Positions 1-64,000 of a stretch of DNA of 64,000 nucleotides are shown piece after piece; within the stretch, counting starts at the first letter, position 1; every line of letters starts with the position of its first letter. The position numbers and the translations under genes are program-made. The notes beneath the pieces were generated by a model. It saw nothing but the letters and a program-made list of their open reading frames with translations, made no database searches and was not told where the DNA came from. This DNA comes from Baekduia alba (GTDB lineage: Bacteria; Actinomycetota; Thermoleophilia; Solirubrobacterales; Solirubrobacteraceae): positions 868,001 through 932,000 of the forward strand of contig NZ_CP114013.1 in assembly GCF_028416635.1 (NCBI RefSeq), in the 5' to 3' direction.

Positions 1-344
1 TTGGACGCGGGCAGCAGCTCCACGAGCGCGTCGTGGACTGCGGCGGAGAGCGCGGCGCGCGTGGCGATCTCGCGTCCCGCGGGCGTGAGCGTCTTGGGCA
101 GGGCGCCGATCGCGGTGTCGGCGGCGCCCCAGGCGATGGCCCAGGTGCGCGTCGCCGTGACCTGGGTGTTGCCGGCGGCGGGGTAGCCGGCGGCGGCGAT
201 GGCCTGGGCGGACGCGTCGTACCAGACGCCGACGGGGTCCGACGAGGCGGGCGGCGACAACGCTTGGCCGTTGGCCGCGGGCACCGCGACGACCGCTAAG
301 GCGGCCGCCGCGAGCAGGGGTGAGAGCAGGTGCGTGCGTGACAT
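1..344 (-). CDS. secreted vanadium-dependent haloperoxidase/PAP2-like protein (N-terminal part)
   Basis: The gene is cut by the window edge, so only about 114 residues from the ATG at 344 are visible. Translation gives a signal peptide (MSRTHLLSPLLAAAALAVVA, cleavage near VPAANG), then a mature region with VGVWYDASAQAIAAAG, TRTWAIAWGAADTAI and AALSAAVHDALVELLP. The last pattern resembles the helix before the core of bacterial vanadium haloperoxidases of the PAP2 superfamily. In those proteins a phrase close to AAHDVLVALFP is common. The vanadate-binding histidine and arginine residues would lie beyond the edge and cannot be checked. It is divergent from metY. The family call is moderate; secretion is well supported. 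Confidence 0.5.
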   Translation of the reverse strand, partial: MSRTHLLSPLLAAAALAVVAVPAANGQALSPPASSDPVGVWYDASAQAIAAAGYPAAGNTQVTATRTWAIAWGAADTAIGALPKTLTPAGREIATRAALSAAVHDALVELLPAS

Positions 345-367
345 GGCGGTGCAGCGTAGAGCAAAGT

Positions 368-521
368 CGATAAAACTGATAGAGAATTAGGAGTTAGGTT
401 CCGCCTTGACGGGCTTCGGCGCGCCTGGTCGACCGGGACGCTGACGGTCGCGCGCGCGAAGCTCGTCCTGCCCGCGGTGGAGCCGGACAAGTAGACAAAA
501 CCCATAAAGACGATAGGGTTT
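368..521. promoter_or_regulatory. divergent promoter region with two similar AT-rich elements
   Basis: Between the two divergent starts (344 and 528) lie two related AT-rich stretches in otherwise GC-rich DNA. CGATAAAACTGATAG is at 368-382 and CCATAAAGACGATAG at 502-516, with 11 of 15 positions identical. One lies 24 bases upstream of the leftward gene and the other 11 bases upstream of metY. The metY copy sits inside an inverted repeat, AAACCC (498-503) and GGGTTT (516-521). They could be a regulator site or promoter elements. No SAM riboswitch of a class I know was seen. Confidence 0.3.
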
Positions 522-527
522 GGTGGT

Positions 528-1841
528 ATGTCCGACGACGCCGCCATCACCTACCGCCCCGAGACGGTCGCCCTGCACGGCGGCCAGTCGCCCGATCCGA
601 CGACGAACGCCCGCGCGGTCCCGATCTACCAGACGACGTCCTACGTCTTCGACGACACCGAGCACGCCGCCGACCTGTTCGCGCTGAAGGTGCCGGGCAA
701 CATCTACTCGCGGATCGCGAACCCGACCTGGGACGTCCTCGAGCAGCGCCTCGCGCAGCTCGAGGGCGGCGTCGGCGCGCTGGTCACCGCGTCCGGCCAG
801 GCCGCGGTCACCTACTCGGTCCTGAACGTCGCGCGCGCCGGCGACAACATCATCTCGGTCTCGCAGCTCTACGGCGGGACCTACAACCTGTTCGCGCACA
901 CGCTGCCGCAGTACGGGATCGAGGTGCGCTTCGTCGACGCCGACGACCCGGGCGCGGTCGCGGCGCTGGTCGACGACCGGACGCGACTGGTGTTCGGCGA
1001 GACGATCGGCAACCCGCGGCTCAACGTGCTCGACGTCCCGGCCTGGGCCGAGGCCGCGCACGCCCACGGCCTGCCGTTGATCATCGACAACACGGTCGCG
1101 ACGCCGATCGGCGCGCGCGTCCTGGACCTCGGCGCCGACATCGCGGTGCACTCGCTGACGAAGTTCATCGGCGGCCACGGCACGTCGATCGGCGGCGCGC
1201 TGGTCGACGCCGGGCGCTTCGACTGGGTCGCGCACGGGGCGCGGTTCCCGGGTCTGACGCAGCCGGACCCGTCCTACCACGGCGTGGTGTGGAGCGACGC
1301 GCTCGGCCCCGCCGCCTACATCGGCCGCGCGCGGACGGTCCTGCTGCGCAACACGGGCGCGGCGCTGTCGCCGTTCAACGCGTTCCTGTTCCTGCAGGGG
1401 GTCGAGACGCTGCCGCTGCGGATCGAGCGCCACAACGAGAACGCGCTCAAGATCGCGCGCTGGCTCAAGGAGCACGAGAGCGTCGCGTGGGTCTCCTACC
1501 CCGGGCTGGAGGACGACGCCTACCACGACGTCGCCGGCCGGGTGCTGCAGGGCGGCTACGGCGCGCTCGTGACCTTCGGCGTGGTCGGCGGCCTCGAGTC
1601 GGGCCGGAAGTTCATCGAGTCGCTCGGGCTGTTCAGCCACCTCGCGAACATCGGCGACGCCAAGTCGCTGGCGATCCACAACGCCACGACCACGCACTCC
1701 CAGCTCAACGCCGAGGAGCTCGCGGCGGCCGGCGTGACCGAGGACACCGTCCGACTGTCGGTCGGCATCGAGCACATCGACGACCTGATCGCCGACCTCG
1801 ACCAGGCACTCGCGCACGCGCGCGTGCCGGCGACGGCGTAG
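528..1841 (+). CDS. metY: O-acetylhomoserine sulfhydrylase (PLP-dependent)
   Basis: This 437-residue enzyme matches the Cys/Met metabolism PLP family in length and motifs. It should convert O-acetylhomoserine and sulfide to homocysteine, the direct sulfhydrylation route to methionine, in the cytoplasm. The PLP lysine is K212 in [10 protein letters not shown]. The cofactor-binding SGQAA (residues 89-93) and the IIDNTVATP strand (185-193) are also present. The YGGTYNLF substrate-side loop is typical of MetY rather than cystathionine synthase. The ATG at 528 is the natural start because the family conserves ETVALHGG close to the N terminus. metX follows 24 bases later on the same strand, so the two probably form an operon with consecutive pathway steps. 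Confidence 0.93.
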
Positions 1842-1865
1842 ACCCTGCGCGGGGCGCGGGACGCA

Positions 1866-2975
1866 ATGGCGTCGACCGCGATCGAACGCGCGGGCCAGCG
1901 GGTCGTCCTCTACGGCGAGGACGACCCGCTGGCGCTGGCTTGCGGGCGGACGCTGGCGCCGGTGGAGGTCGCGTACGCGACGTACGGGACGCTGAACGCG
2001 GACCGCTCCAACGCGGTCTTCGTGTGCCATGCGCTGACCGGCGATGCGGACGCGTCGGGCGCGGGCGGATGGTGGTCGACGATGGTCGGTCCGGGCCGGC
2101 CGATCGACACCGACGCGCTCTTCGTGATCTGCCCCAACCTGCTCGGCGGCTGTCGAGGGACGACGGGGCCCTCGTCGGTCGACCCGGGCACCGGCAAGGC
2201 CTATGGGTTGGACTTCCCGCCGCTGGCGATCGCCGACCTCGTGACGGTGCACCGGCGGTTGTTGTCGCACCTGGGGATCGCGCGGCTGCACGCCGCGATC
2301 GGCGGGTCGATGGGCGGGATGCAGGTGCTGCAGTGGCTGATCGACGCGCCCGGCGAGGTCCAGCGGGCGGTGCTGGTGGGCGCGTCCCCGCGGCTGACGG
2401 CGCAGAACATCGCGCTGTCGCACGTCGCGCGCCGGGCGATCCTGGACGACCCGGACTTCCGCGACGGCGACTACGCGGCGGCGGGCGTGCGGCCGGCGCG
2501 CGGGTTGGCGACCGCGCGGCGCCTGGCCAACGTCACGTACCTGAGCGAGGACGGGATGGCGCAGAAGTTCGCGCGCGCGGAGCCCGATGGCTGGGCGGGC
2601 GTCGGCGACGCGGCGCGCTGGCTGGCGCCGGCCTACGACGTCGAGTCCTACCTCGAGCACCAGGCCGAGACCTTCCTGGCGCGCTTCGACGCGCTGTCCT
2701 ACCTGTACCTGACGCGGATCATGGACGCGTTCGACCCGTTCGGCGGGCCCTCGGCGCCGGCACTCGATCCCGCCACGCGCGCGTTGGTGGTGTCGTTCAC
2801 GAGCGACTGGCGCTTCGGGACCGAGCACTCGCGGGCGCTGGCCGCAGGCCTGCGGCGCGGCGGGATCGACCAGGTCGACGAGCAGGTGATCGCCTCGCCG
2901 TGGGGCCACGACTCGTTCCTGCTCGACGTCCCGGAGTACCTCGATCGGGTGAGGGCCTTCGTCAACGACCGCTGA
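1866..2975 (+). CDS. metX: homoserine O-acetyltransferase
   Basis: An alpha/beta-hydrolase-fold acyltransferase of 369 residues that makes O-acetylhomoserine from homoserine and acetyl-CoA, the substrate of the metY product just upstream. The nucleophile is Ser148 in GGSMGGMQ. The catalytic Asp lies in SFTSDWRF (about residue 316) and the His in SPWGHDSFLLD near the end. CPNLLGGCRGTTGPSS is a hallmark of the MetX family. Acetyl versus succinyl preference cannot be read directly; acetyl is favoured by the metY neighbour. The gap to metY is only 24 bases. Confidence 0.92.
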   Translation: MASTAIERAGQRVVLYGEDDPLALACGRTLAPVEVAYATYGTLNADRSNAVFVCHALTGDADASGAGGWWSTMVGPGRPIDTDALFVICPNLLGGCRGTTGPSSVDPGTGKAYGLDFPPLAIADLVTVHRRLLSHLGIARLHAAIGGSMGGMQVLQWLIDAPGEVQRAVLVGASPRLTAQNIALSHVARRAILDDPDFRDGDYAAAGVRPARGLATARRLANVTYLSEDGMAQKFARAEPDGWAGVGDAARWLAPAYDVESYLEHQAETFLARFDALSYLYLTRIMDAFDPFGGPSAPALDPATRALVVSFTSDWRFGTEHSRALAAGLRRGGIDQVDEQVIASPWGHDSFLLDVPEYLDRVRAFVNDR

Positions 2976-2998
2976 CGCGGGGAGTAGGGTGCCGCGCC

Positions 2999-5002
2999 AT
3001 GTCCCGTCGTACTTCGCTGTTCCGGGCGCTCGTCCCAGCGCTCGTCCTCGCCGCGCTCCCCAGCGCCGCTCATGCCGCCACCGCGTCGCCCTCCGGGGCC
3101 GGCTGCGACCGTCTCGACGACGCGGCGTGCCTGCTGCCGTTCCCCAACGACGCGTTGCGCAAGGACGGCAAGCTCGACCTCCGCACGTCGCAGATGCCGC
3201 GCAACGCGAAGGGCAAGGCGATCGACGCGGCCGGCTGGAAGGGCCTCGACGGCTTCAGCCCGGGCTCGGTCATCCTGACCAAGGTCCCGGGGTGGGAGAC
3301 CGACGCGGCGCTCGAGCGCAGCGGCGCGGTGTCGCTGAGCGACCTCTCGAAGTACACGGACAAGAAGGCGCCCGTGCTCGTGATCGACGAGCAGACCGGC
3401 AAGCGCTGGCCGATCTGGACCGAGTTGGACAACAACGCCAAGCAGGGGTACCGGCTGCTCGAGGTCCATCCGGCGAAGAACTTCCTGGAGGGCCACACCT
3501 ACGTCGTCGTCCTGCGCGCGCTGAAGCGCGCGGACGGGTCCGCCATCCGGGCGGGCAAGCGCTTCGCCTCGCTGCGCGACGGCCAGCGCCCGGCGGGCGC
3601 CCGGTACGCCAAGATCTTCAAGGCCATCAAGAAGGCCGGGGTCAAGCGCGACAAGTCGCTCTTCCTGACCTGGGACTTCACGGTGGCGAGCGAGAAGTCG
3701 CTGAGTGGCCGCGCGGTGTTCATGCGCGACCAGACGTTCAAGGCGCTGGGCGACACGAACCTCGCCGACGGCAAGGTGCAGGGCGCCGCGCCCGCGTTCA
3801 CGCTCCAGACCAAGCCGCTGGACGGCGACCTCGCCAAGTTCGCGGGGCGCTACGCCCAGGTGCTCGAGGGCACCTTCCCGGTGCCGTGCTACCTGACCAA
3901 GGGCTGCGCGCCCGGCTCGCGGATGACGATCGGCGCCGACGGCCTGCCCAAGCAGCAGGGCACCTACACCGCGCGCTTCACCTGCGTGGTGCCGGCGACC
4001 GCGACCGCGGACCACCCGGCGCGCCTCGCGCTCTACGGTCACGGCCTGCTGGGCAAGGAGACCGAGATCCTGTCGGGCCCCGACGTCCCGAAGATGGCGG
4101 CCGAGAGCAACACGGTGTTCTGCGCGACGCCGTGGATCGGCATGGCGTCGGAGGACATCCCCAACGCCATCGACGTGCTCGGCGACTTCTCCGGCATGCC
4201 GACGCTGCCGGACCGCCTGCAGCAGGGCTTCCTGGATGCCCTCGTCCTGGGCCGCGCGATGGCGCACCCGCAGGGGCTGGCGACGTCGCCGCTGCTGGAG
4301 CAGGGCGGGCGCTCGATCGTCCAGACCGGCTCGATCGGCTACGACAGCAACTCGCAGGGCGGGATCGCCGGCGGCGCGCTCACGGCGCTGGCGCCGGACT
4401 TCAGCCACGCGGTGCTCGGCGTCCCGGGCATGAACTACAGCGTGCTGCTGCCGCGCTCGGCGGACTTCGACACCTACAGCCTGGTCATGTACCCGGCCTA
4501 CAAGGACCAGGTCGAGCGGCCGCTGATCCTGGACCTGGCGCAGCTGCTGTGGGACCGCGGCGAGGGCGACGGCTACGCCCAGCACATGACCGGCGACCCG
4601 CTGCCGAACACGATCAAGCACACCGTGTTGCTCGACGTCGGGCTCGGTGACCACCAGGTCACGCAGTTCCAGGCCGACGTCGAGGCGCGCACGATCGGCG
4701 CGTCGATCCACACGCCGATCGTCGCGGCCGGGCGGTCGCCGCAGGCCAAGCCGTCGTGGGGGATCCCGGCGATCGCGTCCTATCCGTTCAACGGCTCGGC
4801 GATCGTCTACTGGGACGCCGGGCCGGCGCTGGTCAACGTCCCGCCGCTGGCCAACCACCCCAACCGCGGCAAGCAGGACCCGCACGAGCTCGTTCGCCGC
4901 ACGCCGGCGGCGCGCCAGCAGAAGGCGACGTTCCTGGCCGGTGGCGGGCTGATCGACCCGTGTGGCGGCAAGCCGTGCGTGGCGGCGTCCGACGTTGGAT
5001 AG
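2999..5002 (+). CDS. secreted lipase-like alpha/beta hydrolase
   Basis: A 667-residue exported protein. The start at 2999 gives a textbook signal peptide (MSRRTSLFRALVPALVLAAL, AHA cleavage site), whereas the open frame continues far upstream inside metX. Paired cysteines (CDRLDDAAC, CYLTKGC, CGGKPC) suit an extracellular protein. A central YDSNSQGG (serine near residue 452) fits a nucleophile elbow, preceded by LALYGHGLLG, a likely oxyanion strand. The overall plan resembles large bacterial secreted lipases/esterases with an N-terminal beta domain. The substrate is unknown. It follows metX by 23 bases but is unlikely to be functionally linked. Confidence 0.6.
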   Translation: MSRRTSLFRALVPALVLAALPSAAHAATASPSGAGCDRLDDAACLLPFPNDALRKDGKLDLRTSQMPRNAKGKAIDAAGWKGLDGFSPGSVILTKVPGWETDAALERSGAVSLSDLSKYTDKKAPVLVIDEQTGKRWPIWTELDNNAKQGYRLLEVHPAKNFLEGHTYVVVLRALKRADGSAIRAGKRFASLRDGQRPAGARYAKIFKAIKKAGVKRDKSLFLTWDFTVASEKSLSGRAVFMRDQTFKALGDTNLADGKVQGAAPAFTLQTKPLDGDLAKFAGRYAQVLEGTFPVPCYLTKGCAPGSRMTIGADGLPKQQGTYTARFTCVVPATATADHPARLALYGHGLLGKETEILSGPDVPKMAAESNTVFCATPWIGMASEDIPNAIDVLGDFSGMPTLPDRLQQGFLDALVLGRAMAHPQGLATSPLLEQGGRSIVQTGSIGYDSNSQGGIAGGALTALAPDFSHAVLGVPGMNYSVLLPRSADFDTYSLVMYPAYKDQVERPLILDLAQLLWDRGEGDGYAQHMTGDPLPNTIKHTVLLDVGLGDHQVTQFQADVEARTIGASIHTPIVAAGRSPQAKPSWGIPAIASYPFNGSAIVYWDAGPALVNVPPLANHPNRGKQDPHELVRRTPAARQQKATFLAGGGLIDPCGGKPCVAASDVG

Positions 5003-5012
5003 CGTGACGGCC

Positions 5013-6014
5013 ATGGGCGTGCGCATCGGTTACAAGGCTTCGGCGGAGCAGTTCGATCCGGCGACGTTGTTGGGGTTCTCGCGGCATGCGGAGGAGGTGG
5101 GGCTCGACATCGTCGCGACGTCGGATCACTTCCAGCCGTGGCGGCATCGCGAGGGGCATTCGCCGGCGGCGTTGCCCTGGTTGGGCGCGGCGACGCAGGC
5201 GACGTCCCGCGCGCTGCTGGGGACGAGCGTGTTGACGCCCACGTTGCGCTACGAGCCGGCGATCGTCGCGCAGGCCTTCGCGACGTTGGGCTGCCTGGCT
5301 CCGGGGCGCGTGTTCCTGGGCGTCGGGACGGGCGAGGCGATGAACGAGACGCCCGCCACGGGCGCCGAGTTCCCCGGGCGCAAGGAGCGGCGGCTGCGGA
5401 TGGCCGAGGCCATCGAGCTGATCCGCAAGCTGTGGCGCGAGGAGCGCGTCGACTTCGAGGGCGAGTACTACACGACGTCGCAGGCGACGATCTACGACCG
5501 GCCCACCGAGGAGGTCCCGATCTACGTGGCGGCCTCCGGGCCGCTGGCCGCGAAGCTGGCGGGCCGCGTCGGCGACGGGTTCATCTGCACCTCGGGCAAG
5601 GATCCGCAGCTGTACCTGGACCTGTTGGAGAAGGTCCGGGAGGGCGCCGAGGCCGCCGGGCGCGACCACGCGCAGATCCGGCACATGATCGAGATCAAGG
5701 TCTCCTACGACCGCGACAAGCAGAAGGCCTACGACAACACCCACTTCTGGGCGCCGCTGGCGCTGACGCCGGAGCAGAAGGAGGGCATCGAGGACCCGAT
5801 CGAGATGGAACGCGTCGCCGACGAGCACCTCGACCAGGCCCACACCCGGTTCATCGTCTCCGACGACCCCGACGAGGTCGTCGAGCGGATCGGCACCTAC
5901 CTCGACCTCGGCTTCGACGACCTCCTGCTCCACGGCCCAGGCCCCGACCAGACCCGGTTCCTGGACCAGTTCTCCGAGGACGTGCTGCCGAAGCTGCGGG
6001 AGCGGGCGGGGTAG
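5013..6014 (+). CDS. fgd: F420-dependent glucose-6-phosphate dehydrogenase
   Basis: This 333-residue luciferase-like TIM-barrel enzyme resembles mycobacterial FGD1 throughout. Shared features include GYKASAEQF at the N terminus, SDHFQPWRH, LLGTSVLTPT, FLGVGTGEAMNE, DGFICTSGK, MIEIKVSYD and NTHFWAPLALTPEQK. It oxidises glucose 6-phosphate to 6-phosphogluconolactone and reduces coenzyme F420. The family active-site His (in SDHFQPW) and Glu (in GTGEAMNE) are present. The ATG at 5013 is preferred because the family begins immediately before the GYKASAEQF strand. A GTG three codons earlier is possible. Its presence implies that the organism makes F420; no F420 biosynthesis gene is in this window. 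Confidence 0.92.
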   Translation: MGVRIGYKASAEQFDPATLLGFSRHAEEVGLDIVATSDHFQPWRHREGHSPAALPWLGAATQATSRALLGTSVLTPTLRYEPAIVAQAFATLGCLAPGRVFLGVGTGEAMNETPATGAEFPGRKERRLRMAEAIELIRKLWREERVDFEGEYYTTSQATIYDRPTEEVPIYVAASGPLAAKLAGRVGDGFICTSGKDPQLYLDLLEKVREGAEAAGRDHAQIRHMIEIKVSYDRDKQKAYDNTHFWAPLALTPEQKEGIEDPIEMERVADEHLDQAHTRFIVSDDPDEVVERIGTYLDLGFDDLLLHGPGPDQTRFLDQFSEDVLPKLRERAG

Positions 6015-6023
6015 CGCTGGCGC

Positions 6024-6575
6024 CTAGCGCCAGCGCCAGTGGCTGCGCAGGAGGTTGAGCGCGCTGTTCCCGACGTCAACAAGGTTCGCGTCGGTCAGGA
6101 CCTGCACCTGGAACACGCGGCGGCCACGCCTGACGACGATGTCGGTCTGCCGGGCGCTTGTCCCACCGAAGGTGTAGGCCAAGATCGAGGTTCCGCCGGG
6201 CTTGCGCGCGAAGGTCGTGGCGGTCGGGTTGAGCACCGGTGTGTAACCCTGAACGCCCGGCGGGAGACCGAGCAGCGCCTGCTCGAGCTTGACGGGATCC
6301 CGCGGCACGGTGGACTTGCCCCACCTGCGCGCCAGGCTCTTGGCCGGGATCGACCCGATCGTGACCAGCACGGCGTTCTGAACCTGCGCGCCGCCCCGCG
6401 CGGCCGGTGAGCTGACGGTGGTGATGCGCCAGCCGCCGCCGTGGCCGTGCTTGACGTGCCACCCGCTGGGGGCGACCGTGCGGAAGCCAGGGCCGGTGAC
6501 GCGCTGGCGCGCATGGGCCGACGCCGGCGCCAGGAGGGCCAACGCGACGAGCGCGACGAGCATGCGGCGAGCCAT
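6024..6575 (-). CDS. secreted protein of unknown function
   Basis: A 183-residue protein starting at the ATG at 6575 with a clear signal peptide (MARRMLVALVALALLAPASA, then HARQ). The mature part is a small beta-rich domain with VAPSGWHVKHGHGGGWRITTV and TDIVVRRGRRVFQVQVLTD. This pattern recalls PsbP-like or lipoprotein LpqN-like secreted domains seen in actinobacteria, but no assignment is safe. It ends 10 bases beyond the fgd stop on the opposite strand (convergent). I do not recognise the family. Confidence 0.55.
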   Translation of the reverse strand: MARRMLVALVALALLAPASAHARQRVTGPGFRTVAPSGWHVKHGHGGGWRITTVSSPAARGGAQVQNAVLVTIGSIPAKSLARRWGKSTVPRDPVKLEQALLGLPPGVQGYTPVLNPTATTFARKPGGTSILAYTFGGTSARQTDIVVRRGRRVFQVQVLTDANLVDVGNSALNLLRSHWRWR

Positions 6576-6640
6576 GGTCGCGAAGATCGCACTTCGCAAA
6601 CCTGATCGCTACGACATCCCCTGCCGAAGCGGCAAGAAGG

Positions 6641-6687
6641 GACCGGGGCGGGCGCCGCGGCGGTAGTCGCCGCGGCGCGCCCCGGTC
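6641..6687. terminator. long GC-rich hairpin downstream of the leftward SDR
   Basis: GACCGGGGCG at 6641-6650 and CGCCGCGGCG at 6653-6662 pair with the mirrored arm at 6668-6687, leaving only a two-base bulge and a loop of about five bases. A 20-bp stem is far above chance even in this GC-rich DNA. It lies about 130 bases past the stop of the leftward SDR gene, so it most likely ends that transcript before the next leftward gene. There is no strong T run. Confidence 0.55.
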
Positions 6688-6815
6688 GTGTGTCCGTAGG
6701 GAGGAGGAGGTTCGCTACGGACGCTGGGCGTTCGGGTCAGGTCCGCCCGGTCATCAGGGAAGCAGCCGGTGGGCGGATCGACGTTGCCATCCTGTCAACG
6801 GCGCGTGCCGCTCGG

Positions 6816-7598
6816 TCAGTCGTCGGCGGTGACCGAGGTCTTCATCGCCGCGCCGGCCTGGCTGCCCAGGACTCTGCGGACGAGGCGTGGTGCGAAGATG
6901 CGGGCGCCCGCCGCGACGCCGTAGCCGCGTGGGACGTAGCGCTCGGCCTTGCCGCCGGCCACGTCCATGATCGCGTCGGCGACCTTGTCGGCGGTGGAGA
7001 CCATCCAGCGCGTCGACGGACTCGCCAGCAGCTCGGTCTGGGGGAACCCCTCGGTGACGACGAAGCCGGGGTTGACCACGCCGACGTGCACGCCGTTGGC
7101 CTTCTCCTCCAGATGCAGGGCGTCGCTCCAGCCGATCAGCGCGAACTTCGACGCGCTGTAGCCGCCGCTGCCGGGGCGCGCGACGCGGCCGGCGGTGCTC
7201 GCGACGTTGACGATCGCGCTCGGCGCGCTCTCGCGCAGGAGCGGGAGCAGCGCCTCGGTGAGCTGGGCGACGGCGAACAGGTTGAGCTCCAGCGTCCTGC
7301 GCAGGTTCGCGGTCCCGACGTCGGCGAACGCGCCGCGCCAGCCGGCGCCCGCGTTGTTGACGAGCAGGTCGAGGCGGCCGAAGCGCTCGCGCACCGCGGC
7401 GTCGATGCGGGGACCGGCGCCCGTGTCCGTGAGGTCCTCGGCAAGGACCAGCACATCTCCGCCGAGCGACGCGGCGAGCGCCTCCAGCCGATCGGCGCGC
7501 CGCGCGACCAGCACGAGCTTTGCGCCGGGTTCGCGAGCGATGCGGCGGGCGGTGACCTCGCCGATGCCGCTCGAAGCGCCGGTGATGAGGGCGATCAT
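6816..7598 (-). CDS. short-chain dehydrogenase/reductase
   Basis: A classical SDR of 260 residues, the usual length. The Rossmann motif TGASSGIG is at residues 6-13, NNAGAG follows near residue 86, the catalytic Ser is in NVASTAG, and the YSASK catalytic Tyr-Lys pair is present. The C-terminal part (VSTADKVADAIMDVAGGKAERYVPRGYG) resembles membrane-peripheral actinobacterial SDRs of unknown substrate. It is divergent from a fatty acyl-CoA reductase-like gene, so the roughly 100 bases between 7598 and 7698 should hold both promoters. The substrate cannot be told from sequence. Confidence 0.85.
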   Translation of the reverse strand: MIALITGASSGIGEVTARRIAREPGAKLVLVARRADRLEALAASLGGDVLVLAEDLTDTGAGPRIDAAVRERFGRLDLLVNNAGAGWRGAFADVGTANLRRTLELNLFAVAQLTEALLPLLRESAPSAIVNVASTAGRVARPGSGGYSASKFALIGWSDALHLEEKANGVHVGVVNPGFVVTEGFPQTELLASPSTRWMVSTADKVADAIMDVAGGKAERYVPRGYGVAAGARIFAPRLVRRVLGSQAGAAMKTSVTADD

Positions 7599-7697
7599 GG
7601 GCGAGATCCTATGCCCGTACGGCCGCCCGTTGGTCGACGCGGTCGCTCCGCGTTTCCGACCGGCGGTCCGTGGCGCCGGGCGCGCCGCGCGTCCAGC

Positions 7698-8855
7698 ATG
7701 ATGGTCATGCTCCCCACGCGCAGCGACGCCGTCTTGCTCACCGGTGTGACCGGGTTCGTCGGGACCGCGGTGGCGCTCCGGATCTTAGAGCGCTCAGATC
7801 GGCAGATCGTCGCGCTCGTCCGCGCGGCCGATCGGCGCGAGGCCGCGGAGCGCGTGCGGGGCGCGCTCGCCGAGGTCACGCCGCCCGAGCTCCTGGACGC
7901 CTATGCCGCGCGCTGCGCCGCCGTCCCGGCCGACCTGCTCGCGGACGGGCTCGGCCTCCGCCACGGCGACCGCGAGGAGATCGCGCGCCGCTGCGACGAG
8001 GTGATCCACTGCGCGGCGTCGGTGTCGTTCGACCTGCCGCTCGACCTCGCGCGCGCCGTGAACGCCGCCGGGGCGGCGCGGATCGCGGAGCTCGCTGCGC
8101 GCGTCGCGCAGCGCGGCGAGGGCCTGCGCCGCGTCGTCCACGTCTCGACCGCCTATGTTGCCGGCGACCGCGACGGCACGTTCGGCGAGGACGACGTCAC
8201 GCGCGACGTCCCGTTCCGCAACACCTACGAGCAGACCAAGCACGAGGCCGAGGAGCTGCTGCGCGCCTGGGAGCCGGCGTTGCCGCTCCAGATCGTCCGG
8301 CCGAGCATCGTCGTGGGCGACCGGACCACGGGGTGGACCCGATCGTTCAACGTCCTGTACTGGCCGCTGAAGCAGTTCGCGCGCGGTCGGCTGCCGGTCG
8401 TGCCCGCGATCGCCGACGCGCCGGTGGACGTGGTGCCGGTCGACTACGTCGCCGACACCGTCCTGGGCCTGGCCGGCGCACCCGCCGGGACCTACCACGC
8501 CGTCGCCGGCGAGCAGGCCGCCACCGTCGCCGAGGTGATCGACCTCGCGGCCGCGCGGTTCGGCGTCCCGGCGCCGGAGATCGTCGACCCGCGCGTGATC
8601 GACGAGGCGCTGGCCCGGCCGATGGGGGAGGCGCAGCGGCGCGCGCTCGAGCAGGCGCGGATCTTCTTCCCGTACTTCCGCCTCGGCGTGCGCTTCGACG
8701 ACCGCTGGGCGCGCGGGATCCTGGCGCCGCGCGGGGTCGCGACCGACCCGCTGCACACGTACTTCGACACGTTGATCGACTTCGCCCAGCGCGCCGCCTG
8801 GGGCGGACGCACCGGCTTGACCGTGACATCGAGCGGTGTCACGGTGGCCGCATGA
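7698..8855 (+). CDS. extended SDR, fatty acyl-CoA reductase/NAD-binding-4 type
   Basis: A 385-residue extended SDR. It starts with the nucleotide-binding VLLTGVTGFVGTAVALRI, has HCAASVSFD in the place of the NNAG strand, VSTAYVAG as the serine motif and the active-site pair in NTYEQTKHEAE (Y and K). IVRPSIVVGD and the phrase DVVPVDYVADTVLGL are typical of the male-sterility/fatty acyl-CoA reductase branch and of related carboxylic ester or sterol-like reductases. The start is one of three in-frame ATGs (7698, 7701, 7707). Its stop overlaps the next start (ATGA at 8852), so it is translationally coupled to a lipase-like hydrolase. Lipid reduction or remodelling is inferred. Confidence 0.75.
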   Translation: MMVMLPTRSDAVLLTGVTGFVGTAVALRILERSDRQIVALVRAADRREAAERVRGALAEVTPPELLDAYAARCAAVPADLLADGLGLRHGDREEIARRCDEVIHCAASVSFDLPLDLARAVNAAGAARIAELAARVAQRGEGLRRVVHVSTAYVAGDRDGTFGEDDVTRDVPFRNTYEQTKHEAEELLRAWEPALPLQIVRPSIVVGDRTTGWTRSFNVLYWPLKQFARGRLPVVPAIADAPVDVVPVDYVADTVLGLAGAPAGTYHAVAGEQAATVAEVIDLAAARFGVPAPEIVDPRVIDEALARPMGEAQRRALEQARIFFPYFRLGVRFDDRWARGILAPRGVATDPLHTYFDTLIDFAQRAAWGGRTGLTVTSSGVTVAA

Positions 8856-10042
8856 CGCAGACGCTCGCGCGCGCACGCGACGGCGCCGACGGCGCCGACG
8901 GCAGTGAGCTGGGCGCGCTCGCCGACCTGGCCACCGAAGGGTTCGGCGCCGCGGTCGCGCGCGTCGAGGAGCTGCACACGGCGATCGCCAACCGGTCCTT
9001 CGGCCCGGCGGCGGCCGCCTCGGCGCCGTCGCGCGCGGTGCACGACGCGATCGCCGGCGCCGTCTACGCGGGCGTCCGCGGCGCGGGCGCGCTGCTCGGC
9101 GGTGGGCTGGCGCGCAGCGTCCGGGCGGCCGGTGGCGGCCCGCGCATCACCGACGACCCGCGCGGCCGGCTCGCGCAGGGCGCGCTGAACGGCCTGTGGG
9201 GCGACCGGCTGGAGGCCGGGGCGAGCGCGCTCGCGGTCCCGATGGCCGTCCGCGCCGGCGGGCGCGACGTCGCCTGCGACTCCGAGGCGCTGGCGCGCGC
9301 GTTCCCGGCCGATCGCGTCACCGCGCGTCCCGTGGTCTTCGTCCACGGCCTGTGCGAGAGCGACACCGCGTGGGGGATCCGGGCCGAGCGCCATGGCGCC
9401 ACGACGTACGCGTCGCGGGTGGTGGCGCCGATCGGCCGGACGCCCGTCTTCCTCCGCTACAACTCGGGCCTCGCGATCGCCGAGAACGGCCGGCGGCTCT
9501 CCGCGCTGCTGGAGGCGCTCGTCGCCGCGTGGCCGGTCCCGATCGACGACCTCGCGCTGGTCGGCCACTCGATGGGCGGTCTGGTGATCCGCAGCGCGGG
9601 CCACGCCGCCGCCGCCGACGGCCACACGTGGCCGGCGCGGGTCGACACCACCATCTCGCTCGGCACGCCGCATCGCGGCGCGCCGCTCGCCCAGGCCGCG
9701 CACCTCGCCGCGTCCGCGCTGGACGTCACGCCCGAGAGCCGCCCGTTCGGCGCCGTCCTGCGGGCCAGCAGCGCGGGCATCCAGGACCTGCGCCACGGGC
9801 TCGACGTCCCGTTGATCGCGGGTGCCGAGCACCACGCGGTCGCGGCGACGGTCACCGAGGCCGAGGAGCATCCCGTCGGACGCCTGGTCGGCGACCTCCT
9901 CGTCCTGACGGCGAGCGCGCACGGCAGCGAGGCGACACGGCGGCACGTGGGCGGTCACGACCACTTCGATCTGCTCAACAGCCCCGCCCTGGACGACCTC
10001 CTGCGGGACTGGCTTTCCGCACCGGATGGGTCAGGAAGGTGA
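8852..10042 (+). CDS. alpha/beta hydrolase, triacylglycerol lipase-like
   Basis: A 396-residue hydrolase with RPVVFVHGLCESDTAW as oxyanion strand, the nucleophile elbow GHSMGG, SLGTPHRGAPLA after the elbow, and a C-terminal GGHDHFDLLNSP carrying the probable catalytic His. This order matches bacterial lipases of the PGAP1/EstA-like group. The first 130 residues are Ala/Gly rich and include an amphipathic or weakly hydrophobic stretch (VYAGVRGAGALLGGGLA), so it may associate with membranes; there is no clear signal peptide. It overlaps the upstream reductase by four bases (ATGA). A lipid substrate shared with that reductase is plausible but inferred. Confidence 0.75.
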   Translation: MTQTLARARDGADGADGSELGALADLATEGFGAAVARVEELHTAIANRSFGPAAAASAPSRAVHDAIAGAVYAGVRGAGALLGGGLARSVRAAGGGPRITDDPRGRLAQGALNGLWGDRLEAGASALAVPMAVRAGGRDVACDSEALARAFPADRVTARPVVFVHGLCESDTAWGIRAERHGATTYASRVVAPIGRTPVFLRYNSGLAIAENGRRLSALLEALVAAWPVPIDDLALVGHSMGGLVIRSAGHAAAADGHTWPARVDTTISLGTPHRGAPLAQAAHLAASALDVTPESRPFGAVLRASSAGIQDLRHGLDVPLIAGAEHHAVAATVTEAEEHPVGRLVGDLLVLTASAHGSEATRRHVGGHDHFDLLNSPALDDLLRDWLSAPDGSGR

Positions 10043-10075
10043 CCGCCGACGCCAAGCCGGATAGGCTTGCACGAC

Positions 10076-10414
10076 GTGAGCGGCACTGGGCCAGCACCAT
10101 TCTCCGTGGCGGTCGATGACGGCGACGCTCGTCTCGTCGTGACCGTCCGCGGCGAGCTCGACCTGGCGACCGCGCCGGAGCTCGAGGAGACGCTGATGGC
10201 TCCCCTGCGCGACGGCCGCCACACGGTCCTCGACCTGCGCGGGCTCGACTTCATGGACTCGACTGGGGTCCGCGTCATCGTCGCCGCGCACCTCGCGGCC
10301 CAGGAGTCGGGCGGTCGCCTGGCGATCGTCCGGACCGACCCCGCGGGGCCTGTCGGACGGGTCCTGGAGATCTCCGGGCTCGACGCCGTCCTCGACCTGG
10401 TCGACGAGCCGTAA
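10076..10414 (+). CDS. STAS-domain anti-sigma factor antagonist
   Basis: A 112-residue single-domain STAS protein of the SpoIIAA/RsbV type. LVVTVRGELDLATAPELEETL and VLDLRGLDFMDSTGVRVIV carry the conserved beta strands, with DSTG holding the serine that anti-sigma kinases phosphorylate. Such proteins release sigma factors from their anti-sigma kinase when unphosphorylated. No kinase or sigma factor is adjacent, so the partner is elsewhere. The GTG at 10076 is preferred, with GGATAGG about 11 bases upstream. A TTG at 10067 would add three residues. Confidence 0.85.
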   Translation: MSGTGPAPFSVAVDDGDARLVVTVRGELDLATAPELEETLMAPLRDGRHTVLDLRGLDFMDSTGVRVIVAAHLAAQESGGRLAIVRTDPAGPVGRVLEISGLDAVLDLVDEP

Positions 10415-10456
10415 TCCCACTCATCGCGCCGCAACCCCGCCGATAGGGTGGTGAAC

Positions 10457-11683
10457 ATGAGCTCCGAGGACAAGCGCGCGGCCTTCGACGATCCCGAGGT
10501 CCTGGAACGGTTCGCCGACCTCGTCGTCAAGACGGCGGCCAACCTCCAGCGCGGCCAGCTCCTCGCGATCGGCTCCGAGATCGGCAAGGAGGCCGTGACC
10601 CGCGCGGTCGCCGCCGCCGGCTACCGGCACGGCGCGAAGTTCGTCGACGTCGCGTACTTCGACCTGCACGTCAAGCGCGCGCGCCTCCAGTACGCCGACG
10701 AGGAGACGCTGGACTACGTCCCGCCCTACCTCGGCGAGCGGATCCTGCAGCTCGGCGAGCTGCACGCCGCGCGCGTCGGGCTGACCGGGCCGGCGCATCC
10801 GGGGCTGCTGAGCGACCTGGACCCCAACCGCGTCGGCCGCGACCAGCTGCCGGCGGTGCGGGAGACCGGCAAGGTCGTCAACGAGCGCAAGACCAACTGG
10901 ACCGCGGTGCCGTGCCCGACGCGGCCGTGGGCGCAGCTCGTCCATCCCGACCTCGACCCCGAGGACGCCTGGATCAAGCTGTGCGACGAGATCCTTCACG
11001 TGTGCCGGCTCGACGAGGACGACCCGATCGCGGCATGGGAGGAGCGTGCGACGACGCTCGTCACCGCCGCCGACAAGCTGACGTCGCGCGGGTTCGACGC
11101 CCTGCGCTTCGAAGGTCCGGGCACCGACCTGACGGTCGGGCTGAACAAGACCTCCAAGTTCCTCGCGGCGCGCTTCGAGACCGTCGACGGGATCGTGCAC
11201 CTGCCGAACCTCCCGTCGGAGGAGATCTTCACCTCGCCGGACCCGACCCGCGCCGAGGGCGTCGTGCGCGCGACCAAGCCGCTGGTGCTGGGCGGCTCGA
11301 TCATCCGCGGGCTCGAGGTCGAGTTCCGCGACGGCCGCGCCGTCCGCATCGACGCCGACGAGAACGCCGAGGTGCTGCGCTCCTACGCAGCGCGCGACGA
11401 GAACGCCAACCGGCTCGGCGAGACCGCGCTGGTCGACGGCGACGGTCGCATCGGCAAGCTCGACACGGTGTTCTTCGACACGTTGTTGGATGAGAACGCC
11501 GCGTCGCACATCGCGCTGGGGCATGCTTACCAGATGTGCGTCGACGAGTCCGAGTGGGACAAGGTCAACGACTCGACCATCCACGTGGACTTCATGATCG
11601 GCTCCAACGACGTCAGCGTCCACGGCCTCGACGCCGCCGGCGCCTCGACGCCCGTGCTCGTCGGCGGCGCCTGGCAGCTCTGA
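10457..11683 (+). CDS. M29-family aminopeptidase
   Basis: A 408-residue metalloaminopeptidase of the AmpS/AmpT/PepS (M29) family. Supporting motifs are LQRGQLLAIGS near the start, GTDLTVGL, the metal-ligand NLPSEEIFTSPD, SIIRGLEVEF, LGETALVDGD, and the C-terminal NEN-AASHIALGHAY and HVDFMIGS region carrying further metal ligands. It removes N-terminal amino acids from peptides in the cytoplasm using two metal ions. The ATG at 10457 is chosen over two GTG codons three and two codons upstream. tRNA-Ser follows 47 bases later. Confidence 0.88.
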   Translation: MSSEDKRAAFDDPEVLERFADLVVKTAANLQRGQLLAIGSEIGKEAVTRAVAAAGYRHGAKFVDVAYFDLHVKRARLQYADEETLDYVPPYLGERILQLGELHAARVGLTGPAHPGLLSDLDPNRVGRDQLPAVRETGKVVNERKTNWTAVPCPTRPWAQLVHPDLDPEDAWIKLCDEILHVCRLDEDDPIAAWEERATTLVTAADKLTSRGFDALRFEGPGTDLTVGLNKTSKFLAARFETVDGIVHLPNLPSEEIFTSPDPTRAEGVVRATKPLVLGGSIIRGLEVEFRDGRAVRIDADENAEVLRSYAARDENANRLGETALVDGDGRIGKLDTVFFDTLLDENAASHIALGHAYQMCVDESEWDKVNDSTIHVDFMIGSNDVSVHGLDAAGASTPVLVGGAWQL

Positions 11684-11730
11684 GCGCAGGGCGCGGCGAG
11701 CCTCCCGCTCGCTATCCTCGCCCCCTTCCA

Positions 11731-11819
11731 GGAGAGGTGCCGGAGCGGCTGAACGGGCACGACTGGAAATCGTGTGTGGGCTTTACGGTCCACCGAGGGT
11801 TCGAATCCCTCCCTCTCCG
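11731..11819 (+). tRNA. tRNA-Ser (GGA)
   Basis: An 89-base class II tRNA. The 7-bp acceptor GGAGAGG pairs with CCTCTCC at 11812-11818, followed by discriminator G. The anticodon stem-loop CACGA-CTGGAAA-TCGTG gives anticodon GGA. A long variable arm (GGGCTTTACGGTCC region) and the T arm GAGGGTTCGAATCCCTC are present. CCA is not encoded. Confidence 0.96.
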
Positions 11820-11867
11820 CTGAAGTTTCCCCCGATGAGTCGGAGGGCTCCGTAGCGTCCGGAGGTC

Positions 11868-12266
11868 ATGGACATCACCGGAGTCGACTTCATCGCCGTG
11901 CCCACGCAGGACTACGAGCGGGCGGCGGTGTTCTATGGCGAGACGTTGGGGCTCGAGTTCCTGAAAGCGTGGGGCAGCTTCCCGGCGGGCGAGTTCCAGG
12001 CCGGGAACCTCACGATCGCGGTCATGCAGAGCGAGGCCTTCGGGTTGGAGTTCCGGCAGAGCTCGACGGCGGTCGCGCTGCAGGTGGCCGACGTCGAGGT
12101 CGCGCGGGCGGAGCTCGAGGCTCAAGGCGTGACGTTCCGGCCGGTCGAGGAGTCGACGCTGGACTCGGGCGTCTGCCATCAGGCGTTCTTCACCGACCCG
12201 GACGGCAACCCGCTGATCCTGCACCACCGCTACGCGCCGAAGGACGCGCGGCCGGCGGTCAGCTAG
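11868..12266 (+). CDS. VOC-fold glyoxalase/bleomycin-resistance-like protein
   Basis: A 132-residue vicinal-oxygen-chelate protein made of the usual two beta-alpha-beta-beta-beta modules. The N-terminal module is ITGVDFIAVPTQDYERAAVFY. The C-terminal one holds CHQAFFTDPDGNPLILHHRY, where the metal-ligand positions lie. It is paralogous to the leftward VOC gene at 26517-26906: both carry TGVDF, a VCH-AFF-DPDGNPL ending and LHHRYA. The substrate is unknown; it may be a small-molecule isomerase or dioxygenase-like enzyme. Confidence 0.8.
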   Translation: MDITGVDFIAVPTQDYERAAVFYGETLGLEFLKAWGSFPAGEFQAGNLTIAVMQSEAFGLEFRQSSTAVALQVADVEVARAELEAQGVTFRPVEESTLDSGVCHQAFFTDPDGNPLILHHRYAPKDARPAVS

Positions 12267-12375
12267 ACCGCCGGCGGGTCGGGCGGATGGCGTGCTTGGG
12301 CGGCGCCGGGAAGGCCGGACGCCGCGGGTCGGGCTGCGGCGGGCCGGCCGCCTTGGGCTTGTTGAGGTGCTGCAT
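12259..12375 (-). CDS. possible small Pro/Lys-rich protein, 38 aa
   Basis: A short leftward frame starting at the ATG at 12375, encoding a basic, proline-rich peptide (MQHLNKPKAAGPPQPDPRRP at its start, ending in IRPTRRRSS). Short basic proline-rich proteins occur in actinobacteria, but I do not recognise this one. There is a plausible GGAG (from GGCTCC on the plus strand) just upstream. It overlaps the VOC stop by eight bases. Weak evidence; it may be chance. Confidence 0.2.
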   Translation of the reverse strand: MQHLNKPKAAGPPQPDPRRPAFPAPPKHAIRPTRRRSS

Positions 12376-12406
12376 GCGGGGCTCCTTGCAGTGCTGTGCG
12401 ATACGG

Positions 12407-12523
12407 AGCGGTCCGTCCGCGACCAAGGCCATCAAGAAGACGCTAGGGCGCGGGCGCGTCAAGGCGCCGGTCACGCTCACCGCCGGCGCCAAGGCCACGC
12501 GCACGACGACGCTCAAGCGCTAG
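12407..12523 (+). pseudogene. orphan C-terminal fragment of a surface/secreted protein
   Basis: An in-frame stretch of 38 codons ending at the TAG at 12521 reads SATKAIKKTLGRGRVKAPVT then LTAGAKATRTTTLKR. This is the style of the last beta strands of Lys/Thr-rich immunoglobulin-like domains that end many Thermoleophilia secreted proteins, where a final TVTLKR is frequent. No start codon or upstream body of such a protein exists here; the frame upstream runs through the VOC gene in another phase. I read it as the remnant of a deleted gene. Confidence 0.35.
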
Positions 12524-12625
12524 CCCTAGGTCCAGCACGGGTTGCATGGGAGCCCGCGTTCCGGATACGGTCGCCGATCTCGGCACCGCGATGGAGCGCG
12601 GGCCCCTGTCCCGAAGGTCCGTCCC

Positions 12626-13192
12626 ATGCTGCCCCACGCTCGCGCGCCCCTGGGCGCCGTCCTGATCGTCGCCGCCCTGGTCGCTGCCGGCTGCGGCTCG
12701 TCCTCGTCCGGCAAGGACGACAAGACGTCAACGTCTCCCGCCGCAGCGCAGACCACGACCACGCCGCCCGCCGTCGCGCCTGCCGCCCAGACGGGTCGGC
12801 GGCCGACCAAGGCCGCGTACGTCCGCCAGGCCGACAAGGTCTGCCGCGAGGCCCGCGACGTCTCCCACAGCGCCAACGCGGTCGTCCAGAAGGCGTTCGC
12901 CGCCAACGACCTCAACAAGGCCGCCGAGGCCATCGACAACTACACGCCGCTGTTCGCGCGCCACGTCGACGAGCTCAAGGCGCTGCGCCAGCCCGCCGGC
13001 GGCGGCGAGCTCCTCAGCGGCCTCATCAAGGTGATGGACGGCCAGGTCCAGGCCCTGCGCGACGAGGCGACCGCGCTGCGCCAGCAGGACGACGCGACGC
13101 TCCAGCAGATCGGCAAGGCCCAGCAGACCGAGCTGCAGTTCGCCGAGGAGCTCGGCAAGCAGTACGGGTTCCGGGTCTGCGGCCGCGCCTAG
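12626..13192 (+). CDS. predicted lipoprotein
   Basis: A 188-residue protein with a lipobox signal peptide (LIVAALVAAGCGSS; lipidated Cys near residue 24). A low-complexity Ser/Thr/Ala/Pro linker of about 35 residues follows, then an all-helical domain (TKAAYVRQADKVCREARDVS, HVDELKALRQPAG, VQALRDEATALRQQ) that could form a short coiled coil. Two cysteines (KVCRE and the near-terminal RVCGRA) may pair. This architecture is common in actinobacterial lipoproteins of unknown role. A perfect 8-bp hairpin GGCCGCGC/GCGCGGCC at 13181-13199 covers the stop codon and may help end transcription. Function is not recognised. Confidence 0.65.
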   Translation: MLPHARAPLGAVLIVAALVAAGCGSSSSGKDDKTSTSPAAAQTTTTPPAVAPAAQTGRRPTKAAYVRQADKVCREARDVSHSANAVVQKAFAANDLNKAAEAIDNYTPLFARHVDELKALRQPAGGGELLSGLIKVMDGQVQALRDEATALRQQDDATLQQIGKAQQTELQFAEELGKQYGFRVCGRA

Positions 13193-13207
13193 CGCGGCCG
13201 CTCCGGG

Positions 13208-13507
13208 CTAGCGCGCGCCGGCCGGCGGCATCGCGGCCGCCGCGGGGTCGAGCTGCCCGTCCTCGGGCAGCTCGGGGATCGCGATGACGACGTGGTGCCG
13301 CGACACCGCGAGGAAGTCGTGGTGCGTGCCCGGGCCGTCGTGGCCGACGAGCTCGACGGTCACGTCGGTGAGCGGGATGAAGTCGCGCTCGGACGCGTTG
13401 AGGACGTCGGACACGCGGCTGCGGTAGCCGTCGCGGGCGAGCGTCAGGGTTCCGGCGATCCGATGCCGAGGGGTCTCGAAGTACACGCGTTCCTGGCGAG
13501 TCTGCAT
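13208..13507 (-). CDS. DUF6812-like conserved small protein
   Basis: A 99-residue leftward protein starting MQTRQERVYFETPRHRIAGT and continuing SRVSDVLNASERDFIPLTDV. This beta-rich pattern (modify or suppress the surface, short strands, DVLN in the middle) matches a small conserved actinobacterial family of unknown function that I associate with DUF6812. A Pro/Ala tail (QLDPAAAAMPPAGAR) ends the protein. It is convergent with the lipoprotein gene and divergent from the J-domain gene. Family call moderate; no activity can be assigned. Confidence 0.6.
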   Translation of the reverse strand: MQTRQERVYFETPRHRIAGTLTLARDGYRSRVSDVLNASERDFIPLTDVTVELVGHDGPGTHHDFLAVSRHHVVIAIPELPEDGQLDPAAAAMPPAGAR

Positions 13508-13581
13508 CACGGCTCGGATTATCGGGGATTCCGGCGCCGGAGTTGAGCGGTCCTGCGACCAGCGGACCGACGTTCGCCAGA

Positions 13582-14190
13582 ATGTGGGGCGTGGATCCGC
13601 ATGCCGTACTCGGGCTGGACCCGGCCGCCTCGCCCGAGGAGGTGCACCGCGCCTACCGGGACCTGGCCAAGCGCTTCCACCCCGACCGCGCGGGCGACGG
13701 CGAGATGATGATCTCGATCAACGCCGCCTACGACCTGCTGCGCGACCGCCTGGAGGAGGGCTACGCCGAGGGCCCGCCGCGCGCGACCACGCCGGCGGCG
13801 GCTCCCGGGTCCGCCGTCAAGATCGCCGGGGCGTGGCTGGCGCCCACCGTCCGCCGCGTCCTGGCGCGCGAGCTGCTCGCCGCGCTGGAGCCCGACGAGC
13901 AGGTCGACGAGGTGCTGCTGACCTCCACCGGCGACAGCCACGACGTCCAGCTCGCGCTCACCGACCGACGCCTGCTGTGGCTGCGCGACGACGCGATCAT
14001 GGGCCGCGTGCGCTCGCTGCGCTACCGCGACCTCGTGGCCGTCGAGCAGCGCGCCGGCGGGCGCTTCCGCCGTGGCGCCCAATTGCGCGTGCGTTCCGCC
14101 GGCAGCGGGCGCTGGCTGCGGTTCTTCGACCTGCGCCCGGAGGTCCTGGCGCGCGTCGCCGCCCGCATCTCCGCGCGTGCGCCCTCGTGA
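13582..14190 (+). CDS. J-domain protein with C-terminal PH-like domain
   Basis: A 202-residue protein. Residues 5-65 form a J domain (VDPHAVLGLDPAASPEEVHR, then RFHPDRAG with the diagnostic His-Pro-Asp) that should stimulate a DnaK-type chaperone. After a short Ala/Pro linker, residues 95-200 look like a bacterial PH domain (LLTSTGDSHDVQLALTDRRL, then RYRDLVAVEQ and a final helix DLRPEVLARVAARI). It lacks the Gly/Phe and zinc domains of DnaJ. It could target Hsp70 to membranes or another surface. The start may be the ATG at 13582 or the GTG at 13591. Confidence 0.75.
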   Translation: MWGVDPHAVLGLDPAASPEEVHRAYRDLAKRFHPDRAGDGEMMISINAAYDLLRDRLEEGYAEGPPRATTPAAAPGSAVKIAGAWLAPTVRRVLARELLAALEPDEQVDEVLLTSTGDSHDVQLALTDRRLLWLRDDAIMGRVRSLRYRDLVAVEQRAGGRFRRGAQLRVRSAGSGRWLRFFDLRPEVLARVAARISARAPS

Positions 14191-14208
14191 ACCGGGTACG
14201 TCGAAGGC

Positions 14209-14382
14209 ATGAGCGACGGAACGACAGACGATCTCAAGGGCCGTGCCAAGGAGGCCGCCGGTGACCTCACCGACGACAAGAGCCTCAAGAACGAAGGCAA
14301 GGTCGACCGCGCCAGCGGCTCGGTCAAGGACAAGGTCGGCGACGCCGCCGACAAGGTGAAGGACGTGCTCCGAAAGGATTGA
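14209..14382 (+). CDS. CsbD-family stress protein
   Basis: A 57-residue hydrophilic protein: MSDGTTDDLKGRAKEAAGDL followed by TDDKSLKNEGKVDRASGSVK and an amphipathic tail. This is the canonical CsbD layout (K-G-K-K-E-x-x-G, then L-K-x-E-G-K), known as general-stress proteins of unknown mechanism in Bacillus and common in actinobacteria. It starts 18 bases after the J-domain gene and may share its transcript, which would fit a stress role. Confidence 0.85.
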   Translation: MSDGTTDDLKGRAKEAAGDLTDDKSLKNEGKVDRASGSVKDKVGDAADKVKDVLRKD

Positions 14383-14516
14383 ACCCGGTGAGTCGGGACC
14401 GATCGCGGACCGATTCGGCGCGTTCGCACGGTGTTCGGGCGCCTACCGCCCAACATGCCGTACGGCGCCTGGTCTAGGCTGCGCCCTCTGTTTGCCGTCG
14501 ATTCAGGAGCAACCGC

Positions 14517-14804
14517 ATGAACAAGACCGAGCTCGTCGAGGCCATCGCCAAGGACAGCGGTCTCACCAACGCCGACGCGCGCAAGGCCGTCGAGTCGTTC
14601 ATCTCCACCGTGGAGAAGACCCTCAAGAAGGGCGATGACATCGCTCTGACCGGTTTCGGCAAGTTCTCCGTGGCCAAGCGCAGCGCTCGTACGGGTCGTA
14701 ACCCGCAGACGGGCGAGACCGTGAAGATCAAGGCGTCGAAGGCGCCGAAGTTCACGGCCGGCGCCGGCCTCAAGACCGCCGTCAACGGCGCGCGCAAGAA
14801 GTAG
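14517..14804 (+). CDS. hup: HU-family nucleoid DNA-binding protein
   Basis: A 95-residue HU protein: MNKTELVEAIAKDSGLTNAD, KALESF-type helix, LTGFGKFSVAKRSARTGRNP (the beta arm with the intercalating proline) and TVKIKASKAPKFTAGAGLK. It lacks the long Lys/Ala/Pro tail found in mycobacterial and streptomycete HupB/HupS, so it is the short form. Its codons are markedly less GC-extreme at the arm (CGTACGGGTCGTAACCCG), which fits high expression. AGGAG lies nine bases upstream of the ATG, and a strong terminator follows. Confidence 0.95.
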   Translation: MNKTELVEAIAKDSGLTNADARKAVESFISTVEKTLKKGDDIALTGFGKFSVAKRSARTGRNPQTGETVKIKASKAPKFTAGAGLKTAVNGARKK

Positions 14805-14831
14805 CGCGCCGTCTCGGCATCAGCTTGTCCC

Positions 14832-14867
14832 GGAGGCCCCGCCACGCTGGCGGGGCCTCCGTCGTTT
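14832..14867 (+). terminator. Rho-independent terminator of hup
   Basis: A perfect 13-bp stem, GGAGGCCCCGCCA (14832-14844) with TGGCGGGGCCTCC (14848-14860), three-base loop CGC, followed by GTCGTTT. It lies 28 bases after the hup stop. Confidence 0.9.
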
Positions 14868-14989
14868 AAAGATTCGCCCCCGCAGGTTCCAACTTCCCCT
14901 TTTCCTGGGTATGCCTTAGCTTGTGCCTGGCCGCTCGCGTTCATTCGTGCGGCCCGAAGTGTTCAGGGGAACCGGGGGAGAAGGAATCG

Positions 14990-17900
14990 ATGGGTCGATG
15001 GATCGTGGCCGCGCTTGCGGCCTGTTGTTGCTCGCTGGCACTCGTCGGCAGCGCGAGCGCTGCTGCCGTGCCGGTCTCGAACGTCGTCGCCCAGCCGCTG
15101 GCTCCGGGCTCTGACGCGAACACGTGCCCCGGGCTGGCGGCGACCGCCAAGCCCTCGAGCGACGCCGCCGCGGCGGCGACGCACCGCGACTTCTGCATCG
15201 CGTTCCAGACCGACACCGGCGCGGATGACCTCAAGTCGCTGAAGCTCGAGCTCCCGGCCGGCGTCGTCGGCGACCCGACCGCGACGCCCACGTGCGACCA
15301 GGCGACGTTCACCGACGGCGGCGGCGACTGCGACGGCACCAACCAGGTGGGCACCGTGAGCTCGCGCGTGGACACCGGCTTCCCGCTCGGCGTCCAGACC
15401 ATCACGGGCGAGGTCTACAACTTGAAGGCGAGCGCGACGCAACCGGCGGTGCTCGGCATCGCGCTCGACGCCGGCATCGGCTCGCTCACGCCGGTGTACG
15501 TCCGGTCGGCCGTCCGCGTCCGCGTCGCCGACGCGGGCCTCGACTCGGTGACCATCGACGACGTGCCGAACGCGATCTCGATCCTCGGCGTGCCGGTCAA
15601 CATCAGCGTGCAGAGCATGGCGCTGACGCTCTGGGGCACCAAGACCGACCACCCGTCGCTGGGCAAGCCCTTCGTCTCGCTGCCGACGCAGTGCGCCGAC
15701 GCGGAGACGACGGCGCTGGCCGTCACGTCCTACGGCGGGCAGGTCACGAGCGGCAGCGCGTCGTTCACCCCGACGCAGTGCGACAAGGTCCCGTTCACCC
15801 CGTCGCTTCAGGTCGGCCCGGCCACCGCGCCCGCCGACGCGCCCGGCGAGGCGTCGGCCAAGCTGATCATCCCGACGACGGACATCGGCACCGGCGACAA
15901 CGCGCGCCGCCAGGCCTATCTGCGCAACGTCGACCTCAAGCTGCCGGCCGGCCTGGCGCTCAACCCGCCGCTGGCCAACGGCCTCGAGCCGTGCACCCCG
16001 GAGCAGTTCGGCTTCGGCGTCGACGCCCCGCCGCAGTGCCCGGCGTCGTCGGAGATGGGGCGCGTCGAGTTCGTCACGCCGCTGTTCCCGGGCCAGACGC
16101 TGGCCGGCAAGGTGTACTTCGGCACGCCGCGGCCGGGCGTCCCGCTCGTGAACTTCATCTCGGTCGAGGACCCGCGCCTGCGCCTGAAGCTCGGCGGGTT
16201 CGCGACCATCGACCCGAACACCACCGCGATCACCGCGCACTTCACCGACCAGCCGCAGGTGCCGTTCGAGTCCTTCAACTTCATCTACACCGACCCGGGC
16301 AACGGGCGCGCGACGCTGACGTCGCCCACGGCGTGCGGCGACTACAGCGTGACCGCCGACATGAGCCCGTGGAACGGTGGCGCCGTCGCCTCGCCGACCA
16401 ACTCCTTCAAGGTGGTCGACTGCGGACCGCCGACGTTCGCGCCGACCCTCGGCGTGTCGCTGCCCAGCGCGCAGGCCGGCGGGCCCGCGGCGCTGACCGT
16501 CCGCATCGGGCGGCCCGACAAGAACCTGCGCCTCCAGGACGCCAAGGTCTCGCTGCCGCCCGGCCTCACCGGCCGGCTGCCCGCGGTCCCGGCGTGCGAC
16601 GTCGACGCGGCGCGCGCCAACCAGTGCTCCGACGCCTCGCTCGTCGGCTCCGCGCAGATCGCGGTCGGCACCGGCCCGGCGCCGCTGTCGCTGCCGGGCA
16701 AGGTGTACCTGACCAAGGGCTTCGGCGGCGGCATCGCCGGCCTCGCGGTGTCGGTCAACACGAAGGTCCCGGCGCTCGACCTCGGCACCGTCGTCGTCAT
16801 GAACAAGCTCGTGCTGCGGCCCGACACCGGGATCGACGTCCAGACCGAGGCGCTGCCGCAGACGCTGCAGGGGATCCCGACGGTCTACCGCTCGATCGAC
16901 CTGACGATCGACCGCAAGGGCTTCATGCAGAACGCGACGACGTGCGCCGCGCAGCAGATCAACGGCGCGTTCACCGCCGTCGGCGGGGCGCAGGCGACGG
17001 CGAGCGCGGCCTACCAGGCCAGCGGCTGCGACAAGCTGCCGTTCGCGCCGAAGCTGAGCGCGACGGTCGGCGCGACCAACCAGGTCGCGGCCAACTCGCA
17101 TCCGCCGCTGAACGTGACGATCGCCCAGGGCGACGGCCAGGCGGCGCAGAAGCGCACGGTCGTCTCGCTGCCCGCCGGCATCGGCGTCGACCTCAAGAAC
17201 CTGTCGTCGGTCTGCACCGACGCGCAGCTCAACGCGGGCGCGTGCCCGGCCGGGTCGAAGATCGGCACCGTGACCGCGCGGACCCCGCTGCTGCCCGCGC
17301 CGCTCAGCGGCGGCGTCTATCTGACCCAGGGCGCCAAGCTCGGCGCGCTGCCGGGCCTCGCGCTCGACCTCGGGATCATCCGCCTGAAGGGCACGGTCGC
17401 GCTCGGCCAGCGCCTGGTGACGACGTTCGACAACATCCCGGACGTCCCGCTGACCAAGTTGGTGCTGAGCCTGACCGGCGGCGCGAAGGCCGCGCTGAAG
17501 ACGAGCAAGAGCCTCTGCGACCAGGTCCCGACCGTCCTCGCCGAGTACACCGGCCAGAACGGCGCGACGGGCAAGCAGACGGCCAACGCCACGGTGATCG
17601 GCTGCGGCTCCGGCCTGAAGGCCAAGGGCAAGCTGGCAGGCCTCGCCAAGAAGCGCCCGTCGCTGAGCCTGACCGTGACGTCGACCAAGACGCTCAAGGG
17701 CGTGCGCGTCAAGCTGCCGAGCACGCTGAAGCTCGCGTCCACGCGCAGCCTCGGCAAGTCCAGCCGGGTGACGCTCGGCGGCAAGCGCTACAAGAAGACG
17801 AAGGTGAAGTGGTCGTCGGGCAAGGTCTCCTTCACCGGGGCCAAGGGCGCGAAGACCAGGAAGCTGACGCTCACGCTGCCGCGCGGCGTGCTCAAGCTCA

Positions 17901-18004
17901 AGCACGCGATCAAGGTCCACTCCAAGCAGACCTTCACCGTCTACGGCCTGACGACCGCCGGCAAGCTCATCAGCGTGAAGGTGAAGCTGACCGCCGGGAG
18001 GTAG
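14990..18004 (+). CDS. large modular secreted protein, four LPAG-type repeats
   Basis: A 1004-residue exported protein. The ATG at 14990 is preceded by GGAGAAGGA and gives a signal peptide (MGRWIVAALAACCCSLALVG, then SASA). The body has about four repeats of some 200 residues. Each carries LPAG or LPPG, a cysteine pair spaced by an acidic stretch (for example C-DQATFTDGGGDC), a small G-x-V strand and a GxVYL strand (GEVYNL, GKVYFG, GKVYLTKG, GGVYLTQG). The last 130 residues are Lys/Thr/Leu rich beta strands (VKLPSTLKLASTRSLGK). Such proteins are typical of Thermoleophilia and have no known function. A structural surface or matrix role is inferred. Confidence 0.75.
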   Translation: MGRWIVAALAACCCSLALVGSASAAAVPVSNVVAQPLAPGSDANTCPGLAATAKPSSDAAAAATHRDFCIAFQTDTGADDLKSLKLELPAGVVGDPTATPTCDQATFTDGGGDCDGTNQVGTVSSRVDTGFPLGVQTITGEVYNLKASATQPAVLGIALDAGIGSLTPVYVRSAVRVRVADAGLDSVTIDDVPNAISILGVPVNISVQSMALTLWGTKTDHPSLGKPFVSLPTQCADAETTALAVTSYGGQVTSGSASFTPTQCDKVPFTPSLQVGPATAPADAPGEASAKLIIPTTDIGTGDNARRQAYLRNVDLKLPAGLALNPPLANGLEPCTPEQFGFGVDAPPQCPASSEMGRVEFVTPLFPGQTLAGKVYFGTPRPGVPLVNFISVEDPRLRLKLGGFATIDPNTTAITAHFTDQPQVPFESFNFIYTDPGNGRATLTSPTACGDYSVTADMSPWNGGAVASPTNSFKVVDCGPPTFAPTLGVSLPSAQAGGPAALTVRIGRPDKNLRLQDAKVSLPPGLTGRLPAVPACDVDAARANQCSDASLVGSAQIAVGTGPAPLSLPGKVYLTKGFGGGIAGLAVSVNTKVPALDLGTVVVMNKLVLRPDTGIDVQTEALPQTLQGIPTVYRSIDLTIDRKGFMQNATTCAAQQINGAFTAVGGAQATASAAYQASGCDKLPFAPKLSATVGATNQVAANSHPPLNVTIAQGDGQAAQKRTVVSLPAGIGVDLKNLSSVCTDAQLNAGACPAGSKIGTVTARTPLLPAPLSGGVYLTQGAKLGALPGLALDLGIIRLKGTVALGQRLVTTFDNIPDVPLTKLVLSLTGGAKAALKTSKSLCDQVPTVLAEYTGQNGATGKQTANATVIGCGSGLKAKGKLAGLAKKRPSLSLTVTSTKTLKGVRVKLPSTLKLASTRSLGKSSRVTLGGKRYKKTKVKWSSGKVSFTGAKGAKTRKLTLTLPRGVLKLKHAIKVHSKQTFTVYGLTTAGKLISVKVKLTAGR

Positions 18005-18028
18005 CCCGGCGGTCGCCGCGGCCGGCCG

Positions 18029-18547
18029 CTAGCCCAGCGCGAACGTGAGCTGCACGGCGCGCTGGACCACGGTCGGCACGCGGCACACGCGGGTGGTGCG
18101 GACCTTGCCGTAGTGCCGCTTGCCGTCCTTGCCGATGGTCGACGGGCGCGTCCGGAGGCTGCCGCAGAACCTGCCCGGCCCGAACGAGCCGGTGCTCGGG
18201 TAGACCGGGCCGTAGAAGACGCCGCCGCTGTAGGGCGAGGCGTTGTTGGACAGCGAGACCAGCGGGCCGAGCGTGACGCCCGCGGCGGTCGCGAGCTGCG
18301 TGGCCTGGGTGCGCGCGTCGGTGATCGCGGCCGGCAGCGCCTTGGCGTTGGCGGCCTTGACGGCGGCGACGATCGACGCGTTGTCCTTGGCGTCCTTGGG
18401 CGTCACCTTGATCGTCCCGGTGCCGACGGCGACGAGCGTGCGCTGCGGGACGGCGTCCTGGGCATTGGCGACGGCGGCCAGGCAGCCGGCGAGGAAGGCG
18501 CAGACCGCGACGACGGCGACGGCGCGGAACGCGAAGGGGGTGGGCAC
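18029..18547 (-). CDS. secreted SIMPL (DUF541) domain protein
   Basis: A 172-residue protein. I choose the GTG at 18547 because AAAGGA sits eight bases upstream and translation then starts MPTPFAFRAVAVVAVCAFLA, a good signal peptide with a lipobox-like AGC. The frame extends further upstream but only into a long palindrome. The mature part has VAVGTGTIKVTPKDAKDNAS, then an alternating helix (ALPAAITDARTQATQLATAA) and VTLGPLVSLSNN, matching the SIMPL/DUF541 plan. Two cysteines follow (RFCGSL, RVCRV). The C-terminal VVQRAVQLTFAL is the usual last strand. The role of the family is unclear. Confidence 0.7.
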   Translation of the reverse strand: MPTPFAFRAVAVVAVCAFLAGCLAAVANAQDAVPQRTLVAVGTGTIKVTPKDAKDNASIVAAVKAANAKALPAAITDARTQATQLATAAGVTLGPLVSLSNNASPYSGGVFYGPVYPSTGSFGPGRFCGSLRTRPSTIGKDGKRHYGKVRTTRVCRVPTVVQRAVQLTFALG

Positions 18548-18556
18548 AGCGGGTCC

Positions 18557-18622
18557 TTTCCCGAAACGATGGTCACCCCTAAGTGGCGCGAGGACGCCAA
18601 GTTGTGACCACCGTTCGGGAAA
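18557..18622. repeat. 66-bp imperfect palindrome upstream of the SIMPL gene
   Basis: TTTCCCGAAACGATGGTCAC (18557-18576) is mirrored by GTGACCACCGTTCGGGAAA (18604-18622), with one gap and two mismatches. Inside the 27-base spacer a second inverted pair, AAGTGGCG and CGCCAAGTT, continues the symmetry. The whole element fits between the end of the delta-60-repeat gene and the leader of the SIMPL gene. It may be a dispersed palindromic repeat, an attenuating hairpin, or a terminator. Confidence 0.7.
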
Positions 18623-18647
18623 TCTCATGCGCGCGCCCATGGCGCGC

Positions 18648-20432
18648 CTACAGCCTCGGGACGCCGCCCGACGTCTTGGGCACGCACGTGTGGTACGTCC
18701 GCGAGCCCTTCAGCGGGGCCTTGCCGCCCGCGAGGGTGACGACGATCGAGACGGTGGCCTTGCCCTTGGGCAGGCCGCGCAGGTCGATGGCGGCGCGCAG
18801 GCGGGAGCCCTTGACGACCTTGACCTGCTTGCCGTTGACCTTGACGGTCGCCTTGGTGGCCGTGTCGCCGCGCGGGATCCGCAGGCGGATCTTGAACGAG
18901 CGGCGGCTGACGCACGACTTGGCGACCGGGAGCGGGTTGGTGCTCTGGGCGGCGACGGGCTGGGCGGCGGCCGGAGCGGCCGCGGCGGTCGTCGTCGTGG
19001 TCGCGGTGGTCTGCGTCGTCGTCGTGGTGTCGGTCGTGGTGGTGGTGGTCGGCGTCGTGTCGGTCGTGGTGGCCGGGGTCGTGCCGGTCGTGCCGGTCGT
19101 CGTCACCGGCGGGGCGATCTGCAGACGGGTCACGAACGCCTGCTGCTCGCCCGGTTCGAGCGCGCGCTGCGCGGCCGAGCGCCCGACCGTCTCGCTGTAC
19201 TGACGGACGGCGTCGCCCGCGACGACCGGCTTGCTGTCGGCCTGGAGCGCCACCGCGCCGGCCCACATGCTCGTGGCGCCGTCGGTCAGCGGCAGCGTCG
19301 TGCGCCCGCCGTCGCCGAACGTCGTGTCCAGCGTGCCGTCGGCGTTCAGGCGCGCGATCACGGCCCGGCTGTCGAGGGTGGTCGCGACCACGACGAGCTT
19401 GCCGCCGGCGGCGCCGGTCACGCGCTCGGCGTTGGCGTGCGGGTCGCCGAGGAAGTTGCCGTCGACCGTGCCGTCCCCGCCGTAGCTCGTGTCCGGCTGG
19501 CCCGCGGCCGTGAAGTGCACGATGATGCCGTTGGCCGGGTCGAGGCCGTAGACGCTGCCGTCCGGCGCGAGCGTGCCGCTCAGGCGGTAGACGCCGCTCG
19601 GGGCCGGGAACGTCCCGCCGTAGGTGCCGTCGACCGTGCCGTCGGCGAGGTAGCGGCGCAGGACGAAGTGGCTGTGGTCCCGGGCGAGGCCGGCGATCAC
19701 GACGCTGCCCGCCGGGCCGCCGTCCTGGTGGCCGGCCGCGAACGCGACGCCGTCGGCGTCGGCGTCCTCGGCCTGGGCGACGACCGCGCCGTCGGCGTCC
19801 AGCGTGACCCGGGCGAAGTGGCTGCTCTCGTCGTCGCCGGTCGAGCCGAGGACCGTCGCGCCGTCGGGCCCGCCGACGATCGCGCTGATCACGGAGTCGA
19901 CCGGATCGCCGCTGAGGTCGACGCGGCTCTGCCCGACGCGCGTGCCGTCGGCGTCGTAGCGCACGACGGTGAAGTCGCCCGCGGCGCTGTCGTCGCCGGT
20001 GCCGAACGCCTTGGCGCGCGCGACCTGGACGCCGGCGGCGGACACGCCGACGAGGACGTCGCCGTCGGCCGCGAAGCCGAGCGCCTGCGGCCGCGACGCG
20101 AGCCCGAAGACGCCGCCGTCGGTCAGCGCGCCGTCGCTGCCGAAGCCGGTGATCGGGTCGCCCGCGGCGCTCAGGTGCGCGAGCGCGATCCCGGTGGGGC
20201 CCTGCTCGCACCCGCAGCCGGCGACGTAGACCGTGCCGTCCGGCGCGACGCCGACCTGGGTGGCGTCGTCGTAGGAGGAGCCGGGGAAGTCGATCAGACG
20301 CGTGACGCCGCCGTTGAAGTCGGGGTCCTGGTCCCCGGTGGCGGCGAACGCGACGCCGGCGCCGAGACCGGCGACGGCGAGCATGGAGGCCGCGAGGGCG
20401 ACCGGACGGCGGCGAGACAGTTGCATAGGCAT
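18648..20432 (-). CDS. secreted delta-60-repeat (DUF5122) protein
   Basis: A 594-residue exported protein with a signal peptide (RRPVALAASMLAVAGLGAGV, then AFA-ATG). Residues about 30-430 hold repeated beta-propeller-like units of the delta-60 type, with phrases such as DPDFNGGVTRLIDFPGSSYD, LNADGTLDTTFGDGGRTTLP and VDGTYGGTFPAPSG. A Thr-rich linker of about 60 residues (TTTTTTDTTTTTQTTATTTT) leads to a C-terminal beta domain with two cysteines (KSCVSRRSFKIRL, YHTCVPK). The linker DNA (about 18985-19110) is a GTC/GGT-rich low-complexity tract prone to slippage. Function unknown; cell-surface exposure is likely. Confidence 0.8.
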   Translation of the reverse strand: MPMQLSRRRPVALAASMLAVAGLGAGVAFAATGDQDPDFNGGVTRLIDFPGSSYDDATQVGVAPDGTVYVAGCGCEQGPTGIALAHLSAAGDPITGFGSDGALTDGGVFGLASRPQALGFAADGDVLVGVSAAGVQVARAKAFGTGDDSAAGDFTVVRYDADGTRVGQSRVDLSGDPVDSVISAIVGGPDGATVLGSTGDDESSHFARVTLDADGAVVAQAEDADADGVAFAAGHQDGGPAGSVVIAGLARDHSHFVLRRYLADGTVDGTYGGTFPAPSGVYRLSGTLAPDGSVYGLDPANGIIVHFTAAGQPDTSYGGDGTVDGNFLGDPHANAERVTGAAGGKLVVVATTLDSRAVIARLNADGTLDTTFGDGGRTTLPLTDGATSMWAGAVALQADSKPVVAGDAVRQYSETVGRSAAQRALEPGEQQAFVTRLQIAPPVTTTGTTGTTPATTTDTTPTTTTTTDTTTTTQTTATTTTTAAAAPAAAQPVAAQSTNPLPVAKSCVSRRSFKIRLRIPRGDTATKATVKVNGKQVKVVKGSRLRAAIDLRGLPKGKATVSIVVTLAGGKAPLKGSRTYHTCVPKTSGGVPRL

Positions 20433-20487
20433 GGAACTTAACCAGTCGGTGCGGCAAGTACCTGACCGATGGAGTAGTTCGACGCGG

Positions 20488-21159
20488 TCAGCCCAGGACG
20501 CCGAGGCGCTGGGCGCGCTGCACCGCGTCGGCGCGGTTGCGCGCGCCGAGCTTCTTGAACATCGAGCTCGCGTGCTCCTTGACCGTGTTGGGCGAGAGCT
20601 TCAGCTCGGCGGCGATCTCGGCGTTCGTGAGTCCGCCGGCGATCTGCTGGAGGACCTGCCGCTCGCGGTTGGTCAGGCGGTGGTGGCCCGGTCGCCCGTC
20701 GCCGGTGCTGGCGCGCAGGTTCCCGGCGGCGGCGCCGGCCGCGTCGAAGACGTCCTCGCCCGCGCCGACGCGGCGGATCGCCTCGACGATGTCGGCGGCG
20801 CTGCGGTCCTTGGTGACGAACCCGGCGGCGCCGGCGGCGCGCGCGGCGGTCGCGCTGATCCGCCCCGCGCCGGACACGAGCAGGACGCGCGTCGCCGGGT
20901 GCGCGGCCCGGACGCGGCGGGCGATGTCGGTGCCGGACTCGTCGCCCACGAACAGGTCCACGAGCGCGACGTGCGGGCCGTAGCGGCGGGCGCGGTCCTC
21001 GGCCTCGTCGCCGGTCGTCGCGGGGACGCAGCGCTCGACCCAGTCCTGCTGGACGAGCACGAGGCGCATGCCCCAGTGGACGATGTCGTGGTCGTCGACG
21101 ACCAGGACGGAGAGGCGGCGCGGCGGCGGCGCGTCGGGATCGAGGGCGGGGATGCTCAT
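20488..21159 (-). CDS. NarL/LuxR-family response regulator
   Basis: A 223-residue response regulator. The receiver domain (residues 15-135) has LSVLVVDDHDIVHWGMRLVL, the phosphorylatable Asp in VALVDLFVGD, and Lys in FVTKDRS. The C-terminal HTH is LTNRERQVLQQIAGGLTNAE followed by KLSPNTVKEHASSMFKKLGA. It acts as a DNA-binding transcription regulator. The start at 21159 overlaps the stop of the histidine kinase gene (ATGA), so the two are translationally coupled. Targets cannot be read from sequence. Confidence 0.9.
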   Translation of the reverse strand: MSIPALDPDAPPPRRLSVLVVDDHDIVHWGMRLVLVQQDWVERCVPATTGDEAEDRARRYGPHVALVDLFVGDESGTDIARRVRAAHPATRVLLVSGAGRISATAARAAGAAGFVTKDRSAADIVEAIRRVGAGEDVFDAAGAAAGNLRASTGDGRPGHHRLTNRERQVLQQIAGGLTNAEIAAELKLSPNTVKEHASSMFKKLGARNRADAVQRAQRLGVLG

Positions 21160-22289
21160 GCGGGCGGCAGCGGAAGGACGAGGCGGACGTGCCAGCGGTC
21201 GGGCGCCAGGCGGCCGAAGTCGACGGCGGCGCCGAACTCCAGCGCCTCGAACGCCGCGAGGCGCAGGCCGACGCCGGCGCCGGCGGGAGCGCCCGGGCCG
21301 ACGCCGTCGTTGTCGACGTCGATCGCGAGGGCGTCGGCCGCGCGCTCCACGGTGATCGCGATCCGCGTGGGCCGCGCGTGCTTGCGGGCGTTGCGGACGG
21401 CTTCGGCGACGACGGTCTGGGCCAGCGGGTCGAGCGCGGCGGGCAGGCTGACGGCCTCGGGCCAGGCGATGGCGAAGTCGACGTCGGCGTGCTCGGCGGC
21501 GAGGCGCGCGAGCTCGTCGCGCAGGGTGGTGTCGACGTCGTGCTGGTCGCGCGCGGCGCCGCCGCCGCGGCCGGGCGGGCGCTGGATCGTCAGCCGCAGC
21601 TCCTCGGTCGCGGCCTGGAGCTCGGTGGCGCAGCGCTCGCGCTGGGGCGGCGTGAGGTCCCCAGGTGCGCCGAGCGCGAGCGTCACGCCGAACAGCCGCT
21701 GGATCACTCGCTCGTGGACGTCGCGCGCGAGGTCCAGGCGGTCGCCGAGGTTGCGGGCGCGCTCCTGCTGGCGCGTGGCCGCGCGGGCCGAAGCCGCCAA
21801 CGCGCACACCTTGCCGAGGGTCCAGAGGCCGTCGCGCTCGGCGTCGCTGAGCGGCGGGGCGTCCGGCGGCGCGCCGCGCTCGGCCAGGACGACGCCGTAG
21901 TGGCGGCCGCCGGCCGACATGGGGATGCAGGTGATGTCCGACAGCGCGAGGCGGTCGACGTCGTCGCGCGGCAGCTCGGTGGTGACGTCGTCGGCGCCGA
22001 CCTCGATCACCGCGTCGGTCGCGAGGGCGCGTAGGGCGAGCGGGATCGCCTGGACCGGGCCGTCGGTGGCCAGGAGATGGAGGTCGATCCCGTGGCTGCC
22101 GGCCGCCCAGACGCGCCGGCGCACGTCGTCGGAGAGGTAGACGGCGGCGCGCCGCATGGAGCCCAGGCGGCACACGGCCTCCGCGAGCCGGTCGTAGAAC
22201 GAGGCGCCGGGCGCGGCGATCTCGCCCTCGCCGAGCATCGAGACCAGCAGGTGCAGCGCCGCGAGGGGCGAGGTCGGGGCGTCGGTCAT
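21156..22289 (-). CDS. NarL-type sensor histidine kinase with GAF-like domain
   Basis: A 377-residue cytoplasmic kinase starting at the ATG at 22289. Residues 20-170 look like a GAF domain (FYDRLAEAVCRLGSMRRAAV, GGRHYGVVLAERG). The dimerisation/phosphoacceptor helix is LDLARDVHERVIQRLFGVTL, where His is followed by Glu-Arg as in the HisKA_3 group. The ATP-binding domain has the N box AEAVRNARKHARPTRI and the G1 box DNDGVGPG. No membrane segments are seen, so it senses an internal or diffusible signal. It is coupled to the regulator gene downstream. Confidence 0.88.
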   Translation of the reverse strand: MTDAPTSPLAALHLLVSMLGEGEIAAPGASFYDRLAEAVCRLGSMRRAAVYLSDDVRRRVWAAGSHGIDLHLLATDGPVQAIPLALRALATDAVIEVGADDVTTELPRDDVDRLALSDITCIPMSAGGRHYGVVLAERGAPPDAPPLSDAERDGLWTLGKVCALAASARAATRQQERARNLGDRLDLARDVHERVIQRLFGVTLALGAPGDLTPPQRERCATELQAATEELRLTIQRPPGRGGGAARDQHDVDTTLRDELARLAAEHADVDFAIAWPEAVSLPAALDPLAQTVVAEAVRNARKHARPTRIAITVERAADALAIDVDNDGVGPGAPAGAGVGLRLAAFEALEFGAAVDFGRLAPDRWHVRLVLPLPPA

Positions 22290-22517
22290 GCGCGAAGGGT
22301 CAACGGGCCGGGCGCCAGGGGAAGCACCCGGCCCGCTGGGAGAAGGACCAGCTCGCGTACGCTCGGTCTCTAGCTCTGCGCTTGCGGCCGCCCGCCCCCT
22401 GTCCCGAGAGGGCGGAACGACTGGTCGACCAGCAGCATGACTCATCGAAACGGCAACGTACAGTCCAAACACACGCCTGACCACCCGTTTCGGGGGGTTG
22501 GTATGCGGGTGTACCGG
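22290..22517. other. intergenic region with hairpins and a 12-bp palindrome
   Basis: This gap lies downstream of the QueA-like gene and upstream of the histidine kinase, both leftward. It contains the pair GGGCCGGG (22305-22312) and CCCGGCCC (22327-22334), a second pair CCGCCC/GGGCGG around 22389-22414, and a perfect palindrome CTGGTCGACCAG at 22421-22432. One hairpin could terminate the queA-like transcript. The palindrome may be a regulator site for the two-component operon. No gene seen. Confidence 0.4.
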
Positions 22518-23579
22518 TTACGGCAGAACGAGGTGGCTGTCGCCGAACTCGTGCCAGAGGTAGCGGCGATCGAGGGCCTCGGAGTAGGAGGCGTCGAGGA
22601 GGTCGGGGCCGGCGATCGCGGTGAGCAGGTCGAGGTGGGAGGCCGCCGGCTCGTGCCAGCCGGTGATCAGGCCGTCGATCGCGCGGATCGGGCGGTCGGG
22701 AGAGATCACGAGGTCGGTCCAGCCGGTGCCCGGGACGACCGTGCCGTCGGGGTGGGCCTGCGTCTCGAGGGCGCGGACGGCCGTCGTCCCGACCGCGATG
22801 ACGCGGCCGCCGGAGGCACGTGCGGCGTTGATGCCGTGGGCCGTCGGCGCGGGCACCGCGTAGGGCTCGGCGTACGGCGGCTCGTGACGCTCCGGGGACG
22901 AGACGCCGGTGTCGAGCGTCAGCGGGGCGAAGCCCACGCCGTGGGCGACCAGCCGCGCGATGACCGCCGGCGTGAACGGCCGGCCGGCGCTCGGCATCTC
23001 GGCCGAGCCGCCGGGGTCGGTCGGGATCGCGAACGCGGTCTGGTAGGCGGCCAGCGGCCAGGGCTCCGGGACGTAGGCGTAGCGGATGGGCTGGCCGTGG
23101 GCGGCGAGGTGCGCGTTCAGCGACGGGGCGGCCTCCGGGAGCTCGAGGCGCGCGAGCCACAGCCGCGCGCCCGTCGCGTACGGCGCGGCGAGCGTCACCG
23201 CCGCGCCGCCGGCCAGCTCCAGGCGCTGGCCGGCGGCGACGGTCGCGGGCGCGACGGGGGAGACGCCGCCGGCGGTGCGGATCTCGATCGCGTGCCAGCC
23301 GCCGGGGAGATGCGGCGCGGGCGTCGAGAACCGCACCTGCAGCGGCGCGTCGGCCGCGTCGAGCGCGGCGGGGAGGGTCGCGCTCGTGTTGACGACGAGG
23401 ACGTCGCCGGGGGAGAGGAGGTCGGGGAGGGCGTCGAAGCGGTGGTGCGCGATCGCGCCCGACGCGCGCTCGGCCACCATCAGCCGGACGCGGTCGCGGG
23501 CGACGCCGCGCGCCTCCGGCGGCTCATGGGCCTCGAGGTCGGGCGGCAGCGTGGTGAACGGCGCGACGGCGGCGGTCAC
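22518..23579 (-). CDS. QueA-like S-adenosylmethionine:tRNA ribosyltransferase-isomerase
   Basis: A 353-residue QueA-family protein. Family landmarks are present: SPGDVLVVNTSATLPA (NNTRV-like strand), HLAAHGQPIRYAYVPEPWPL, YQTAF, RVIAVGTTAVRALET and the C-terminal GLITGWHEPAASHLDLLTAI. It differs from the E. coli enzyme where that enzyme has AAPTAGLHF and HVGAGTFQPV. Here the text reads AEMPSAGRPFTPAV and LTLDTGVSSPE. It may therefore be an actinobacterial paralogue that does not make epoxyqueuosine. It starts with GTG, overlapping the stop of the SDR gene upstream (GTGA). SAM-dependent transfer of a ribosyl group is the family reaction; the substrate here is uncertain. Confidence 0.75.
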   Translation of the reverse strand: MTAAVAPFTTLPPDLEAHEPPEARGVARDRVRLMVAERASGAIAHHRFDALPDLLSPGDVLVVNTSATLPAALDAADAPLQVRFSTPAPHLPGGWHAIEIRTAGGVSPVAPATVAAGQRLELAGGAAVTLAAPYATGARLWLARLELPEAAPSLNAHLAAHGQPIRYAYVPEPWPLAAYQTAFAIPTDPGGSAEMPSAGRPFTPAVIARLVAHGVGFAPLTLDTGVSSPERHEPPYAEPYAVPAPTAHGINAARASGGRVIAVGTTAVRALETQAHPDGTVVPGTGWTDLVISPDRPIRAIDGLITGWHEPAASHLDLLTAIAGPDLLDASYSEALDRRYLWHEFGDSHLVLP

Positions 23580-24253
23580 GCCGCCACCCCTTGGAGGCGG
23601 TAGCGGCCGCTCGGCTGGTCGCCGCGCAGCAGGTCGAGCAGCACGGGGACGACCGTGTGCGGCTCGGGCCGGTCCGAGATGTCCTCGCCCGGGAACGCGT
23701 CCTGGTGCATCCGGGTCCGCATGTCGCCCGGGTCGACCGCATAGACGCGCAAGTTGGGGTTCTCGCCCCCGAGCGTCGCGGTGAGCTGGTCGAGCGCGGC
23801 CTTCGAGGAGCCGTAGCCGCCCCATCCGGGGTAGCCCTCGACGGCGGCGTCGGAGGAGATGTTGACGATGGTGGCGTTGGCGCTCAGGTGCGGGCGCGCC
23901 GCCTGGATCAGGCCGAGCGGCCCGAGGACGTTGACGCGGTAGACGCGCTCCAGCGCGTCGAGCGGGTAGTCGGCGAGCGGCGGCAGCGGGCTGGCGCCGA
24001 GCGTGCTCGCGTTGTTGATGATCAGGTCGATCCGGGTGCCCGCCGCGCTGACGAGCGCGCGGCGATGCGCGGCGTCGGCGACGTCGCCCGGGACGGCGAC
24101 GACCTCGGTGACGCGGCCCAGCTCGCGCGCCGCGCGCTCCAGGTCGGCGCCGCCGCGCGCGTCGAGCACGAGCCGCCAGCCCTGCTCGGCGAGGACCCGC
24201 GCCACCGCCAGCCCCAGGCCGCGCGACGCTCCGGTGATGATGGCGTTGCTCAT
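23576..24253 (-). CDS. short-chain dehydrogenase coupled to the QueA-like gene
   Basis: A compact 225-residue SDR: AIITGASRGLGLAVARVLAE at the N terminus, INNASTLGAS in the fourth strand, NISSDAAVEGYPGWGGYGSS then K for the Ser-Tyr-Lys triad (YGSSK). The substrate loop is short, and VYAVDPGDMRTRMHQDAFPG follows. The gene overlaps the QueA-like gene by four bases, and this pairing is, to my knowledge, repeated in other actinobacteria. That suggests the two products work in one pathway. Substrate unknown. Confidence 0.85.
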   Translation of the reverse strand: MSNAIITGASRGLGLAVARVLAEQGWRLVLDARGGADLERAARELGRVTEVVAVPGDVADAAHRRALVSAAGTRIDLIINNASTLGASPLPPLADYPLDALERVYRVNVLGPLGLIQAARPHLSANATIVNISSDAAVEGYPGWGGYGSSKAALDQLTATLGGENPNLRVYAVDPGDMRTRMHQDAFPGEDISDRPEPHTVVPVLLDLLRGDQPSGRYRLQGVAA

Positions 24254-24303
24254 GGACGCGACGCTACGGCGGCGCCGGTCCCGAGTTGTAGGCGTAATTG
24301 GTC

Positions 24304-24945
24304 TTAAGACCAGCCGTTGCGTGTCGCGAGCAGCGCCGCCTGCGTGCGGTCGCTGACGTCGAGCTTGGCCAGCACGCGGCCCACGTGGGCCTTGACGGTC
24401 TTCTCGCTCAGCCCGAGCTCGGAGGCGATGCGCTTGTTGGCGTAGCCCTGGCAGATCAAGCCCAGGACGTCGCGCTCGCGCGGGGTGAGCGCCGGCGGGG
24501 CGGGCGCGGCGTCGCGCGCCGTGTGCCCGTCGGCGACCGCCGCCACCAGGCGTGCTGCGACGCCCGGGTCCAGCAGGGCATCGCCGTCGTGCGCGGCGCG
24601 GACCGCCCGCGCCAGCTCGGCCGGCGCCACGTTCTTGAGGAGGTAGCCCGCCGCGCCGGCCTGGATCGCCGGCAGGATGCGGGCGTCGTCGGCGAAGCTC
24701 GTCAGGACGATCACCCGCGCCGTGGAGCCCGCGTCGCGCAGGGCGCGCATCGCCGCGACGCCGTCCAGGCGCGGCATGACCAAGTCCATCAACACGACGT
24801 CGGGCGCGAGCGTCGCGACGACCTCCAGCGCAGCGGCGCCGTCGCCGGCCTCGCCGACGACCGCGATGCCGTCCTGCAGCGACAGGAACGTCCGCAGCCC
24901 TTCGCGCACCACGGCGTGGTCGTCGACGATCACGACGCGGATCAC
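24304..24945 (-). CDS. NarL/DesR-family response regulator
   Basis: A 213-residue regulator starting at the GTG at 24945 (VIRVVIVDDHAVVREGLRTF). The phosphorylation site is in VVLMDLVMPRLDG and the conserved Lys in YLLKNVAPAEL. The LuxR-type HTH reads LTPRERDVLGLICQGYANKR then LGLSEKTVKAHVGRVLAKLD. It overlaps the upstream kinase gene (GTGA), forming a second two-component pair in the same 6 kb. Confidence 0.92.
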   Translation of the reverse strand: MIRVVIVDDHAVVREGLRTFLSLQDGIAVVGEAGDGAAALEVVATLAPDVVLMDLVMPRLDGVAAMRALRDAGSTARVIVLTSFADDARILPAIQAGAAGYLLKNVAPAELARAVRAAHDGDALLDPGVAARLVAAVADGHTARDAAPAPPALTPRERDVLGLICQGYANKRIASELGLSEKTVKAHVGRVLAKLDVSDRTQAALLATRNGWS

Positions 24946-26108
24946 GCGGCCGGGACCTCCAGCCGCACGGTGGTGCCCGCGCCGGGCGAGGACCGGATCG
25001 TCAGCGCGCCGCCCACCCGCGCGGCGCGCGTCTCCATCGACGTCAGGCCGAGGTGGTGCGAGCGCAGCTCCGGGTCGTCGGGGTCGAAGCCGGTGCCGTC
25101 GTCGGCCACCTCGAGGACGAGGCCGCCGCCGTCCGCCGCGGCGCGCGCGGCAAGGCGGACAACAACACGGGTCAGGCCGCGCCCGTGGCGCAGCGCGTTG
25201 CCCAGCGCCTCCTGCGCGACGCGCAGCACCTCGGCGTCGCGCGTCCCGTCCGCGCCGCCGGCGGTCACGCCGTCGTCGGCGTCGAGCGTCACGTCGGTGT
25301 CGTGCAGCCGCGCGAGCGTCGTGACCTGCTTGCGCAGGGCGCCGCACAGCCCGTCGCGCTCCAGGTCCGGCGGCCGCAGCTCCTGGATCAGCGCGCGCAG
25401 CTCCTCCAGCGCCTGGCCGGCCAGCGCGCCGATGCGCACGACCTGCTCGCGCGCGGCGTCGACGCCGTCGGGCCGCTCCAGCAGCGTCGCCGCCGACTCC
25501 GCCGACAGCACCAGCCCGAACAGCTTCTGGCTGACCGCGTCGTGCAGCTCGAGCGCGAGCCGGTTGCGCTCCGACATCATCGACAGCTCGCGCGAGCGCT
25601 CGTTCAGCCGCGCGTTGGTGATGGCGATCGCGGCGTGCGCGGCCAGCAGCTCGATGACCTCCTGGTCGCCGTCGTCGAACGCGGCCGCGCCCTCCTTGTG
25701 CGTCAGGTAGAACGCCCCGATCACACCCTCGCCGGGCGCGACGATCGGCACGCCGAGGAAGCTGCGCATGTCCGGATGGCCGGGCGGCCACCAGCCGCCG
25801 AAGCGCGGGTGCTCGTGCAGGTCGGCGGTCCGGACCGGCGCCGTGGACTCGAGCATCGCGCCGAGCACGCCGTGGTTGCGCGGGAGCGGCCCGAGCGACG
25901 CGATCAGCTCGTCGCTCATGCCGGAGACCAGGAAGCGCCGGAAGCCGCCCGCCTCGTCGGGGATGCCGAGCGCGGCGTAGCGCGCGCCGGCCAGCTCGCG
26001 CGCGGAGTGCACCAGCCGCTGGAGCACGTCCTCGACCGCGTGCTGGGACCCGACCGCCAGCACCGCGTCGCTGACGGCCTTCAGCGCGGGGTGCAGCTCG
26101 GCGGCCAT
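24942..26108 (-). CDS. GAF-domain sensor histidine kinase
   Basis: A 388-residue soluble kinase. Residues 20-185 form a GAF domain (VLQRLVHSARELAGARYAAL, SFLGVPIVAPGEGVIGAFYL). The phosphoacceptor helix is MSERNRLALELHDAVSQKLF, typical of DevS/NreB-like kinases. The ATP site has VAQEALGNALRHGRG and the G box VADDGTGFDPDD, with a final HLGLTSMETRAARVGG. The GAF domain could bind a ligand such as haem or a small molecule, but no ligand residue is diagnostic. It starts at the ATG at 26108, almost on top of the opposite-strand MmcQ/YjbR gene. Confidence 0.9.
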   Translation of the reverse strand: MAAELHPALKAVSDAVLAVGSQHAVEDVLQRLVHSARELAGARYAALGIPDEAGGFRRFLVSGMSDELIASLGPLPRNHGVLGAMLESTAPVRTADLHEHPRFGGWWPPGHPDMRSFLGVPIVAPGEGVIGAFYLTHKEGAAAFDDGDQEVIELLAAHAAIAITNARLNERSRELSMMSERNRLALELHDAVSQKLFGLVLSAESAATLLERPDGVDAAREQVVRIGALAGQALEELRALIQELRPPDLERDGLCGALRKQVTTLARLHDTDVTLDADDGVTAGGADGTRDAEVLRVAQEALGNALRHGRGLTRVVVRLAARAAADGGGLVLEVADDGTGFDPDDPELRSHHLGLTSMETRAARVGGALTIRSSPGAGTTVRLEVPAA

Positions 26109-26133
26109 GGACCCAGACGATACGCTCGCGGCC

Positions 26134-26520
26134 ATGGCGACCTGGGAGGACGTCGAGCGGATCGCGCTGGCGCTGCCGGAGACGGGCACCGCGATCTCGC
26201 GCGGGGACCGGCACTGGCGCGTCAAGGACAAGTCCTTCGTCTGGGAGCGGCCGCTGCGCGGGACCGACCGCAAGCACCTCGGCGACGCCGCGCCGGACGG
26301 CCCGATCCTCGGCGCGCGCGTCGAGCACGAGGTCGCCAAGCGCGCGCTGATCGACACCAACCCGGACATCTACTTCACGACGCCGCACTTCGACGGCTAC
26401 CCGGCGATCCTGGCCCGGCTGGACCGCCTCGACGAGGCCGAGCTCACCGAGCTGATCACCGAGGCGTGGCTGAACCGCGCCCCGAAGCGCCTGGCGCAGG
26501 CGTTCCTGGCGGAGCGCTAG
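26134..26520 (+). CDS. MmcQ/YjbR-family DNA-binding-like protein
   Basis: A 128-residue protein of the MmcQ/YjbR (CyaY-like fold) family. MATWEDVERIALALPETGTA, a basic HWRVKDKSFVWERP strand, IYFTTPHFDGYPAILARLDR and the final helices (ELTELITEAWLNRAPKRLAQ) are all typical. Members are thought to bind nucleic acid, but no activity is established. An ATG at 26107 would add nine residues; 26134 fits the family better. Its stop overlaps the stop of the convergent VOC gene. Confidence 0.85.
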   Translation: MATWEDVERIALALPETGTAISRGDRHWRVKDKSFVWERPLRGTDRKHLGDAAPDGPILGARVEHEVAKRALIDTNPDIYFTTPHFDGYPAILARLDRLDEAELTELITEAWLNRAPKRLAQAFLAER

Positions 26521-26906
26521 TCGCGCGACGCGTAGCGGTGGTGCAGCAGCAGCGGGTTGCCGTCCGGGTCGGCGAAGAACGCCATGTGGCAGACGCCGGT
26601 GTCGAACGTCGGGCCGCCGAACTGCACGCCGCGCTCCTCGAGCGTCGCGCGCGCCGCTGCGACGTCGTCGACGTGCAGGGCGATGTTGTTGGCGTTGGCG
26701 AACGCGCCGATGCCCATGTTCACCGGGTCCATGACGTTGAGCGTCACGGTCCCGGTCTCGAACTCCGCGAAGTTGCGCTCCGGCCGGTAGGCCGAGCGCG
26801 TCAAGCCCAGCACGTCGCCGTAGAAGGCGACCGCGCGCTCGAGGTCCCGGGTCGGGACCGTGACGAAGTCGACGCCGGTGACGATGCTCTCGGTGGTGGC
26901 TCCCAT
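26517..26906 (-). CDS. VOC-fold glyoxalase-like protein
   Basis: A 129-residue VOC protein (VTGVDFVTVPTRDLERAVAF in the first module, VCHMAFFADPDGNPLLLHHR in the second). It is the closest relative in the window of the gene at 11868-12266, including the shared VCH, FF-DPDGNPL and HHRYA residues. The loop NMGIGAFANANNIALHVDDV differs and probably shapes a different pocket. Substrate unknown. It lies 11 bases downstream of the TetR gene on the same strand and may be co-transcribed with it and the SMR pump. Confidence 0.82.
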   Translation of the reverse strand: MGATTESIVTGVDFVTVPTRDLERAVAFYGDVLGLTRSAYRPERNFAEFETGTVTLNVMDPVNMGIGAFANANNIALHVDDVAAARATLEERGVQFGGPTFDTGVCHMAFFADPDGNPLLLHHRYASRD

Positions 26907-26917
26907 GCCACCGGACG

Positions 26918-27460
26918 CTAACCCTCGCGCGTGAGGTCGCGCAAGCGCTCGAGCACCTGCTCGCGCAGCTCGCCGTGCGGCGGGCCGAGGTCGAGCAGCT
27001 CGGTGAACCACAGGCCGTCGGTGGCGAGCCGGACGATGGTCGCGTCGACCGGGTCGATGCCGTCGGCCTCGACGCGCGCCTGCTTGGCGGCGTAGCGGGC
27101 GCGCACGGTCTCCAGCCGCTTGGGGTGCAGCGCGAGAGCGGCGATGATCCCGGAGTCGATCCCGCGCGTCTTGGGATCGTCGAAGTCCTTGGCGGTGACG
27201 TCGACGTAGGCGCGCGTCCAGCCGCCCGGGCCCGGATCGGCGAGCTCCTCGATCTCTCCCTCGAAGCCCGCCTCCCAGCGGTCGACGACCGCGTCCAAGA
27301 GCTGGTTCTTGGAGGAGAAGTGGTACAACAATCCGCCCTTGCTGACGCCGGCCTCCTCGGCGACCGCCTCGAGCGTGAGCTTCGAGGGGTCGCTCAGGAG
27401 CAGGCGGGCGGCGGCGTCGAGCAGCCTGTCGCGGGTCTCGCCCGGCGCGCGGCGGGCCAA
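26918..27460 (-). CDS. TetR-family repressor, likely of the adjacent SMR pump
   Basis: A 180-residue TetR protein. The N-terminal HTH is RDRLLDAAARLLLSDPSKLT then VAEEAGVSKGGLLYHFSSKN, with a recognition helix typical of the family. The C-terminal ligand domain is helical and unique. The start is TTG at 27460, two bases after the stop of the SMR gene, so it is co-translated with the pump. This makes it the natural binder of the palindrome at 27791-27822. A cationic drug ligand, as for QacR, is inferred from the context. Confidence 0.85.
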   Translation of the reverse strand: MARRAPGETRDRLLDAAARLLLSDPSKLTLEAVAEEAGVSKGGLLYHFSSKNQLLDAVVDRWEAGFEGEIEELADPGPGGWTRAYVDVTAKDFDDPKTRGIDSGIIAALALHPKRLETVRARYAAKQARVEADGIDPVDATIVRLATDGLWFTELLDLGPPHGELREQVLERLRDLTREG

Positions 27461-27461
27461 C

Positions 27462-27788
27462 TCAGTGGGCCCCGCCGGCGACGGACAGGCCGGCGACGCC
27501 GAGGACGATGACTGCGAGGCTGGCGAGCTTCATGGCGTTCATCGTCTCACCGAACGCCAGGACGCCGCCGACCGCGATCAGCGCGGTGCCGACGCCGGAC
27601 CAGATCGCGTAGGTCAGCGAGACCGGGATGTGCTTGAGCGCGAGGGCCAGCAGCCAGAACGAGAGCCCGTAGCCGACGATGACCGCGACGACGGGCAGCG
27701 GTCTGGAGAACCCGTCCGAGGCTCGAAGGGCAAGAGTGGCGATGACTTCGGAGACGATCGCGAAGCCGAGGAGGAGGAAGGCGGGCAT
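27462..27788 (-). CDS. SMR-family multidrug efflux protein
   Basis: A 108-residue inner-membrane protein with four membrane helices, the standard SMR length. The essential glutamate sits in helix 1 (AIVSEVIATLALRASDG), and helix 3 has the family text YAIWSGVGTALIAVGGVLAF. It probably works as a dimer exchanging protons for quaternary cations, although Gdx-type guanidinium exporters share this fold. The mRNA seems leaderless: TATAGT lies just upstream and would start transcription at the ATG. It heads an operon with the TetR gene. Confidence 0.9.
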   Translation of the reverse strand: MPAFLLLGFAIVSEVIATLALRASDGFSRPLPVVAVIVGYGLSFWLLALALKHIPVSLTYAIWSGVGTALIAVGGVLAFGETMNAMKLASLAVIVLGVAGLSVAGGAH

Positions 27789-27790
27789 CC

Positions 27791-27822
27791 CGTAACTATA
27801 CCGTCTGGACGGTACAGTTACG
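27791..27822. promoter_or_regulatory. TetR operator overlapping a leaderless promoter
   Basis: CGTAACTATACCGTC (27791-27805) and GACGGTACAGTTACG (27808-27822) form an inverted repeat with 14 of 15 positions matched and a 2-base centre. On the minus strand it contains TATAGT (27800-27795), a good -10 box whose start point would fall on the SMR start codon at 27788. A repressor bound here would block polymerase directly. Confidence 0.85.
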
Positions 27823-27900
27823 CGGCAGATCGCGGTCAGCCGCGTGACCGGGCATCGCCGGGGTTGGCGTTCGCCCCGGAACGGGCGATGATGTCGGCAG

Positions 27901-30900
27901 GTGGGTCGTCCGAAGCCCTTCGCCAAGCTGCGCCAGCTCCCCGTGGTCGGCCATGCCGCCGACTGGGGCATGGGTCCGCACGCGGTCTCCAAGAAGACCA
28001 AGGAGGCCGGCGCGCGCATCGCCGGCATGGACGTCTCGGAGTCGGTCTGCCCGTACTGCGCGGTCGGCTGCTCGCAGGTCGTCTACGCGCGGGATGGCGC
28101 GCTGGTCGACATCGAGGGCAACCCGCGCTCGCCGGTCAACCAGGGCACGCTGTGCCCCAAGGGCTCGGCGTCGCGCCAGCTCGTCCAGCAGCCCGGCCGG
28201 CTGACGAAGGTCCTGTACCGCAAGCCGTACGGCACCGAGTTCGAGGAGATCGCGCTCGAGACGGCGATGGACATGATCGCCGAGCGCGTGATCGCCGCCC
28301 GCGAGAACGGCTGGCAGACGCACGACGAGCACGGCAAGCGCGTCGACCGGACGCTCGGCTTCGCGCACCTCGGCGGCGCGACGCTCGACAACGAGGAGAA
28401 CTACCTCATCCGCAAGTCCTTCACCGCGATGGGCGCGGTGCAGATCGAGAACCAGGCCCGCATATGACACTCGAGCACGGTCCCCGGTCTGGGGACCTCG
28501 TTCGGGCGCGGTGGCGCCACCACCTTCCTGCAGGACCTCCAGAACGCGGACTGCGTCCTGATCCAGGGATCCAACATGGCCGAGGCGCATCCGGTGGGGT
28601 TCCGCTGGGTGATGAAGGCGCGCGAGCGCGGCGCCAAGGTCATCCACGTCGACCCGCGCTTCGGGCGCACCAGCGCGTCGGCGACCCAGCACGTCCCGAT
28701 CCGGGCCGGCACCGACATCGCGTTCCTCGGCGGGCTGATCCGCCACGTGCTGGAGACCGAGTCCTACTTCAGGGAGTACGTCCTCCACTACACCAACGCC
28801 TCGACGATCGTCAGCGAGCAGTTCGCCGACACCGAGGACCTCGGCGGCGTCTTCTCCGGCTTCGACCCGGAGACCGGGACCTACGACCGCTCGACGTGGA
28901 TGTACGAGGGCGGCGACGTCGCCTCGGCGGCCGGGATGCGCGAGCACGCCACGCAGGCCTTCGACGAGCACACCGGCGTCGGCCTCAACGAGGGCGCGGT
29001 CCCGCGCGACGAGACGCTCCAGCACGAGCGCTGCGTCTTCCAGATCCTGAAGCGCCACTACGCGCGCTACACGCCCGAGATGGTGGCCGAGATCTGCGGG
29101 ATCTCGCCCGACGAGTTCCACTCCGTCGCCAGGACGCTGATCGAGAACTCGGGCCGCGAGCGGACGACCGCGCTCTGCTACGCGGTCGGCTGGACGCAGC
29201 ACTCGCTCGGCGTCCAGATCATCCGCGCCGGCGCGATCCTGCAGCTGCTGCTCGGCAACATCGGCCGTCCGGGCGGCGGGATCATGGCGCTGCGCGGCCA
29301 CGCGACGATCCAGGGCTCGAGCGACATCCCGACGCTCTACGACCTCCTGCCCGGCTACCTGCCGATGCCGAGCGCGCACGAGGGGGACCTGACCCTCGAC
29401 AGCTACGTCAAGGCCAGCGGCGCGCGCCGCGGCTGGTGGGCGAACTTCGACAAGTACATCATCTCGTTGATGAAGGCCTGGTACGGCGACGCCGCCACGG
29501 CCGAGAACGACTACGGCTTCGCGCACATGCCGAAGATCACCGGCAACCACGCGCACTTCCCGACGATGATGCGCGCGGTCGACGGCGGCCTGGACGGCAT
29601 GTTCGTCATGGGGCAGAACCCGGCGATCGGCTCGCAGAACGGCGGGCTGATGCGACGCGGCCTCGCCAACATGAAGTGGTTGGTCGTGCGCGACTTCGCC
29701 GAGATCGAGACCGCGACGTTCTGGCGCGACGCGCCCGAGGTCCAGGCCGGCGAGGTCACGCCCGAGGACATCGGGACCGAGGTCTTCCTGATGCCCGCCG
29801 CGTCGCACGTCGAGAAGGAGGGGTCCTTCACCCAGACCCAGCGGATGGTGCAGTGGCGCGACAAGGCGCTCGACCCACCCGAGGACGCGCGCAGCGAGCT
29901 GTGGTTCATGCACCACCTGACCAAGCGCGTGATGCGCCACTACGCGGGCTCGACCGACGCGAAGGACTGGCCCTTGGTCAACCTCCACTGGCCCTACGAG
30001 GAGCACGGGCCGGAGCGCGAGCCGCACGCCGAGGACGTCCTGCGCGAGATCAACGGCTACCACGTCGACGACGGCGCGCCGATGGGCGGTTTCGCGCAGC
30101 TCAAGAACGACGGGTCGACCGCGTGCGGCTGCTGGATCTACAGCGGGGTCATGGCCGAGGGCGTCAACCAGGCGCGGCGGCGCGAGCCCGGCGACATCGA
30201 CGACCCCGACGGCGGCTGGGTCTCGCCCGAGTGGGGCTGGGTCTGGCCGGCGAACCGCCGCATGCTCTACAACCGCGCGTCGGCCGATCCGGACGGCAAG
30301 CCGTGGAGCGAGCGCAAGAAGTACATCTGGTGGGACGAGGACGAGGGCAAGTGGACCGGCTACGACGTTCCGGACTTCCCGGTCGACAAGCCGCCGTCCT
30401 ACCGCGCCGACGACGACGCCGAGGGCATGGACGCGATCGACGGCGACAACCCCTTCATCATGATGGGCGACGGCCGCGCCTGGCTGTACACCCCGTCGGG
30501 CCTGCTCGACGGGCCGATGCCCACGCACTACGAGCCGGTCGAGTCGCCGGTGCGCAACCTGTTGTACCCCGCCTTGGGCGCCAACCCGGTGGCGATCCGC
30601 TGGGACCGGCCCGACAACCCCATCAACCCGTCCGACGACCCGCGCTTCCCGCACGTCCTCACGACCTTCCGGCTGACCGAGCACCACACCGTCGGCGGGA
30701 TGAGCCGCAACCTGCCGTGGCTGAACGAGCTGCAGCCGGAGATGTTCGCCGAGGTCGACCCGATCCTGGCCGCGCGCGCGGGCATCGAGGACGGCGGCTG
30801 GCTGGTGCTGAGCACCGCGCGCGGCGAGATCGAGGCCCGCGCCAAGGTGACCGAGCGGATGCGGCCGCTGCGCATCGCCGGGCGGACGATCCACCAGGTC

Positions 30901-31146
30901 GCGATCCCGTGGCACTGGGGCTACAGCGGCCTGAGCAAGGGCGACAGCGCCAACGACCTGCTGCACCTGTCGGGCGACCCGAACGTGAACATCGAGACGA
31001 CCAAGGCGCTGACGTGCGACGTGCGCGCCGGCCGTCGCCCGACGCCGCAGACCTCGGGCGTCATCCTCACGCGCCGCGGGGAGTCCCGCGTCGACCGCGA
31101 GCACCCCGCCGAGCAGCCCAAGCTCAACGAGTCCCACGAGGCCTGA
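27901..31146 (+). CDS. fdhA: formate dehydrogenase catalytic subunit, selenoprotein (UGA = Sec189)
   Basis: A molybdopterin-dependent formate dehydrogenase of 1081 residues if the TGA at 28465-28467 is read as selenocysteine. The [4Fe-4S] ligands are C50, C53, C57 and C85 (CPYCAVGC ... LCPKG). The active site reads QARI-Sec-HSSTVPGLGTSFGRG, as in FDH-N/FDH-O, and is followed by NMAEAHPVGFRW. A SECIS hairpin lies just past the TGA, and the frame continues intact for 2.7 kb. It oxidises formate to CO2 using a bis-MGD cofactor. The start is GTG at 27901; an in-frame stop lies 12 bases upstream. No twin-arginine export signal is present, unlike FdnG. It heads an operon with the Fe-S subunit (2 bases apart) and the NrfD-like subunit. 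Confidence 0.93.
28465..28500 (+). promoter_or_regulatory. SECIS element directing selenocysteine insertion
   Basis: The UGA at 28465-28467 is followed after 11 bases by a perfect 7-bp stem GGTCCCC (28479-28485) and GGGGACC (28491-28497) with loop GGTCT. The bacterial fdhF SECIS loop is AGGUCU at a very similar distance, and the G-U of that loop contacts SelB. The hairpin is also coding sequence (VPGLGT), as in other bacterial selenoprotein genes. Confidence 0.92.
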
Positions 31147-31148
31147 TC

Positions 31149-32192
31149 ATGCCGATGCCCTCCCTGCCCGCCCACGCCGCGCCGTCCGAGATCTCGGTGC
31201 GCCGGGACGGCGCCCAGAAGATGGGGTTCTTCACCGACACGTCGGTGTGCATCGGCTGCAAGGCGTGCGAGGTCGCGTGCAAGCAGTGGAACGACCTGCC
31301 GTCCGACGGCGCGGAGTTCCGGCGCGGCGGCTCCTACGACCACACGGCGTCGCTGAGCGCCGAGACCTGGCGCCACGTGCGCTTCGTCGAGCTGCTCGAG
31401 CCGTCGCCGCCCGGACTTCATGAAGATGTCGACCTGGTGGCCTTGGCCGAGGAGCGCGCGGGGGCCGAGGCGCCGGTCGACGTCGCGGCCGCCGTCGCCG
31501 ACATGGACCGCTGGGTGTTCATGTCCGACGTGTGCAAGCACTGCACCAACGCCGGGTGCATGGACGCGTGCCCGACGGGGGCGCTGATCCGGACGGAGTT
31601 CGAGACGGTGATCGTCCAGCAGGACGTGTGCAACGGCTGCGGCTACTGCATCCCGTCGTGCCCGTTCGGCGTGATCGACCGAGACCATGTGGATGGTCGC
31701 GCCGCCAAGTGCACGCTCTGCTACGACCGCCTCGAGGACGGGCTGGAGCCGGCGTGCGCGAAGGCGTGCCCGACCGACTCGATCCAGTTCGGGCCCTACG
31801 ACGAGCTCGTCGACCTCGCCAGCCGCCGCGTCGCCAAGCTGCACGAGCGCGGGGTCGACGGCGCCTACTTGTACGGGGCCGGCGACGCCGACGACGAGCA
31901 GATCGCCGGCGGCCTCGGCGCGTTCTTCCTGCTGACCGAGCCGCCCGAGCGCTTCGGCCTGCCGGCCACCGCCGACTCGCCGATCCAGGACAGCGTCGTG
32001 CCCGCCACGCTCGCGGCGGTGGGCGCCGGCCTGGCCGCCGCGGCCGCCGTCGCGGTGGCGTTCAAGCTGCCGCCCCGCAAGGGGCGCGGCGGCGGCGCGC
32101 TGACCGCGATCGCCGCGGCGGCCGGCGTCTTCGAGCTCGCGCGCGACACGCGCGAGCGGCGGCTGCGCAAGCGGGATCGAGGTGGCGCATGA
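31149..32192 (+). CDS. fdhB: formate dehydrogenase iron-sulfur subunit
   Basis: A 347-residue electron-transfer subunit with four cysteine clusters for [4Fe-4S] centres: CIGCKACEVACKQW near residue 36, CKHCTNAGCMDACP, CNGCGYCIPSCPFG and CTLCYDRLEDGLEPACAKACP. It matches the FdnH/FdoH/HybA ferredoxin-like group. A membrane helix near residue 280 (VPATLAAVGAGLAAAAAVAV) anchors it. It should pass electrons from FdhA to the membrane partner. It starts 2 bases after fdhA and overlaps the next gene by 4 bases (ATGA). Confidence 0.92.
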   Translation: MPMPSLPAHAAPSEISVRRDGAQKMGFFTDTSVCIGCKACEVACKQWNDLPSDGAEFRRGGSYDHTASLSAETWRHVRFVELLEPSPPGLHEDVDLVALAEERAGAEAPVDVAAAVADMDRWVFMSDVCKHCTNAGCMDACPTGALIRTEFETVIVQQDVCNGCGYCIPSCPFGVIDRDHVDGRAAKCTLCYDRLEDGLEPACAKACPTDSIQFGPYDELVDLASRRVAKLHERGVDGAYLYGAGDADDEQIAGGLGAFFLLTEPPERFGLPATADSPIQDSVVPATLAAVGAGLAAAAAVAVAFKLPPRKGRGGGALTAIAAAAGVFELARDTRERRLRKRDRGGA

Positions 32193-33445
32193 CCGAGGGC
32201 GAGGACCGGCCCCACCCCGAGCCGGAGGTGCGCGCCGGGCACGCAGCGGCGGCCGACGAGGCCAAGGCGCAGGAGGCGGCGCGCGCCGACCGCGCGCGGG
32301 CGCCGCGGCGCGACATGACGGCGGCGCTCGGCGTCCCCGGTGGCCCGGCCAGCTGGCGGCGGGCGGTGCCGGGCGCGCAGGTCGCGCTGGCCGCGCGCGA
32401 CTGGGCCGACGCCCGCTGGTCGAGCATCTTCCGGCGCGGCACCGCCTACGCCGTCGACGAGGCGGTCGACCCGGAGCTGATCGCCGCGGCCAACCGGCGA
32501 GGGCGCGGCGGCGAGCCGCCCGAGCTGGTCCAGGGGCCGATGATGAAGGCGCCCGTCTGGACCTGGGAGGTGCCGCTGTACTTCTGGTTCGGCGGGATGG
32601 CAGCGGGCGCGTCGTTCGTGTCGCTGGCCTGCGACGTCGCCGGCGACGAGCGCTCGGCCAGGATCGCGCGGCGCGTCGCGCTCGGCGCGCTGGTGCCGTC
32701 GCCGCCGCTGTTGATCATGGACCTGGGGCGGCCCGAGCGGTTCTACAACATGTTGCGGATCTTCAAGCCGCGCTCGCCGATGTCGATGGGGTCGTGGTGC
32801 CTGACGCTCTTCGGCGGGCTGGGCAGCGCCGCGGTCGGCGCGGACCTGATCGGCCGCCACCGCGAGGCGAAGGCGCTCGGCGCGGCCAACGCCGTGGTCG
32901 GCGGGTACTTGGGGTCCTACACCGGTGTCCTGCTCGCCTCCACGGCGGTGCCGCTGTGGGCCCGCAGCCGGTTGACGCTCGGGCCGATCTTCGTCTCGAC
33001 CGCGACGCTCACCGGCGCGGCAGCCACGCGGCTCGTGCTCGTCGCCACCGGCCTGCCGCCCGGGCACCCGACGCGCGAGGCGCTGGGGCGCGTGGAGAGC
33101 GGCGCCATGGCCGCCGAGCTCGTGCTGTCGGAGATCAACCACCATCACCTGGGCCGGCTCGCGCACGCGCTGGAGGAAGGCGCGGGCGCGCGCTGGTACG
33201 CGCGCGCCAAGTGGCTCGCGCGCGGCGGGCTGGCGCTGCGCTACGCCCGCCGGCACCTCGGCCCGTGGACCGACCACGCCGCCAGCGTCGCGTTCATGGG
33301 CGCCGCCCTGTGCTTCCGCTACGCCTGGGTCCGGGCCGGCCGCAGCTCGGCCGCCGACGACGAGGCCGTCGCGCGGACGGCGCGGCAGCGGGCCACGCGA
33401 TACGAGCGAGCTTCTGAGGAGATCCGGGTAACCCACCACCGCTGA
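32189..33445 (+). CDS. NrfD-like membrane subunit of formate dehydrogenase
   Basis: A 418-residue integral membrane protein of the NrfD/PsrC family. About 110 residues of charged and Ala-rich N terminus precede the membrane part. Then come WEVPLYFWFGGMAAGASFVS (helix 1), RARIALGALVPSPPLLIMDL-like helix 2 with the conserved DLGRPERFYNMLRIFKPRSP motif, and several further helices. NrfD proteins pass electrons to or from quinone. The fdh complex would therefore connect formate oxidation to the quinone pool. The cytochrome b-type FdnI subunit of E. coli is replaced here by an NrfD type. Confidence 0.9.
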   Translation: MTEGEDRPHPEPEVRAGHAAAADEAKAQEAARADRARAPRRDMTAALGVPGGPASWRRAVPGAQVALAARDWADARWSSIFRRGTAYAVDEAVDPELIAAANRRGRGGEPPELVQGPMMKAPVWTWEVPLYFWFGGMAAGASFVSLACDVAGDERSARIARRVALGALVPSPPLLIMDLGRPERFYNMLRIFKPRSPMSMGSWCLTLFGGLGSAAVGADLIGRHREAKALGAANAVVGGYLGSYTGVLLASTAVPLWARSRLTLGPIFVSTATLTGAAATRLVLVATGLPPGHPTREALGRVESGAMAAELVLSEINHHHLGRLAHALEEGAGARWYARAKWLARGGLALRYARRHLGPWTDHAASVAFMGAALCFRYAWVRAGRSSAADDEAVARTARQRATRYERASEEIRVTHHR

Positions 33446-33464
33446 GCTCCGCAGCCACGGTCAG

Positions 33465-33840
33465 GAGAGCCGTTGTCCTACAAGAAGTCGCCTTCGCGGG
33501 CCTGCTCGCGGTCGTGACGTCGGCGGGGGATGGACCCCAAGATCTGGGGCGGCGTGCCGACGTCGGTCACCGGCGGGGTGTTCACGCTCGGCCTACTGCT
33601 GGCTCGTCGTCGCCGGCGCGGAGCTGCTGACCGGCTCCTGGCCAAGGAGACCGGCGTCATCACCGCCCCGGCGCCGCTGGCGCGGCTGGGCGCGACCGCG
33701 ACCGCCAAGGGCGTGACCGAGACCGCCTGGCAGATCTTCCTGCGCGCGGTCGGCTGGAACGCGAAGATCCAGTTCTTGATCGCGTCGCCCCAGTCGATGC
33801 CCGGTATCGGGCGCATGTCCTTCAACTGCCGCGGCGAGCT
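33465..33840 (+). pseudogene. decayed formate/nitrite transporter (FNT) gene
   Basis: Pieces of an FNT channel can be recognised in different reading frames. EVAFAGLLAVVTSAGD (from about 33480) looks like helix 1. GVPTSVTGGVFTLGL (from 33551) is the start of helix 2. Then VVAGAELLTGSW (33606-33641, another frame) is the family signature just before the first loop. Later AKGVTETAWQIFLRAVGWN (about 33709-33765) resembles the middle helix. At least two frameshifts, loss of the C-terminal half and no plausible start make it non-functional. It lies directly after the fdh operon, where a formate channel would be expected. Confidence 0.6.
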
Positions 33841-35172
33841 ACGTCAGCGCGGCACGTAGGACGGCGGCCGCCGTCGGGACCTCGTCCGCGGTGAGCGTGC
33901 GCGGGTCCAGGACGACGCGGCCGTCGGCGATGCGCGCCAGCAGCGGCGGTTCGGCGGCGCGGAGGCGCGCCGCCAGCGCGTCGGGGTCCGGCGTGGCGAC
34001 CGCGGCGGCGGGGCCGGGAAGCTCGAGGAGTGGCAGCGCGCCGCCCCCGACCCGGGCGACGGCGTCGACGACCTCGGCGTGATCGCCGCCGGCGTCGGCG
34101 AGCTGCTGGGCGTGCGCGCGAAGGGTGGCGTCGTCGGCGCCGAGCATCGCCAGGACCGGGATCTCGCGGCGGGCGCGCTCGGGGTCGCGGTACAGCGCGA
34201 GCGTCGCGGCCAGGGCGGCCATCGGGAGGCGGCCGACGCGCAGGGCGCGGGCGAGCGGATGGCGGCGGCAGGCGGCGATCGCGTCGCGGGTGCCGACGAG
34301 GATCCCGGCCTGCGGGCCGCCGAGCAGCTTGTCGCCGCTGAAGCAGACCAGCGCCGCGCCGGCGGCGACCGAGGCGCGCACCGGCGGCTCGTCGGCGACG
34401 AGGTCGTCGAGGCCGCCGGCCAGGACGCCGGAGCCGAGGTCGTCGACGACCGGCGCGCGCAGGCTCGTGAGCTGCGCGATCGCCACGTCCTCCACGAAGC
34501 CGAGCGTGCGGAAGTTCGAGGGGTGGACGCGCAGGATGACCGCGGAGCGGCCGGTCGCGGCGGCGGTGGCGAGCGCCGCCGCGTAGTCGTCGAGGCGCGT
34601 GCGGTTGGTGGTGCCGACCTCGACGAGCCGCGCGCCGGCCTGCGCCACGACGTCCGGGATCCGGAAGCCGCCGCCGATCTCGACGAGCTGGCCGCGGGAG
34701 ACGATGACCGAGGCACCCGGGCCGGCGAGCGCGGCGGCGGCCAGGAGCGTGGCGGCGGCGCCGTTGTTGACGACGAGGGCGTCCTCTGCGCCGGTGAGCT
34801 CGGCGAGCAGGGCCGCCACGTGAGCGTCACGGGCGCCGCGGCGGCCGGTCGTGAGGTCGAGCTCGAGGTTCACGTAGCCGCGCGCCGCGTCGGCGGCGGC
34901 CTCGGCGGCGGCCTCGGCGAGCGGCGCCCGGCCCAGGTTGGTGTGGATGATGACGCCGGTCGCATTGAGGACGCGGCGCAGCGACGGCCGCAGGTGCTCG
35001 CGCGCGCGGGCGACGAGGTCCGGGTCGCCGGCCGCGCCGCCCAGGATCTCCGCCCGCCGCTGCGCGATGGCGGCGCGGGCGGCCGCGACCGCCTCGGCCG
35101 GCGACGCATCGGCCGCCAGCGCGGCGGCGAGCCGGTCGACGGCCGGCAGGGCTCGGAGCGCATCGGGATCGG

Positions 35173-35176
<4 letters not shown>
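33839..35176 (-). CDS. selA: L-seryl-tRNA(Sec) selenium transferase
   Basis: A 445-residue PLP enzyme that converts Ser-tRNA(Sec) to Sec-tRNA(Sec) using selenophosphate. Family landmarks are LRRVLNATGVIIHTNLGRAP (residues 66-85), VNLELDLTTGRRG, NNGAAATLLA, the metal-free GQLVEIGGGFRIPDV and the PLP lysine K283 in CFSGDKLLGGPQAG. The start at 35176 overlaps the selB stop (ATGA), so selB and selA are translationally coupled. It ends convergent with the decayed formate channel gene. Confidence 0.96.
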
Positions 35177-36681
<1,505 letters not shown>

Positions 36682-36704
36682 CGCCGACGAGTATGGCGGA
36701 TCGA

Positions 36705-37184
36705 TCACACCAACAACGCGCCCAGGTACGCCGCCGCCGCGCCGATCGAGGCCGCGCCGCGCATGTGGTTGGCCCAGTTCCACTTGTCCAGGTAGTCGTG
36801 CCAGTGCGCGGCCGCGCCGGCGGCGTGGGGCTGGACGTCGGCCAGCTCGTTGTTGAGCGGGACGTGGTGGGCGACCGTCAGCACGAAGGCGCCGACCAGG
36901 TACAGCGCGCTGCCGGCGACCAGCAGCGTCGCGCGCGTGTCGCCCCAGTCCAGCACGCCGCGCACGCCCAGGTACAGGCACAGGAGAGTCGTGCCCATGA
37001 AGGCGATCATGAACGCCGGGTGCTCGGCGGTGACGTTGATCTCGTTCATCGCCGCGATGCCGTCGCCGGCCGGCAGCCGCTGCAGTCCGGGCATGACGAA
37101 CGAGGAGAACGCGTAGAAGACGCCGCCGACGAGGCCGGCGCCCAGGACGCCGGCGAAGGTGGTGGCGAGCAGGGTGGTGGACAT
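36705..37184 (-). CDS. DUF1772 (anthrone oxygenase-like) membrane protein
   Basis: A 159-residue membrane protein with four predicted helices: LLATTFAGVLGAGLVGGVFY, AFMIAFMGTTLLCLYLGV, LLVAGSALYLVGAFVLTVAH and a final GAASIGAAAAYLGALLV. NVTAEHPAFM and VPLNNELADVQ plus WNWANHMRG are diagnostic of DUF1772. Some members of this family act as small oxygenases; here function is unknown. It is 25 bases from an NmrA-like gene on the same strand and probably shares its transcript. Confidence 0.85.
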   Translation of the reverse strand: MSTTLLATTFAGVLGAGLVGGVFYAFSSFVMPGLQRLPAGDGIAAMNEINVTAEHPAFMIAFMGTTLLCLYLGVRGVLDWGDTRATLLVAGSALYLVGAFVLTVAHHVPLNNELADVQPHAAGAAAHWHDYLDKWNWANHMRGAASIGAAAAYLGALLV

Positions 37185-37206
37185 GGTGGTCGCTCCTTCC
37201 GTCCGG

Positions 37207-38055
37207 CTACGCATGCCAGACACCGGTCGCGGCGGTGTCGGCGGCGAACGCGCCGAAGTCGCGCGGCGGCCGGCCCAGGGCGCGCTGCACGCCGTCGGTC
37301 GTGTGCGCGTTGCGCCCGTCGAGGACCTCGGCGAACAGGTAGGACAACAACGCCAGGGTGTCGTCGTCGACCCCGGCGCGGACGAGCTCGGCTGTCCACT
37401 CGTCGAGCGGGACCGACACGTAGGACAACTCGCGGCCGGCGGCCGCCGCGATCTCGGCCACCGCGTCGGCGAACGTGAGCAGCCGCGGGCCGGTGACCTC
37501 GTAGACCTCGCCGGCGTGGCCGTCCTCGGTCAGCGCCGCGACGGCGACCGCCGCGATGTCGTCGGCGTCGACGAACGGCTCGGCGATGCCGTCGACCGGC
37601 AGCGCGACCGTCCCGCCCAGCACGGCGTCGAGCAGGAAGCTCTCGCTGAAGTTCTGGCAGAACCAGGCGGCGCGGACGATCGTCGTCGGGACGCCGGCGG
37701 CGCGCACGACCTCCTCGGCGCGCTGGGCCTCCTCCTCGCCGCGGCCGCTGAGGAGCACGAGGCGCTCGACGCCCTCGCGGGCGGCCAGCGCGGCGAACGC
37801 GCCGACGGTCTCGCCGGCGCCCGGCACGGCGAGGTCGGGGAAGAACGACACGTACGCGGCGCGCGTCCCGGCCAGGGCGGGCGCCCAGGTCGTGGCGTCG
37901 TCCCAGTCCAGCGGCGGCGTGGCGGAGCGCGAGCCGGCACGGACCGGGACGCCGCGGCGGGCCAGCTCGGCGGCGACGCGCCGGCCGGTCTTGCCGGTGG
38001 CGCCGACGACGAGCGTCGGCGCGGTGGGGGTGGTGGTGGGGAGCTCGGTGGTCAT
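37207..38055 (-). CDS. NmrA-family NAD(P)-binding protein
   Basis: A 282-residue protein with the N-terminal Rossmann motif TLVVGATGKTGRRVAAELAR. GVERLVLLSGRGEEEAQRAE and IVRAAWFCQNFSESFLLDAV are family landmarks, with a late VYEVTGPRLLTFADAVAEIA strand. NmrA-like proteins may be redox sensors or reductases. The start at 38055 is chosen; an ATG at 38064 would add three residues. It is divergent from an AraC regulator and forms an operon with DUF1772, so AraC probably controls both. This set is unrelated to selenium. Confidence 0.85.
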   Translation of the reverse strand: MTTELPTTTPTAPTLVVGATGKTGRRVAAELARRGVPVRAGSRSATPPLDWDDATTWAPALAGTRAAYVSFFPDLAVPGAGETVGAFAALAAREGVERLVLLSGRGEEEAQRAEEVVRAAGVPTTIVRAAWFCQNFSESFLLDAVLGGTVALPVDGIAEPFVDADDIAAVAVAALTEDGHAGEVYEVTGPRLLTFADAVAEIAAAAGRELSYVSVPLDEWTAELVRAGVDDDTLALLSYLFAEVLDGRNAHTTDGVQRALGRPPRDFGAFAADTAATGVWHA

Positions 38056-38136
38056 GGACAGCATGAAACCGCCGTGCGATGAGACGGTCCATGGCTCAAA
38101 GTCGCCGATGCATGCGCGAGCGTCTACAGTTGCGCC

Positions 38137-39069
38137 ATGGACTCCGTCGCCGGCCTGCTCGACGGACCGCGCGCTCGCGGTGCGTTCCTCCTGCGCTCGG
38201 TGCTCGACCCGCCCTGGTCGATGCGCATCCAGGACGAGGCGCCGCTGACGCTCGTCGCAATGGTCCGCGGCGCGGCGTGCGTGCTCCCCGACGACGGCGA
38301 GCCCTTCTGGATGCGCGCGGGCGACGTCGGGATCCTGCGCGGCCCGGATCCGTACGTCGTCGCCGACCGGCCGGAGACCGCGCCGCAGGTCCTGATCCTG
38401 CCCGGGCAGCGCTGCCTGACGCCCGACGGCCAGGAGCTCACCGAGATGTACGACTTGGGCGTCCGGACGTGGGGCAACAGCCCGGACGGCGAGACGGTCA
38501 TGCTGACCGGGACCTACCAGCTGAAGTCCGAGACGAGCCAGCGGCTGCTCGACGCGCTGCCCGCGCACCTCGTGCTGACGGGCGACAGCTGGGAGAACCC
38601 GTTGGTGGGGTACTTGGCCGACGAGATCGCCAAGGACGAGCCCGGCCAGGAGGCCGTCCTCGACCGCCTGCTCGACCTGCTGCTCATCGCCGTCCTCCGC
38701 GCCTGGTTCGCCCGCGACGAGGCCCAGGCGCCCGGCTGGTACCGCGCGCAGGGCGACCCGGTCGTCGGCCCCGCGCTCAAGTTGATCCACAACAACCCAG
38801 CCCAGCCATGGACGGTCGCGAGCCTCGCCGACGCGATCGGCGTCTCCCGCGCCGCGCTCGCCCGCCGCTTCAACGCGCTGGTCGGCGAACCGCCCATGAC
38901 CTTCCTGACGACCTGGCGCCTCAGCCTCGCGGCCGACCTCCTCCGCGAGCCCGGCGCCACCGTCGGCTCCGTCGCGCCCCAGGTCGGCTACTCCTCCGCC
39001 TTCGCCCTCTCGACGGCCTTCAAACGCGTCCGCGGCATGAGCCCGGCCGAGCACCGGGCCGCGGCATAA
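38137..39069 (+). CDS. AraC-family transcriptional regulator (cupin_6 type)
   Basis: A 310-residue regulator. The N-terminal cupin (SMRIQDEAPLTLVAMVRGAA, MRAGDVGILRGPDPYVVADR) is of the AraC_binding_2/cupin_6 kind that senses small molecules. The C-terminal double HTH is IHNNPAQPWTVASLADAIGV then SRAALARRFNALVGEPPMTF and VAPQVGYSSAFALSTAFKRV. Such regulators are often divergent from the oxidoreductase they control, as here with the NmrA-like gene. It probably activates the NmrA-DUF1772 operon. Confidence 0.9.
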   Translation: MDSVAGLLDGPRARGAFLLRSVLDPPWSMRIQDEAPLTLVAMVRGAACVLPDDGEPFWMRAGDVGILRGPDPYVVADRPETAPQVLILPGQRCLTPDGQELTEMYDLGVRTWGNSPDGETVMLTGTYQLKSETSQRLLDALPAHLVLTGDSWENPLVGYLADEIAKDEPGQEAVLDRLLDLLLIAVLRAWFARDEAQAPGWYRAQGDPVVGPALKLIHNNPAQPWTVASLADAIGVSRAALARRFNALVGEPPMTFLTTWRLSLAADLLREPGATVGSVAPQVGYSSAFALSTAFKRVRGMSPAEHRAAA

Positions 39070-39099
39070 GTCCCGTCCCGGCACTACGGTCGCCGGGGT

Positions 39100-39155
39100 G
39101 GTTCTGGGCCCTGGATCGTCGTGGCTCCAGGCGCGACGAGGCGGCGCCCAGAACC
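39100..39155. terminator. structured convergent-end region after AraC and tRNA-Sec
   Basis: GGTTCTGGGC (39100-39109) pairs with GCCCAGAACC (39146-39155); between them CCTGGA and TCCAGG add a second possible pair. It separates the rightward AraC gene from the leftward tRNA-Sec gene, and AAAAC follows the arm. It could be a two-way terminator. Evidence is base pairing only. Confidence 0.45.
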
Positions 39156-39159
39156 AAAA

Positions 39160-39251
39160 CGGAGCGGCGAAGGAGTCGAACCTTCCCGGCGCGTTTGCGG
39201 CGCCGCCAACGGCTTTGAAGGCCGTTCGGGGCACCGGCCCCGGGCCGCTCC
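39160..39251 (-). tRNA. selC: tRNA-Sec (anticodon TCA)
   Basis: Read on the minus strand, an 8-bp acceptor GGAGCGGC pairs with GCCGCTCC, followed by discriminator G at 39160. A six-bp D stem CGGGGC/GCCCCG with a 4-base loop, an anticodon arm ACGGC-CTTCAAA-GCCGT giving UCA, a long variable arm (GGCGGCGCC to GGCGCG region) and a 5-bp T arm GAAGG-TTCGACT-CCTTC are all present. The 8-bp acceptor and extended D stem are specific to tRNA-Sec. CCA is not encoded. It lies 6 bases after the selD stop and is probably processed from the selD transcript. Confidence 0.95.
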
Positions 39252-39257
39252 ATGGAA

Positions 39258-40283
39258 CTACCGGACGGTGATGGTGCCAGGCGTGCCGTCGAGGAGGCGG
39301 CCGACGACGATGCCCGGGACCTCGGCGGCGCGCGCGGCCGGCAAGGCCACCAACAGACCGCCGGACGTCGTCGCGTCGGTGATCAGGCGCGCGCGCCAGG
39401 GCTCGACGCCAGCTCCGACGGTCGAGAACGTCGCCGCGTACTCGGCGTTGCGCGCGCTCCCGCCCGACACCGCGCCGTCGGCGCGCAGGAGCGCCTCGAC
39501 GCCGTCGATCGCCGGGACCGCCGCCGCGTCGACCTCCGCCGCCAGGCCGCTCTCCCGCGCGACGTTGTGCAGGTGCCCCAACAACCCGAAGCCGGTGACG
39601 TCGGTCATCGCGTGCGCGCCCGCGGCCAGGGCCGCCTCCGACGCGCGCGCGTTGAGCTCGACCATCACGTCGACCGCCGCCGCGACCAGCTCCGCGCCCG
39701 CCGCGCCGCGCTTGGCCGCCGTGACGATCGCGCCGACGCCGAGCGGCTTGGTCAACACCAGCACGTCGCCGGCCTGGCCGCCCGCGTTGGTCACGATCCG
39801 ATCCGGGTGCACCGTGCCGGTGACCGCGAGCCCGTACTTCGGCTCGTCGTCCTTGATCGAGTGGCCGCCGACGACCGACGCGCCCGCCTGCGCGACGACG
39901 TCGAGCCCGCCGCGCAGGATCGCGGCGAGCACGTCGGGACCGAGCTGCTCGAGCGGGAACGCCACGACGTTCATCGCGGTGATCGGCACGCCGCCCATGG
40001 CGTACACGTCGCTCAGCGCGTTGGCGGCCGCGACGCGACCGAAGTCATAGGGGTCGTCCACCAGCGGCGTGAAGAAGTCGATCGTGTGGACGAGCGCGAG
40101 GTCGTCGGTCAGCCGGTAGACCGCGGCGTCGTCGCCGGTCGGCGTGCCTACCAGCAGGCGCGGGTCGTCCTGCGCGGGCAGCGTTCGGACGATCGGCAGC
40201 AGGTCGGCCGCCGCGAGCTTGCACCCGCAGCCCGCGCCGCCCGACAGCGACGTGAGCGGGACGGCGGCGGGGGAGGAGGCCAT
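39258..40283 (-). CDS. selD: selenide, water dikinase (selenophosphate synthetase)
   Basis: A 341-residue ATP-dependent enzyme that makes selenophosphate for SelA. The N-terminal catalytic residues are C19 and K22 in GAGCGCKLA. The key residue is thus cysteine rather than selenocysteine. TPTGDDAAVYRLTDDLALVH, TIDFFTPLVDDPYDFGRVAA, NALSDVYAMGG, VVGGHSIKDDEPKYGLAVTG and MTDVTGFGLLGH are classic SelD motifs. tRNA-Sec follows immediately, and a rhodanese gene precedes it by 9 bases on the same strand. Confidence 0.96.
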   Translation of the reverse strand: MASSPAAVPLTSLSGGAGCGCKLAAADLLPIVRTLPAQDDPRLLVGTPTGDDAAVYRLTDDLALVHTIDFFTPLVDDPYDFGRVAAANALSDVYAMGGVPITAMNVVAFPLEQLGPDVLAAILRGGLDVVAQAGASVVGGHSIKDDEPKYGLAVTGTVHPDRIVTNAGGQAGDVLVLTKPLGVGAIVTAAKRGAAGAELVAAAVDVMVELNARASEAALAAGAHAMTDVTGFGLLGHLHNVARESGLAAEVDAAAVPAIDGVEALLRADGAVSGGSARNAEYAATFSTVGAGVEPWRARLITDATTSGGLLVALPAARAAEVPGIVVGRLLDGTPGTITVR

Positions 40284-40292
40284 GGCCCGAGG

Positions 40293-40700
40293 CTACCCGC
40301 GCGGCGCCGGCTCGACCGGGAGCCCCGCGGCGCGCCACGCCTGGAACCCGCCGTCCAGGTCGGTCGCGCGCGCGAACCCGAGCTCCTGCAGCGTCGCGGC
40401 CGCCAATGAGGACTGATAGCCCTCGTTGCAGACGACGACGAGCCGCGCGTCGAGGTTCTCGCTCAGCCGCGGGTCGGCGTGCGACGACGCCGGGTCGACC
40501 CGCCACTCGAGGACGTTGCGGGGATGCCAGATCGCCCCCGGGATCGCGCCGTCCTGCGCGCGCTGCACGTCGGAGCGGATGTCGACGAGCACCGCGTCGC
40601 CCCGCTGCGCCGCCGCGGCCGCCGCGTCCGGGCCCAGCCGCTCCAGGCGCCCTCGGGCGGTGGCGAGCAGGTCGTCGATCGTGGTGCGCATGGACGACAT
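40293..40700 (-). CDS. rhodanese-domain protein upstream of selD
   Basis: A single-domain rhodanese of 135 residues (start at 40700; MRTTIDDLL at 40691 is an alternative). AVLVDIRSDVQRAQDGAIPG, then HPRNVLEWRVDP and the catalytic loop VVCNEGYQSSLAA with the active Cys are present, ending LGFARATDLDGGFQAWRAAG. The rhodanese fold carries a persulfide. In this position, 9 bases before selD and on the same strand, a role in handing selenium to SelD is plausible but inferred. The frame extends upstream to 40949 but would overlap the divergent gene. Confidence 0.85.
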   Translation of the reverse strand: MSSMRTTIDDLLATARGRLERLGPDAAAAAAQRGDAVLVDIRSDVQRAQDGAIPGAIWHPRNVLEWRVDPASSHADPRLSENLDARLVVVCNEGYQSSLAAATLQELGFARATDLDGGFQAWRAAGLPVEPAPRG

Positions 40701-40764
40701 GATCGCCCGCTTCGAGAAATGCTCCTGTTTGCAATGCCGCCACCGCTCCCCTAGCGTTGGCGCG

Positions 40765-41487
40765 ATGCGTCGTCTCGGGCTGGGTCTCCTCGTCGTCGCG
40801 CTGGCCGCTGCCGGCGCACTGGCCGCGATCGCGTTCGGCCAGGGCGACATCGTCCCGATCAAGATCAGCGCGACCGTGAAGGTCACGCCGAACAAGGCCG
40901 GGACGCCGCGGCACCCGCAGGGCGTGAGGATCGACGCGCGCGCGAACATCTCGATCCCCGACGACTACGACCCGCCGCTGGTCCAGACGGTGGACATCTG
41001 GTTCCCGAAGGCCGGCAACTACAACGGCGGGAAGTTCCCGACGTGCGGCGAGGCGGCGATGGCGCACCATGGCGTCTCCGTCTGCCCGAAGGGCTCGATC
41101 ATGGGCCACGGCCGCGCCAAGGCGCGCGCCGACACGGTCTTCACCTACCCCAAGATCACCGTGGTCAACGGCGGCGCGACCAAGGTGTACTTCTACGTCG
41201 TGCTGCAGGTGCCGGCGCGCGTCGCCCAGCCGGTGGCCGCGGACATCTCCAAGTTGTCCGGGAACCCGCGCTGGGGCTACCGCCTGCACGCCAAGATTCC
41301 CCGCAACCTCCAGATCGTCGCGGGCATCCCGCTGCGCTACGACTCGATGCACCTGCTCGTCGGGCGCGGGGACTGGATCGCGACCACGAGCTGTCCGCGC
41401 GACCACCGCTGGCGCTACCACGCCGAGGCGGCGTTCGACACCGGCCAGGTCGTGAAGTACGACGGCAGCGTCGGCTGCCGGTCCTGA
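40765..41487 (+). CDS. secreted protein of unknown function
   Basis: A 240-residue exported protein. The signal peptide is MRRLGLGLLVVALAAAGALA, with cleavage near AFGQGD. The mature domain is beta rich (IVPIKISATVKVTPNKAGTP, GVRIDARANISIPDDYDPPL, ITVVNGGATKVYFYVVLQVP). It has cysteines in FPTCGEAA, SVCPKG, TSCPRDHRWRY and VGCRS. The style is close to one module of the large protein at 14990-18004, and both seem to belong to a clade-specific secreted family. It precedes the MMPL transporter by 16 bases, so an export or envelope link is possible. Function not known. Confidence 0.6.
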   Translation: MRRLGLGLLVVALAAAGALAAIAFGQGDIVPIKISATVKVTPNKAGTPRHPQGVRIDARANISIPDDYDPPLVQTVDIWFPKAGNYNGGKFPTCGEAAMAHHGVSVCPKGSIMGHGRAKARADTVFTYPKITVVNGGATKVYFYVVLQVPARVAQPVAADISKLSGNPRWGYRLHAKIPRNLQIVAGIPLRYDSMHLLVGRGDWIATTSCPRDHRWRYHAEAAFDTGQVVKYDGSVGCRS

Positions 41488-41503
41488 GGGTCCTTTCGCG
41501 CCG

Positions 41504-43597
41504 ATGCTGGCCGCGCTGCACGGGTGGGTCGGGCGCCACCGCGTCGTCGTGCTGCTCGCCTGGGTGGCGCTGACCGCCGCCTCGATCCCGCTGGCGCTCA
41601 AGCAGTCCGACCACCTCACCGGCGGCGGCTTCGCGGTCGACGGCTCGGACTCCCAGCAGGTCGAGCGCGAGGTGCTGGCCGCCGTCCCGGTCGACTTCCG
41701 CCCGGCGACCCTCGGCGCCGTGCTCGTCGCGCCCAAGGGCACGCCGCTGCGCGACTACCGCGCCGCGATCGCCGCCCTGCGCGCCGCGGCCGGCCCGACG
41801 CCGCACGTGGCGTTCGTGTCGCAGGCCAGCGACATCGGCCTCTTCTACGCGCGCACGAAGCCCGGGCGGCCGGTGGTCATCCCGCTCCTGCTCGACGCCG
41901 ACGAGTACCACGCGCCCGACGTCGCCAAGGAGCTGCGCAAGCGCCTGCACCTCGCCGACGAGGGCGGCGGCCGCTTCGGCGGCGTCCAGCTGCACCTCGT
42001 CGGCTCCGGCGCGCTGTGGGCCGGGATGGTCGACCTCACCAAGGACGACCTCGCGCACGCCGAGCGCGTCGGCTTCCCGATCGTCGCGCTGATCCTGCTC
42101 GTGGTCTTCGGCGCGCTCGCCGCGGCCGCGCTGCCGCTGGCGATCGGCGGCGTGTCGATCCTGATCACCGGCGCGCTGATCGCGCTGCTCGCCCGCCATG
42201 TCGACCTGACGTTCTACGTCCCCAACATGGCATCGATGATCGGCCTCGGCGTCGCGGTCGACTACTCCTTGTTCGTCGTCGTGCGCTTCCGGGAGGAGCT
42301 GCGCGACGGGGCCGATCCGGTCACGGCCCGCGCGACCGCGATGGCGACCTCCGGCACCGCCGTGCTGTTCAGCGGCGTCGCGGTCGTCATCGCGCTCGCG
42401 GCGCTCCTGCTCGTCCCGACCGCGGCGATCCGCTCGATGGCCGTCGGGGCCATCATGGTGGTCCTGGTCGCGATGCTCGCGTGCGCGACGTTGCTGCCGG
42501 CGCTGCTGGCCGTCCTCGGGCGCCGGATCGGGCCGGCCAAGCCGAGCCCGGGCGCGTTCCGGCGCTGGAGCGTCGTCGTCACCGGCCACCCGAAGCTCGC
42601 GCTCGGCGCCGCGCTGGCGATCCTGCTCGCGCTCGCCGCGCCCGCGCTCGGCCTGCGCACCGGCGACGGCGCGCTGCGCCAGTTCCCGAAGGACAACGAG
42701 ACGCGCAAGGGCTTCGACGCCGCCCGCGCGGTCCGCGGCCCCGGCGACGGCGCGCCGCTGAAGGTCCTCGTGCGCGCGCGCGACCTCAACCGATCGGTCG
42801 CCATCCTCCGCGCCGACCCCGAGGTGACCAAGACCGGCGTGCGCACGCGCACGGCCGACAAGCGCTGGATCTTCCTCGTCGTCACGCCGCGCCACGACGC
42901 CGACTCGCCGCCGGCCAAGGCGCTGGTCGAGCGTCTGCGCCGGACGCTGCCGCGCGGCAGCCTCGTCGGCGGCGACACCGCCGCGCAGGTGGACTTCAAC
43001 CACGCGATCCGCGGGTCGCTCTGGAAGATCGGGGTGTGGATCCTCGCGGCGACGTTCGTGTTGCTGGTGGTGATGCTGCGCGCGATCCCGCTCGCCCTGC
43101 AGGCCGTCGTCGCGAACATCCTCAGCGTCGCGGCGAGCTTCGGGGTCCTGACGCTCGTCGAGGTGACGACCAAGGACGGCGGCTACGTCGACACCGTGAC
43201 CATCCCCATCATCCTGGCCGTGGTCTTCGGGTTGTCGATGGACTACGAGGTCTTCCTGCTCAGCCGGATCAAGGAGCGGCGCGCGGCCGGGGCCGACACC
43301 CGGACGGCGGTGCTCGAAGGCATCGCCAGCAGCGGCCGGACGATCACCGGAGCGGCGCTGGTGATGGTCGCCGTCTTCGCGTGCTTCGCGCTGACCGGCG
43401 TGCCGGTGATCGCGCAGATCGGCCTGGGCGCGGCGGTCGCGATCGCGGTCGACGCGACGCTCGTCCGGCTCGTGCTGGTCCCGGCCGCGATGACGCTGCT
43501 CGGCGAGAAGTGCTGGTGGTGGCCCGGCGGCGGCGGTGGTCAGCGCCGGGTCGCCCGGAGGACCAAGGGCGCCGCCACCCCGGCCGCGAGCGCGTAG
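41504..43597 (+). CDS. MMPL/RND-family membrane transporter
   Basis: A 697-residue transporter of the MMPL type with 12 predicted helices in two halves. Helix 1 is HRVVVLLAWVALTAASIPLA; the first large extracellular loop (about residues 35-165) precedes a helix bundle with LILLVVFGALAAAALPLAIG and GLGVAVDYSLFVVVRFREEL (the conserved Asp-Tyr pair for proton relay). The second half repeats this with VVFGLSMDYEVFLLSRIKER. Family members export lipids or drugs across the membrane. The substrate is unknown. It is 16 bases downstream of the secreted protein gene. Confidence 0.88.
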   Translation: MLAALHGWVGRHRVVVLLAWVALTAASIPLALKQSDHLTGGGFAVDGSDSQQVEREVLAAVPVDFRPATLGAVLVAPKGTPLRDYRAAIAALRAAAGPTPHVAFVSQASDIGLFYARTKPGRPVVIPLLLDADEYHAPDVAKELRKRLHLADEGGGRFGGVQLHLVGSGALWAGMVDLTKDDLAHAERVGFPIVALILLVVFGALAAAALPLAIGGVSILITGALIALLARHVDLTFYVPNMASMIGLGVAVDYSLFVVVRFREELRDGADPVTARATAMATSGTAVLFSGVAVVIALAALLLVPTAAIRSMAVGAIMVVLVAMLACATLLPALLAVLGRRIGPAKPSPGAFRRWSVVVTGHPKLALGAALAILLALAAPALGLRTGDGALRQFPKDNETRKGFDAARAVRGPGDGAPLKVLVRARDLNRSVAILRADPEVTKTGVRTRTADKRWIFLVVTPRHDADSPPAKALVERLRRTLPRGSLVGGDTAAQVDFNHAIRGSLWKIGVWILAATFVLLVVMLRAIPLALQAVVANILSVAASFGVLTLVEVTTKDGGYVDTVTIPIILAVVFGLSMDYEVFLLSRIKERRAAGADTRTAVLEGIASSGRTITGAALVMVAVFACFALTGVPVIAQIGLGAAVAIAVDATLVRLVLVPAAMTLLGEKCWWWPGGGGGQRRVARRTKGAATPAASA

Positions 43598-43669
43598 GCG
43601 CGATCGTCCTCGAGGTCACGTCCACGGAGCAGACCTCACTGCAAATCGTTTGGAGATTCAAGGCCGCGC

Positions 43670-44092
43670 ATGGCGCACGTCACCATGGGACGACTCGACG
43701 ACAAGATCGCCGTCATCACCGGCGCGGCCGGCTCGACCGCCCGCCGCTTCGTCGCCGAGGGCGCGCGCGTGGTGCTCGCCGACCTCGACCAGCAACGCCT
43801 CCAACAGCTCGCCGGCGAGCTCGGCGGACCGGCCAGGTCCTCGCGGTCCCGACCGATCCGCGTCAACATGCTCCATCCCGGCCCGGTCGACAACGCGTTC
43901 CAGCATCGGATCGAGACGACCGCCACCGGTCGGGACGAGGCCTCCGCCAACGCCATCTTCGACGGCATGATCCCGCTCGGCCGGCACGCGCGCGCCGACG
44001 AGGTCGCCGCCGCGGCGCTCTACCTCGCCTCCGACGAGAGCGCCTTCCTGACCGGCGCGACCGTCCCGCTCGACGGCGGGATGTCGATCTAG
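43670..44092 (+). pseudogene. internally deleted short-chain dehydrogenase
   Basis: The frame encodes 140 residues instead of the usual 250. It begins like an SDR (GRLDDKIAVITGAAGS, RRFVAEGARVVLADLDQQRL) and ends like one (IRVNMLHPGPVDN, ASDESAFLTGATVPLDGGMS). The whole middle, with the NNAG strand, the catalytic serine and the YxxxK pair, is missing. A second frame over the junction reads GQVLAVPTDP, so a frameshift precedes the deletion point (about 43850). Also GIGRA is missing from the Rossmann loop. Catalysis is impossible. Confidence 0.65.
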
Positions 44093-44115
44093 CGCGGGCG
44101 TAGTTCGATGGGGTG

Positions 44116-44129
44116 GGGGGTTAACCCCC
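44116..44129. promoter_or_regulatory. 14-bp perfect palindrome upstream of the desaturase
   Basis: GGGGGTTAACCCCC is a perfect palindrome 59 bases upstream of the desaturase start and 24 bases after the stop of the decayed SDR. The short AT centre in GC-rich DNA suggests a repressor site controlling the desaturase or a terminator of the upstream relic. No regulator gene is adjacent. Confidence 0.4.
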
Positions 44130-44187
44130 GTACGGCCCGCCCGAGCGCCACAGCGCATTCGTCGGGCCGAACTGGGAGGGTGTGGCC

Positions 44188-45177
44188 ATGACGCCCACCG
44201 GCACCTCTGCCCCTGAGCGCCCGACGACCGCTGCCTCGGACCCGCCGAACGCCGTCACCGACGGTCCCGGCCCCGAGGACACGCAGCCGACCGCGCACGA
44301 GACCATCGATCGCATCGCGACCGGCACGGTCACGGTCGTCCCGTTCCTGGCCCTGTTCCTCGTGGCGTGGCAGGCGTGGGGCGGCTGGCTGCACTGGAGC
44401 GACGTCGCCGTCTTCTTCATCGTGTACATCCCGCTCGGCCTCGGGGTGACGGTGGGCTTCCACCGCCTCTTCACGCACCGCAGCTTCAAGGCCAAGCCGT
44501 GGGTGCGCGGGATGTTCGCGATCCTCGGCTCGATGGCGATCGAGGGTCCGATCATCAGCTGGGTCGCCGACCACCGCAAGCACCACGCGTTCTCCGACAA
44601 GCCGGGCGACCCGCACAGCCCGCACGCCCACGACGGCGTCCTGCGCGGGCTCTTCCACGCCCACGTCGGCTGGCTCTTCATCCACACCGAGCGCGCCAAC
44701 CGCGAGCGCTACGCGCCGGACCTCATGAAGGACCCGATCGTCTCGTGGGTCGACAAGACGTTCGTCCTGTGGGTCTTCGCCGGCCTCGCGATCCCGTTCG
44801 CGCTCGGCTGGCTGATCGGCGGCTCGCTCGCCACCGCGCTCACCGGCCTGCTGTGGGGTGGCGCGGTGCGCATGCTCGTGCTGCACCACGTGACGTACTC
44901 CATCAACTCGCTGTGCCACTTCTTCGGGCGCAAGCGCTTCAACGTGGACGACGAGTCGCGCAACCTCGCGTGGCTGGCGCCGTTCTCGTTCGGCGAGTCG
45001 TGGCATCACAACCACCATGCCTTCCCGACGTCGGCCCATCACGGCCTGCGCTGGTACGAGTTCGACATCTCTTCGCTGACGATCCGCGGCATGAAGCGGC
45101 TGGGCTGGGCCTACGACGTCATCGAGATCTCGCCGGAACGCCAGGCCAAGAAGCTCGCCGAGGGCCACGCGGTCTAA
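44188..45177 (+). CDS. acyl-CoA/acyl-lipid delta-9 fatty-acid desaturase
   Basis: A 329-residue membrane desaturase of the stearoyl-CoA type. The three His boxes are HRLFTHRSFK, DHRKHHAFSD and ESWHHNHHAFPT, which bind the di-iron centre. Four hydrophobic stretches fit the family (VTVVPFLALFLVAWQAWGGW, VAVFFIVYIPLGLGVTVGFH, VLWVFAGLAIPFALGWLIGG, ALTGLLWGGAVRMLVLHHVT). It introduces a cis double bond in membrane acyl chains, needed for fluidity. GGGAGGG lies 8 bases upstream of the ATG at 44188; a GTG two codons earlier is possible. Confidence 0.92.
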   Translation: MTPTGTSAPERPTTAASDPPNAVTDGPGPEDTQPTAHETIDRIATGTVTVVPFLALFLVAWQAWGGWLHWSDVAVFFIVYIPLGLGVTVGFHRLFTHRSFKAKPWVRGMFAILGSMAIEGPIISWVADHRKHHAFSDKPGDPHSPHAHDGVLRGLFHAHVGWLFIHTERANRERYAPDLMKDPIVSWVDKTFVLWVFAGLAIPFALGWLIGGSLATALTGLLWGGAVRMLVLHHVTYSINSLCHFFGRKRFNVDDESRNLAWLAPFSFGESWHHNHHAFPTSAHHGLRWYEFDISSLTIRGMKRLGWAYDVIEISPERQAKKLAEGHAV

Positions 45178-45490
45178 GGCAGCGCGGGCTCCGGCTCGCG
45201 CGACGGGACCGGGTTCGGGCAGTGCCGGACGCGCCAGCGCCAGGCGGCGCCGACGCGATCGCCAGCACGATCGCGGCAACCACCAGCACGTCGTCGTAGG
45301 AGCCGGTCGCGTCATAGGCACTGGGTCGGGGCGACGACGCTGAAGTCGACCAACCCGAACAACAACGCGAACGCGATCAGGGCCGGGCCACCGGCCAGGA
45401 AGTACAGGGCGACGAACGACAGCCCGCGCGTGCCGTAGCGGCCGGCGAGCAGGAGACGGTTGTCGACGCGGTCGGCCAGGGCCGGCTGGC
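45174..45490 (-). pseudogene. C-terminal remnant of a major-facilitator transporter
   Basis: Read leftward, one frame gives QPALADRVDNRLLLAGRYGT, FVALYFLAGGPALIAFALLF and GLVDFSVVAPTQ, ending at a stop. A shifted frame continues with YDATGSYDDVLVVAAIVLAI. This is the ending of an MFS-type transporter, but split by at least one frameshift and with no N-terminal half. Its last codon (TAG at 45176-45174) overlaps the desaturase stop. A relic, not an active gene. Confidence 0.5.
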
Positions 45491-45499
45491 AGGCGATGT

Positions 45500-45522
45500 G
45501 ATAAGACTCATTCTCATCTTAT
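45500..45522. promoter_or_regulatory. Fur/Zur-like box overlapping the start codon
   Basis: GATAAGACTCATTCTCATC (45500-45518) matches 12 of 19 positions of the Fur consensus GATAATGATAATCATTATC. ATAAGA and TCTTAT form the outer arms of a palindrome (45501-45522) reaching the ATG at 45521. The gene that follows encodes a zinc/manganese-binding lipoprotein, so Zur or Mur control is plausible. The mRNA must be leaderless or nearly so, as there is no Shine-Dalgarno sequence. Confidence 0.55.
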
Positions 45523-46480
45523 GCGCCGTCGTCCGCTTCTCGCCTTCGCCCTCCTGGGCGTCCTCGTCCTCGCCGCCGCGGGCTGCGGCTCGTCGGGCTC
45601 GTCGTCGGCCAAGCCCGGCGCCGTGGACGTCGTCGTGACCACCACGCAGCTCGGCGACGTCGTCCGCGCGATCGGCGGCGACGCGGTCGACGTGCACCAG
45701 ATCCTCAAGCCGAACACCGATCCGCACGACTACGAGCCGCGGCCCAAGGACATCCAGGCGACGGCGGGCGCGAAGCTCGTCGTGACCAGCGGCGACGAGC
45801 TGGACGCATGGATGGGCGACGTCATCGAGAACGCCGGCGGCGACCCGACCGTGCTCGACGCGGGCGCGGGCCGGCCGGTCGCGCTGCCCGGAGAGACGTC
45901 GGGGCCTGAGGCGTCGCGCTTCGACCCGCACTGGTGGCACGACCCGCGCAACGTCGAGTACGCGGCGACCAGGATCCGCGACGCGCTGGCGAGGGCCGCG
46001 CCGGCCAAGACCGCGGAGATCGACACCGGCGCGACCCGGTACCTCGACCGGCTCACGGCGCTCGACGCCGGCATCGCCAGGTGCATGGACGCGGTCCCGG
46101 CCGCCCAGCGCAAGCTCGTCACCGACCACGACGCCTTCAACTACTTCGCCCGGCGCTACGGGATCGACGTCGTCGGCGCGGTGATCCCGTCGCAGACGAC
46201 GCAGGCCCAGCCGTCGGCCGGCGACCTCGCCGACCTCACGCGGACGATCGAGCGCGAGCACGTCAAGGCGATCTTCCCCGAGTCCTCCATCAACCCGAAG
46301 CTCGCCGACGCGATCGCGCGTGAGACCGGCGCGTCCTCGGACCTCACGCTCTACGGCGACACGCTGGGCGCCGCGGACTCGGCCGGCGCGACGTACGTCC
46401 GGATGGAGGCCGCCAACGCCGACGCGATCGTCCGCGGCCTCACCGGCGGCGCGCAGCGCTGCCGGATCGCCGGGTTGTAG
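45521..46480 (+). CDS. metal (Zn/Mn) ABC transporter substrate-binding lipoprotein
   Basis: A 319-residue ZnuA/TroA-type lipoprotein. The lipobox is LVLAAAGCGSS. Metal ligands are in TDPHDYEPRPKD (His), FDPHWWHDPRN (His) and TDHDAFNYFARRYGI (His), followed by the helical lobe with LTRTIEREHVKAIFPESSIN (Glu/Ser). It binds zinc or manganese outside the membrane for import. No ABC permease or ATPase gene is next to it, which is unusual since these are normally in one operon. A single gene here may use a transporter encoded elsewhere. Confidence 0.9.
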   Translation: MRRRPLLAFALLGVLVLAAAGCGSSGSSSAKPGAVDVVVTTTQLGDVVRAIGGDAVDVHQILKPNTDPHDYEPRPKDIQATAGAKLVVTSGDELDAWMGDVIENAGGDPTVLDAGAGRPVALPGETSGPEASRFDPHWWHDPRNVEYAATRIRDALARAAPAKTAEIDTGATRYLDRLTALDAGIARCMDAVPAAQRKLVTDHDAFNYFARRYGIDVVGAVIPSQTTQAQPSAGDLADLTRTIEREHVKAIFPESSINPKLADAIARETGASSDLTLYGDTLGAADSAGATYVRMEAANADAIVRGLTGGAQRCRIAGL

Positions 46481-46491
46481 GCCTACAGGCG

Positions 46492-47736
46492 CTACGCCAC
46501 GCTCGCGGTCTCGCGGACCTTGCCCTCCCAGCGCCGCAGCTCGCGCTGGGCGATCGTCCGCTTGTGGACCTCGTCGGGGCCGTCGGCCAGACGCAGCGTG
46601 CGCTGGTGGGCCCACATCGAGGCGAGCGGGAAGTCGTCGCTGACGCCGCCGCCGCCGTGGACCTGGATCGCGCGGTCGATGATCTTCAGCGCGACCTGCG
46701 GCGCGGCGACCTTGATCGCCGCGATCTCGACGCGCGCGTGGCGGTTGCCGACCGTGTCCATCAGCCAGGCGGTCTTCATCGTCAGCAGCCGGATCATCTC
46801 CAGCTCGATCCGCGCCTCGGCGATCCAGTCCTGGATGTTGGCGTTCTCGGCGACCGGCTTGCCGAACGTGGTGCGCGACAGCGCCCGCTGGCAGAGCAGG
46901 TCCAGCGCGCGCTCGGCCATCCCGATCGACCGCATGCAGTGGTGGATGCGGCCTGGGCCGAGGCGGGCCTGGGAGATCATGAAGCCCTCGCCCTCACCGG
47001 CCAGCAGCGCGCTGGTCGGGACGCGCACGTCCTCGAAGACGACCTCGGCGTGGCCTTCGCGGTCCTGGTAGCCGAAGACCGGCAGGCCGCGGACGATCGT
47101 GACGCCGGGGGCGTCGATCGGGACCACCAGCATCGACTGCTGCTGGTGCTTGGGCCCGTCCGGGTTGGTCTTGCCCATCACGATCAGCACCTTGCAGTTG
47201 TGGTGCAGCGCGTTGGATGTCCACCACTTGCGGCCGTTGATGACGTACTCGTCGCCGTCGCGCTCGATGCGCGTCTCGATGTTGGTGGCGTCGGACGACG
47301 CGACCGCCGGCTCGGTCATCGCGAACGCTGAGCGGATCTCGCCGTCGAGCAGCGGCCGCAGGTAGCGCTCCTTGTGCTCGTCGGTGCCAAAGAGCGTGAA
47401 CACCTCCATGTTGCCGGTGTCGGGCGCGCTGCAGTTCATGGCCTCGGGCGCGAGGTGCGCGGAGCGGCCCATGATCTCGGCCAGCGGCGCGTACTCGGCG
47501 TTGAGCAGGCCGGGGGATGGGAGGGTCTCATCTCCGTGTGGGTGGAACAGGTTCCACAGGCCGCGCTCGTGCGCGTCGGCCTTGAGCTCCTCCAGGACCG
47601 GCGGGTGGAAGTGCGGGTCGCCGGCCGCGCGCATCTGCTCCTCGTACACCGCCTCGGCGGGGTAGATGCGCTCGTCCATGAACGCGTTCACGCGCTCCTG
47701 GTACTCCTTGCAGCGGTCGGTCAGCTCGAAGTTCAT
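46492..47736 (-). CDS. acyl-CoA dehydrogenase
   Basis: A 414-residue flavoprotein of the ACAD family. Motifs are [20 protein letters not shown] (substrate and FAD contact), [40 protein letters not shown] and the ending [20 protein letters not shown]. The last element resembles the ACAD11 or CaiA-like group. It oxidises acyl-CoA, passing electrons to ETF. The catalytic base would be the conserved acidic residue near the C-terminal helix. It overlaps the upstream SDR gene by four bases (ATGA) and forms an operon with the ligase and the SDR. Confidence 0.9.
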
Positions 47737-48554
47737 GATGATGTCGATTCCGTGATGGTGGTTTGGAGGCGGCGCATGCCGCGCAGCCAGCGGTCGTAGT
47801 CGTTGGCCTTGCGCTGGAAGAAGTCCAGCACCTGGGGGTGGGGGAGGATCAGGAAGGTCTCGTCGCCGATCGCCGCGAGGACGCGCGCGGCGACGACCTC
47901 GGGCTCGAGGATCTCGCCGGCGGCCGCGACGGTGCGCGCGCCGAGCGCGGTGGCGTCGTCGTCGGCGTCGAGGCCCTCGTTGAGCATGTTGGTGTTGACG
48001 CCCATCGGGCACAGGCAGCTGACGCGGACGCCGCGGTCGCCGTAGGTGACCGACAGCCACTCGGCGAAGGCGACCGCCGCGTGCTTGGTGACCGAGTAGG
48101 GCGCGGCGCCGACCTGGGTCAGCAGGCCGGCGGCGCTCGCGGTCGTCACGAAGTAGCCGCCGGTGTCGCTCGCCAGCCACCCGGGCAGCAGGAGGCGCGC
48201 GGCGCGCACGTGGGCGAGGACGTTGACCTGGAGCGCGGCGTCCCAGTCGGCGTCGTCGTGGCCGAGGCCCTGGGCGCCGCCGATGCCGGCGTTGGCGCAG
48301 AAGACGTCGACGGGTCCGTAGGCGGTCTCGGCCAGCGCGATAAGCGTCCGCAGCGCGTCGGTGGAGGCGACGTCGGCCTCGGCGCCGACGGCCCGCGTGC
48401 GGTCCCCGATCGAGGCGGCGACGGCCGCGGCGCCCGCGCCGTCGCGGTCGGCAACGACCACGCGCGCGCCCGCCTCGGCCAGCGCGCGGGCGACCGCGGC
48501 GCCGATCCCGCCCGCGCCGCCGGTGACGATCGCGACCTTGCCGTCGACGTTCAC
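47733..48554 (-). CDS. short-chain dehydrogenase in the acyl-CoA operon
   Basis: A 273-residue SDR starting at the GTG at 48554. [50 protein letters not shown] and K give a full Ser-Tyr-Lys triad (YSVTK). [12 protein letters not shown] follows the active site. It overlaps the ligase gene by four bases upstream (GTGA) and the dehydrogenase by four bases downstream. Probably a 3-hydroxyacyl-CoA or alcohol dehydrogenase of the same fatty-acid-like degradation pathway. Confidence 0.88.
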
Positions 48555-50098
48555 GCGCCGACACCCGCGCCCGCGCCCGCGCCCGCGCCGGCCTGCGCCG
48601 ACGCGGCGCGCACGGCGTCCGTGTCGATCGCGCGCTTGAGGATCTTGCCGGTCGGGCCCTTGGGCAGCGCGTCGACGACCTGGAAGAGGCGCGGGACCTT
48701 GTAGGCCGACAGCCGCTCCTTGGCCCAGGTGCGGAACTGCGCGGCGTCGAACGTCGCGCCCGGCGCGAGCGCGAGCACCGCCGCGACCTCCTCGCCGAAG
48801 TGCTCGTCGGCGATGCCGACGACGGCGACCTCGACGACGTCCGGGTGCTCGTAGAGCACCTCCTCGACCTCGCGCGGGTACACGTTGTAGCCGCCGCGGA
48901 TGATGAGGTCCTTGATCCGGTCGACGATGCGGATGTCGCCGTCGGCGTCCTCGGTGCCGAGGTCGCCGGTCTTCAGCCAGCCGTCGGGCGACAGCACCTC
49001 GGCGGTCGCCTCCGGGCGGTTCCAGTAGCCGGACATGACGACCGGGCCCTTGACGTGGACCTCGCCGACCTCGCCGATCGGGACCTCGGCGCCGTCGGCG
49101 CCGCGGATCTCGACCGCGCAGCCCGGCAGCGCGATCCCGACGCACGACGCCTTGCGCTCGCGGTGCAGGCCGTTGAAGGTCGCGGCGCCGGTCGTCTCCG
49201 ACAGGCCGTAGCCCTCGAGGATCTTGCAGGCGAAGCGCGTCTCGAACGCGTTCATGACCTCGGCGGGCATCGCGGCGCCGCCGGACGCGGCGAGGCGCAG
49301 GCTGGCGAAGTCCTCGGGGCTGGCGTCGCCCGCGGCGTGCAGCAGCGCGTTCCACATCGTCGGGACGCCGGCCATCATCGTGAGGCGGTCGCGGCGCAGG
49401 AGGTCGAGGAGGTCGCCGGCGTCGAAGCGCGCGAGCACCGACAGCGACGCGCCGGCGGTGAGCGTCGTGCTCATCACGACCGCCTGGCCGAAGACGTGGA
49501 AGAGCGGCAGCGCGGTGCCCATCCGGTCCTCGGGGGTGACCTCGAGCACCTCGATGAACGTCCTGGCGCAGGCGATCAGGGTGCCGTGCGTGAGCTGCGC
49601 GCCCTTGGGGCGGCCGGTCGTGCCCGAGGTGTACAGGATGACCGCGTTGTCGTCGTCCTCGGTCGGGTGCGGGGCGTCGAGCGACGCCGCCGCCTCGAAC
49701 GACACGAGATCCCCGTCCAGCGCCCAGAACGGCACGTCGAGGGCGGAGGCCGACTCCTGCGGCGCCGGCTGCACCTCGTGCCAGCCGAGGACGAGCTTGA
49801 CGCCCGCGTCGTCGCCGACGTACTCGAGCTCGTGGCGCGTCGACATCGTGTTCGCGGTCACGGCGACGGCACCGGCCGCGTGGCTGCCGTAGTAGGCGCC
49901 CGCGAACTCCGGGACCGAGGGGGCGACGAGCAGGACGCGATCGCCCGGGGCGATGCCGGCGGCCCGCAGCCGCGCGGCGACGGCGGCTGCGCGCTCCTGC
50001 ACCTTCCCGTACGTCCACGGCTCGCCGGCGCCGCGGATCGCGACGCGATCCGGCTCGGCGGTCGCGTGGTCCCAGGCGGCCTGGGCGGCGTTGGACAT
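48551..50098 (-). CDS. acyl-CoA synthetase (AMP-forming)
   Basis: A 515-residue ANL-superfamily ligase. The P-loop-like signature is [20 protein letters not shown], with [10 protein letters not shown] as the aromatic acyl-pocket motif, then [20 protein letters not shown] and the C-terminal lysine in [14 protein letters not shown]. It activates a carboxylic acid with ATP and CoA; long-chain or aromatic substrate is not clear. AGGAGGAGACCCG precedes the ATG at 50098. The tail [13 protein letters not shown] comes from a short CGCGCC tandem repeat. It is the first gene of the ligase-SDR-dehydrogenase operon. Confidence 0.92.
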
Positions 50099-50147
50099 CG
50101 GGTCTCCTCCTGTGCTGATGCGTGACCGAAGGTCCATTCGTACTAAG

Positions 50148-50167
50148 ACTTGAGGTCGGATTCAAGT
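50148..50167. promoter_or_regulatory. TetR-type operator between the ligase operon and the PTE-like gene
   Basis: ACTTGA (50148-50153) and TCAAGT (50162-50167) form an inverted repeat with an 8-base centre. Its reverse strand begins ACTTGAATCCGAC, which matches 12 of 13 bases of ACTTGAACCCGAC in the palindrome at 51807-51832. The same TetR protein could thus control both divergent units and itself. Confidence 0.65.
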
Positions 50168-50185
50168 TCAGGTACGGTCGCCCGC

Positions 50186-51235
50186 ATGTCCCGTCCCGTC
50201 CCCGTCGTCGGCGGCGCCGTGGAGTCATCCGCGCTGGGCCGCACGCTCATGCACGAGCACATCTTCGTCCGGACGCCGGAGCTCCAGGAGGCCTGGCCCG
50301 GGTTCATGGGCTTCGCCGACGAGGACGCCGTGGTCGCCGACGCCCACGAGAAGCTGAAGGCCATCAAGGCGTCGGGGATCGACACCATCGTCGACATGAC
50401 CGCGCCCGGCCTCGGCCGCCAGGTCAAGCGGGTCGCGCGCGCCGTCGAGGGCACCGGCCTCAACGTGATCGTGGTGACCGGGTACTACACCTACACCGAC
50501 CTGCCGTTCCCGATGAAGTACAACGGGCCGGGCCGGTTCGTCAACACCGATCCCGACGACGCGTTCCTGGTCGACCTCTTCGTGCGCGACATCGAAGAGG
50601 GCATCGAGGGCACCGACATCAAGGCCGGCGTCGTGAAGTGCTGCACCGACGAGCCGGGCGTCACGCCGGACATCGAGCGGCTGATCCGCGCGGTCGCCAA
50701 GACGCACCTGCGCACCGACGTGCCGATCATGACCCACACGCACGCCAAGTCGCGCCGGGGCCTGGACCAGCAGCGCATCCTGGCCGAGGAGGGCGTCGAC
50801 CTCTCACGGGTGCTGATCGGTCACAGCAACGAGACGTCCGACGTGGAGTACCTGGTCGAGATGATGGAGGCCGGGTCCTACCTCGGCTTCGACCGCTGCG
50901 GGCTGATGGTCGACCATCCGCTGGCCGACCAGCAGGAGACGCTCGTCGAGCTGTGCAAGCGCGGCTACGCGGGGCAGATCGTCCTGTCGCAGGACCGCCA
51001 CTGCTACTCGGACTGGCTTCCCGAGGACGGCGTGCTGGCGATGCTGCCCGACTGGCACCACGGCTTCGTCCAGCAGTCGCTCATCCCGGCGCTGCTCGAG
51101 AACGGCGTGACGCAGGAGCAGGTCGATCAGATGATGCTGAAGAACCCGGTCGACTTCTTCAGCGCGCGGCGCGCCGGCGCCGCGCCGGCGCCGCAGGCAC
51201 CGGCAGCCGAAGGGCATTCGCCCACAGCCGCGTGA
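50186..51235 (+). CDS. phosphotriesterase-family metallohydrolase (lactonase-like)
   Basis: A 349-residue TIM-barrel enzyme. The metal ligands of the family are seen in LMHEHIF (His-x-His), GVVKCCTDE (carboxylated Lys), IMTHTHAKS (His), RVLIGHSNETSD (His) and VLSQDRHCYSDW (Asp). PTE-like lactonases hydrolyse N-acyl lactones or organophosphates; which substrate applies here is unknown. It is transcribed away from the ligase operon and its C terminus overlaps the convergent TetR gene by 77 bases. The tail (PAPQAPAAEGHSP) is variable. Confidence 0.85.
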   Translation: MSRPVPVVGGAVESSALGRTLMHEHIFVRTPELQEAWPGFMGFADEDAVVADAHEKLKAIKASGIDTIVDMTAPGLGRQVKRVARAVEGTGLNVIVVTGYYTYTDLPFPMKYNGPGRFVNTDPDDAFLVDLFVRDIEEGIEGTDIKAGVVKCCTDEPGVTPDIERLIRAVAKTHLRTDVPIMTHTHAKSRRGLDQQRILAEEGVDLSRVLIGHSNETSDVEYLVEMMEAGSYLGFDRCGLMVDHPLADQQETLVELCKRGYAGQIVLSQDRHCYSDWLPEDGVLAMLPDWHHGFVQQSLIPALLENGVTQEQVDQMMLKNPVDFFSARRAGAAPAPQAPAAEGHSPTAA

Positions 51236-51794
51236 GCGTGGCGACCAGGACGTCCTGGTCGACGTGGTCGCCGAGGACGTAGACGGAGTTGGCCATGCGG
51301 CCGACCATCGCGCTGAGCGCGCGGGCCGCGAGGACCGGATCGAGGTCGGGGTCGGCGAGGCCGCGCGTCTGGAGGTCGCGGATCGAGCGCGCGTTGCGCT
51401 CGGCGAAGAGCAGGCCGCGGCGGCGACGCAGCTCGCGGACGTCGTCGTCGATCGTCGCGACCTGGTCGAGCAACCGCATCAACTTGGCGTTGCGCTCGTA
51501 GGCGGTGAGGTACGCGCGGTTGCTGGCCTCGATGACCGCGATCGGATCTTCGTCGTCGACGACCTCGCGGACGTGGGGGTGGAGCATCTCCTCTTGGGCC
51601 TCTTCGAGGACCGCGGCGAAGATCTCCTCCTTGTTCGTGAAGTACGTGTAGAACGACCCGGTCGAGCAGCGGGCCTCCGCCGTGATGTCGGTGAGGCGGG
51701 CGTTGAGGTAGCCGTCGCGCTCGAAGACGGTGCGCGCGGCGGCGACGAGCGCGGCGCGGGTGCGCTGGCCGCGGGCGGTCGGAGGCGTCTTCAC
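51159..51794 (-). CDS. TetR-family regulator of the acyl-CoA/PTE region
   Basis: A 211-residue TetR regulator from the GTG at 51794, which follows the operator; a TTG at 51830 would place the operator in the coding region. The HTH is RGQRTRAALVAAARTVFERD, then ITAEARCSTGSFYTYFTNKE. The C-terminal part resembles acyl-CoA-responsive TetR proteins such as FadR types in actinobacteria. It probably represses the ligase-SDR-dehydrogenase operon and the PTE-like gene, released by an acyl-CoA. It overlaps the PTE-like gene at the 3' end. Confidence 0.85.
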   Translation of the reverse strand: MKTPPTARGQRTRAALVAAARTVFERDGYLNARLTDITAEARCSTGSFYTYFTNKEEIFAAVLEEAQEEMLHPHVREVVDDEDPIAVIEASNRAYLTAYERNAKLMRLLDQVATIDDDVRELRRRRGLLFAERNARSIRDLQTRGLADPDLDPVLAARALSAMVGRMANSVYVLGDHVDQDVLVATLTRLWANALRLPVPAAPARRRRAAR

Positions 51795-51806
51795 CGCGCC
51801 GGTTCT

Positions 51807-51832
51807 ACTTGAACCTGGCGTCGGGTTCAAGT
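51807..51832. promoter_or_regulatory. autoregulatory TetR operator
   Basis: ACTTGAACC (51807-51815) and GGTTCAAGT (51824-51832) form a perfect 9-bp inverted repeat with an 8-base centre, 13 bases upstream of the TetR GTG. Its half site also occurs at 50148-50167. Confidence 0.75.
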
Positions 51833-52300
51833 GCGGGGATCGCGCGCGTTGATCCGCCGGACGATCGGGGTCGCCTCGTCGAGCAGCGTGCGCAGCTGCT
51901 CGTAGCGGTCAGCGCCGAGGGCGTCCCGGAGGCGATCGTCGAACGCGGCCTCGCGGCGGTTGCCGTCGGTGCGGGCCTTGGTCCCGTCGGGCGTGATGTG
52001 CAGCGCGACGCCGCGCCCACCTGCGAGCCGGCGCTCGAGGTAGCCGAGCTTCTCCAGCCGTCCGGAGACCTGGCTGATCGCCTGGGGCGTCTTGGGCGTG
52101 CGGCGCGCGATCTCGGCGACGGTGATCCCGGGCTGGCTGTGGACGAGGTCGAGGATCCCGATGCCCGCGCTGGTCAGCGGGGAGTCGGCGAGCTCGGCCT
52201 CGCTGAGCAGCGTCGTGAGCGTCGAGAGCTCCCAGAGCAGGTGGGGGAGGCGGTGGGCCCAGTCGTGGTCGGCGGCGGGATCGGTCACAGCGCTGCGCAT
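51827..52300 (-). CDS. MarR-family transcriptional regulator
   Basis: A 157-residue winged-helix protein. The core is LTSAGIGILDLVHSQPGITV then ARRTPKTPQAISQVSGRLEK and the wing YLERRLAGGRGVALHITPDG, ending in a dimer helix. MarR regulators typically repress drug efflux or catabolic genes and respond to aromatic acids or oxidation. It is divergent from an MFS exporter with a palindromic operator between them, so it most likely represses that exporter. Start at the ATG at 52300; a GTG at 52288 is an alternative. Confidence 0.9.
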   Translation of the reverse strand: MRSAVTDPAADHDWAHRLPHLLWELSTLTTLLSEAELADSPLTSAGIGILDLVHSQPGITVAEIARRTPKTPQAISQVSGRLEKLGYLERRLAGGRGVALHITPDGTKARTDGNRREAAFDDRLRDALGADRYEQLRTLLDEATPIVRRINARDPRT

Positions 52301-52316
52301 CGTATCGACTCCGAGG

Positions 52317-52358
52317 CAAGTTCTTGTGAAAACAAGAACTTGTGATCGCAAGGTCTTG
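52317..52358. promoter_or_regulatory. MarR operator between the regulator and the MFS exporter
   Basis: CAAGTTCTTG (52317-52326) and CAAGAACTTG (52333-52342) form a perfect 10-bp inverted repeat separated by TGAAAA. A second short element CAAGGTCTTG follows at 52349-52358. Both lie between the divergent starts (52300 and 52376), in the place expected for a repressor. Confidence 0.8.
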
Positions 52359-52375
52359 TGTTAGCCTGGCCCGCC

Positions 52376-53860
52376 ATGACCTCCTCCCCTTCCTCCTCCC
52401 CCGATGCCCACAAGCGGTGGACGCTCCTCGCCGTCTGCCTGGGCACGTTCATGTTGTTGTTGGACGTGACGATCGTGATCGTCGCGCTCCCGGACATCCG
52501 CAACTCGCTCGACGCGAGCTTCTCCGACGTGCAGTGGACCGTCGACGCCTACTCCTTGTCGCTGGCGGCGCTGCTGCTGCCGGCCGGGTCGCTGGCTGAT
52601 CTGTACGGCCGGCGGCGCCTGTTCGTGATCGGGCTCGCGGTGTTCACCGTCGGCTCGCTGCTGTGCGGGCTGGCGCAGTCCCCGCTGATGCTGACGCTGT
52701 GCCGCGCGGCGCAGGGCGTCGGCGGCGCGACCATGTTCGCGACGTCGCTCGCGCTGCTCGCCCAGACCTTCCACGGCCGCGAGCGCGGGGCCGCGTTCGG
52801 CGTCTGGGGCGCGGTCGCGGGCATCAGCACCGCGGTCGGGCCGGTGCTCGGCGGGCTGCTCGTCAGCGGGCTCGGCTGGCGCTGGATCTTCCTGGTGAAC
52901 CTGCCGGTCGGCGCGTTCGCGATCGCGATCACGCTGACGAAGGTGCAGGAGTGGCGGCCGCCGCACGCCCGGCGGGTCGACGCACCGGGCTTCCTGGTGT
53001 TCACGGCCGGGCTCGTGAGCCTGGTGTTCGGCCTGATTCGCGCCAGCGACGACGGCTGGGGCGACACGGTCGTCGTCGCCTGCTTCGTCGCGGCCGGCGT
53101 GCTGCTGGCGGCCTTCCCGCTCGTCGAGCGCCTGCGGCGCGAGCCGATGTTCGACCTGTCGCTGTTCCGCAAGCCGACGTTCGTCGGCGGCTCGATCGCG
53201 GCGTTCGGGATGAACGGGTCCTTGTTCGCGATGTTCCTGTACTTGGTCCTGTACCTCCAGGACGTGCAGGGCTACGACGCGCTGCAGAGCGGCGTGCGGC
53301 TGCTGGTGGTGACGGGCGCCACGCTCGTGACGGCGATCCCGGCGGGGCGCCTGTCGGCCCGCGTGCCCGCGCGCTGGCTGATCGGGCCGGGGCTGCTGCT
53401 GGTCGGCTCCGGGCTGCTGCTGATGCGCGGGCTCGACGCGTCGTCGTCGTGGACGCACCTGATCCCGGGCTTCATCGTCGCCGGGCTCGGCTCGGGCATG
53501 GTCAACCCGCCGCTGGCCTCGACGGCGATCGGCGTCGTGCCGCCGCAGAGCGCCGGGATGGCCTCGGGCATCAACACCACGTTCCGCCAGGTCGGGATCG
53601 CCACCGCGATCGCGGCGCTCGGCTCGATCTTCGCGACGAAGATGAGCGGGGCGACGCCGGCGACCGCGGCGGCGACGTACGCCGACGGGCTCAACGAGCT
53701 GCTGCTGATCACGGCGCTCGTGGCGCTCGTGTCGGGCGCGTTGTCGTTGGTGTTGATCCGGCAGCGGGACTTCGTGGTGCACGGGGCGCCCGAGGCGGAG
53801 GCTGCGTCGGCGCCGGCGGCCGCCGAGCCCGCTACAGCCCTGGCGGGTGGCGGACGGTGA
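52376..53860 (+). CDS. MFS DHA2-family drug efflux transporter
   Basis: A 494-residue transporter of the EmrB/QacA (14-helix) type. Motif D1 is LLDVTIVIVALPDIRNSLDA, motif A is GSLADLYGRRRLFVIGLAVF, motif C is GPVLGGLLVSGLGWRWIFLV. The last part (GMASGINTTFRQVGIATAIA) is standard. It exports lipophilic compounds with protons. The MarR regulator is divergent. The final 29 bases overlap the convergent NlpC/P60-like gene. Confidence 0.92.
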   Translation: MTSSPSSSPDAHKRWTLLAVCLGTFMLLLDVTIVIVALPDIRNSLDASFSDVQWTVDAYSLSLAALLLPAGSLADLYGRRRLFVIGLAVFTVGSLLCGLAQSPLMLTLCRAAQGVGGATMFATSLALLAQTFHGRERGAAFGVWGAVAGISTAVGPVLGGLLVSGLGWRWIFLVNLPVGAFAIAITLTKVQEWRPPHARRVDAPGFLVFTAGLVSLVFGLIRASDDGWGDTVVVACFVAAGVLLAAFPLVERLRREPMFDLSLFRKPTFVGGSIAAFGMNGSLFAMFLYLVLYLQDVQGYDALQSGVRLLVVTGATLVTAIPAGRLSARVPARWLIGPGLLLVGSGLLLMRGLDASSSWTHLIPGFIVAGLGSGMVNPPLASTAIGVVPPQSAGMASGINTTFRQVGIATAIAALGSIFATKMSGATPATAAATYADGLNELLLITALVALVSGALSLVLIRQRDFVVHGAPEAEAASAPAAAEPATALAGGGR

Positions 53861-54596
53861 AGCCGCGCAGGTTGCGCGGTGCCGTCTGCCAGCGGGAGCC
53901 GAACGCGCCGGCGCGGCCGGACGTGTCGAAGCGCAGGCCGGCGACGTACATGAAGGTGTGGCCGGCGTTGGCGTAGATCGTCACCCACTTGCCCGGGCCG
54001 GGCGCGCCCCAGCGCGCGAGCTGGCCCGAGGTGAGCGGGGCGCTGAGCAGGCCGGCGGCGGCGAGCGCGTAGGAGACCGACGCCGAGCAGTCGTAGGCGG
54101 TGTCGACGAACGACGCGTGGCCGCCGCCGTAGACGTAGGGGAACCGGGCGATCGCGTTGCCGCCGGCGAAGATCGCGGCGACCGCGGCCGGGACGCCGTC
54201 CGGGACCTCGACGTTGCCGCCCTTGGTCAGGCCGGGGCGCCTGGTGCTCTGCCGCTTGGCGTGCTTGAGCGCCTGCTCCATCTCGCGCAGCTCGGCGCGG
54301 ATCTCGGCGTCGCTGGGCGCGCCGGGGGAGACGGTGGACTTCAGCTTCTCGGCGGCGGGGACCGCGTCGGGGCTCGGCGCCGCGTGGACGCCGTTGACGC
54401 CGGCGGGGAGCGGGAAGGCCTCGGCGGCCTCGCTGTCGCCGACCTTGGGCGTGGTGGCCGCCCTGGCGGGCTTCGGCGCGACGATCCGGGCGGTCTGCTG
54501 TCCGCTGCCCTCGGGCTGGGAGGCGCTGCCGCAGCCGGTCGCGCCGGCGAGCGCGGCGGCGAGGACGAGCAGCGAGGCGAGCGGGCGGCGGACCAT
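53832..54596 (-). CDS. NlpC/P60-like cell-wall hydrolase lipoprotein
   Basis: A 254-residue lipoprotein. From the ATG at 54596 the signal peptide carries lipobox LAGATGCGSA. A Pro/Ala-rich linker and a short helix (AELREMEQALKHAKRQSTRR) lead to a C-terminal NlpC/P60-type domain. Its YDCSASVSYALAAAGLL carries the catalytic Cys and GHTFMYVAGLRFDTSG the His. This type cleaves peptidoglycan peptide bonds. An ATG-like start at 54614 would add six residues. The convergent MFS gene overlaps it by 29 bases. Confidence 0.8.
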   Translation of the reverse strand: MVRRPLASLLVLAAALAGATGCGSASQPEGSGQQTARIVAPKPARAATTPKVGDSEAAEAFPLPAGVNGVHAAPSPDAVPAAEKLKSTVSPGAPSDAEIRAELREMEQALKHAKRQSTRRPGLTKGGNVEVPDGVPAAVAAIFAGGNAIARFPYVYGGGHASFVDTAYDCSASVSYALAAAGLLSAPLTSGQLARWGAPGPGKWVTIYANAGHTFMYVAGLRFDTSGRAGAFGSRWQTAPRNLRGFTVRHPPGL

Positions 54597-54679
54597 CTCC
54601 CCGATGGTCGGCACGGTGCGGCGGGCCTTGACGGCGAAGTCGCCGATGAGGTCGCGGGCGCGCGCCGGTCCAACCGGGC

Positions 54680-55489
54680 ATGACCTCCTCCTCCTCCTCC
54701 TCCTCCTCCTCCTCCACCGCCATCGTCACCGGCGGGTCGCGCGGCCTCGGCCGCGGGATCGCCGCCGCGCTCGCCGCCGAAGGGCACCGCACGATCCTCG
54801 TCGCCCGCGATCCGCACGACCTCGCCGTCGCCGCCGAGGCGATCGCGGGCGACGTGGTCGCCGAGCGGCTCGACGTGGCCGACGAGGGCGCGGTCGACGC
54901 GCTGATCGCGCGCGTCGGGACGATCGACGTCCTCGTCAACGCGGCCGGCGCGCCGCCGGTGCTGAAGACGCCGGACCGGATGTCGTGGCAGGAGTGGCGG
55001 CGCCCGATCGACGTCGACGTCCGCGGCGTCTTCAACCTGGCCCGTGCCGCGGCGCCCGCTCTGGTGGACGGAGCGACCGTCGTCAACGTCGCCTCGGGCG
55101 CGGTCGTGGCCGGGACCCCGCTGCACGCCTCCTACGCCGCCGGCCAGTCCGCGTTGCTGTCGTTGTCGCGCAGCCTCGGCGCGTGGCTCGCGCCACGCGG
55201 CGTCGCGACCCACTGCCTCGCTCCGAGCCTGACCCTCGCCGGCGCCGCCGGCCGCGCCGGCGCGACGACTTTCGGCGCACCCGCGGGCCTGACCGCCGAG
55301 GAGTGGTTCACCCGCCGCTTCGGCTCCGAGATGCTGACCGCCGAGCAGACCGGCGCCGCCGTCGTGACGCTGACCGCCGAACGCGAAGGCGGCGACTGGG
55401 TCCTCGGCTCCTTCGGCCTGCACCGCTGGTCGCCGCTGGTCGCACCGGAGGTCACCGACTGGTCGGGGCCCCGGGTGGCGACGGGCTGA
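54680..55489 (+). CDS. SDR-family protein with Lys-to-Gln change in the active site
   Basis: A 269-residue Rossmann-fold SDR: IVTGGSRGLGRGIAAALAAE, VNAAGAPPVL, NVASGAVVAG. The catalytic motif reads YAAGQ, so the usual YxxxK lysine is glutamine (Q156) while Tyr152 and Ser139 are intact. It may be inactive, or may act as a binding protein. The N terminus is MT followed by ten serines (residues 3-12), encoded by a perfect (TCC)10 tract. SDRs usually lack this serine run, and slippage in it would alter the protein length. Confidence 0.8.
   Translation: MTSSSSSSSSSSTAIVTGGSRGLGRGIAAALAAEGHRTILVARDPHDLAVAAEAIAGDVVAERLDVADEGAVDALIARVGTIDVLVNAAGAPPVLKTPDRMSWQEWRRPIDVDVRGVFNLARAAAPALVDGATVVNVASGAVVAGTPLHASYAAGQSALLSLSRSLGAWLAPRGVATHCLAPSLTLAGAAGRAGATTFGAPAGLTAEEWFTRRFGSEMLTAEQTGAAVVTLTAEREGGDWVLGSFGLHRWSPLVAPEVTDWSGPRVATG
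54686..54715 (+). repeat. (TCC)10 trinucleotide repeat
   Basis: Ten identical TCC codons in a row inside the start of the SDR gene. Tandem identical codons suggest polymerase slippage; a gain or loss of units keeps the frame. Confidence 0.97.
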
Positions 55490-55557
55490 GACGGCGCGTC
55501 GCGCGGCCGGCGGCGGCGGCGCGCAGCTTCGCGTGCAGCCCTTGGCGCAGCGGATTG

Positions 55558-55579
55558 GCGTACTTGTATACTAGTACGC
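55558..55579. promoter_or_regulatory. GntR operator and leaderless promoter
   Basis: GCGTACTTGTATACTAGTAC plus GC forms a 22-bp near-perfect palindrome (10 of 11 arm positions). Its centre TTGTATACTA fits the FadR-subfamily core T-N-GTATAC-N-A. The TATACT at 55567-55572 is a good -10 box, and its start point would fall at the ATG (55581), so the mRNA looks leaderless. The regulator encoded next should bind here and control itself and aceE. Confidence 0.8.
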
Positions 55580-55580
55580 G

Positions 55581-56270
55581 ATGCGGCCTTCGCTTCGAGT
55601 GCGCGCGTTCGGCACCTCCGCCCGAGACCAGGCGTATGTCGTGCTGCGCGCGGCGATCGTCGGGGCGGAGCTGGAGCCGGGGCGGCGGCTCTCGGAGAAC
55701 CAGCTCGCCGAGCTGATCGGCGTCAGCCGCACGCCGGTGCGAGATGCGCTGGCGCGGCTGCGCGACGAGCGGCTCGTGGCCATCGTGCCCCAGCTCGGCA
55801 CGTTCGTCACCTACATCGACGAGGACGCGGTCGCCGACGCGCACTTCGTGCGGGAGGCGCTGGAGATCGGCGCGGTGAAGATCGCGGCCGAGCGCATCGA
55901 AGCCGACCAGCTCCGCGAGCTCGACGACAACCTGGTCGCCCAGGAGCGGGCGGTCGCCAACGACGACGCCGAGCTGTTCGCCCGCCTCGACGACGACCTG
56001 CATCACCTGCTCTGCGACCTGTCCGGCCGCGAAGTCGCGTGGCGGCTCTCCGAGCGCACCCGCGGGCAGCTCGACCGCATCCGGCTGCTCAGCCTGCCCG
56101 AGGCCGGGTACCGCGAGCAGATGCTCACCGAGCATCGCGCCGTCGTGGCCGCGGTCGGCGCTCGCGACGCGCCGCGCGCCGAGCGCGAGCTGCGCCACCA
56201 CCTGCGCATGGCCTTGTCCCAACTGCCTGCCATCCGCGAGGCTCACCCCGAGTACTTCCAGGAGGACTAG
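55581..56270 (+). CDS. GntR/FadR-family (FCD) regulator of pyruvate dehydrogenase genes
   Basis: A 229-residue regulator. The wHTH is AYVVLRAAIVGAELEPGRRL then QLAELIGVSRTPVRDALARL and a wing (VAIVPQLGTFVTYI). The C-terminal FCD domain (VREALEIGAVKIAAERI, LHHLLCDLSGREVAWRL, EHRAVVAAVGARDAPRAERE) carries Asp/His positions that bind a metal and an acid ligand. E. coli PdhR is of this type and binds pyruvate. The gene ends exactly one codon before aceE (stop 56268-56270, start 56271), so it is in the same operon and probably autoregulated. Confidence 0.9.
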   Translation: MRPSLRVRAFGTSARDQAYVVLRAAIVGAELEPGRRLSENQLAELIGVSRTPVRDALARLRDERLVAIVPQLGTFVTYIDEDAVADAHFVREALEIGAVKIAAERIEADQLRELDDNLVAQERAVANDDAELFARLDDDLHHLLCDLSGREVAWRLSERTRGQLDRIRLLSLPEAGYREQMLTEHRAVVAAVGARDAPRAERELRHHLRMALSQLPAIREAHPEYFQED

Positions 56271-58919
56271 ATGGCGATCCATCCCGACATCGATCCGGTC
56301 GAGACCGCCGAGTGGGTGGAGGCCCTCGAGGCCGTCATCCGCAACGACGGCCCCGACCGCGCCCGCCAGCTGCTCGAAGAGGTCTTCGCCGACGCGCGCC
56401 TGCGCGGGCTGAACCCGCTGGCCGACCTCTCGACGCCCTACGTGAACACGATCCCGGCCGAGGCCGAGGTCCCTGTTCCCGGCGACCACGACCTCGAGCA
56501 TCGAGTACGCAGCCTCGTGCGCTGGAACGCGATGGCGACGGTCCTGCGCGCCAACAAGGAGTCGTCCGAGCTGGGCGGCCACATCGCGAGCTTCCAGTCG
56601 GCGGCGACGCTCTACGAGATCGGCTTCAACCACTTCTGGCACGCGCCGTCAGAGCAACATGGTGGAGATCTCGTCTTCATCCAGGGCCACTCCTCGCCCG
56701 GCATCTACGCGCGCGCGTTCCTCGAGGGCCGCCTCAGCGAGGACGACCTCCTGCGCTTCCGGACCGAGACCGGCCCCGGCGGCGGCCTGTCCTCCTACCC
56801 GCACCCCTGGCTCATGCCGGGCTTCTGGCAGTTCCCCACCGTGTCGATGGGCCTCGGCCCGTTGATGGCGATCTACCAGGCGCGGTTCATGAAGTACTTG
56901 AGCGGCCGCGGGATCTCGGACACGACCGGTCGCAAGGTATGGGCCTTCATGGGCGACGGCGAGATGGACGAGCCGGAGTCGATGGGCGCGATCTCCCTCG
57001 CCGGCCGCGAGCACCTCGACAACCTGGTGTTCGTCATCAACTGCAACCTGCAGCGCCTCGACGGGCCGGTCCGCGGCAACGGCAAGATCATCCAGGAGCT
57101 GGAGACCAACTTCCGCGGCGCCGGCTGGAACGTCATCAAGACGATCTGGGGCCGCCGCTGGGATCCGCTCCTGGCCGCCGACGCCGAGGGCCGCCTCGTC
57201 AAGCGCATGGAGGAGGTCGTCGACGGTCAGTACCAGACGCTGAAGTCCCGCGACGGCGCCTTCGTCCGCGAGCACTTCTTCGGCGCCGACCCTGAGCTGG
57301 CACGCATGGTCGAGGACTGGACGGATGCCGAGATCTGGTCGCTCAACCGCGGCGGCCACGACCCGCAGAAGGTCTACAACGCCTACGCCCAGGCGGTCGC
57401 GCACACCGGCCAGCCGACCGTGATCCTGGCCAAGACGATCAAGGGCTACGGGATGGGCGAGTCCGGCGAGGGCCAGAACATCACCCACCAGGCCAAGAAG
57501 ATGAACGAGAAGGCGCTCCTCGCCTTCCGCGACCGCTTCGGCCTCGACCTCTCCGACGACGAGGTCCGCGAGGTCAGCTTCCACAAGCCCGCCGACGACG
57601 CGCCCGAGATGCAGTACATGAAGCAGCGCCGCGTGGAGCTCGGCGGCTCGCTGCCGCAGCGCCGCACCGAGGCGCCGCCGCTCCCGGTGCCGGAGCTGAG
57701 CACGTTCAAGGCCCAGCTCGACGGCACCGGCGACCGCGAGATCTCCACCACCATGGCCTTCGTCCGGATCTTGTCCACCTTGGTCCGCGACAAGCAGCTC
57801 GGCCCGCACGTCGTCCCGATCGTCCCCGACGAGTCGCGCACGTTCGGCATGGAGGGCATGTTCCGCCAGCTCGGGATCTTCTCCCAGGTCGGCCAGCTCT
57901 ACGTGCCGCAGGACGCCGACCAGCTGATGTCCTACCGCGAGGACAAGTCCGGCCAGATCCTCCAGGAGGGGATCAACGAGCCGGGCGCGTTCTCGTCGTG
58001 GATCGCGGCGGCGACGTCGTACGCCAACCACGGCGTGTCGATGCTGCCGTTCTACATCTACTACTCGATGTTCGGCTTCCAACGTGTAGGCGATCTCGCG
58101 TGGGCCGCGGGCGACTCCCGCGCGCGCGGCTTCCTGATCGGCGGCACCGCCGGCCGGACGACGCTCAACGGCGAGGGCCTGCAGCACGAGGACGGCCACA
58201 GCCACATCCAGGCCGGGCTCATCCCCAACTGCATCGCCTACGACCCGGCCTACGCCTACGAGCTGGCCGTCATCGTCCAGGACGGCCTGCGCCGCATGGT
58301 CGGCGAGCACCAGGACGTCTTCTACTACCTGACGGTGATGAACGAGAACTACGCGATGCCGGCGATGCCGGACGGCGCGGAGGAGGGCATCCTCAAGGGA
58401 ATGCACGTCGTCTCCGAGGCCGTGGGCGGCGACGCCGACGTGCAGCTGCTGGGCTCCGGCACGATCCTGCGCGAGGTGCTCGCGGGCGCCGACCTGCTGC
58501 GCGAGGACTTCGACGTCGGCGCCGACGTCTGGTCGGTCACCTCCTACACCGAGCTGCGCCGCGACGGGATGGAGGCCGAGCGCTACAACCGCCTGCACCC
58601 GGCCGGCGACGACGTGCGGATCCCGTACGTCGCCGAGGCGCTCGGCACGCGCGGCGCCGGCCCGGTGGTCGCGGCCAGCGACTACATCCGCGCGCTGCCC
58701 GACCAGATCCGGCCGTGGGTCGAGGCGCCCTTCACCGTCCTGGGCACCGACGGCTTCGGCCGCAGCGACTACCGCAAGGCGCTGCGCCGGTTCTTCGAGG
58801 TGGACCGACACCATGTGGTCGTCGCGGCGCTGCACGCGCTGGGCCGCGACGCGGACGCCAAGAAGGCCATCGAGAAGTACGGCATCGACCCCGAGAGCGA
58901 GGCACCGTGGCGGATCTGA
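56271..58919 (+). CDS. aceE: pyruvate dehydrogenase E1 component (homodimeric)
   Basis: An 882-residue E1 of the single-chain AceE type. The substrate-binding HIASFQSAATLYEIGFNHFW, the TPP motif KVWAFMGDGEMDEPESMGAI then NLVFVINCNLQRLDGPVRGN, and the C-terminal transketolase parts (SMLPFYIYYSMFGFQRVGDL, GEGLQHEDGHSHIQAGLIPN) are present. It decarboxylates pyruvate and passes the acetyl group to lipoyl groups. Length and layout are those of E. coli AceE (887). AGGAGG lies 7 bases upstream inside the GntR stop region. It is followed by a short overlapping frame and then aceF. Confidence 0.96.
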   Translation: MAIHPDIDPVETAEWVEALEAVIRNDGPDRARQLLEEVFADARLRGLNPLADLSTPYVNTIPAEAEVPVPGDHDLEHRVRSLVRWNAMATVLRANKESSELGGHIASFQSAATLYEIGFNHFWHAPSEQHGGDLVFIQGHSSPGIYARAFLEGRLSEDDLLRFRTETGPGGGLSSYPHPWLMPGFWQFPTVSMGLGPLMAIYQARFMKYLSGRGISDTTGRKVWAFMGDGEMDEPESMGAISLAGREHLDNLVFVINCNLQRLDGPVRGNGKIIQELETNFRGAGWNVIKTIWGRRWDPLLAADAEGRLVKRMEEVVDGQYQTLKSRDGAFVREHFFGADPELARMVEDWTDAEIWSLNRGGHDPQKVYNAYAQAVAHTGQPTVILAKTIKGYGMGESGEGQNITHQAKKMNEKALLAFRDRFGLDLSDDEVREVSFHKPADDAPEMQYMKQRRVELGGSLPQRRTEAPPLPVPELSTFKAQLDGTGDREISTTMAFVRILSTLVRDKQLGPHVVPIVPDESRTFGMEGMFRQLGIFSQVGQLYVPQDADQLMSYREDKSGQILQEGINEPGAFSSWIAAATSYANHGVSMLPFYIYYSMFGFQRVGDLAWAAGDSRARGFLIGGTAGRTTLNGEGLQHEDGHSHIQAGLIPNCIAYDPAYAYELAVIVQDGLRRMVGEHQDVFYYLTVMNENYAMPAMPDGAEEGILKGMHVVSEAVGGDADVQLLGSGTILREVLAGADLLREDFDVGADVWSVTSYTELRRDGMEAERYNRLHPAGDDVRIPYVAEALGTRGAGPVVAASDYIRALPDQIRPWVEAPFTVLGTDGFGRSDYRKALRRFFEVDRHHVVVAALHALGRDADAKKAIEKYGIDPESEAPWRI

Positions 58920-58960
58920 AGCAGGTCGAAGTCCAAGGGACCGAGGTGGCGCCCGCATGA
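58907..58960 (+). CDS. 17-codon leader-like ORF overlapping aceE and aceF
   Basis: A short frame from GTG 58907 overlaps the last 13 bases of aceE in another phase and ends in TGA at 58958-58960, which overlaps the aceF ATG (ATGA). It reads MADLKQVEVQGTEVAPA. The first residues repeat the aceF start (SDLKDVTV), and GATCTGAAG occurs at 58913-58921 and again exactly 50 bases later at 58963-58971. It could couple translation of aceE to aceF. No expression evidence exists. Confidence 0.4.
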   Translation: MADLKQVEVQGTEVAPA

Positions 58961-60276
58961 GCGATCTGAAGGACGTGACGGTCCCTGACATCGGCGACTT
59001 CACCGACGTCGACGTCGTCGAGGTCCACGTGGCGGCGGGCGACGCGGTCGCCGAGAACGACCCGCTCGTGACGCTGGAGACCGACAAGGCCACCATGGAC
59101 GTTCCGGCGCCGTTCGCCGGCGTCGTCGCCGAGGTGCTGCTGAAGGTCGGCGACAAGGCCTCGGAGGGCACGGCGGTCGTGCAGCTGCAGGTGAGCGCCG
59201 AGCGTGAGGCGGCCGACGAGACCGCCACGGTCGAGGCGGCCGCGCCCAGCGCGATCCGCAGCGCGGTGTCGGCCGAGGCCTCGGCCCGGCCGCGGGACCC
59301 CGAGCAGCAGCTGCCCGCGCCCAAGGCGCCGGCGCCGTCGACCAGCAACGGCGGCGACCCGGTCTACGCGAGCCCGTCGGTGCGCCGGCTGGCGCGCGAG
59401 CTGGGCGTGGAGCTCAGCGCGGTGAGCGGCAGCGGGCGCAAGGGCCGGATCGTGCCCGAGGACGTCACGGCCTTCGCGGACGGCGGTGGCGCGGCGGCGG
59501 CGGCGGGCGGCGCGGCCAAGGTCCCGGCCGGCGGCGGCACGTTCGTCGAGACGCTGCCGTGGCCCACGCCGGACTTCGCCAAGCACGGCGAGGTCGAGCG
59601 CGTCGAGCTGTCCAAGATCCGCAAGATCTCGGCGGCCAACCTCGCGCGCAACTGGGTCCGCATCCCGCACGTCACGCACAACGACGAGGCCGACGTCACC
59701 AGCCTGGAGGCCTTCCGCAAGCAGCTCAACGGCGAGCAGGCCGACGTCAAGGTGACGATGGTCGCGCTGTTGTTGAAGGCCGTGGTCGCGTCGCTCAAGG
59801 CGTTCCCGGACATGAACTCGTCGCTCGACGCCGACGGCGAGGCGCTGATCCGCAAGAAGTACTACCACTTGGGCTTCGCGGCCGACACGCCCAACGGGCT
59901 CGTCGTCCCGGTCGTCAAGGACGTGGACAAGAAGGGCCTGCTCGACGTCGCGGGCGAGCTGACCGAGCTGTCGGGCAAGGCCCGCGCCGGCAAGCTGATG
60001 CCCGCCGACATGGCGGGCGCGACGTTCACGATCTCGTCGCTGGGCGGGATCGGCGGCACGTCGTTCACGCCGATCGTCAACGCCCCCGAGGTCGCGATCC
60101 TCGGCGTCGTCCGCAGCGCCATGAAGCCGGTGTGGGACGGCAAGGCGTTCGTCCCGCGCCTGATGCTGCCGTTGTCGCTGTCCTACGACCACCGCGTGAT
60201 CGACGGCGCCGCCGCCGCGCGCTTCGTCGCGCACCTGTCATCCGTCTTGACCGACCTTCGGAGGGTCCTGCTGTGA
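58957..60276 (+). CDS. aceF: dihydrolipoamide acetyltransferase E2
   Basis: A 439-residue E2. One N-terminal lipoyl domain (lipoyl lysine K44 in TLETDKATMDVP), a Pro/Ala-rich linker, the E1/E3-binding PSBD (YASPSVRRLARELGVELSAV), a second linker, then the catalytic domain (NLARNWVRIPHVTHNDEADV, LTELSGKARAGKLMPADMAG, and the active His in LSYDHRVIDGAAAARF with its Asp-Gly). It transfers the acetyl group to CoA and makes the core of the complex. It follows aceE with a short ORF between. Confidence 0.95.
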   Translation: MSDLKDVTVPDIGDFTDVDVVEVHVAAGDAVAENDPLVTLETDKATMDVPAPFAGVVAEVLLKVGDKASEGTAVVQLQVSAEREAADETATVEAAAPSAIRSAVSAEASARPRDPEQQLPAPKAPAPSTSNGGDPVYASPSVRRLARELGVELSAVSGSGRKGRIVPEDVTAFADGGGAAAAAGGAAKVPAGGGTFVETLPWPTPDFAKHGEVERVELSKIRKISAANLARNWVRIPHVTHNDEADVTSLEAFRKQLNGEQADVKVTMVALLLKAVVASLKAFPDMNSSLDADGEALIRKKYYHLGFAADTPNGLVVPVVKDVDKKGLLDVAGELTELSGKARAGKLMPADMAGATFTISSLGGIGGTSFTPIVNAPEVAILGVVRSAMKPVWDGKAFVPRLMLPLSLSYDHRVIDGAAAARFVAHLSSVLTDLRRVLL

Positions 60277-60316
60277 GCGCCACGCTCGACGTCCTCGTCC
60301 CTGAACGGACAAGCTC

Positions 60317-60320
<4 letters not shown>
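60273..60320 (+). CDS. 15-codon leader-like ORF between aceF and lpd
   Basis: A second short frame that overlaps both neighbours. Its GTG (60273-60275) overlaps the aceF stop, and its TGA (60318-60320) overlaps the GTG start of lpd. GGAGGG lies 7 bases before its start, while the lpd GTG has no good ribosome site of its own. It reads [15 protein letters not shown], and the lpd start reads [14 protein letters not shown]. Six residues (LDVLVP) are identical although almost every codon differs. Ribosomes may enter here and restart at lpd. Confidence 0.5.
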
Positions 60321-62107
<1,787 letters not shown>

Positions 62108-62118
62108 AGTCCCGGGCG

Positions 62119-62652
62119 ATGCGCGTCCGCCGCACCTTCTGCTTCCTCGACCTGTGTGGCTTCACGTCGTTCACGGACGAGCACGGCGATCAGCAGGCGG
62201 TCGCGGTCCTGGGGCACCTGCGGGCGGTGCTGCGCGCCGAGGCCGAGAACCACGGAGTGCGCGTGACGAAGTGGCTCGGGGACGGCGCGATGCTCTCCGG
62301 CGTCGACGCCGAGCCGGTGATCCGCTGCGCCGCGCTCGTGCGCGACGTGCTGCAGACCGACGGCAGGCTGGCCCTGCGCGGCGGGATCTGCGAGGGCAAG
62401 GTCATCATGTTCGAGGGCGACGACTACATCGGGGCGGCCGTCAACGTCGCGGCGCGCCTGTGCACCAAGGCGATCCCGGGTCAGCTCCTGCTGACCGGCG
62501 GGACGGCGCCGTCGGTGCCGGGCGACCTGTCGCCGGTCGCGCTCGGCGCGCTCGCGGTTCCCGGCGTCTCCCAGCCGATCGAAGTCCTCGCGCTGGACCC
62601 CGGCCCACTGCGCGTGACCCGCGCGACGTCCGCCGTCCGACCGCAGGTCTAG
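62119..62652 (+). CDS. class III adenylate/guanylate cyclase-like protein
   Basis: A 177-residue protein, essentially a single class III cyclase catalytic domain starting MRVRRTFCFLDLCGFTSFTD. The first metal Asp is in FLDLCGFT and the second in KWLGDGAML, where the Lys is the usual purine-specifying position. IGAAVNVAARLCTKAIPGQL supplies the transition-state Asn and Arg. It would make cAMP from ATP in the cytoplasm, probably as a homodimer. No sensor domain is attached. It starts 11 bases after the lpd stop and may share its transcript. Confidence 0.88.
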   Translation: MRVRRTFCFLDLCGFTSFTDEHGDQQAVAVLGHLRAVLRAEAENHGVRVTKWLGDGAMLSGVDAEPVIRCAALVRDVLQTDGRLALRGGICEGKVIMFEGDDYIGAAVNVAARLCTKAIPGQLLLTGGTAPSVPGDLSPVALGALAVPGVSQPIEVLALDPGPLRVTRATSAVRPQV

Positions 62653-62663
62653 GTTTCCGCGCC

Positions 62664-62999
62664 ATGATCACGGCGCTCCTCGAGCCGGCGGACATCGGCC
62701 GCTACCTGCGGTCCCTGCGCGACCATGATCGCGCGGCGATCGGGAGCGACGGGGAGGACGCCGAGGCGGTCGCGCGGCTGCTGGACGCGCACACGGTCGT
62801 GATGGCGCACGACGCGCGCGGTGGCGAGCCGGTCGAGGAGTCGCTGGCGACGTGGCTGTCGCTGCTCGACGACGACGCGTGGCGCGAGCGGGTGCGCGAG
62901 GTGCGGGTCGACGCGACGTACCTGCGCGTGCGCGAGCTGGAGCTTCTCGCGCGTGTGCGCGAGGGCGCGGCCGCGGGCGCCCTCACCGCCGCCGCGTAG
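62664..62999 (+). CDS. small helical protein of unknown function
   Basis: A 111-residue, strongly acidic and Arg/Leu/Ala-rich protein, predicted mostly helical: MITALLEPADIGRYLRSLRD, EDAEAVARLLDAHTVVMAHD and LRVRELELLARVREGAAAGA. It starts 11 bases after the cyclase and probably shares its transcript. No family recognised. The codon pattern is consistent with its neighbours. Confidence 0.5.
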   Translation: MITALLEPADIGRYLRSLRDHDRAAIGSDGEDAEAVARLLDAHTVVMAHDARGGEPVEESLATWLSLLDDDAWRERVREVRVDATYLRVRELELLARVREGAAAGALTAAA

Positions 63000-63089
63000 C
63001 GGCCCGCATCACCCCGCGCGGGGGACGAGCCGTCACCCGCCGCGCTGCCACCGTGCGGCCATGGGAGCGGACGAGGGCTATGGCGGGCG

Positions 63090-63441
63090 CTCGCCGTGGT
63101 CTACCGGCTCGACGACCGCCTGTTCTTCGCCAACGCCAACTACGTGAAGGGCCGGGTGCGCGAGGCGCTGCGGGGCGCGCCGTCGCCGCCGCGCGCGTCG
63201 TGCTCGACGCCGAGGCGATGACGCACTCGACGCGGCCGGGATGGACGCCCTGCGCGAGCTGGCGGAGGCGCTGGGCGAGGACGGCATCGCCGTGGTGGTC
63301 GCGCTCGCCAAGGCGCCGGTCCGCGAGCGGCTGGACGACGCGGGCGTCACCGCGGCGCTCGGCGGGGCCGGCGCGTTCCATCCGACGGTGCGTGCGGCGG
63401 TCGCCGCCCGCGCAGGGAATGACCCCGTCACACTTGGGTAG
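63090..63441 (+). pseudogene. decayed STAS domain of a SulP sulfate permease
   Basis: Three frames carry consecutive pieces of a SulP C-terminal STAS domain. LAVVYRLDDRLFFANANYVK (from 63090) is the start, ARVVLDAEAMTH (about 63195) is the core strand, and DAAGMDALRELAEALGEDGI then VVALAKAPVRERLDDAGVTA (to 63441) is the end. Two frameshifts separate them and the entire transporter part is missing. In intact permeases this domain sits after ten or more helices. The remnant is non-functional. Confidence 0.65.
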
Positions 63442-63462
63442 GCACGTTCCAACAGGACACCC

Positions 63463-64000
63463 GTGGCGACCCAACAGCTGGACACGAGCGACGAGCAGGA
63501 GCTCGCGCGGGCGACCCCCGTGCGCGACGCGCTGCCGTGGACGCCGTCCGCGTTGGGGCCGGGCTCACGCTGGCGGCCCGAGATCCAGGCGCTGCGCGCG
63601 CTGGCGGTCTCGCTGGTCATCGCGGCGCACATCTGGCCGGACCTGGTCCCGGGCGGCTTCGTCGGGGTCGACGTCTTCTTCGCGGTCTCCGGCTTCCTGA
63701 TCACCTCGCTGCTGGTCGAGGAGATCGTCGAGAGCGGCCGGGTGAACCTGAGCGCGTTCTGGGCGCGGCGCGCGCGGCGGATCCTGCCGGCCGCGCTGCT
63801 GACGCTGCTCGTCACCGCGCTCGCGACGCTGATCGTCGTCCCGTCGCACCGGTGGGACGCGTTCCTGACCGAGATCGCGACGAGCGCGGCCTACGTCGAG
63901 AACTGGCAGCTCGCGCACTCGGCGGTCGACTACTTCGCCAAGGCCGACGGGATCTCGCCGGTCCAGCACTACTGGTCGCTGTCGGTCGAGGAGCAGTTCT
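63463..64000 (+). CDS. acyltransferase-3 (OafA/YrhL) family protein, N-terminal part
   Basis: The gene runs off the window; 179 residues are visible from the GTG at 63463. RPEIQALRALAVSLVIAAHI, GGFVGVDVFFAVSGFLITSL and ARRARRILPAALLTLLVTAL are the family hallmarks (Arg-Ala-Leu-Ala-Val, His in helix 1, and the F-F-x-x-S-G-F-L motif), followed by VQHYWSLSVEEQF. These multi-pass enzymes O-acylate cell-surface glycans. It is separated from the decayed SulP fragment by 21 bases. Confidence 0.93.
   Translation, partial: MATQQLDTSDEQELARATPVRDALPWTPSALGPGSRWRPEIQALRALAVSLVIAAHIWPDLVPGGFVGVDVFFAVSGFLITSLLVEEIVESGRVNLSAFWARRARRILPAALLTLLVTALATLIVVPSHRWDAFLTEIATSAAYVENWQLAHSAVDYFAKADGISPVQHYWSLSVEEQF

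What the first reader, a model, noticed from the sequence alone, without database searches (positions are those of the whole stretch)
28465..28500. Compact SECIS with GGTCT loop and a fully paired 7-bp stem
Seen: UGA, 11-base gap, GGTCCCC/GGGGACC stem and GGTCT loop. The E. coli fdhF element has loop AGGUCU at the same distance. The stem here is continuous, without the usual bulged base, and is 100% paired, so SelB binding in this clade may rely mainly on the loop. It is paired with a SelB that is about 110 residues shorter than in E. coli.
Basis: partly seen in the sequence, partly recalled or inferred. Interest (0 to 1): 0.55.

Follow-up and report, generated by a model that had tools for sequence, protein, structure and literature searches.

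The report
Ordinary selenocysteine hairpin, reduced SelB
This is a genuine but ordinary RNA hairpin that tells the ribosome to read a UGA stop as selenocysteine in a formate dehydrogenase gene; the less expected part is its partner protein SelB, which in this bacterial group has lost half of its RNA-side arm although the hairpin has not changed.

Summary
UGA (28465-28467), an 11-nt gap and GGTCCCC/GGTCT/GGGGACC (28479-28497) lie in fdhA, near selA, selB, tRNA-Sec and selD. It is the only such arrangement in the window. In 157 distinct Sec-fdhA copies from several phyla the stem covaries: a pair joining two synonymous positions is standard in 157 of 157, with six pair types. The loop G and U are invariant. 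Twelve Cys homologues lose the loop U (11 of 12) and much of the stem. All four criteria of the published bSECIS model are met, so it is a normal SECIS.

The missing bulge is real: the base matching E. coli U17 is paired in 155 of 157. It is not tied to a short SelB, because the same kind of hairpin occurs with SelB of 493 to 655 residues.

What is unusual is SelB. Its domain IV keeps only winged helices 3 and 4 (Z 17 to Moorella SelB-SECIS structures); a 45-residue stretch, partly a Pro/Ala/Glu-rich linker, stands in for helices 1 and 2. Starred branches force at least three changes between the short form and the rest. Whether recognition rests mainly on the loop cannot be tested here.

The parts
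27901..31146 (+). fdhA, formate dehydrogenase alpha subunit, 1081 residues if read from GTG 27901 through the internal UGA as Sec189 (start codon uncertain)
   Evidence: TGA=U translation; NF041513 formate_DH_Act 1699 bits over cut-off 1400; TIGR01553 963 bits over 814; start candidates
28465..28467 (+). UGA selenocysteine codon, followed by C (UGAC)
   Evidence: aligned to Cys codons in homologues and followed by a peptide matching that after E. coli FdnG U196
28468..28478 (+). 11-nt spacer between UGA and hairpin
   Evidence: same length in E. coli fdhF and fdnG
28479..28485 (+). SECIS 5' arm GGTCCCC; the T at 28481 is the equivalent of E. coli U17, here paired
28486..28490 (+). SECIS apical loop GGTCT; G28487 and T28488 correspond to E. 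coli G23 and U24
   Evidence: G and T each in 157 of 157 close Sec copies
28491..28497 (+). SECIS 3' arm GGGGACC
31149..32192 (+). fdhB-like iron-sulphur subunit
   Evidence: TIGR01582 FDH-beta 173 bits, below its cut-off 334.7
32189..33445 (+). putative membrane subunit of the formate dehydrogenase (assignment by position and recalled resemblance to NrfD-type proteins; no NCBIfam match at E 1e-10)
33839..35176 (-). selA; its ATG overlaps the selB stop (ATGA)
   Evidence: (TIGR00474 460 bits over cut-off 267.9)
35173..36681 (-). selB, 502 aa: domains I-III, a 45-residue stretch (344-388: helix 349-359, then an unstructured Pro/Ala/Glu-rich linker), winged helices 3 and 4 (389-498)
   Evidence: (TIGR00475 selB 311 bits over 242, aligned over residues 7-355)
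39160..39251 (-). selC, tRNA-Sec, anticodon UCA
   Evidence: (RF01852 73.9 bits)
39258..40283 (-). selD, Cys form
   Evidence: sequence ...GAGCGCKL...; TIGR00476 382 bits over 125

Best explanation
The hairpin is a standard bacterial SECIS element inside fdhA. SelB carrying Sec-tRNA-Sec binds it through winged helices 3 and 4, reading the loop G and U on a rigid stem, and this places Sec-tRNA at the UGA 11 nt upstream. The bulge seen in E. coli is absent because the first base of the tenth codon after Sec is a purine (Thr, Ala, Ile or Val) that pairs with the U. SelB of this lineage has lost winged helices 1 and 2, a change that did not alter the hairpin. Shown: the hairpin, its covariation, its decay in Cys copies, the sel gene set, and the SelB architecture (predicted model plus alignment). 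Inferred: binding and recoding, and that the linker works as a tether to the ribosome.
For: Covariation: 7 pairs are 94.4% standard on 59 sequences against 31-56% when slid, and 51 cells change on both sides against 14.0 shuffled; wobble-wobble pair +15/+27 has 157 of 157 standard pairs, Watson-Crick in 143 against a shuffled mean of 50.7 and maximum of 68; wobble-wobble pair +18/+24 is Watson-Crick in 156 of 157, shuffled maximum 141. On a FastTree tree, 9 left-side and 8 right-side changes of pair +18/+24 make 9 pair changes; for +15/+27 19 and 23 make 29. Codon +7 is GGT in 159 and AGT in 38 of 197 sites (near-copies included), although GGT is 19% of nearby Gly codons and 4.6% in this fdhA. 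Cys copies lose the loop U in 11 of 12, and 58% of their stem cells are standard against 30-62% slid. The published bSECIS criteria are met (PMC13188914 passages). In the window's family, 30 genomes with its own, SelB (E under 1e-100, my threshold) is found in 9 of 10 with Sec-fdhA and 3 of 20 without (Fisher p 1.3e-4, not corrected for kinship). SelB C-terminus: Z 17.2, rmsd 1.6, 111 residues to 2uwm 515-633.
Against: No expression, binding or selenium data. The 36-nt and 81-nt folds do not stand out from shuffles (z -1.4 and -1.5). Two covariation measures are weak: pairs with changes on both sides 3 against 2.4 shuffled (183 of 500 as high) and further pair types 15 against 12.2 (14 of 500). 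The Rfam match (SECIS_3, 19.8 bits) is far below its gathering score of 63. Pair 1 is poorly conserved, and the lower stem seen in the window fold is not conserved (38.9% standard against 29-47% slid). The U at +14 and parts of the stem are also fixed by the protein sequence (Val, Gly). The 15 distant Sec copies fit this stem poorly (58% standard). One Sec-fdhA genome, G077, has no SelB match above EF-Tu level, and three SelB genomes lack this fdhA.
Confidence: 0.95

Rival explanations
1. The hairpin has no RNA function: the UGA is a true stop or a sequencing error, and the stem follows from the conserved peptide V-P-G-L-G-T and GC-rich codons.
For: Four of the seven pairs involve first and second codon positions that are largely fixed by the protein, and a GC-rich genome favours C and G at wobble positions.
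Against: The two synonymous-position pairs of the core covary in six and three standard pair types; the Gly codon is always GGT, the rare one in this gene; UGA is present in 172 distinct copies against 12 with Cys; Cys copies lose the hairpin; tRNA-Sec, selA, selB and selD lie in the window.
Confidence: 0.01
2. One reading: the unbulged stem is a special feature co-adapted to the shortened SelB, which therefore reads mainly the loop.
For: Both features occur together in the window; the loop G and U are invariant; the U17 equivalent is paired.
Against: Unbulged stems occur in 20 of 21 named loci carrying both genes, most with SelB of about 590 residues or more, and in several phyla. The bulge state follows the amino acid at codon +10: the two Ser cases of 157 can take the bulged register. 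The deleted part of SelB is not the part aligned to the SECIS-bound fragments.
Confidence: 0.08
3. The short SelB is a degraded or mis-annotated copy and the cell uses another SelB or other factor.
For: One related SelB (L147) is truncated further and lacks most of the last winged helix, so decay or frameshift does occur in the set.
Against: The short form is found in 20 of 67 complete SelB proteins; all 39 aligned SelB proteins keep the GTPase and last winged-helix profiles; the model is confident (mean pLDDT 89.7). The family profile PF09107 has one match in the whole genome.
Confidence: 0.04

Closest known systems
Bacterial SECIS (bSECIS) consensus model, as described in PMC13188914 (passages seen)
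   Same: 5-nt loop, 7-bp stem, loop pattern N1-G-U-N-N2 with N1 and N2 pairable (G-U or A-U), 18 nt from UGA to loop, MFE -15 kcal/mol
   Different: Nothing that breaks the model
E. coli fdhF and fdnG SECIS elements (sequence fetched; U17, G23 and U24 requirements from a PMC8659212 passage)
   Same: 11-nt gap, the U, G and U at positions 17, 23 and 24 counted from the U of UGA, the same loop position; fdnG has loop AGUCU, as in 21 of 157 relatives
   Different: U17 is bulged in E. coli and paired here, so the 3' arm reaches one base further (+30 instead of +29)
Moorella thermoacetica SelB bound to its SECIS (PDB 1wsu, 2uwm, 2ply)
   Same: Winged helices 3 and 4 superpose with the window SelB C-terminus (Z 17, 32-33% identity). 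From recall, not from a call: the Moorella hairpin also has a GGUCU loop on a continuous stem
   Different: Bacterial SelB of this type has four winged helices (passages); the window SelB has two
Rfam RF01989 SECIS_3
   Same: Aligns end to end (1-59) with the UGA in register
   Different: 19.8 bits, below the gathering score of 63

Membership tests
Bacterial SECIS (bSECIS consensus model) | 3-9 nt apical loop and 4-16 bp upper stem | tested here: met
   5-nt loop, 7-bp stem; criterion from PMC13188914 passage
Bacterial SECIS (bSECIS consensus model) | G in the first two loop positions | tested here: met
   Loop GGTCT; second position G in 157 of 157 close Sec copies
Bacterial SECIS (bSECIS consensus model) | 16-37 nt between UGA and apical loop | tested here: met
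   18 nt
Bacterial SECIS (bSECIS consensus model) | MFE at or below -7.5 kcal/mol | tested here: met
   -15.0 for 36 nt
Bacterial SECIS (bSECIS consensus model) | Directs Sec insertion at the UGA through SelB binding | not testable with these tools
   Needs binding and incorporation assays
E. coli fdhF-type SECIS | Bulged U17 in the 5' arm | tested here: not met
   The equivalent T28481 pairs with A28495; paired in 155 of 157 close relatives; requirement from PMC8659212 passage
E. coli fdhF-type SECIS | G23 and U24 in the loop, 11-nt gap | tested here: met
Rfam SECIS_3 (RF01989) | Score at or above the gathering threshold | tested here: not met
   19.8 bits against 63
SelB elongation factor (TIGR00475) | Score at or above the curated cut-off | tested here: met
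   311.4 bits against 242.25, over residues 7-355
SelB elongation factor, canonical architecture | Domain IV made of four winged helices | tested here: not met
   Two winged helices after a low-confidence linker; four-WHD definition from PMC8124441 and PMC5059743 passages
SelB SECIS-binding module (winged helices 3-4) | Fold of the RNA-bound fragments | tested here: met
   Z 17.2 to 2uwm, 17.0 to 1wsu, 13.8 to E. coli 2pjp; phmmer E 4e-9 to 1wsu

The most novel reading that the evidence does not exclude
In the window's order (probably Solirubrobacterales) and, apparently independently, in other lineages of its class, SelB works with a two-winged-helix domain IV joined to domain III by a stretch of about 16-66 residues that is mostly a flexible linker. 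If so, the rigid four-winged-helix arm of E. coli and Moorella SelB is not needed to link the GTPase site to the SECIS, and tethering is enough for recoding at an unchanged 11-nt spacing.
Probability: 0.65. Interest if true: 0.5.

Novelty: new member of a known kind. Interest (0 to 1): 0.3.

Why it matters
The hairpin adds a natural data set (157 distinct close copies plus 12 Cys homologues) showing by synonymous-site covariation what a bacterial SECIS must keep: six core pairs, the loop G and U, and not the E. coli bulge. The reduced SelB, if functional, is a natural minimal version of a multi-part factor and makes the role of winged helices 1 and 2 directly testable in laboratory strains. 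It might also serve as a smaller Sec-insertion factor.

Tried and rejected
Lower stem: the 46-nt fold of the window shows an extra CTCGAGC/GTTCGGG helix. Over 157 relatives it pairs in 38.9% of cells, inside the 29-47% range of slid controls, so I treat it as incidental.

Link of SelB length to bulge loss: tested and rejected.

Other SECIS of this type in the genome: model R1 finds only the fdhA element in G000 (E 1.5e-8); four of seven relatives give one strong element each, and weak matches at E 0.46-0.64 in G178, G107 and G163 were not followed. That search scored only 150 of 4237 first-look candidates in G000, and R1 was built from fdhA copies, so selenoproteins with other SECIS types are not excluded.

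Literature: searches (terms combining SelB, SECIS, winged helix, truncated, bulged, Moorella and the like) listed nothing that I recognised as describing SelB without winged helices 1-2 or this clade's SECIS; search 56 (Thermoleophilia terms with selenocysteine and formate dehydrogenase) likewise. Mostly I saw titles and abstract beginnings, several lists were capped (20 of 32, 15 of 86, 10 of 26), and the library holds only open-licence PMC papers, so this is weak evidence of absence. The Moorella SECIS sequence is from recall only.

Rows dropped or set apart: of 184 distinct 48-mers (172 Sec, 12 Cys) the 15 Sec rows under 55% identity were counted separately and fit the unbulged model much less well (58.1% standard; 9 of 15 pair +14/+28; 5 of 15 can take the E. 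coli-like bulged register). Only part of the matches was fetched; the matches without a stop were all fetched, and of those only G160's closest match (62% identity; the others are at 44% or below). Six of 73 SelB rows were left out (five incomplete, one duplicate). L147, kept among the 20 short ones, lacks most of the last winged helix and is probably a broken or frameshifted copy. One search used 59 of the 66 distinct hairpins listed; seven distant ones were left out, one at 51% (L100) was kept.

Full report
What is there. The UGA lies in a frame of up to 1081 residues that is formate dehydrogenase alpha once UGA is read as Sec. The window also holds an FdhB-like subunit, a putative membrane subunit, selA, selB, tRNA-Sec with anticodon UCA, and a Cys-type selD. 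A UGA followed at 11 nt by a perfect 7-bp stem and 5-nt loop occurs once among 1097 TGA triplets on both strands, against a mean of 0.14 in mononucleotide shuffles. Folding energy is less telling: z is -1.4, -3.0 and -1.5 for 36, 46 and 81 nt.

Relatives. The fdhA fragment was searched in 199 genomes of the class, 396 of the phylum and 198 of the genus of G526, and the whole protein in named GTDB contigs (80 loci kept of 112). From all loci held, 172 distinct 48-nt Sec sites and 12 Cys sites could be placed; 157 of the Sec sites are at least 55% identical in the protein around them. Beside many actinobacterial records, the named ones among the 157 are titled Acidobacteria, Planctomycetales, Geomonas, Ktedonobacter, Binataceae, Gemmatimonadales and others; a Hydrogenophaga and a Burkholderiales record (L100, L101) have the same hairpin but fall among the 15 distant ones. 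Sequences are distinct but not independent. That the window's order is Solirubrobacterales is inferred from the titles of the nearest named fdhA records (L032-L035) and, since fdhA can move between lineages, is not certain.

Structure under selection. Three of the seven pairs join two third codon positions, which the protein fixes least. The central one (+15/+27) is standard in 157 of 157 and Watson-Crick in 143, with C-G, G-C, U-A, A-U, U-G and G-U all seen; shuffling gives 50.7 Watson-Crick on average and 68 at most. The loop-closing one (+18/+24) is Watson-Crick in 156 of 157 as C-G, G-C or U-A, shuffled maximum 141. The outermost one (+12/+30) is standard in only 126 of 157, so the conserved core is six pairs. 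A count on 59 sequences gives 94.4% paired cells against 31-56% when slid, and a covariation score of 0.406 against 0.163 shuffled; two other measures there are weak (pairs changed on both sides 3 against 2.4, further pair types 15 against 12.2). On a FastTree tree built without the hairpin codons, 9 left and 8 right changes of the closing pair make only 9 pair changes, and 19 and 23 of the central pair make 29. RNAalifold, left free, finds the six core pairs and adds a possible G-U or A-U pair across the loop, which is the pattern in the published bSECIS model.

Loop. Loop positions 2 and 3 are G and U in 157 of 157. The U is the wobble base of a Gly or Ser codon that is always GGT or AGT (159 and 38 of 197 sites, near-copies included), although GGT makes up 19% of Gly codons nearby and 4.6% in this fdhA. 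A passage in PMC8659212 names U17, G23 and U24 as the sites that are not free to vary in the E. coli element; counted from UGA these are +14, +20 and +21, all present here at the same distance.

The bulge. In E. coli U17 is unpaired. Here the same U, the middle base of an invariant Val codon, faces a purine, the first base of the Thr, Ala, Ile or Val codon at +10, and pairs in 155 of 157. In the two exceptions (L056, L126) codon +10 is Ser and the E. coli-like bulged register is possible; among the 15 distant Sec copies 9 pair it and 5 can take the bulged register. So bulge or no bulge is set by one base and differs between relatives.

Cys copies as control. In 12 Cys homologues the loop U is kept in 1, and 58% of stem cells are standard, no better than slid controls (30-62%). 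Eight have Val where close Sec copies have Pro at +6 (156 of 157), which suggests that the Pro is imposed by the stem; distant Sec copies mostly have Ala there (10 of 15). L028, from the window's own family, has Cys, keeps the GGTCT loop but, by my count of its printed row, only 3 of 7 pairs, and its genome G160 has no SelB match above EF-Tu level. In a 57-row tree the nine close Cys rows (L258 and L270 are the same gene) may be one clade (support 72/51); the 213-row FastTree needs four changes between Sec and Cys. The number of independent losses is therefore small. This decay supports the SECIS reading rather than refuting it.

SelB. The window SelB has 502 residues and passes the SelB equivalog cut-off. 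Its model has mean pLDDT 89.7; the weak stretches are around residues 31-50, 61-80, 361-390 and the last few. The last 118 residues, modelled apart (mean pLDDT 95.2), superpose on winged helices 3-4 of Moorella SelB bound to SECIS RNA (2uwm Z 17.2, rmsd 1.6, 111 residues, 515-633) and on E. coli 491-607 (2pjp Z 13.8). Sequence comparison agrees: E 4e-9 to 1wsu against 0.1 to 2pjp. The stretch between domain III and winged helix 3 is 45 residues here (a helix at 349-359, then the linker) and 126-186 in 37 full-length relatives; 20 of 67 are short (16-66) and 10 intermediate (81-114), by thresholds that I set. The quick tree needs five changes of the short state, three forced by starred branches, so reduction appears to have happened more than once. 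One short member (L147) is probably broken. A passage in PMC7590224 reports that E. coli winged helices 3/4 alone capture a SECIS-tagged tRNA in cells, so losing 1-2 need not cost RNA binding.

No coupling. Among 21 named loci that carry both a Sec-fdhA and a complete SelB, 20 have the unbulged stem with SelB of about 522 to 655 residues; among 18 same-genome pairs, 17 have it, with SelB down to 493 residues if the broken L147 and the incomplete L151 are set aside. The hairpin therefore did not change with SelB shortening.

Verdict. The element is a normal member of the bSECIS kind. The claim that binding rests mainly on the loop is open. The two-winged-helix SelB is the part worth following.

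Papers: only passages found by term were seen for PMC13188914, PMC8124441, PMC5059743, PMC4342817, PMC8659212, PMC5311926, PMC4513850, PMC1794560, PMC2830990, PMC7590224 and PMC13186709. PMC1794560 passages report that some Cys-containing homologues keep remnant SECIS-like structures, which agrees with L028. A PMC2830990 passage describes an fdnG with an internal UGA beside sel genes in Corynebacterium aurimucosum, a species held here as L069.

Noticed in passing
window 35173-36681 (-), SelB residues 344-388: Winged helices 1-2 of SelB are replaced by a short stretch with a Pro/Ala/Glu-rich linker; similar reductions occur in L152, L153, L199, L207 and L156.
   Followed up: partly
L170, L174, L175, L193, L218, L257, L258, L028: Cys-type FdhA copies carry V-V-G-L where close Sec copies carry V-P-G-L or V-P-S-L; the Pro at Sec+6 seems imposed by the SECIS stem. 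Two genomes (G744, G685) hold both a Cys and a Sec copy.
   Followed up: partly
window 35173-35176: selB stop and selA start overlap by four bases (ATGA), with selB upstream of selA, unlike the selA-selB order in E. coli.
   Followed up: no
window 33460-33868 (+): Between the putative membrane subunit gene and selA lies a stretch with an interrupted frame, possibly a gene remnant.
   Followed up: no
genomes G011, G107, G163: These relatives have SelB but no Sec-type fdhA of this kind, so they may use other selenoproteins; G077 shows the reverse.
   Followed up: no
L147: A SelB whose last winged helix is mostly missing, probably a frameshift or decay.
   Followed up: no
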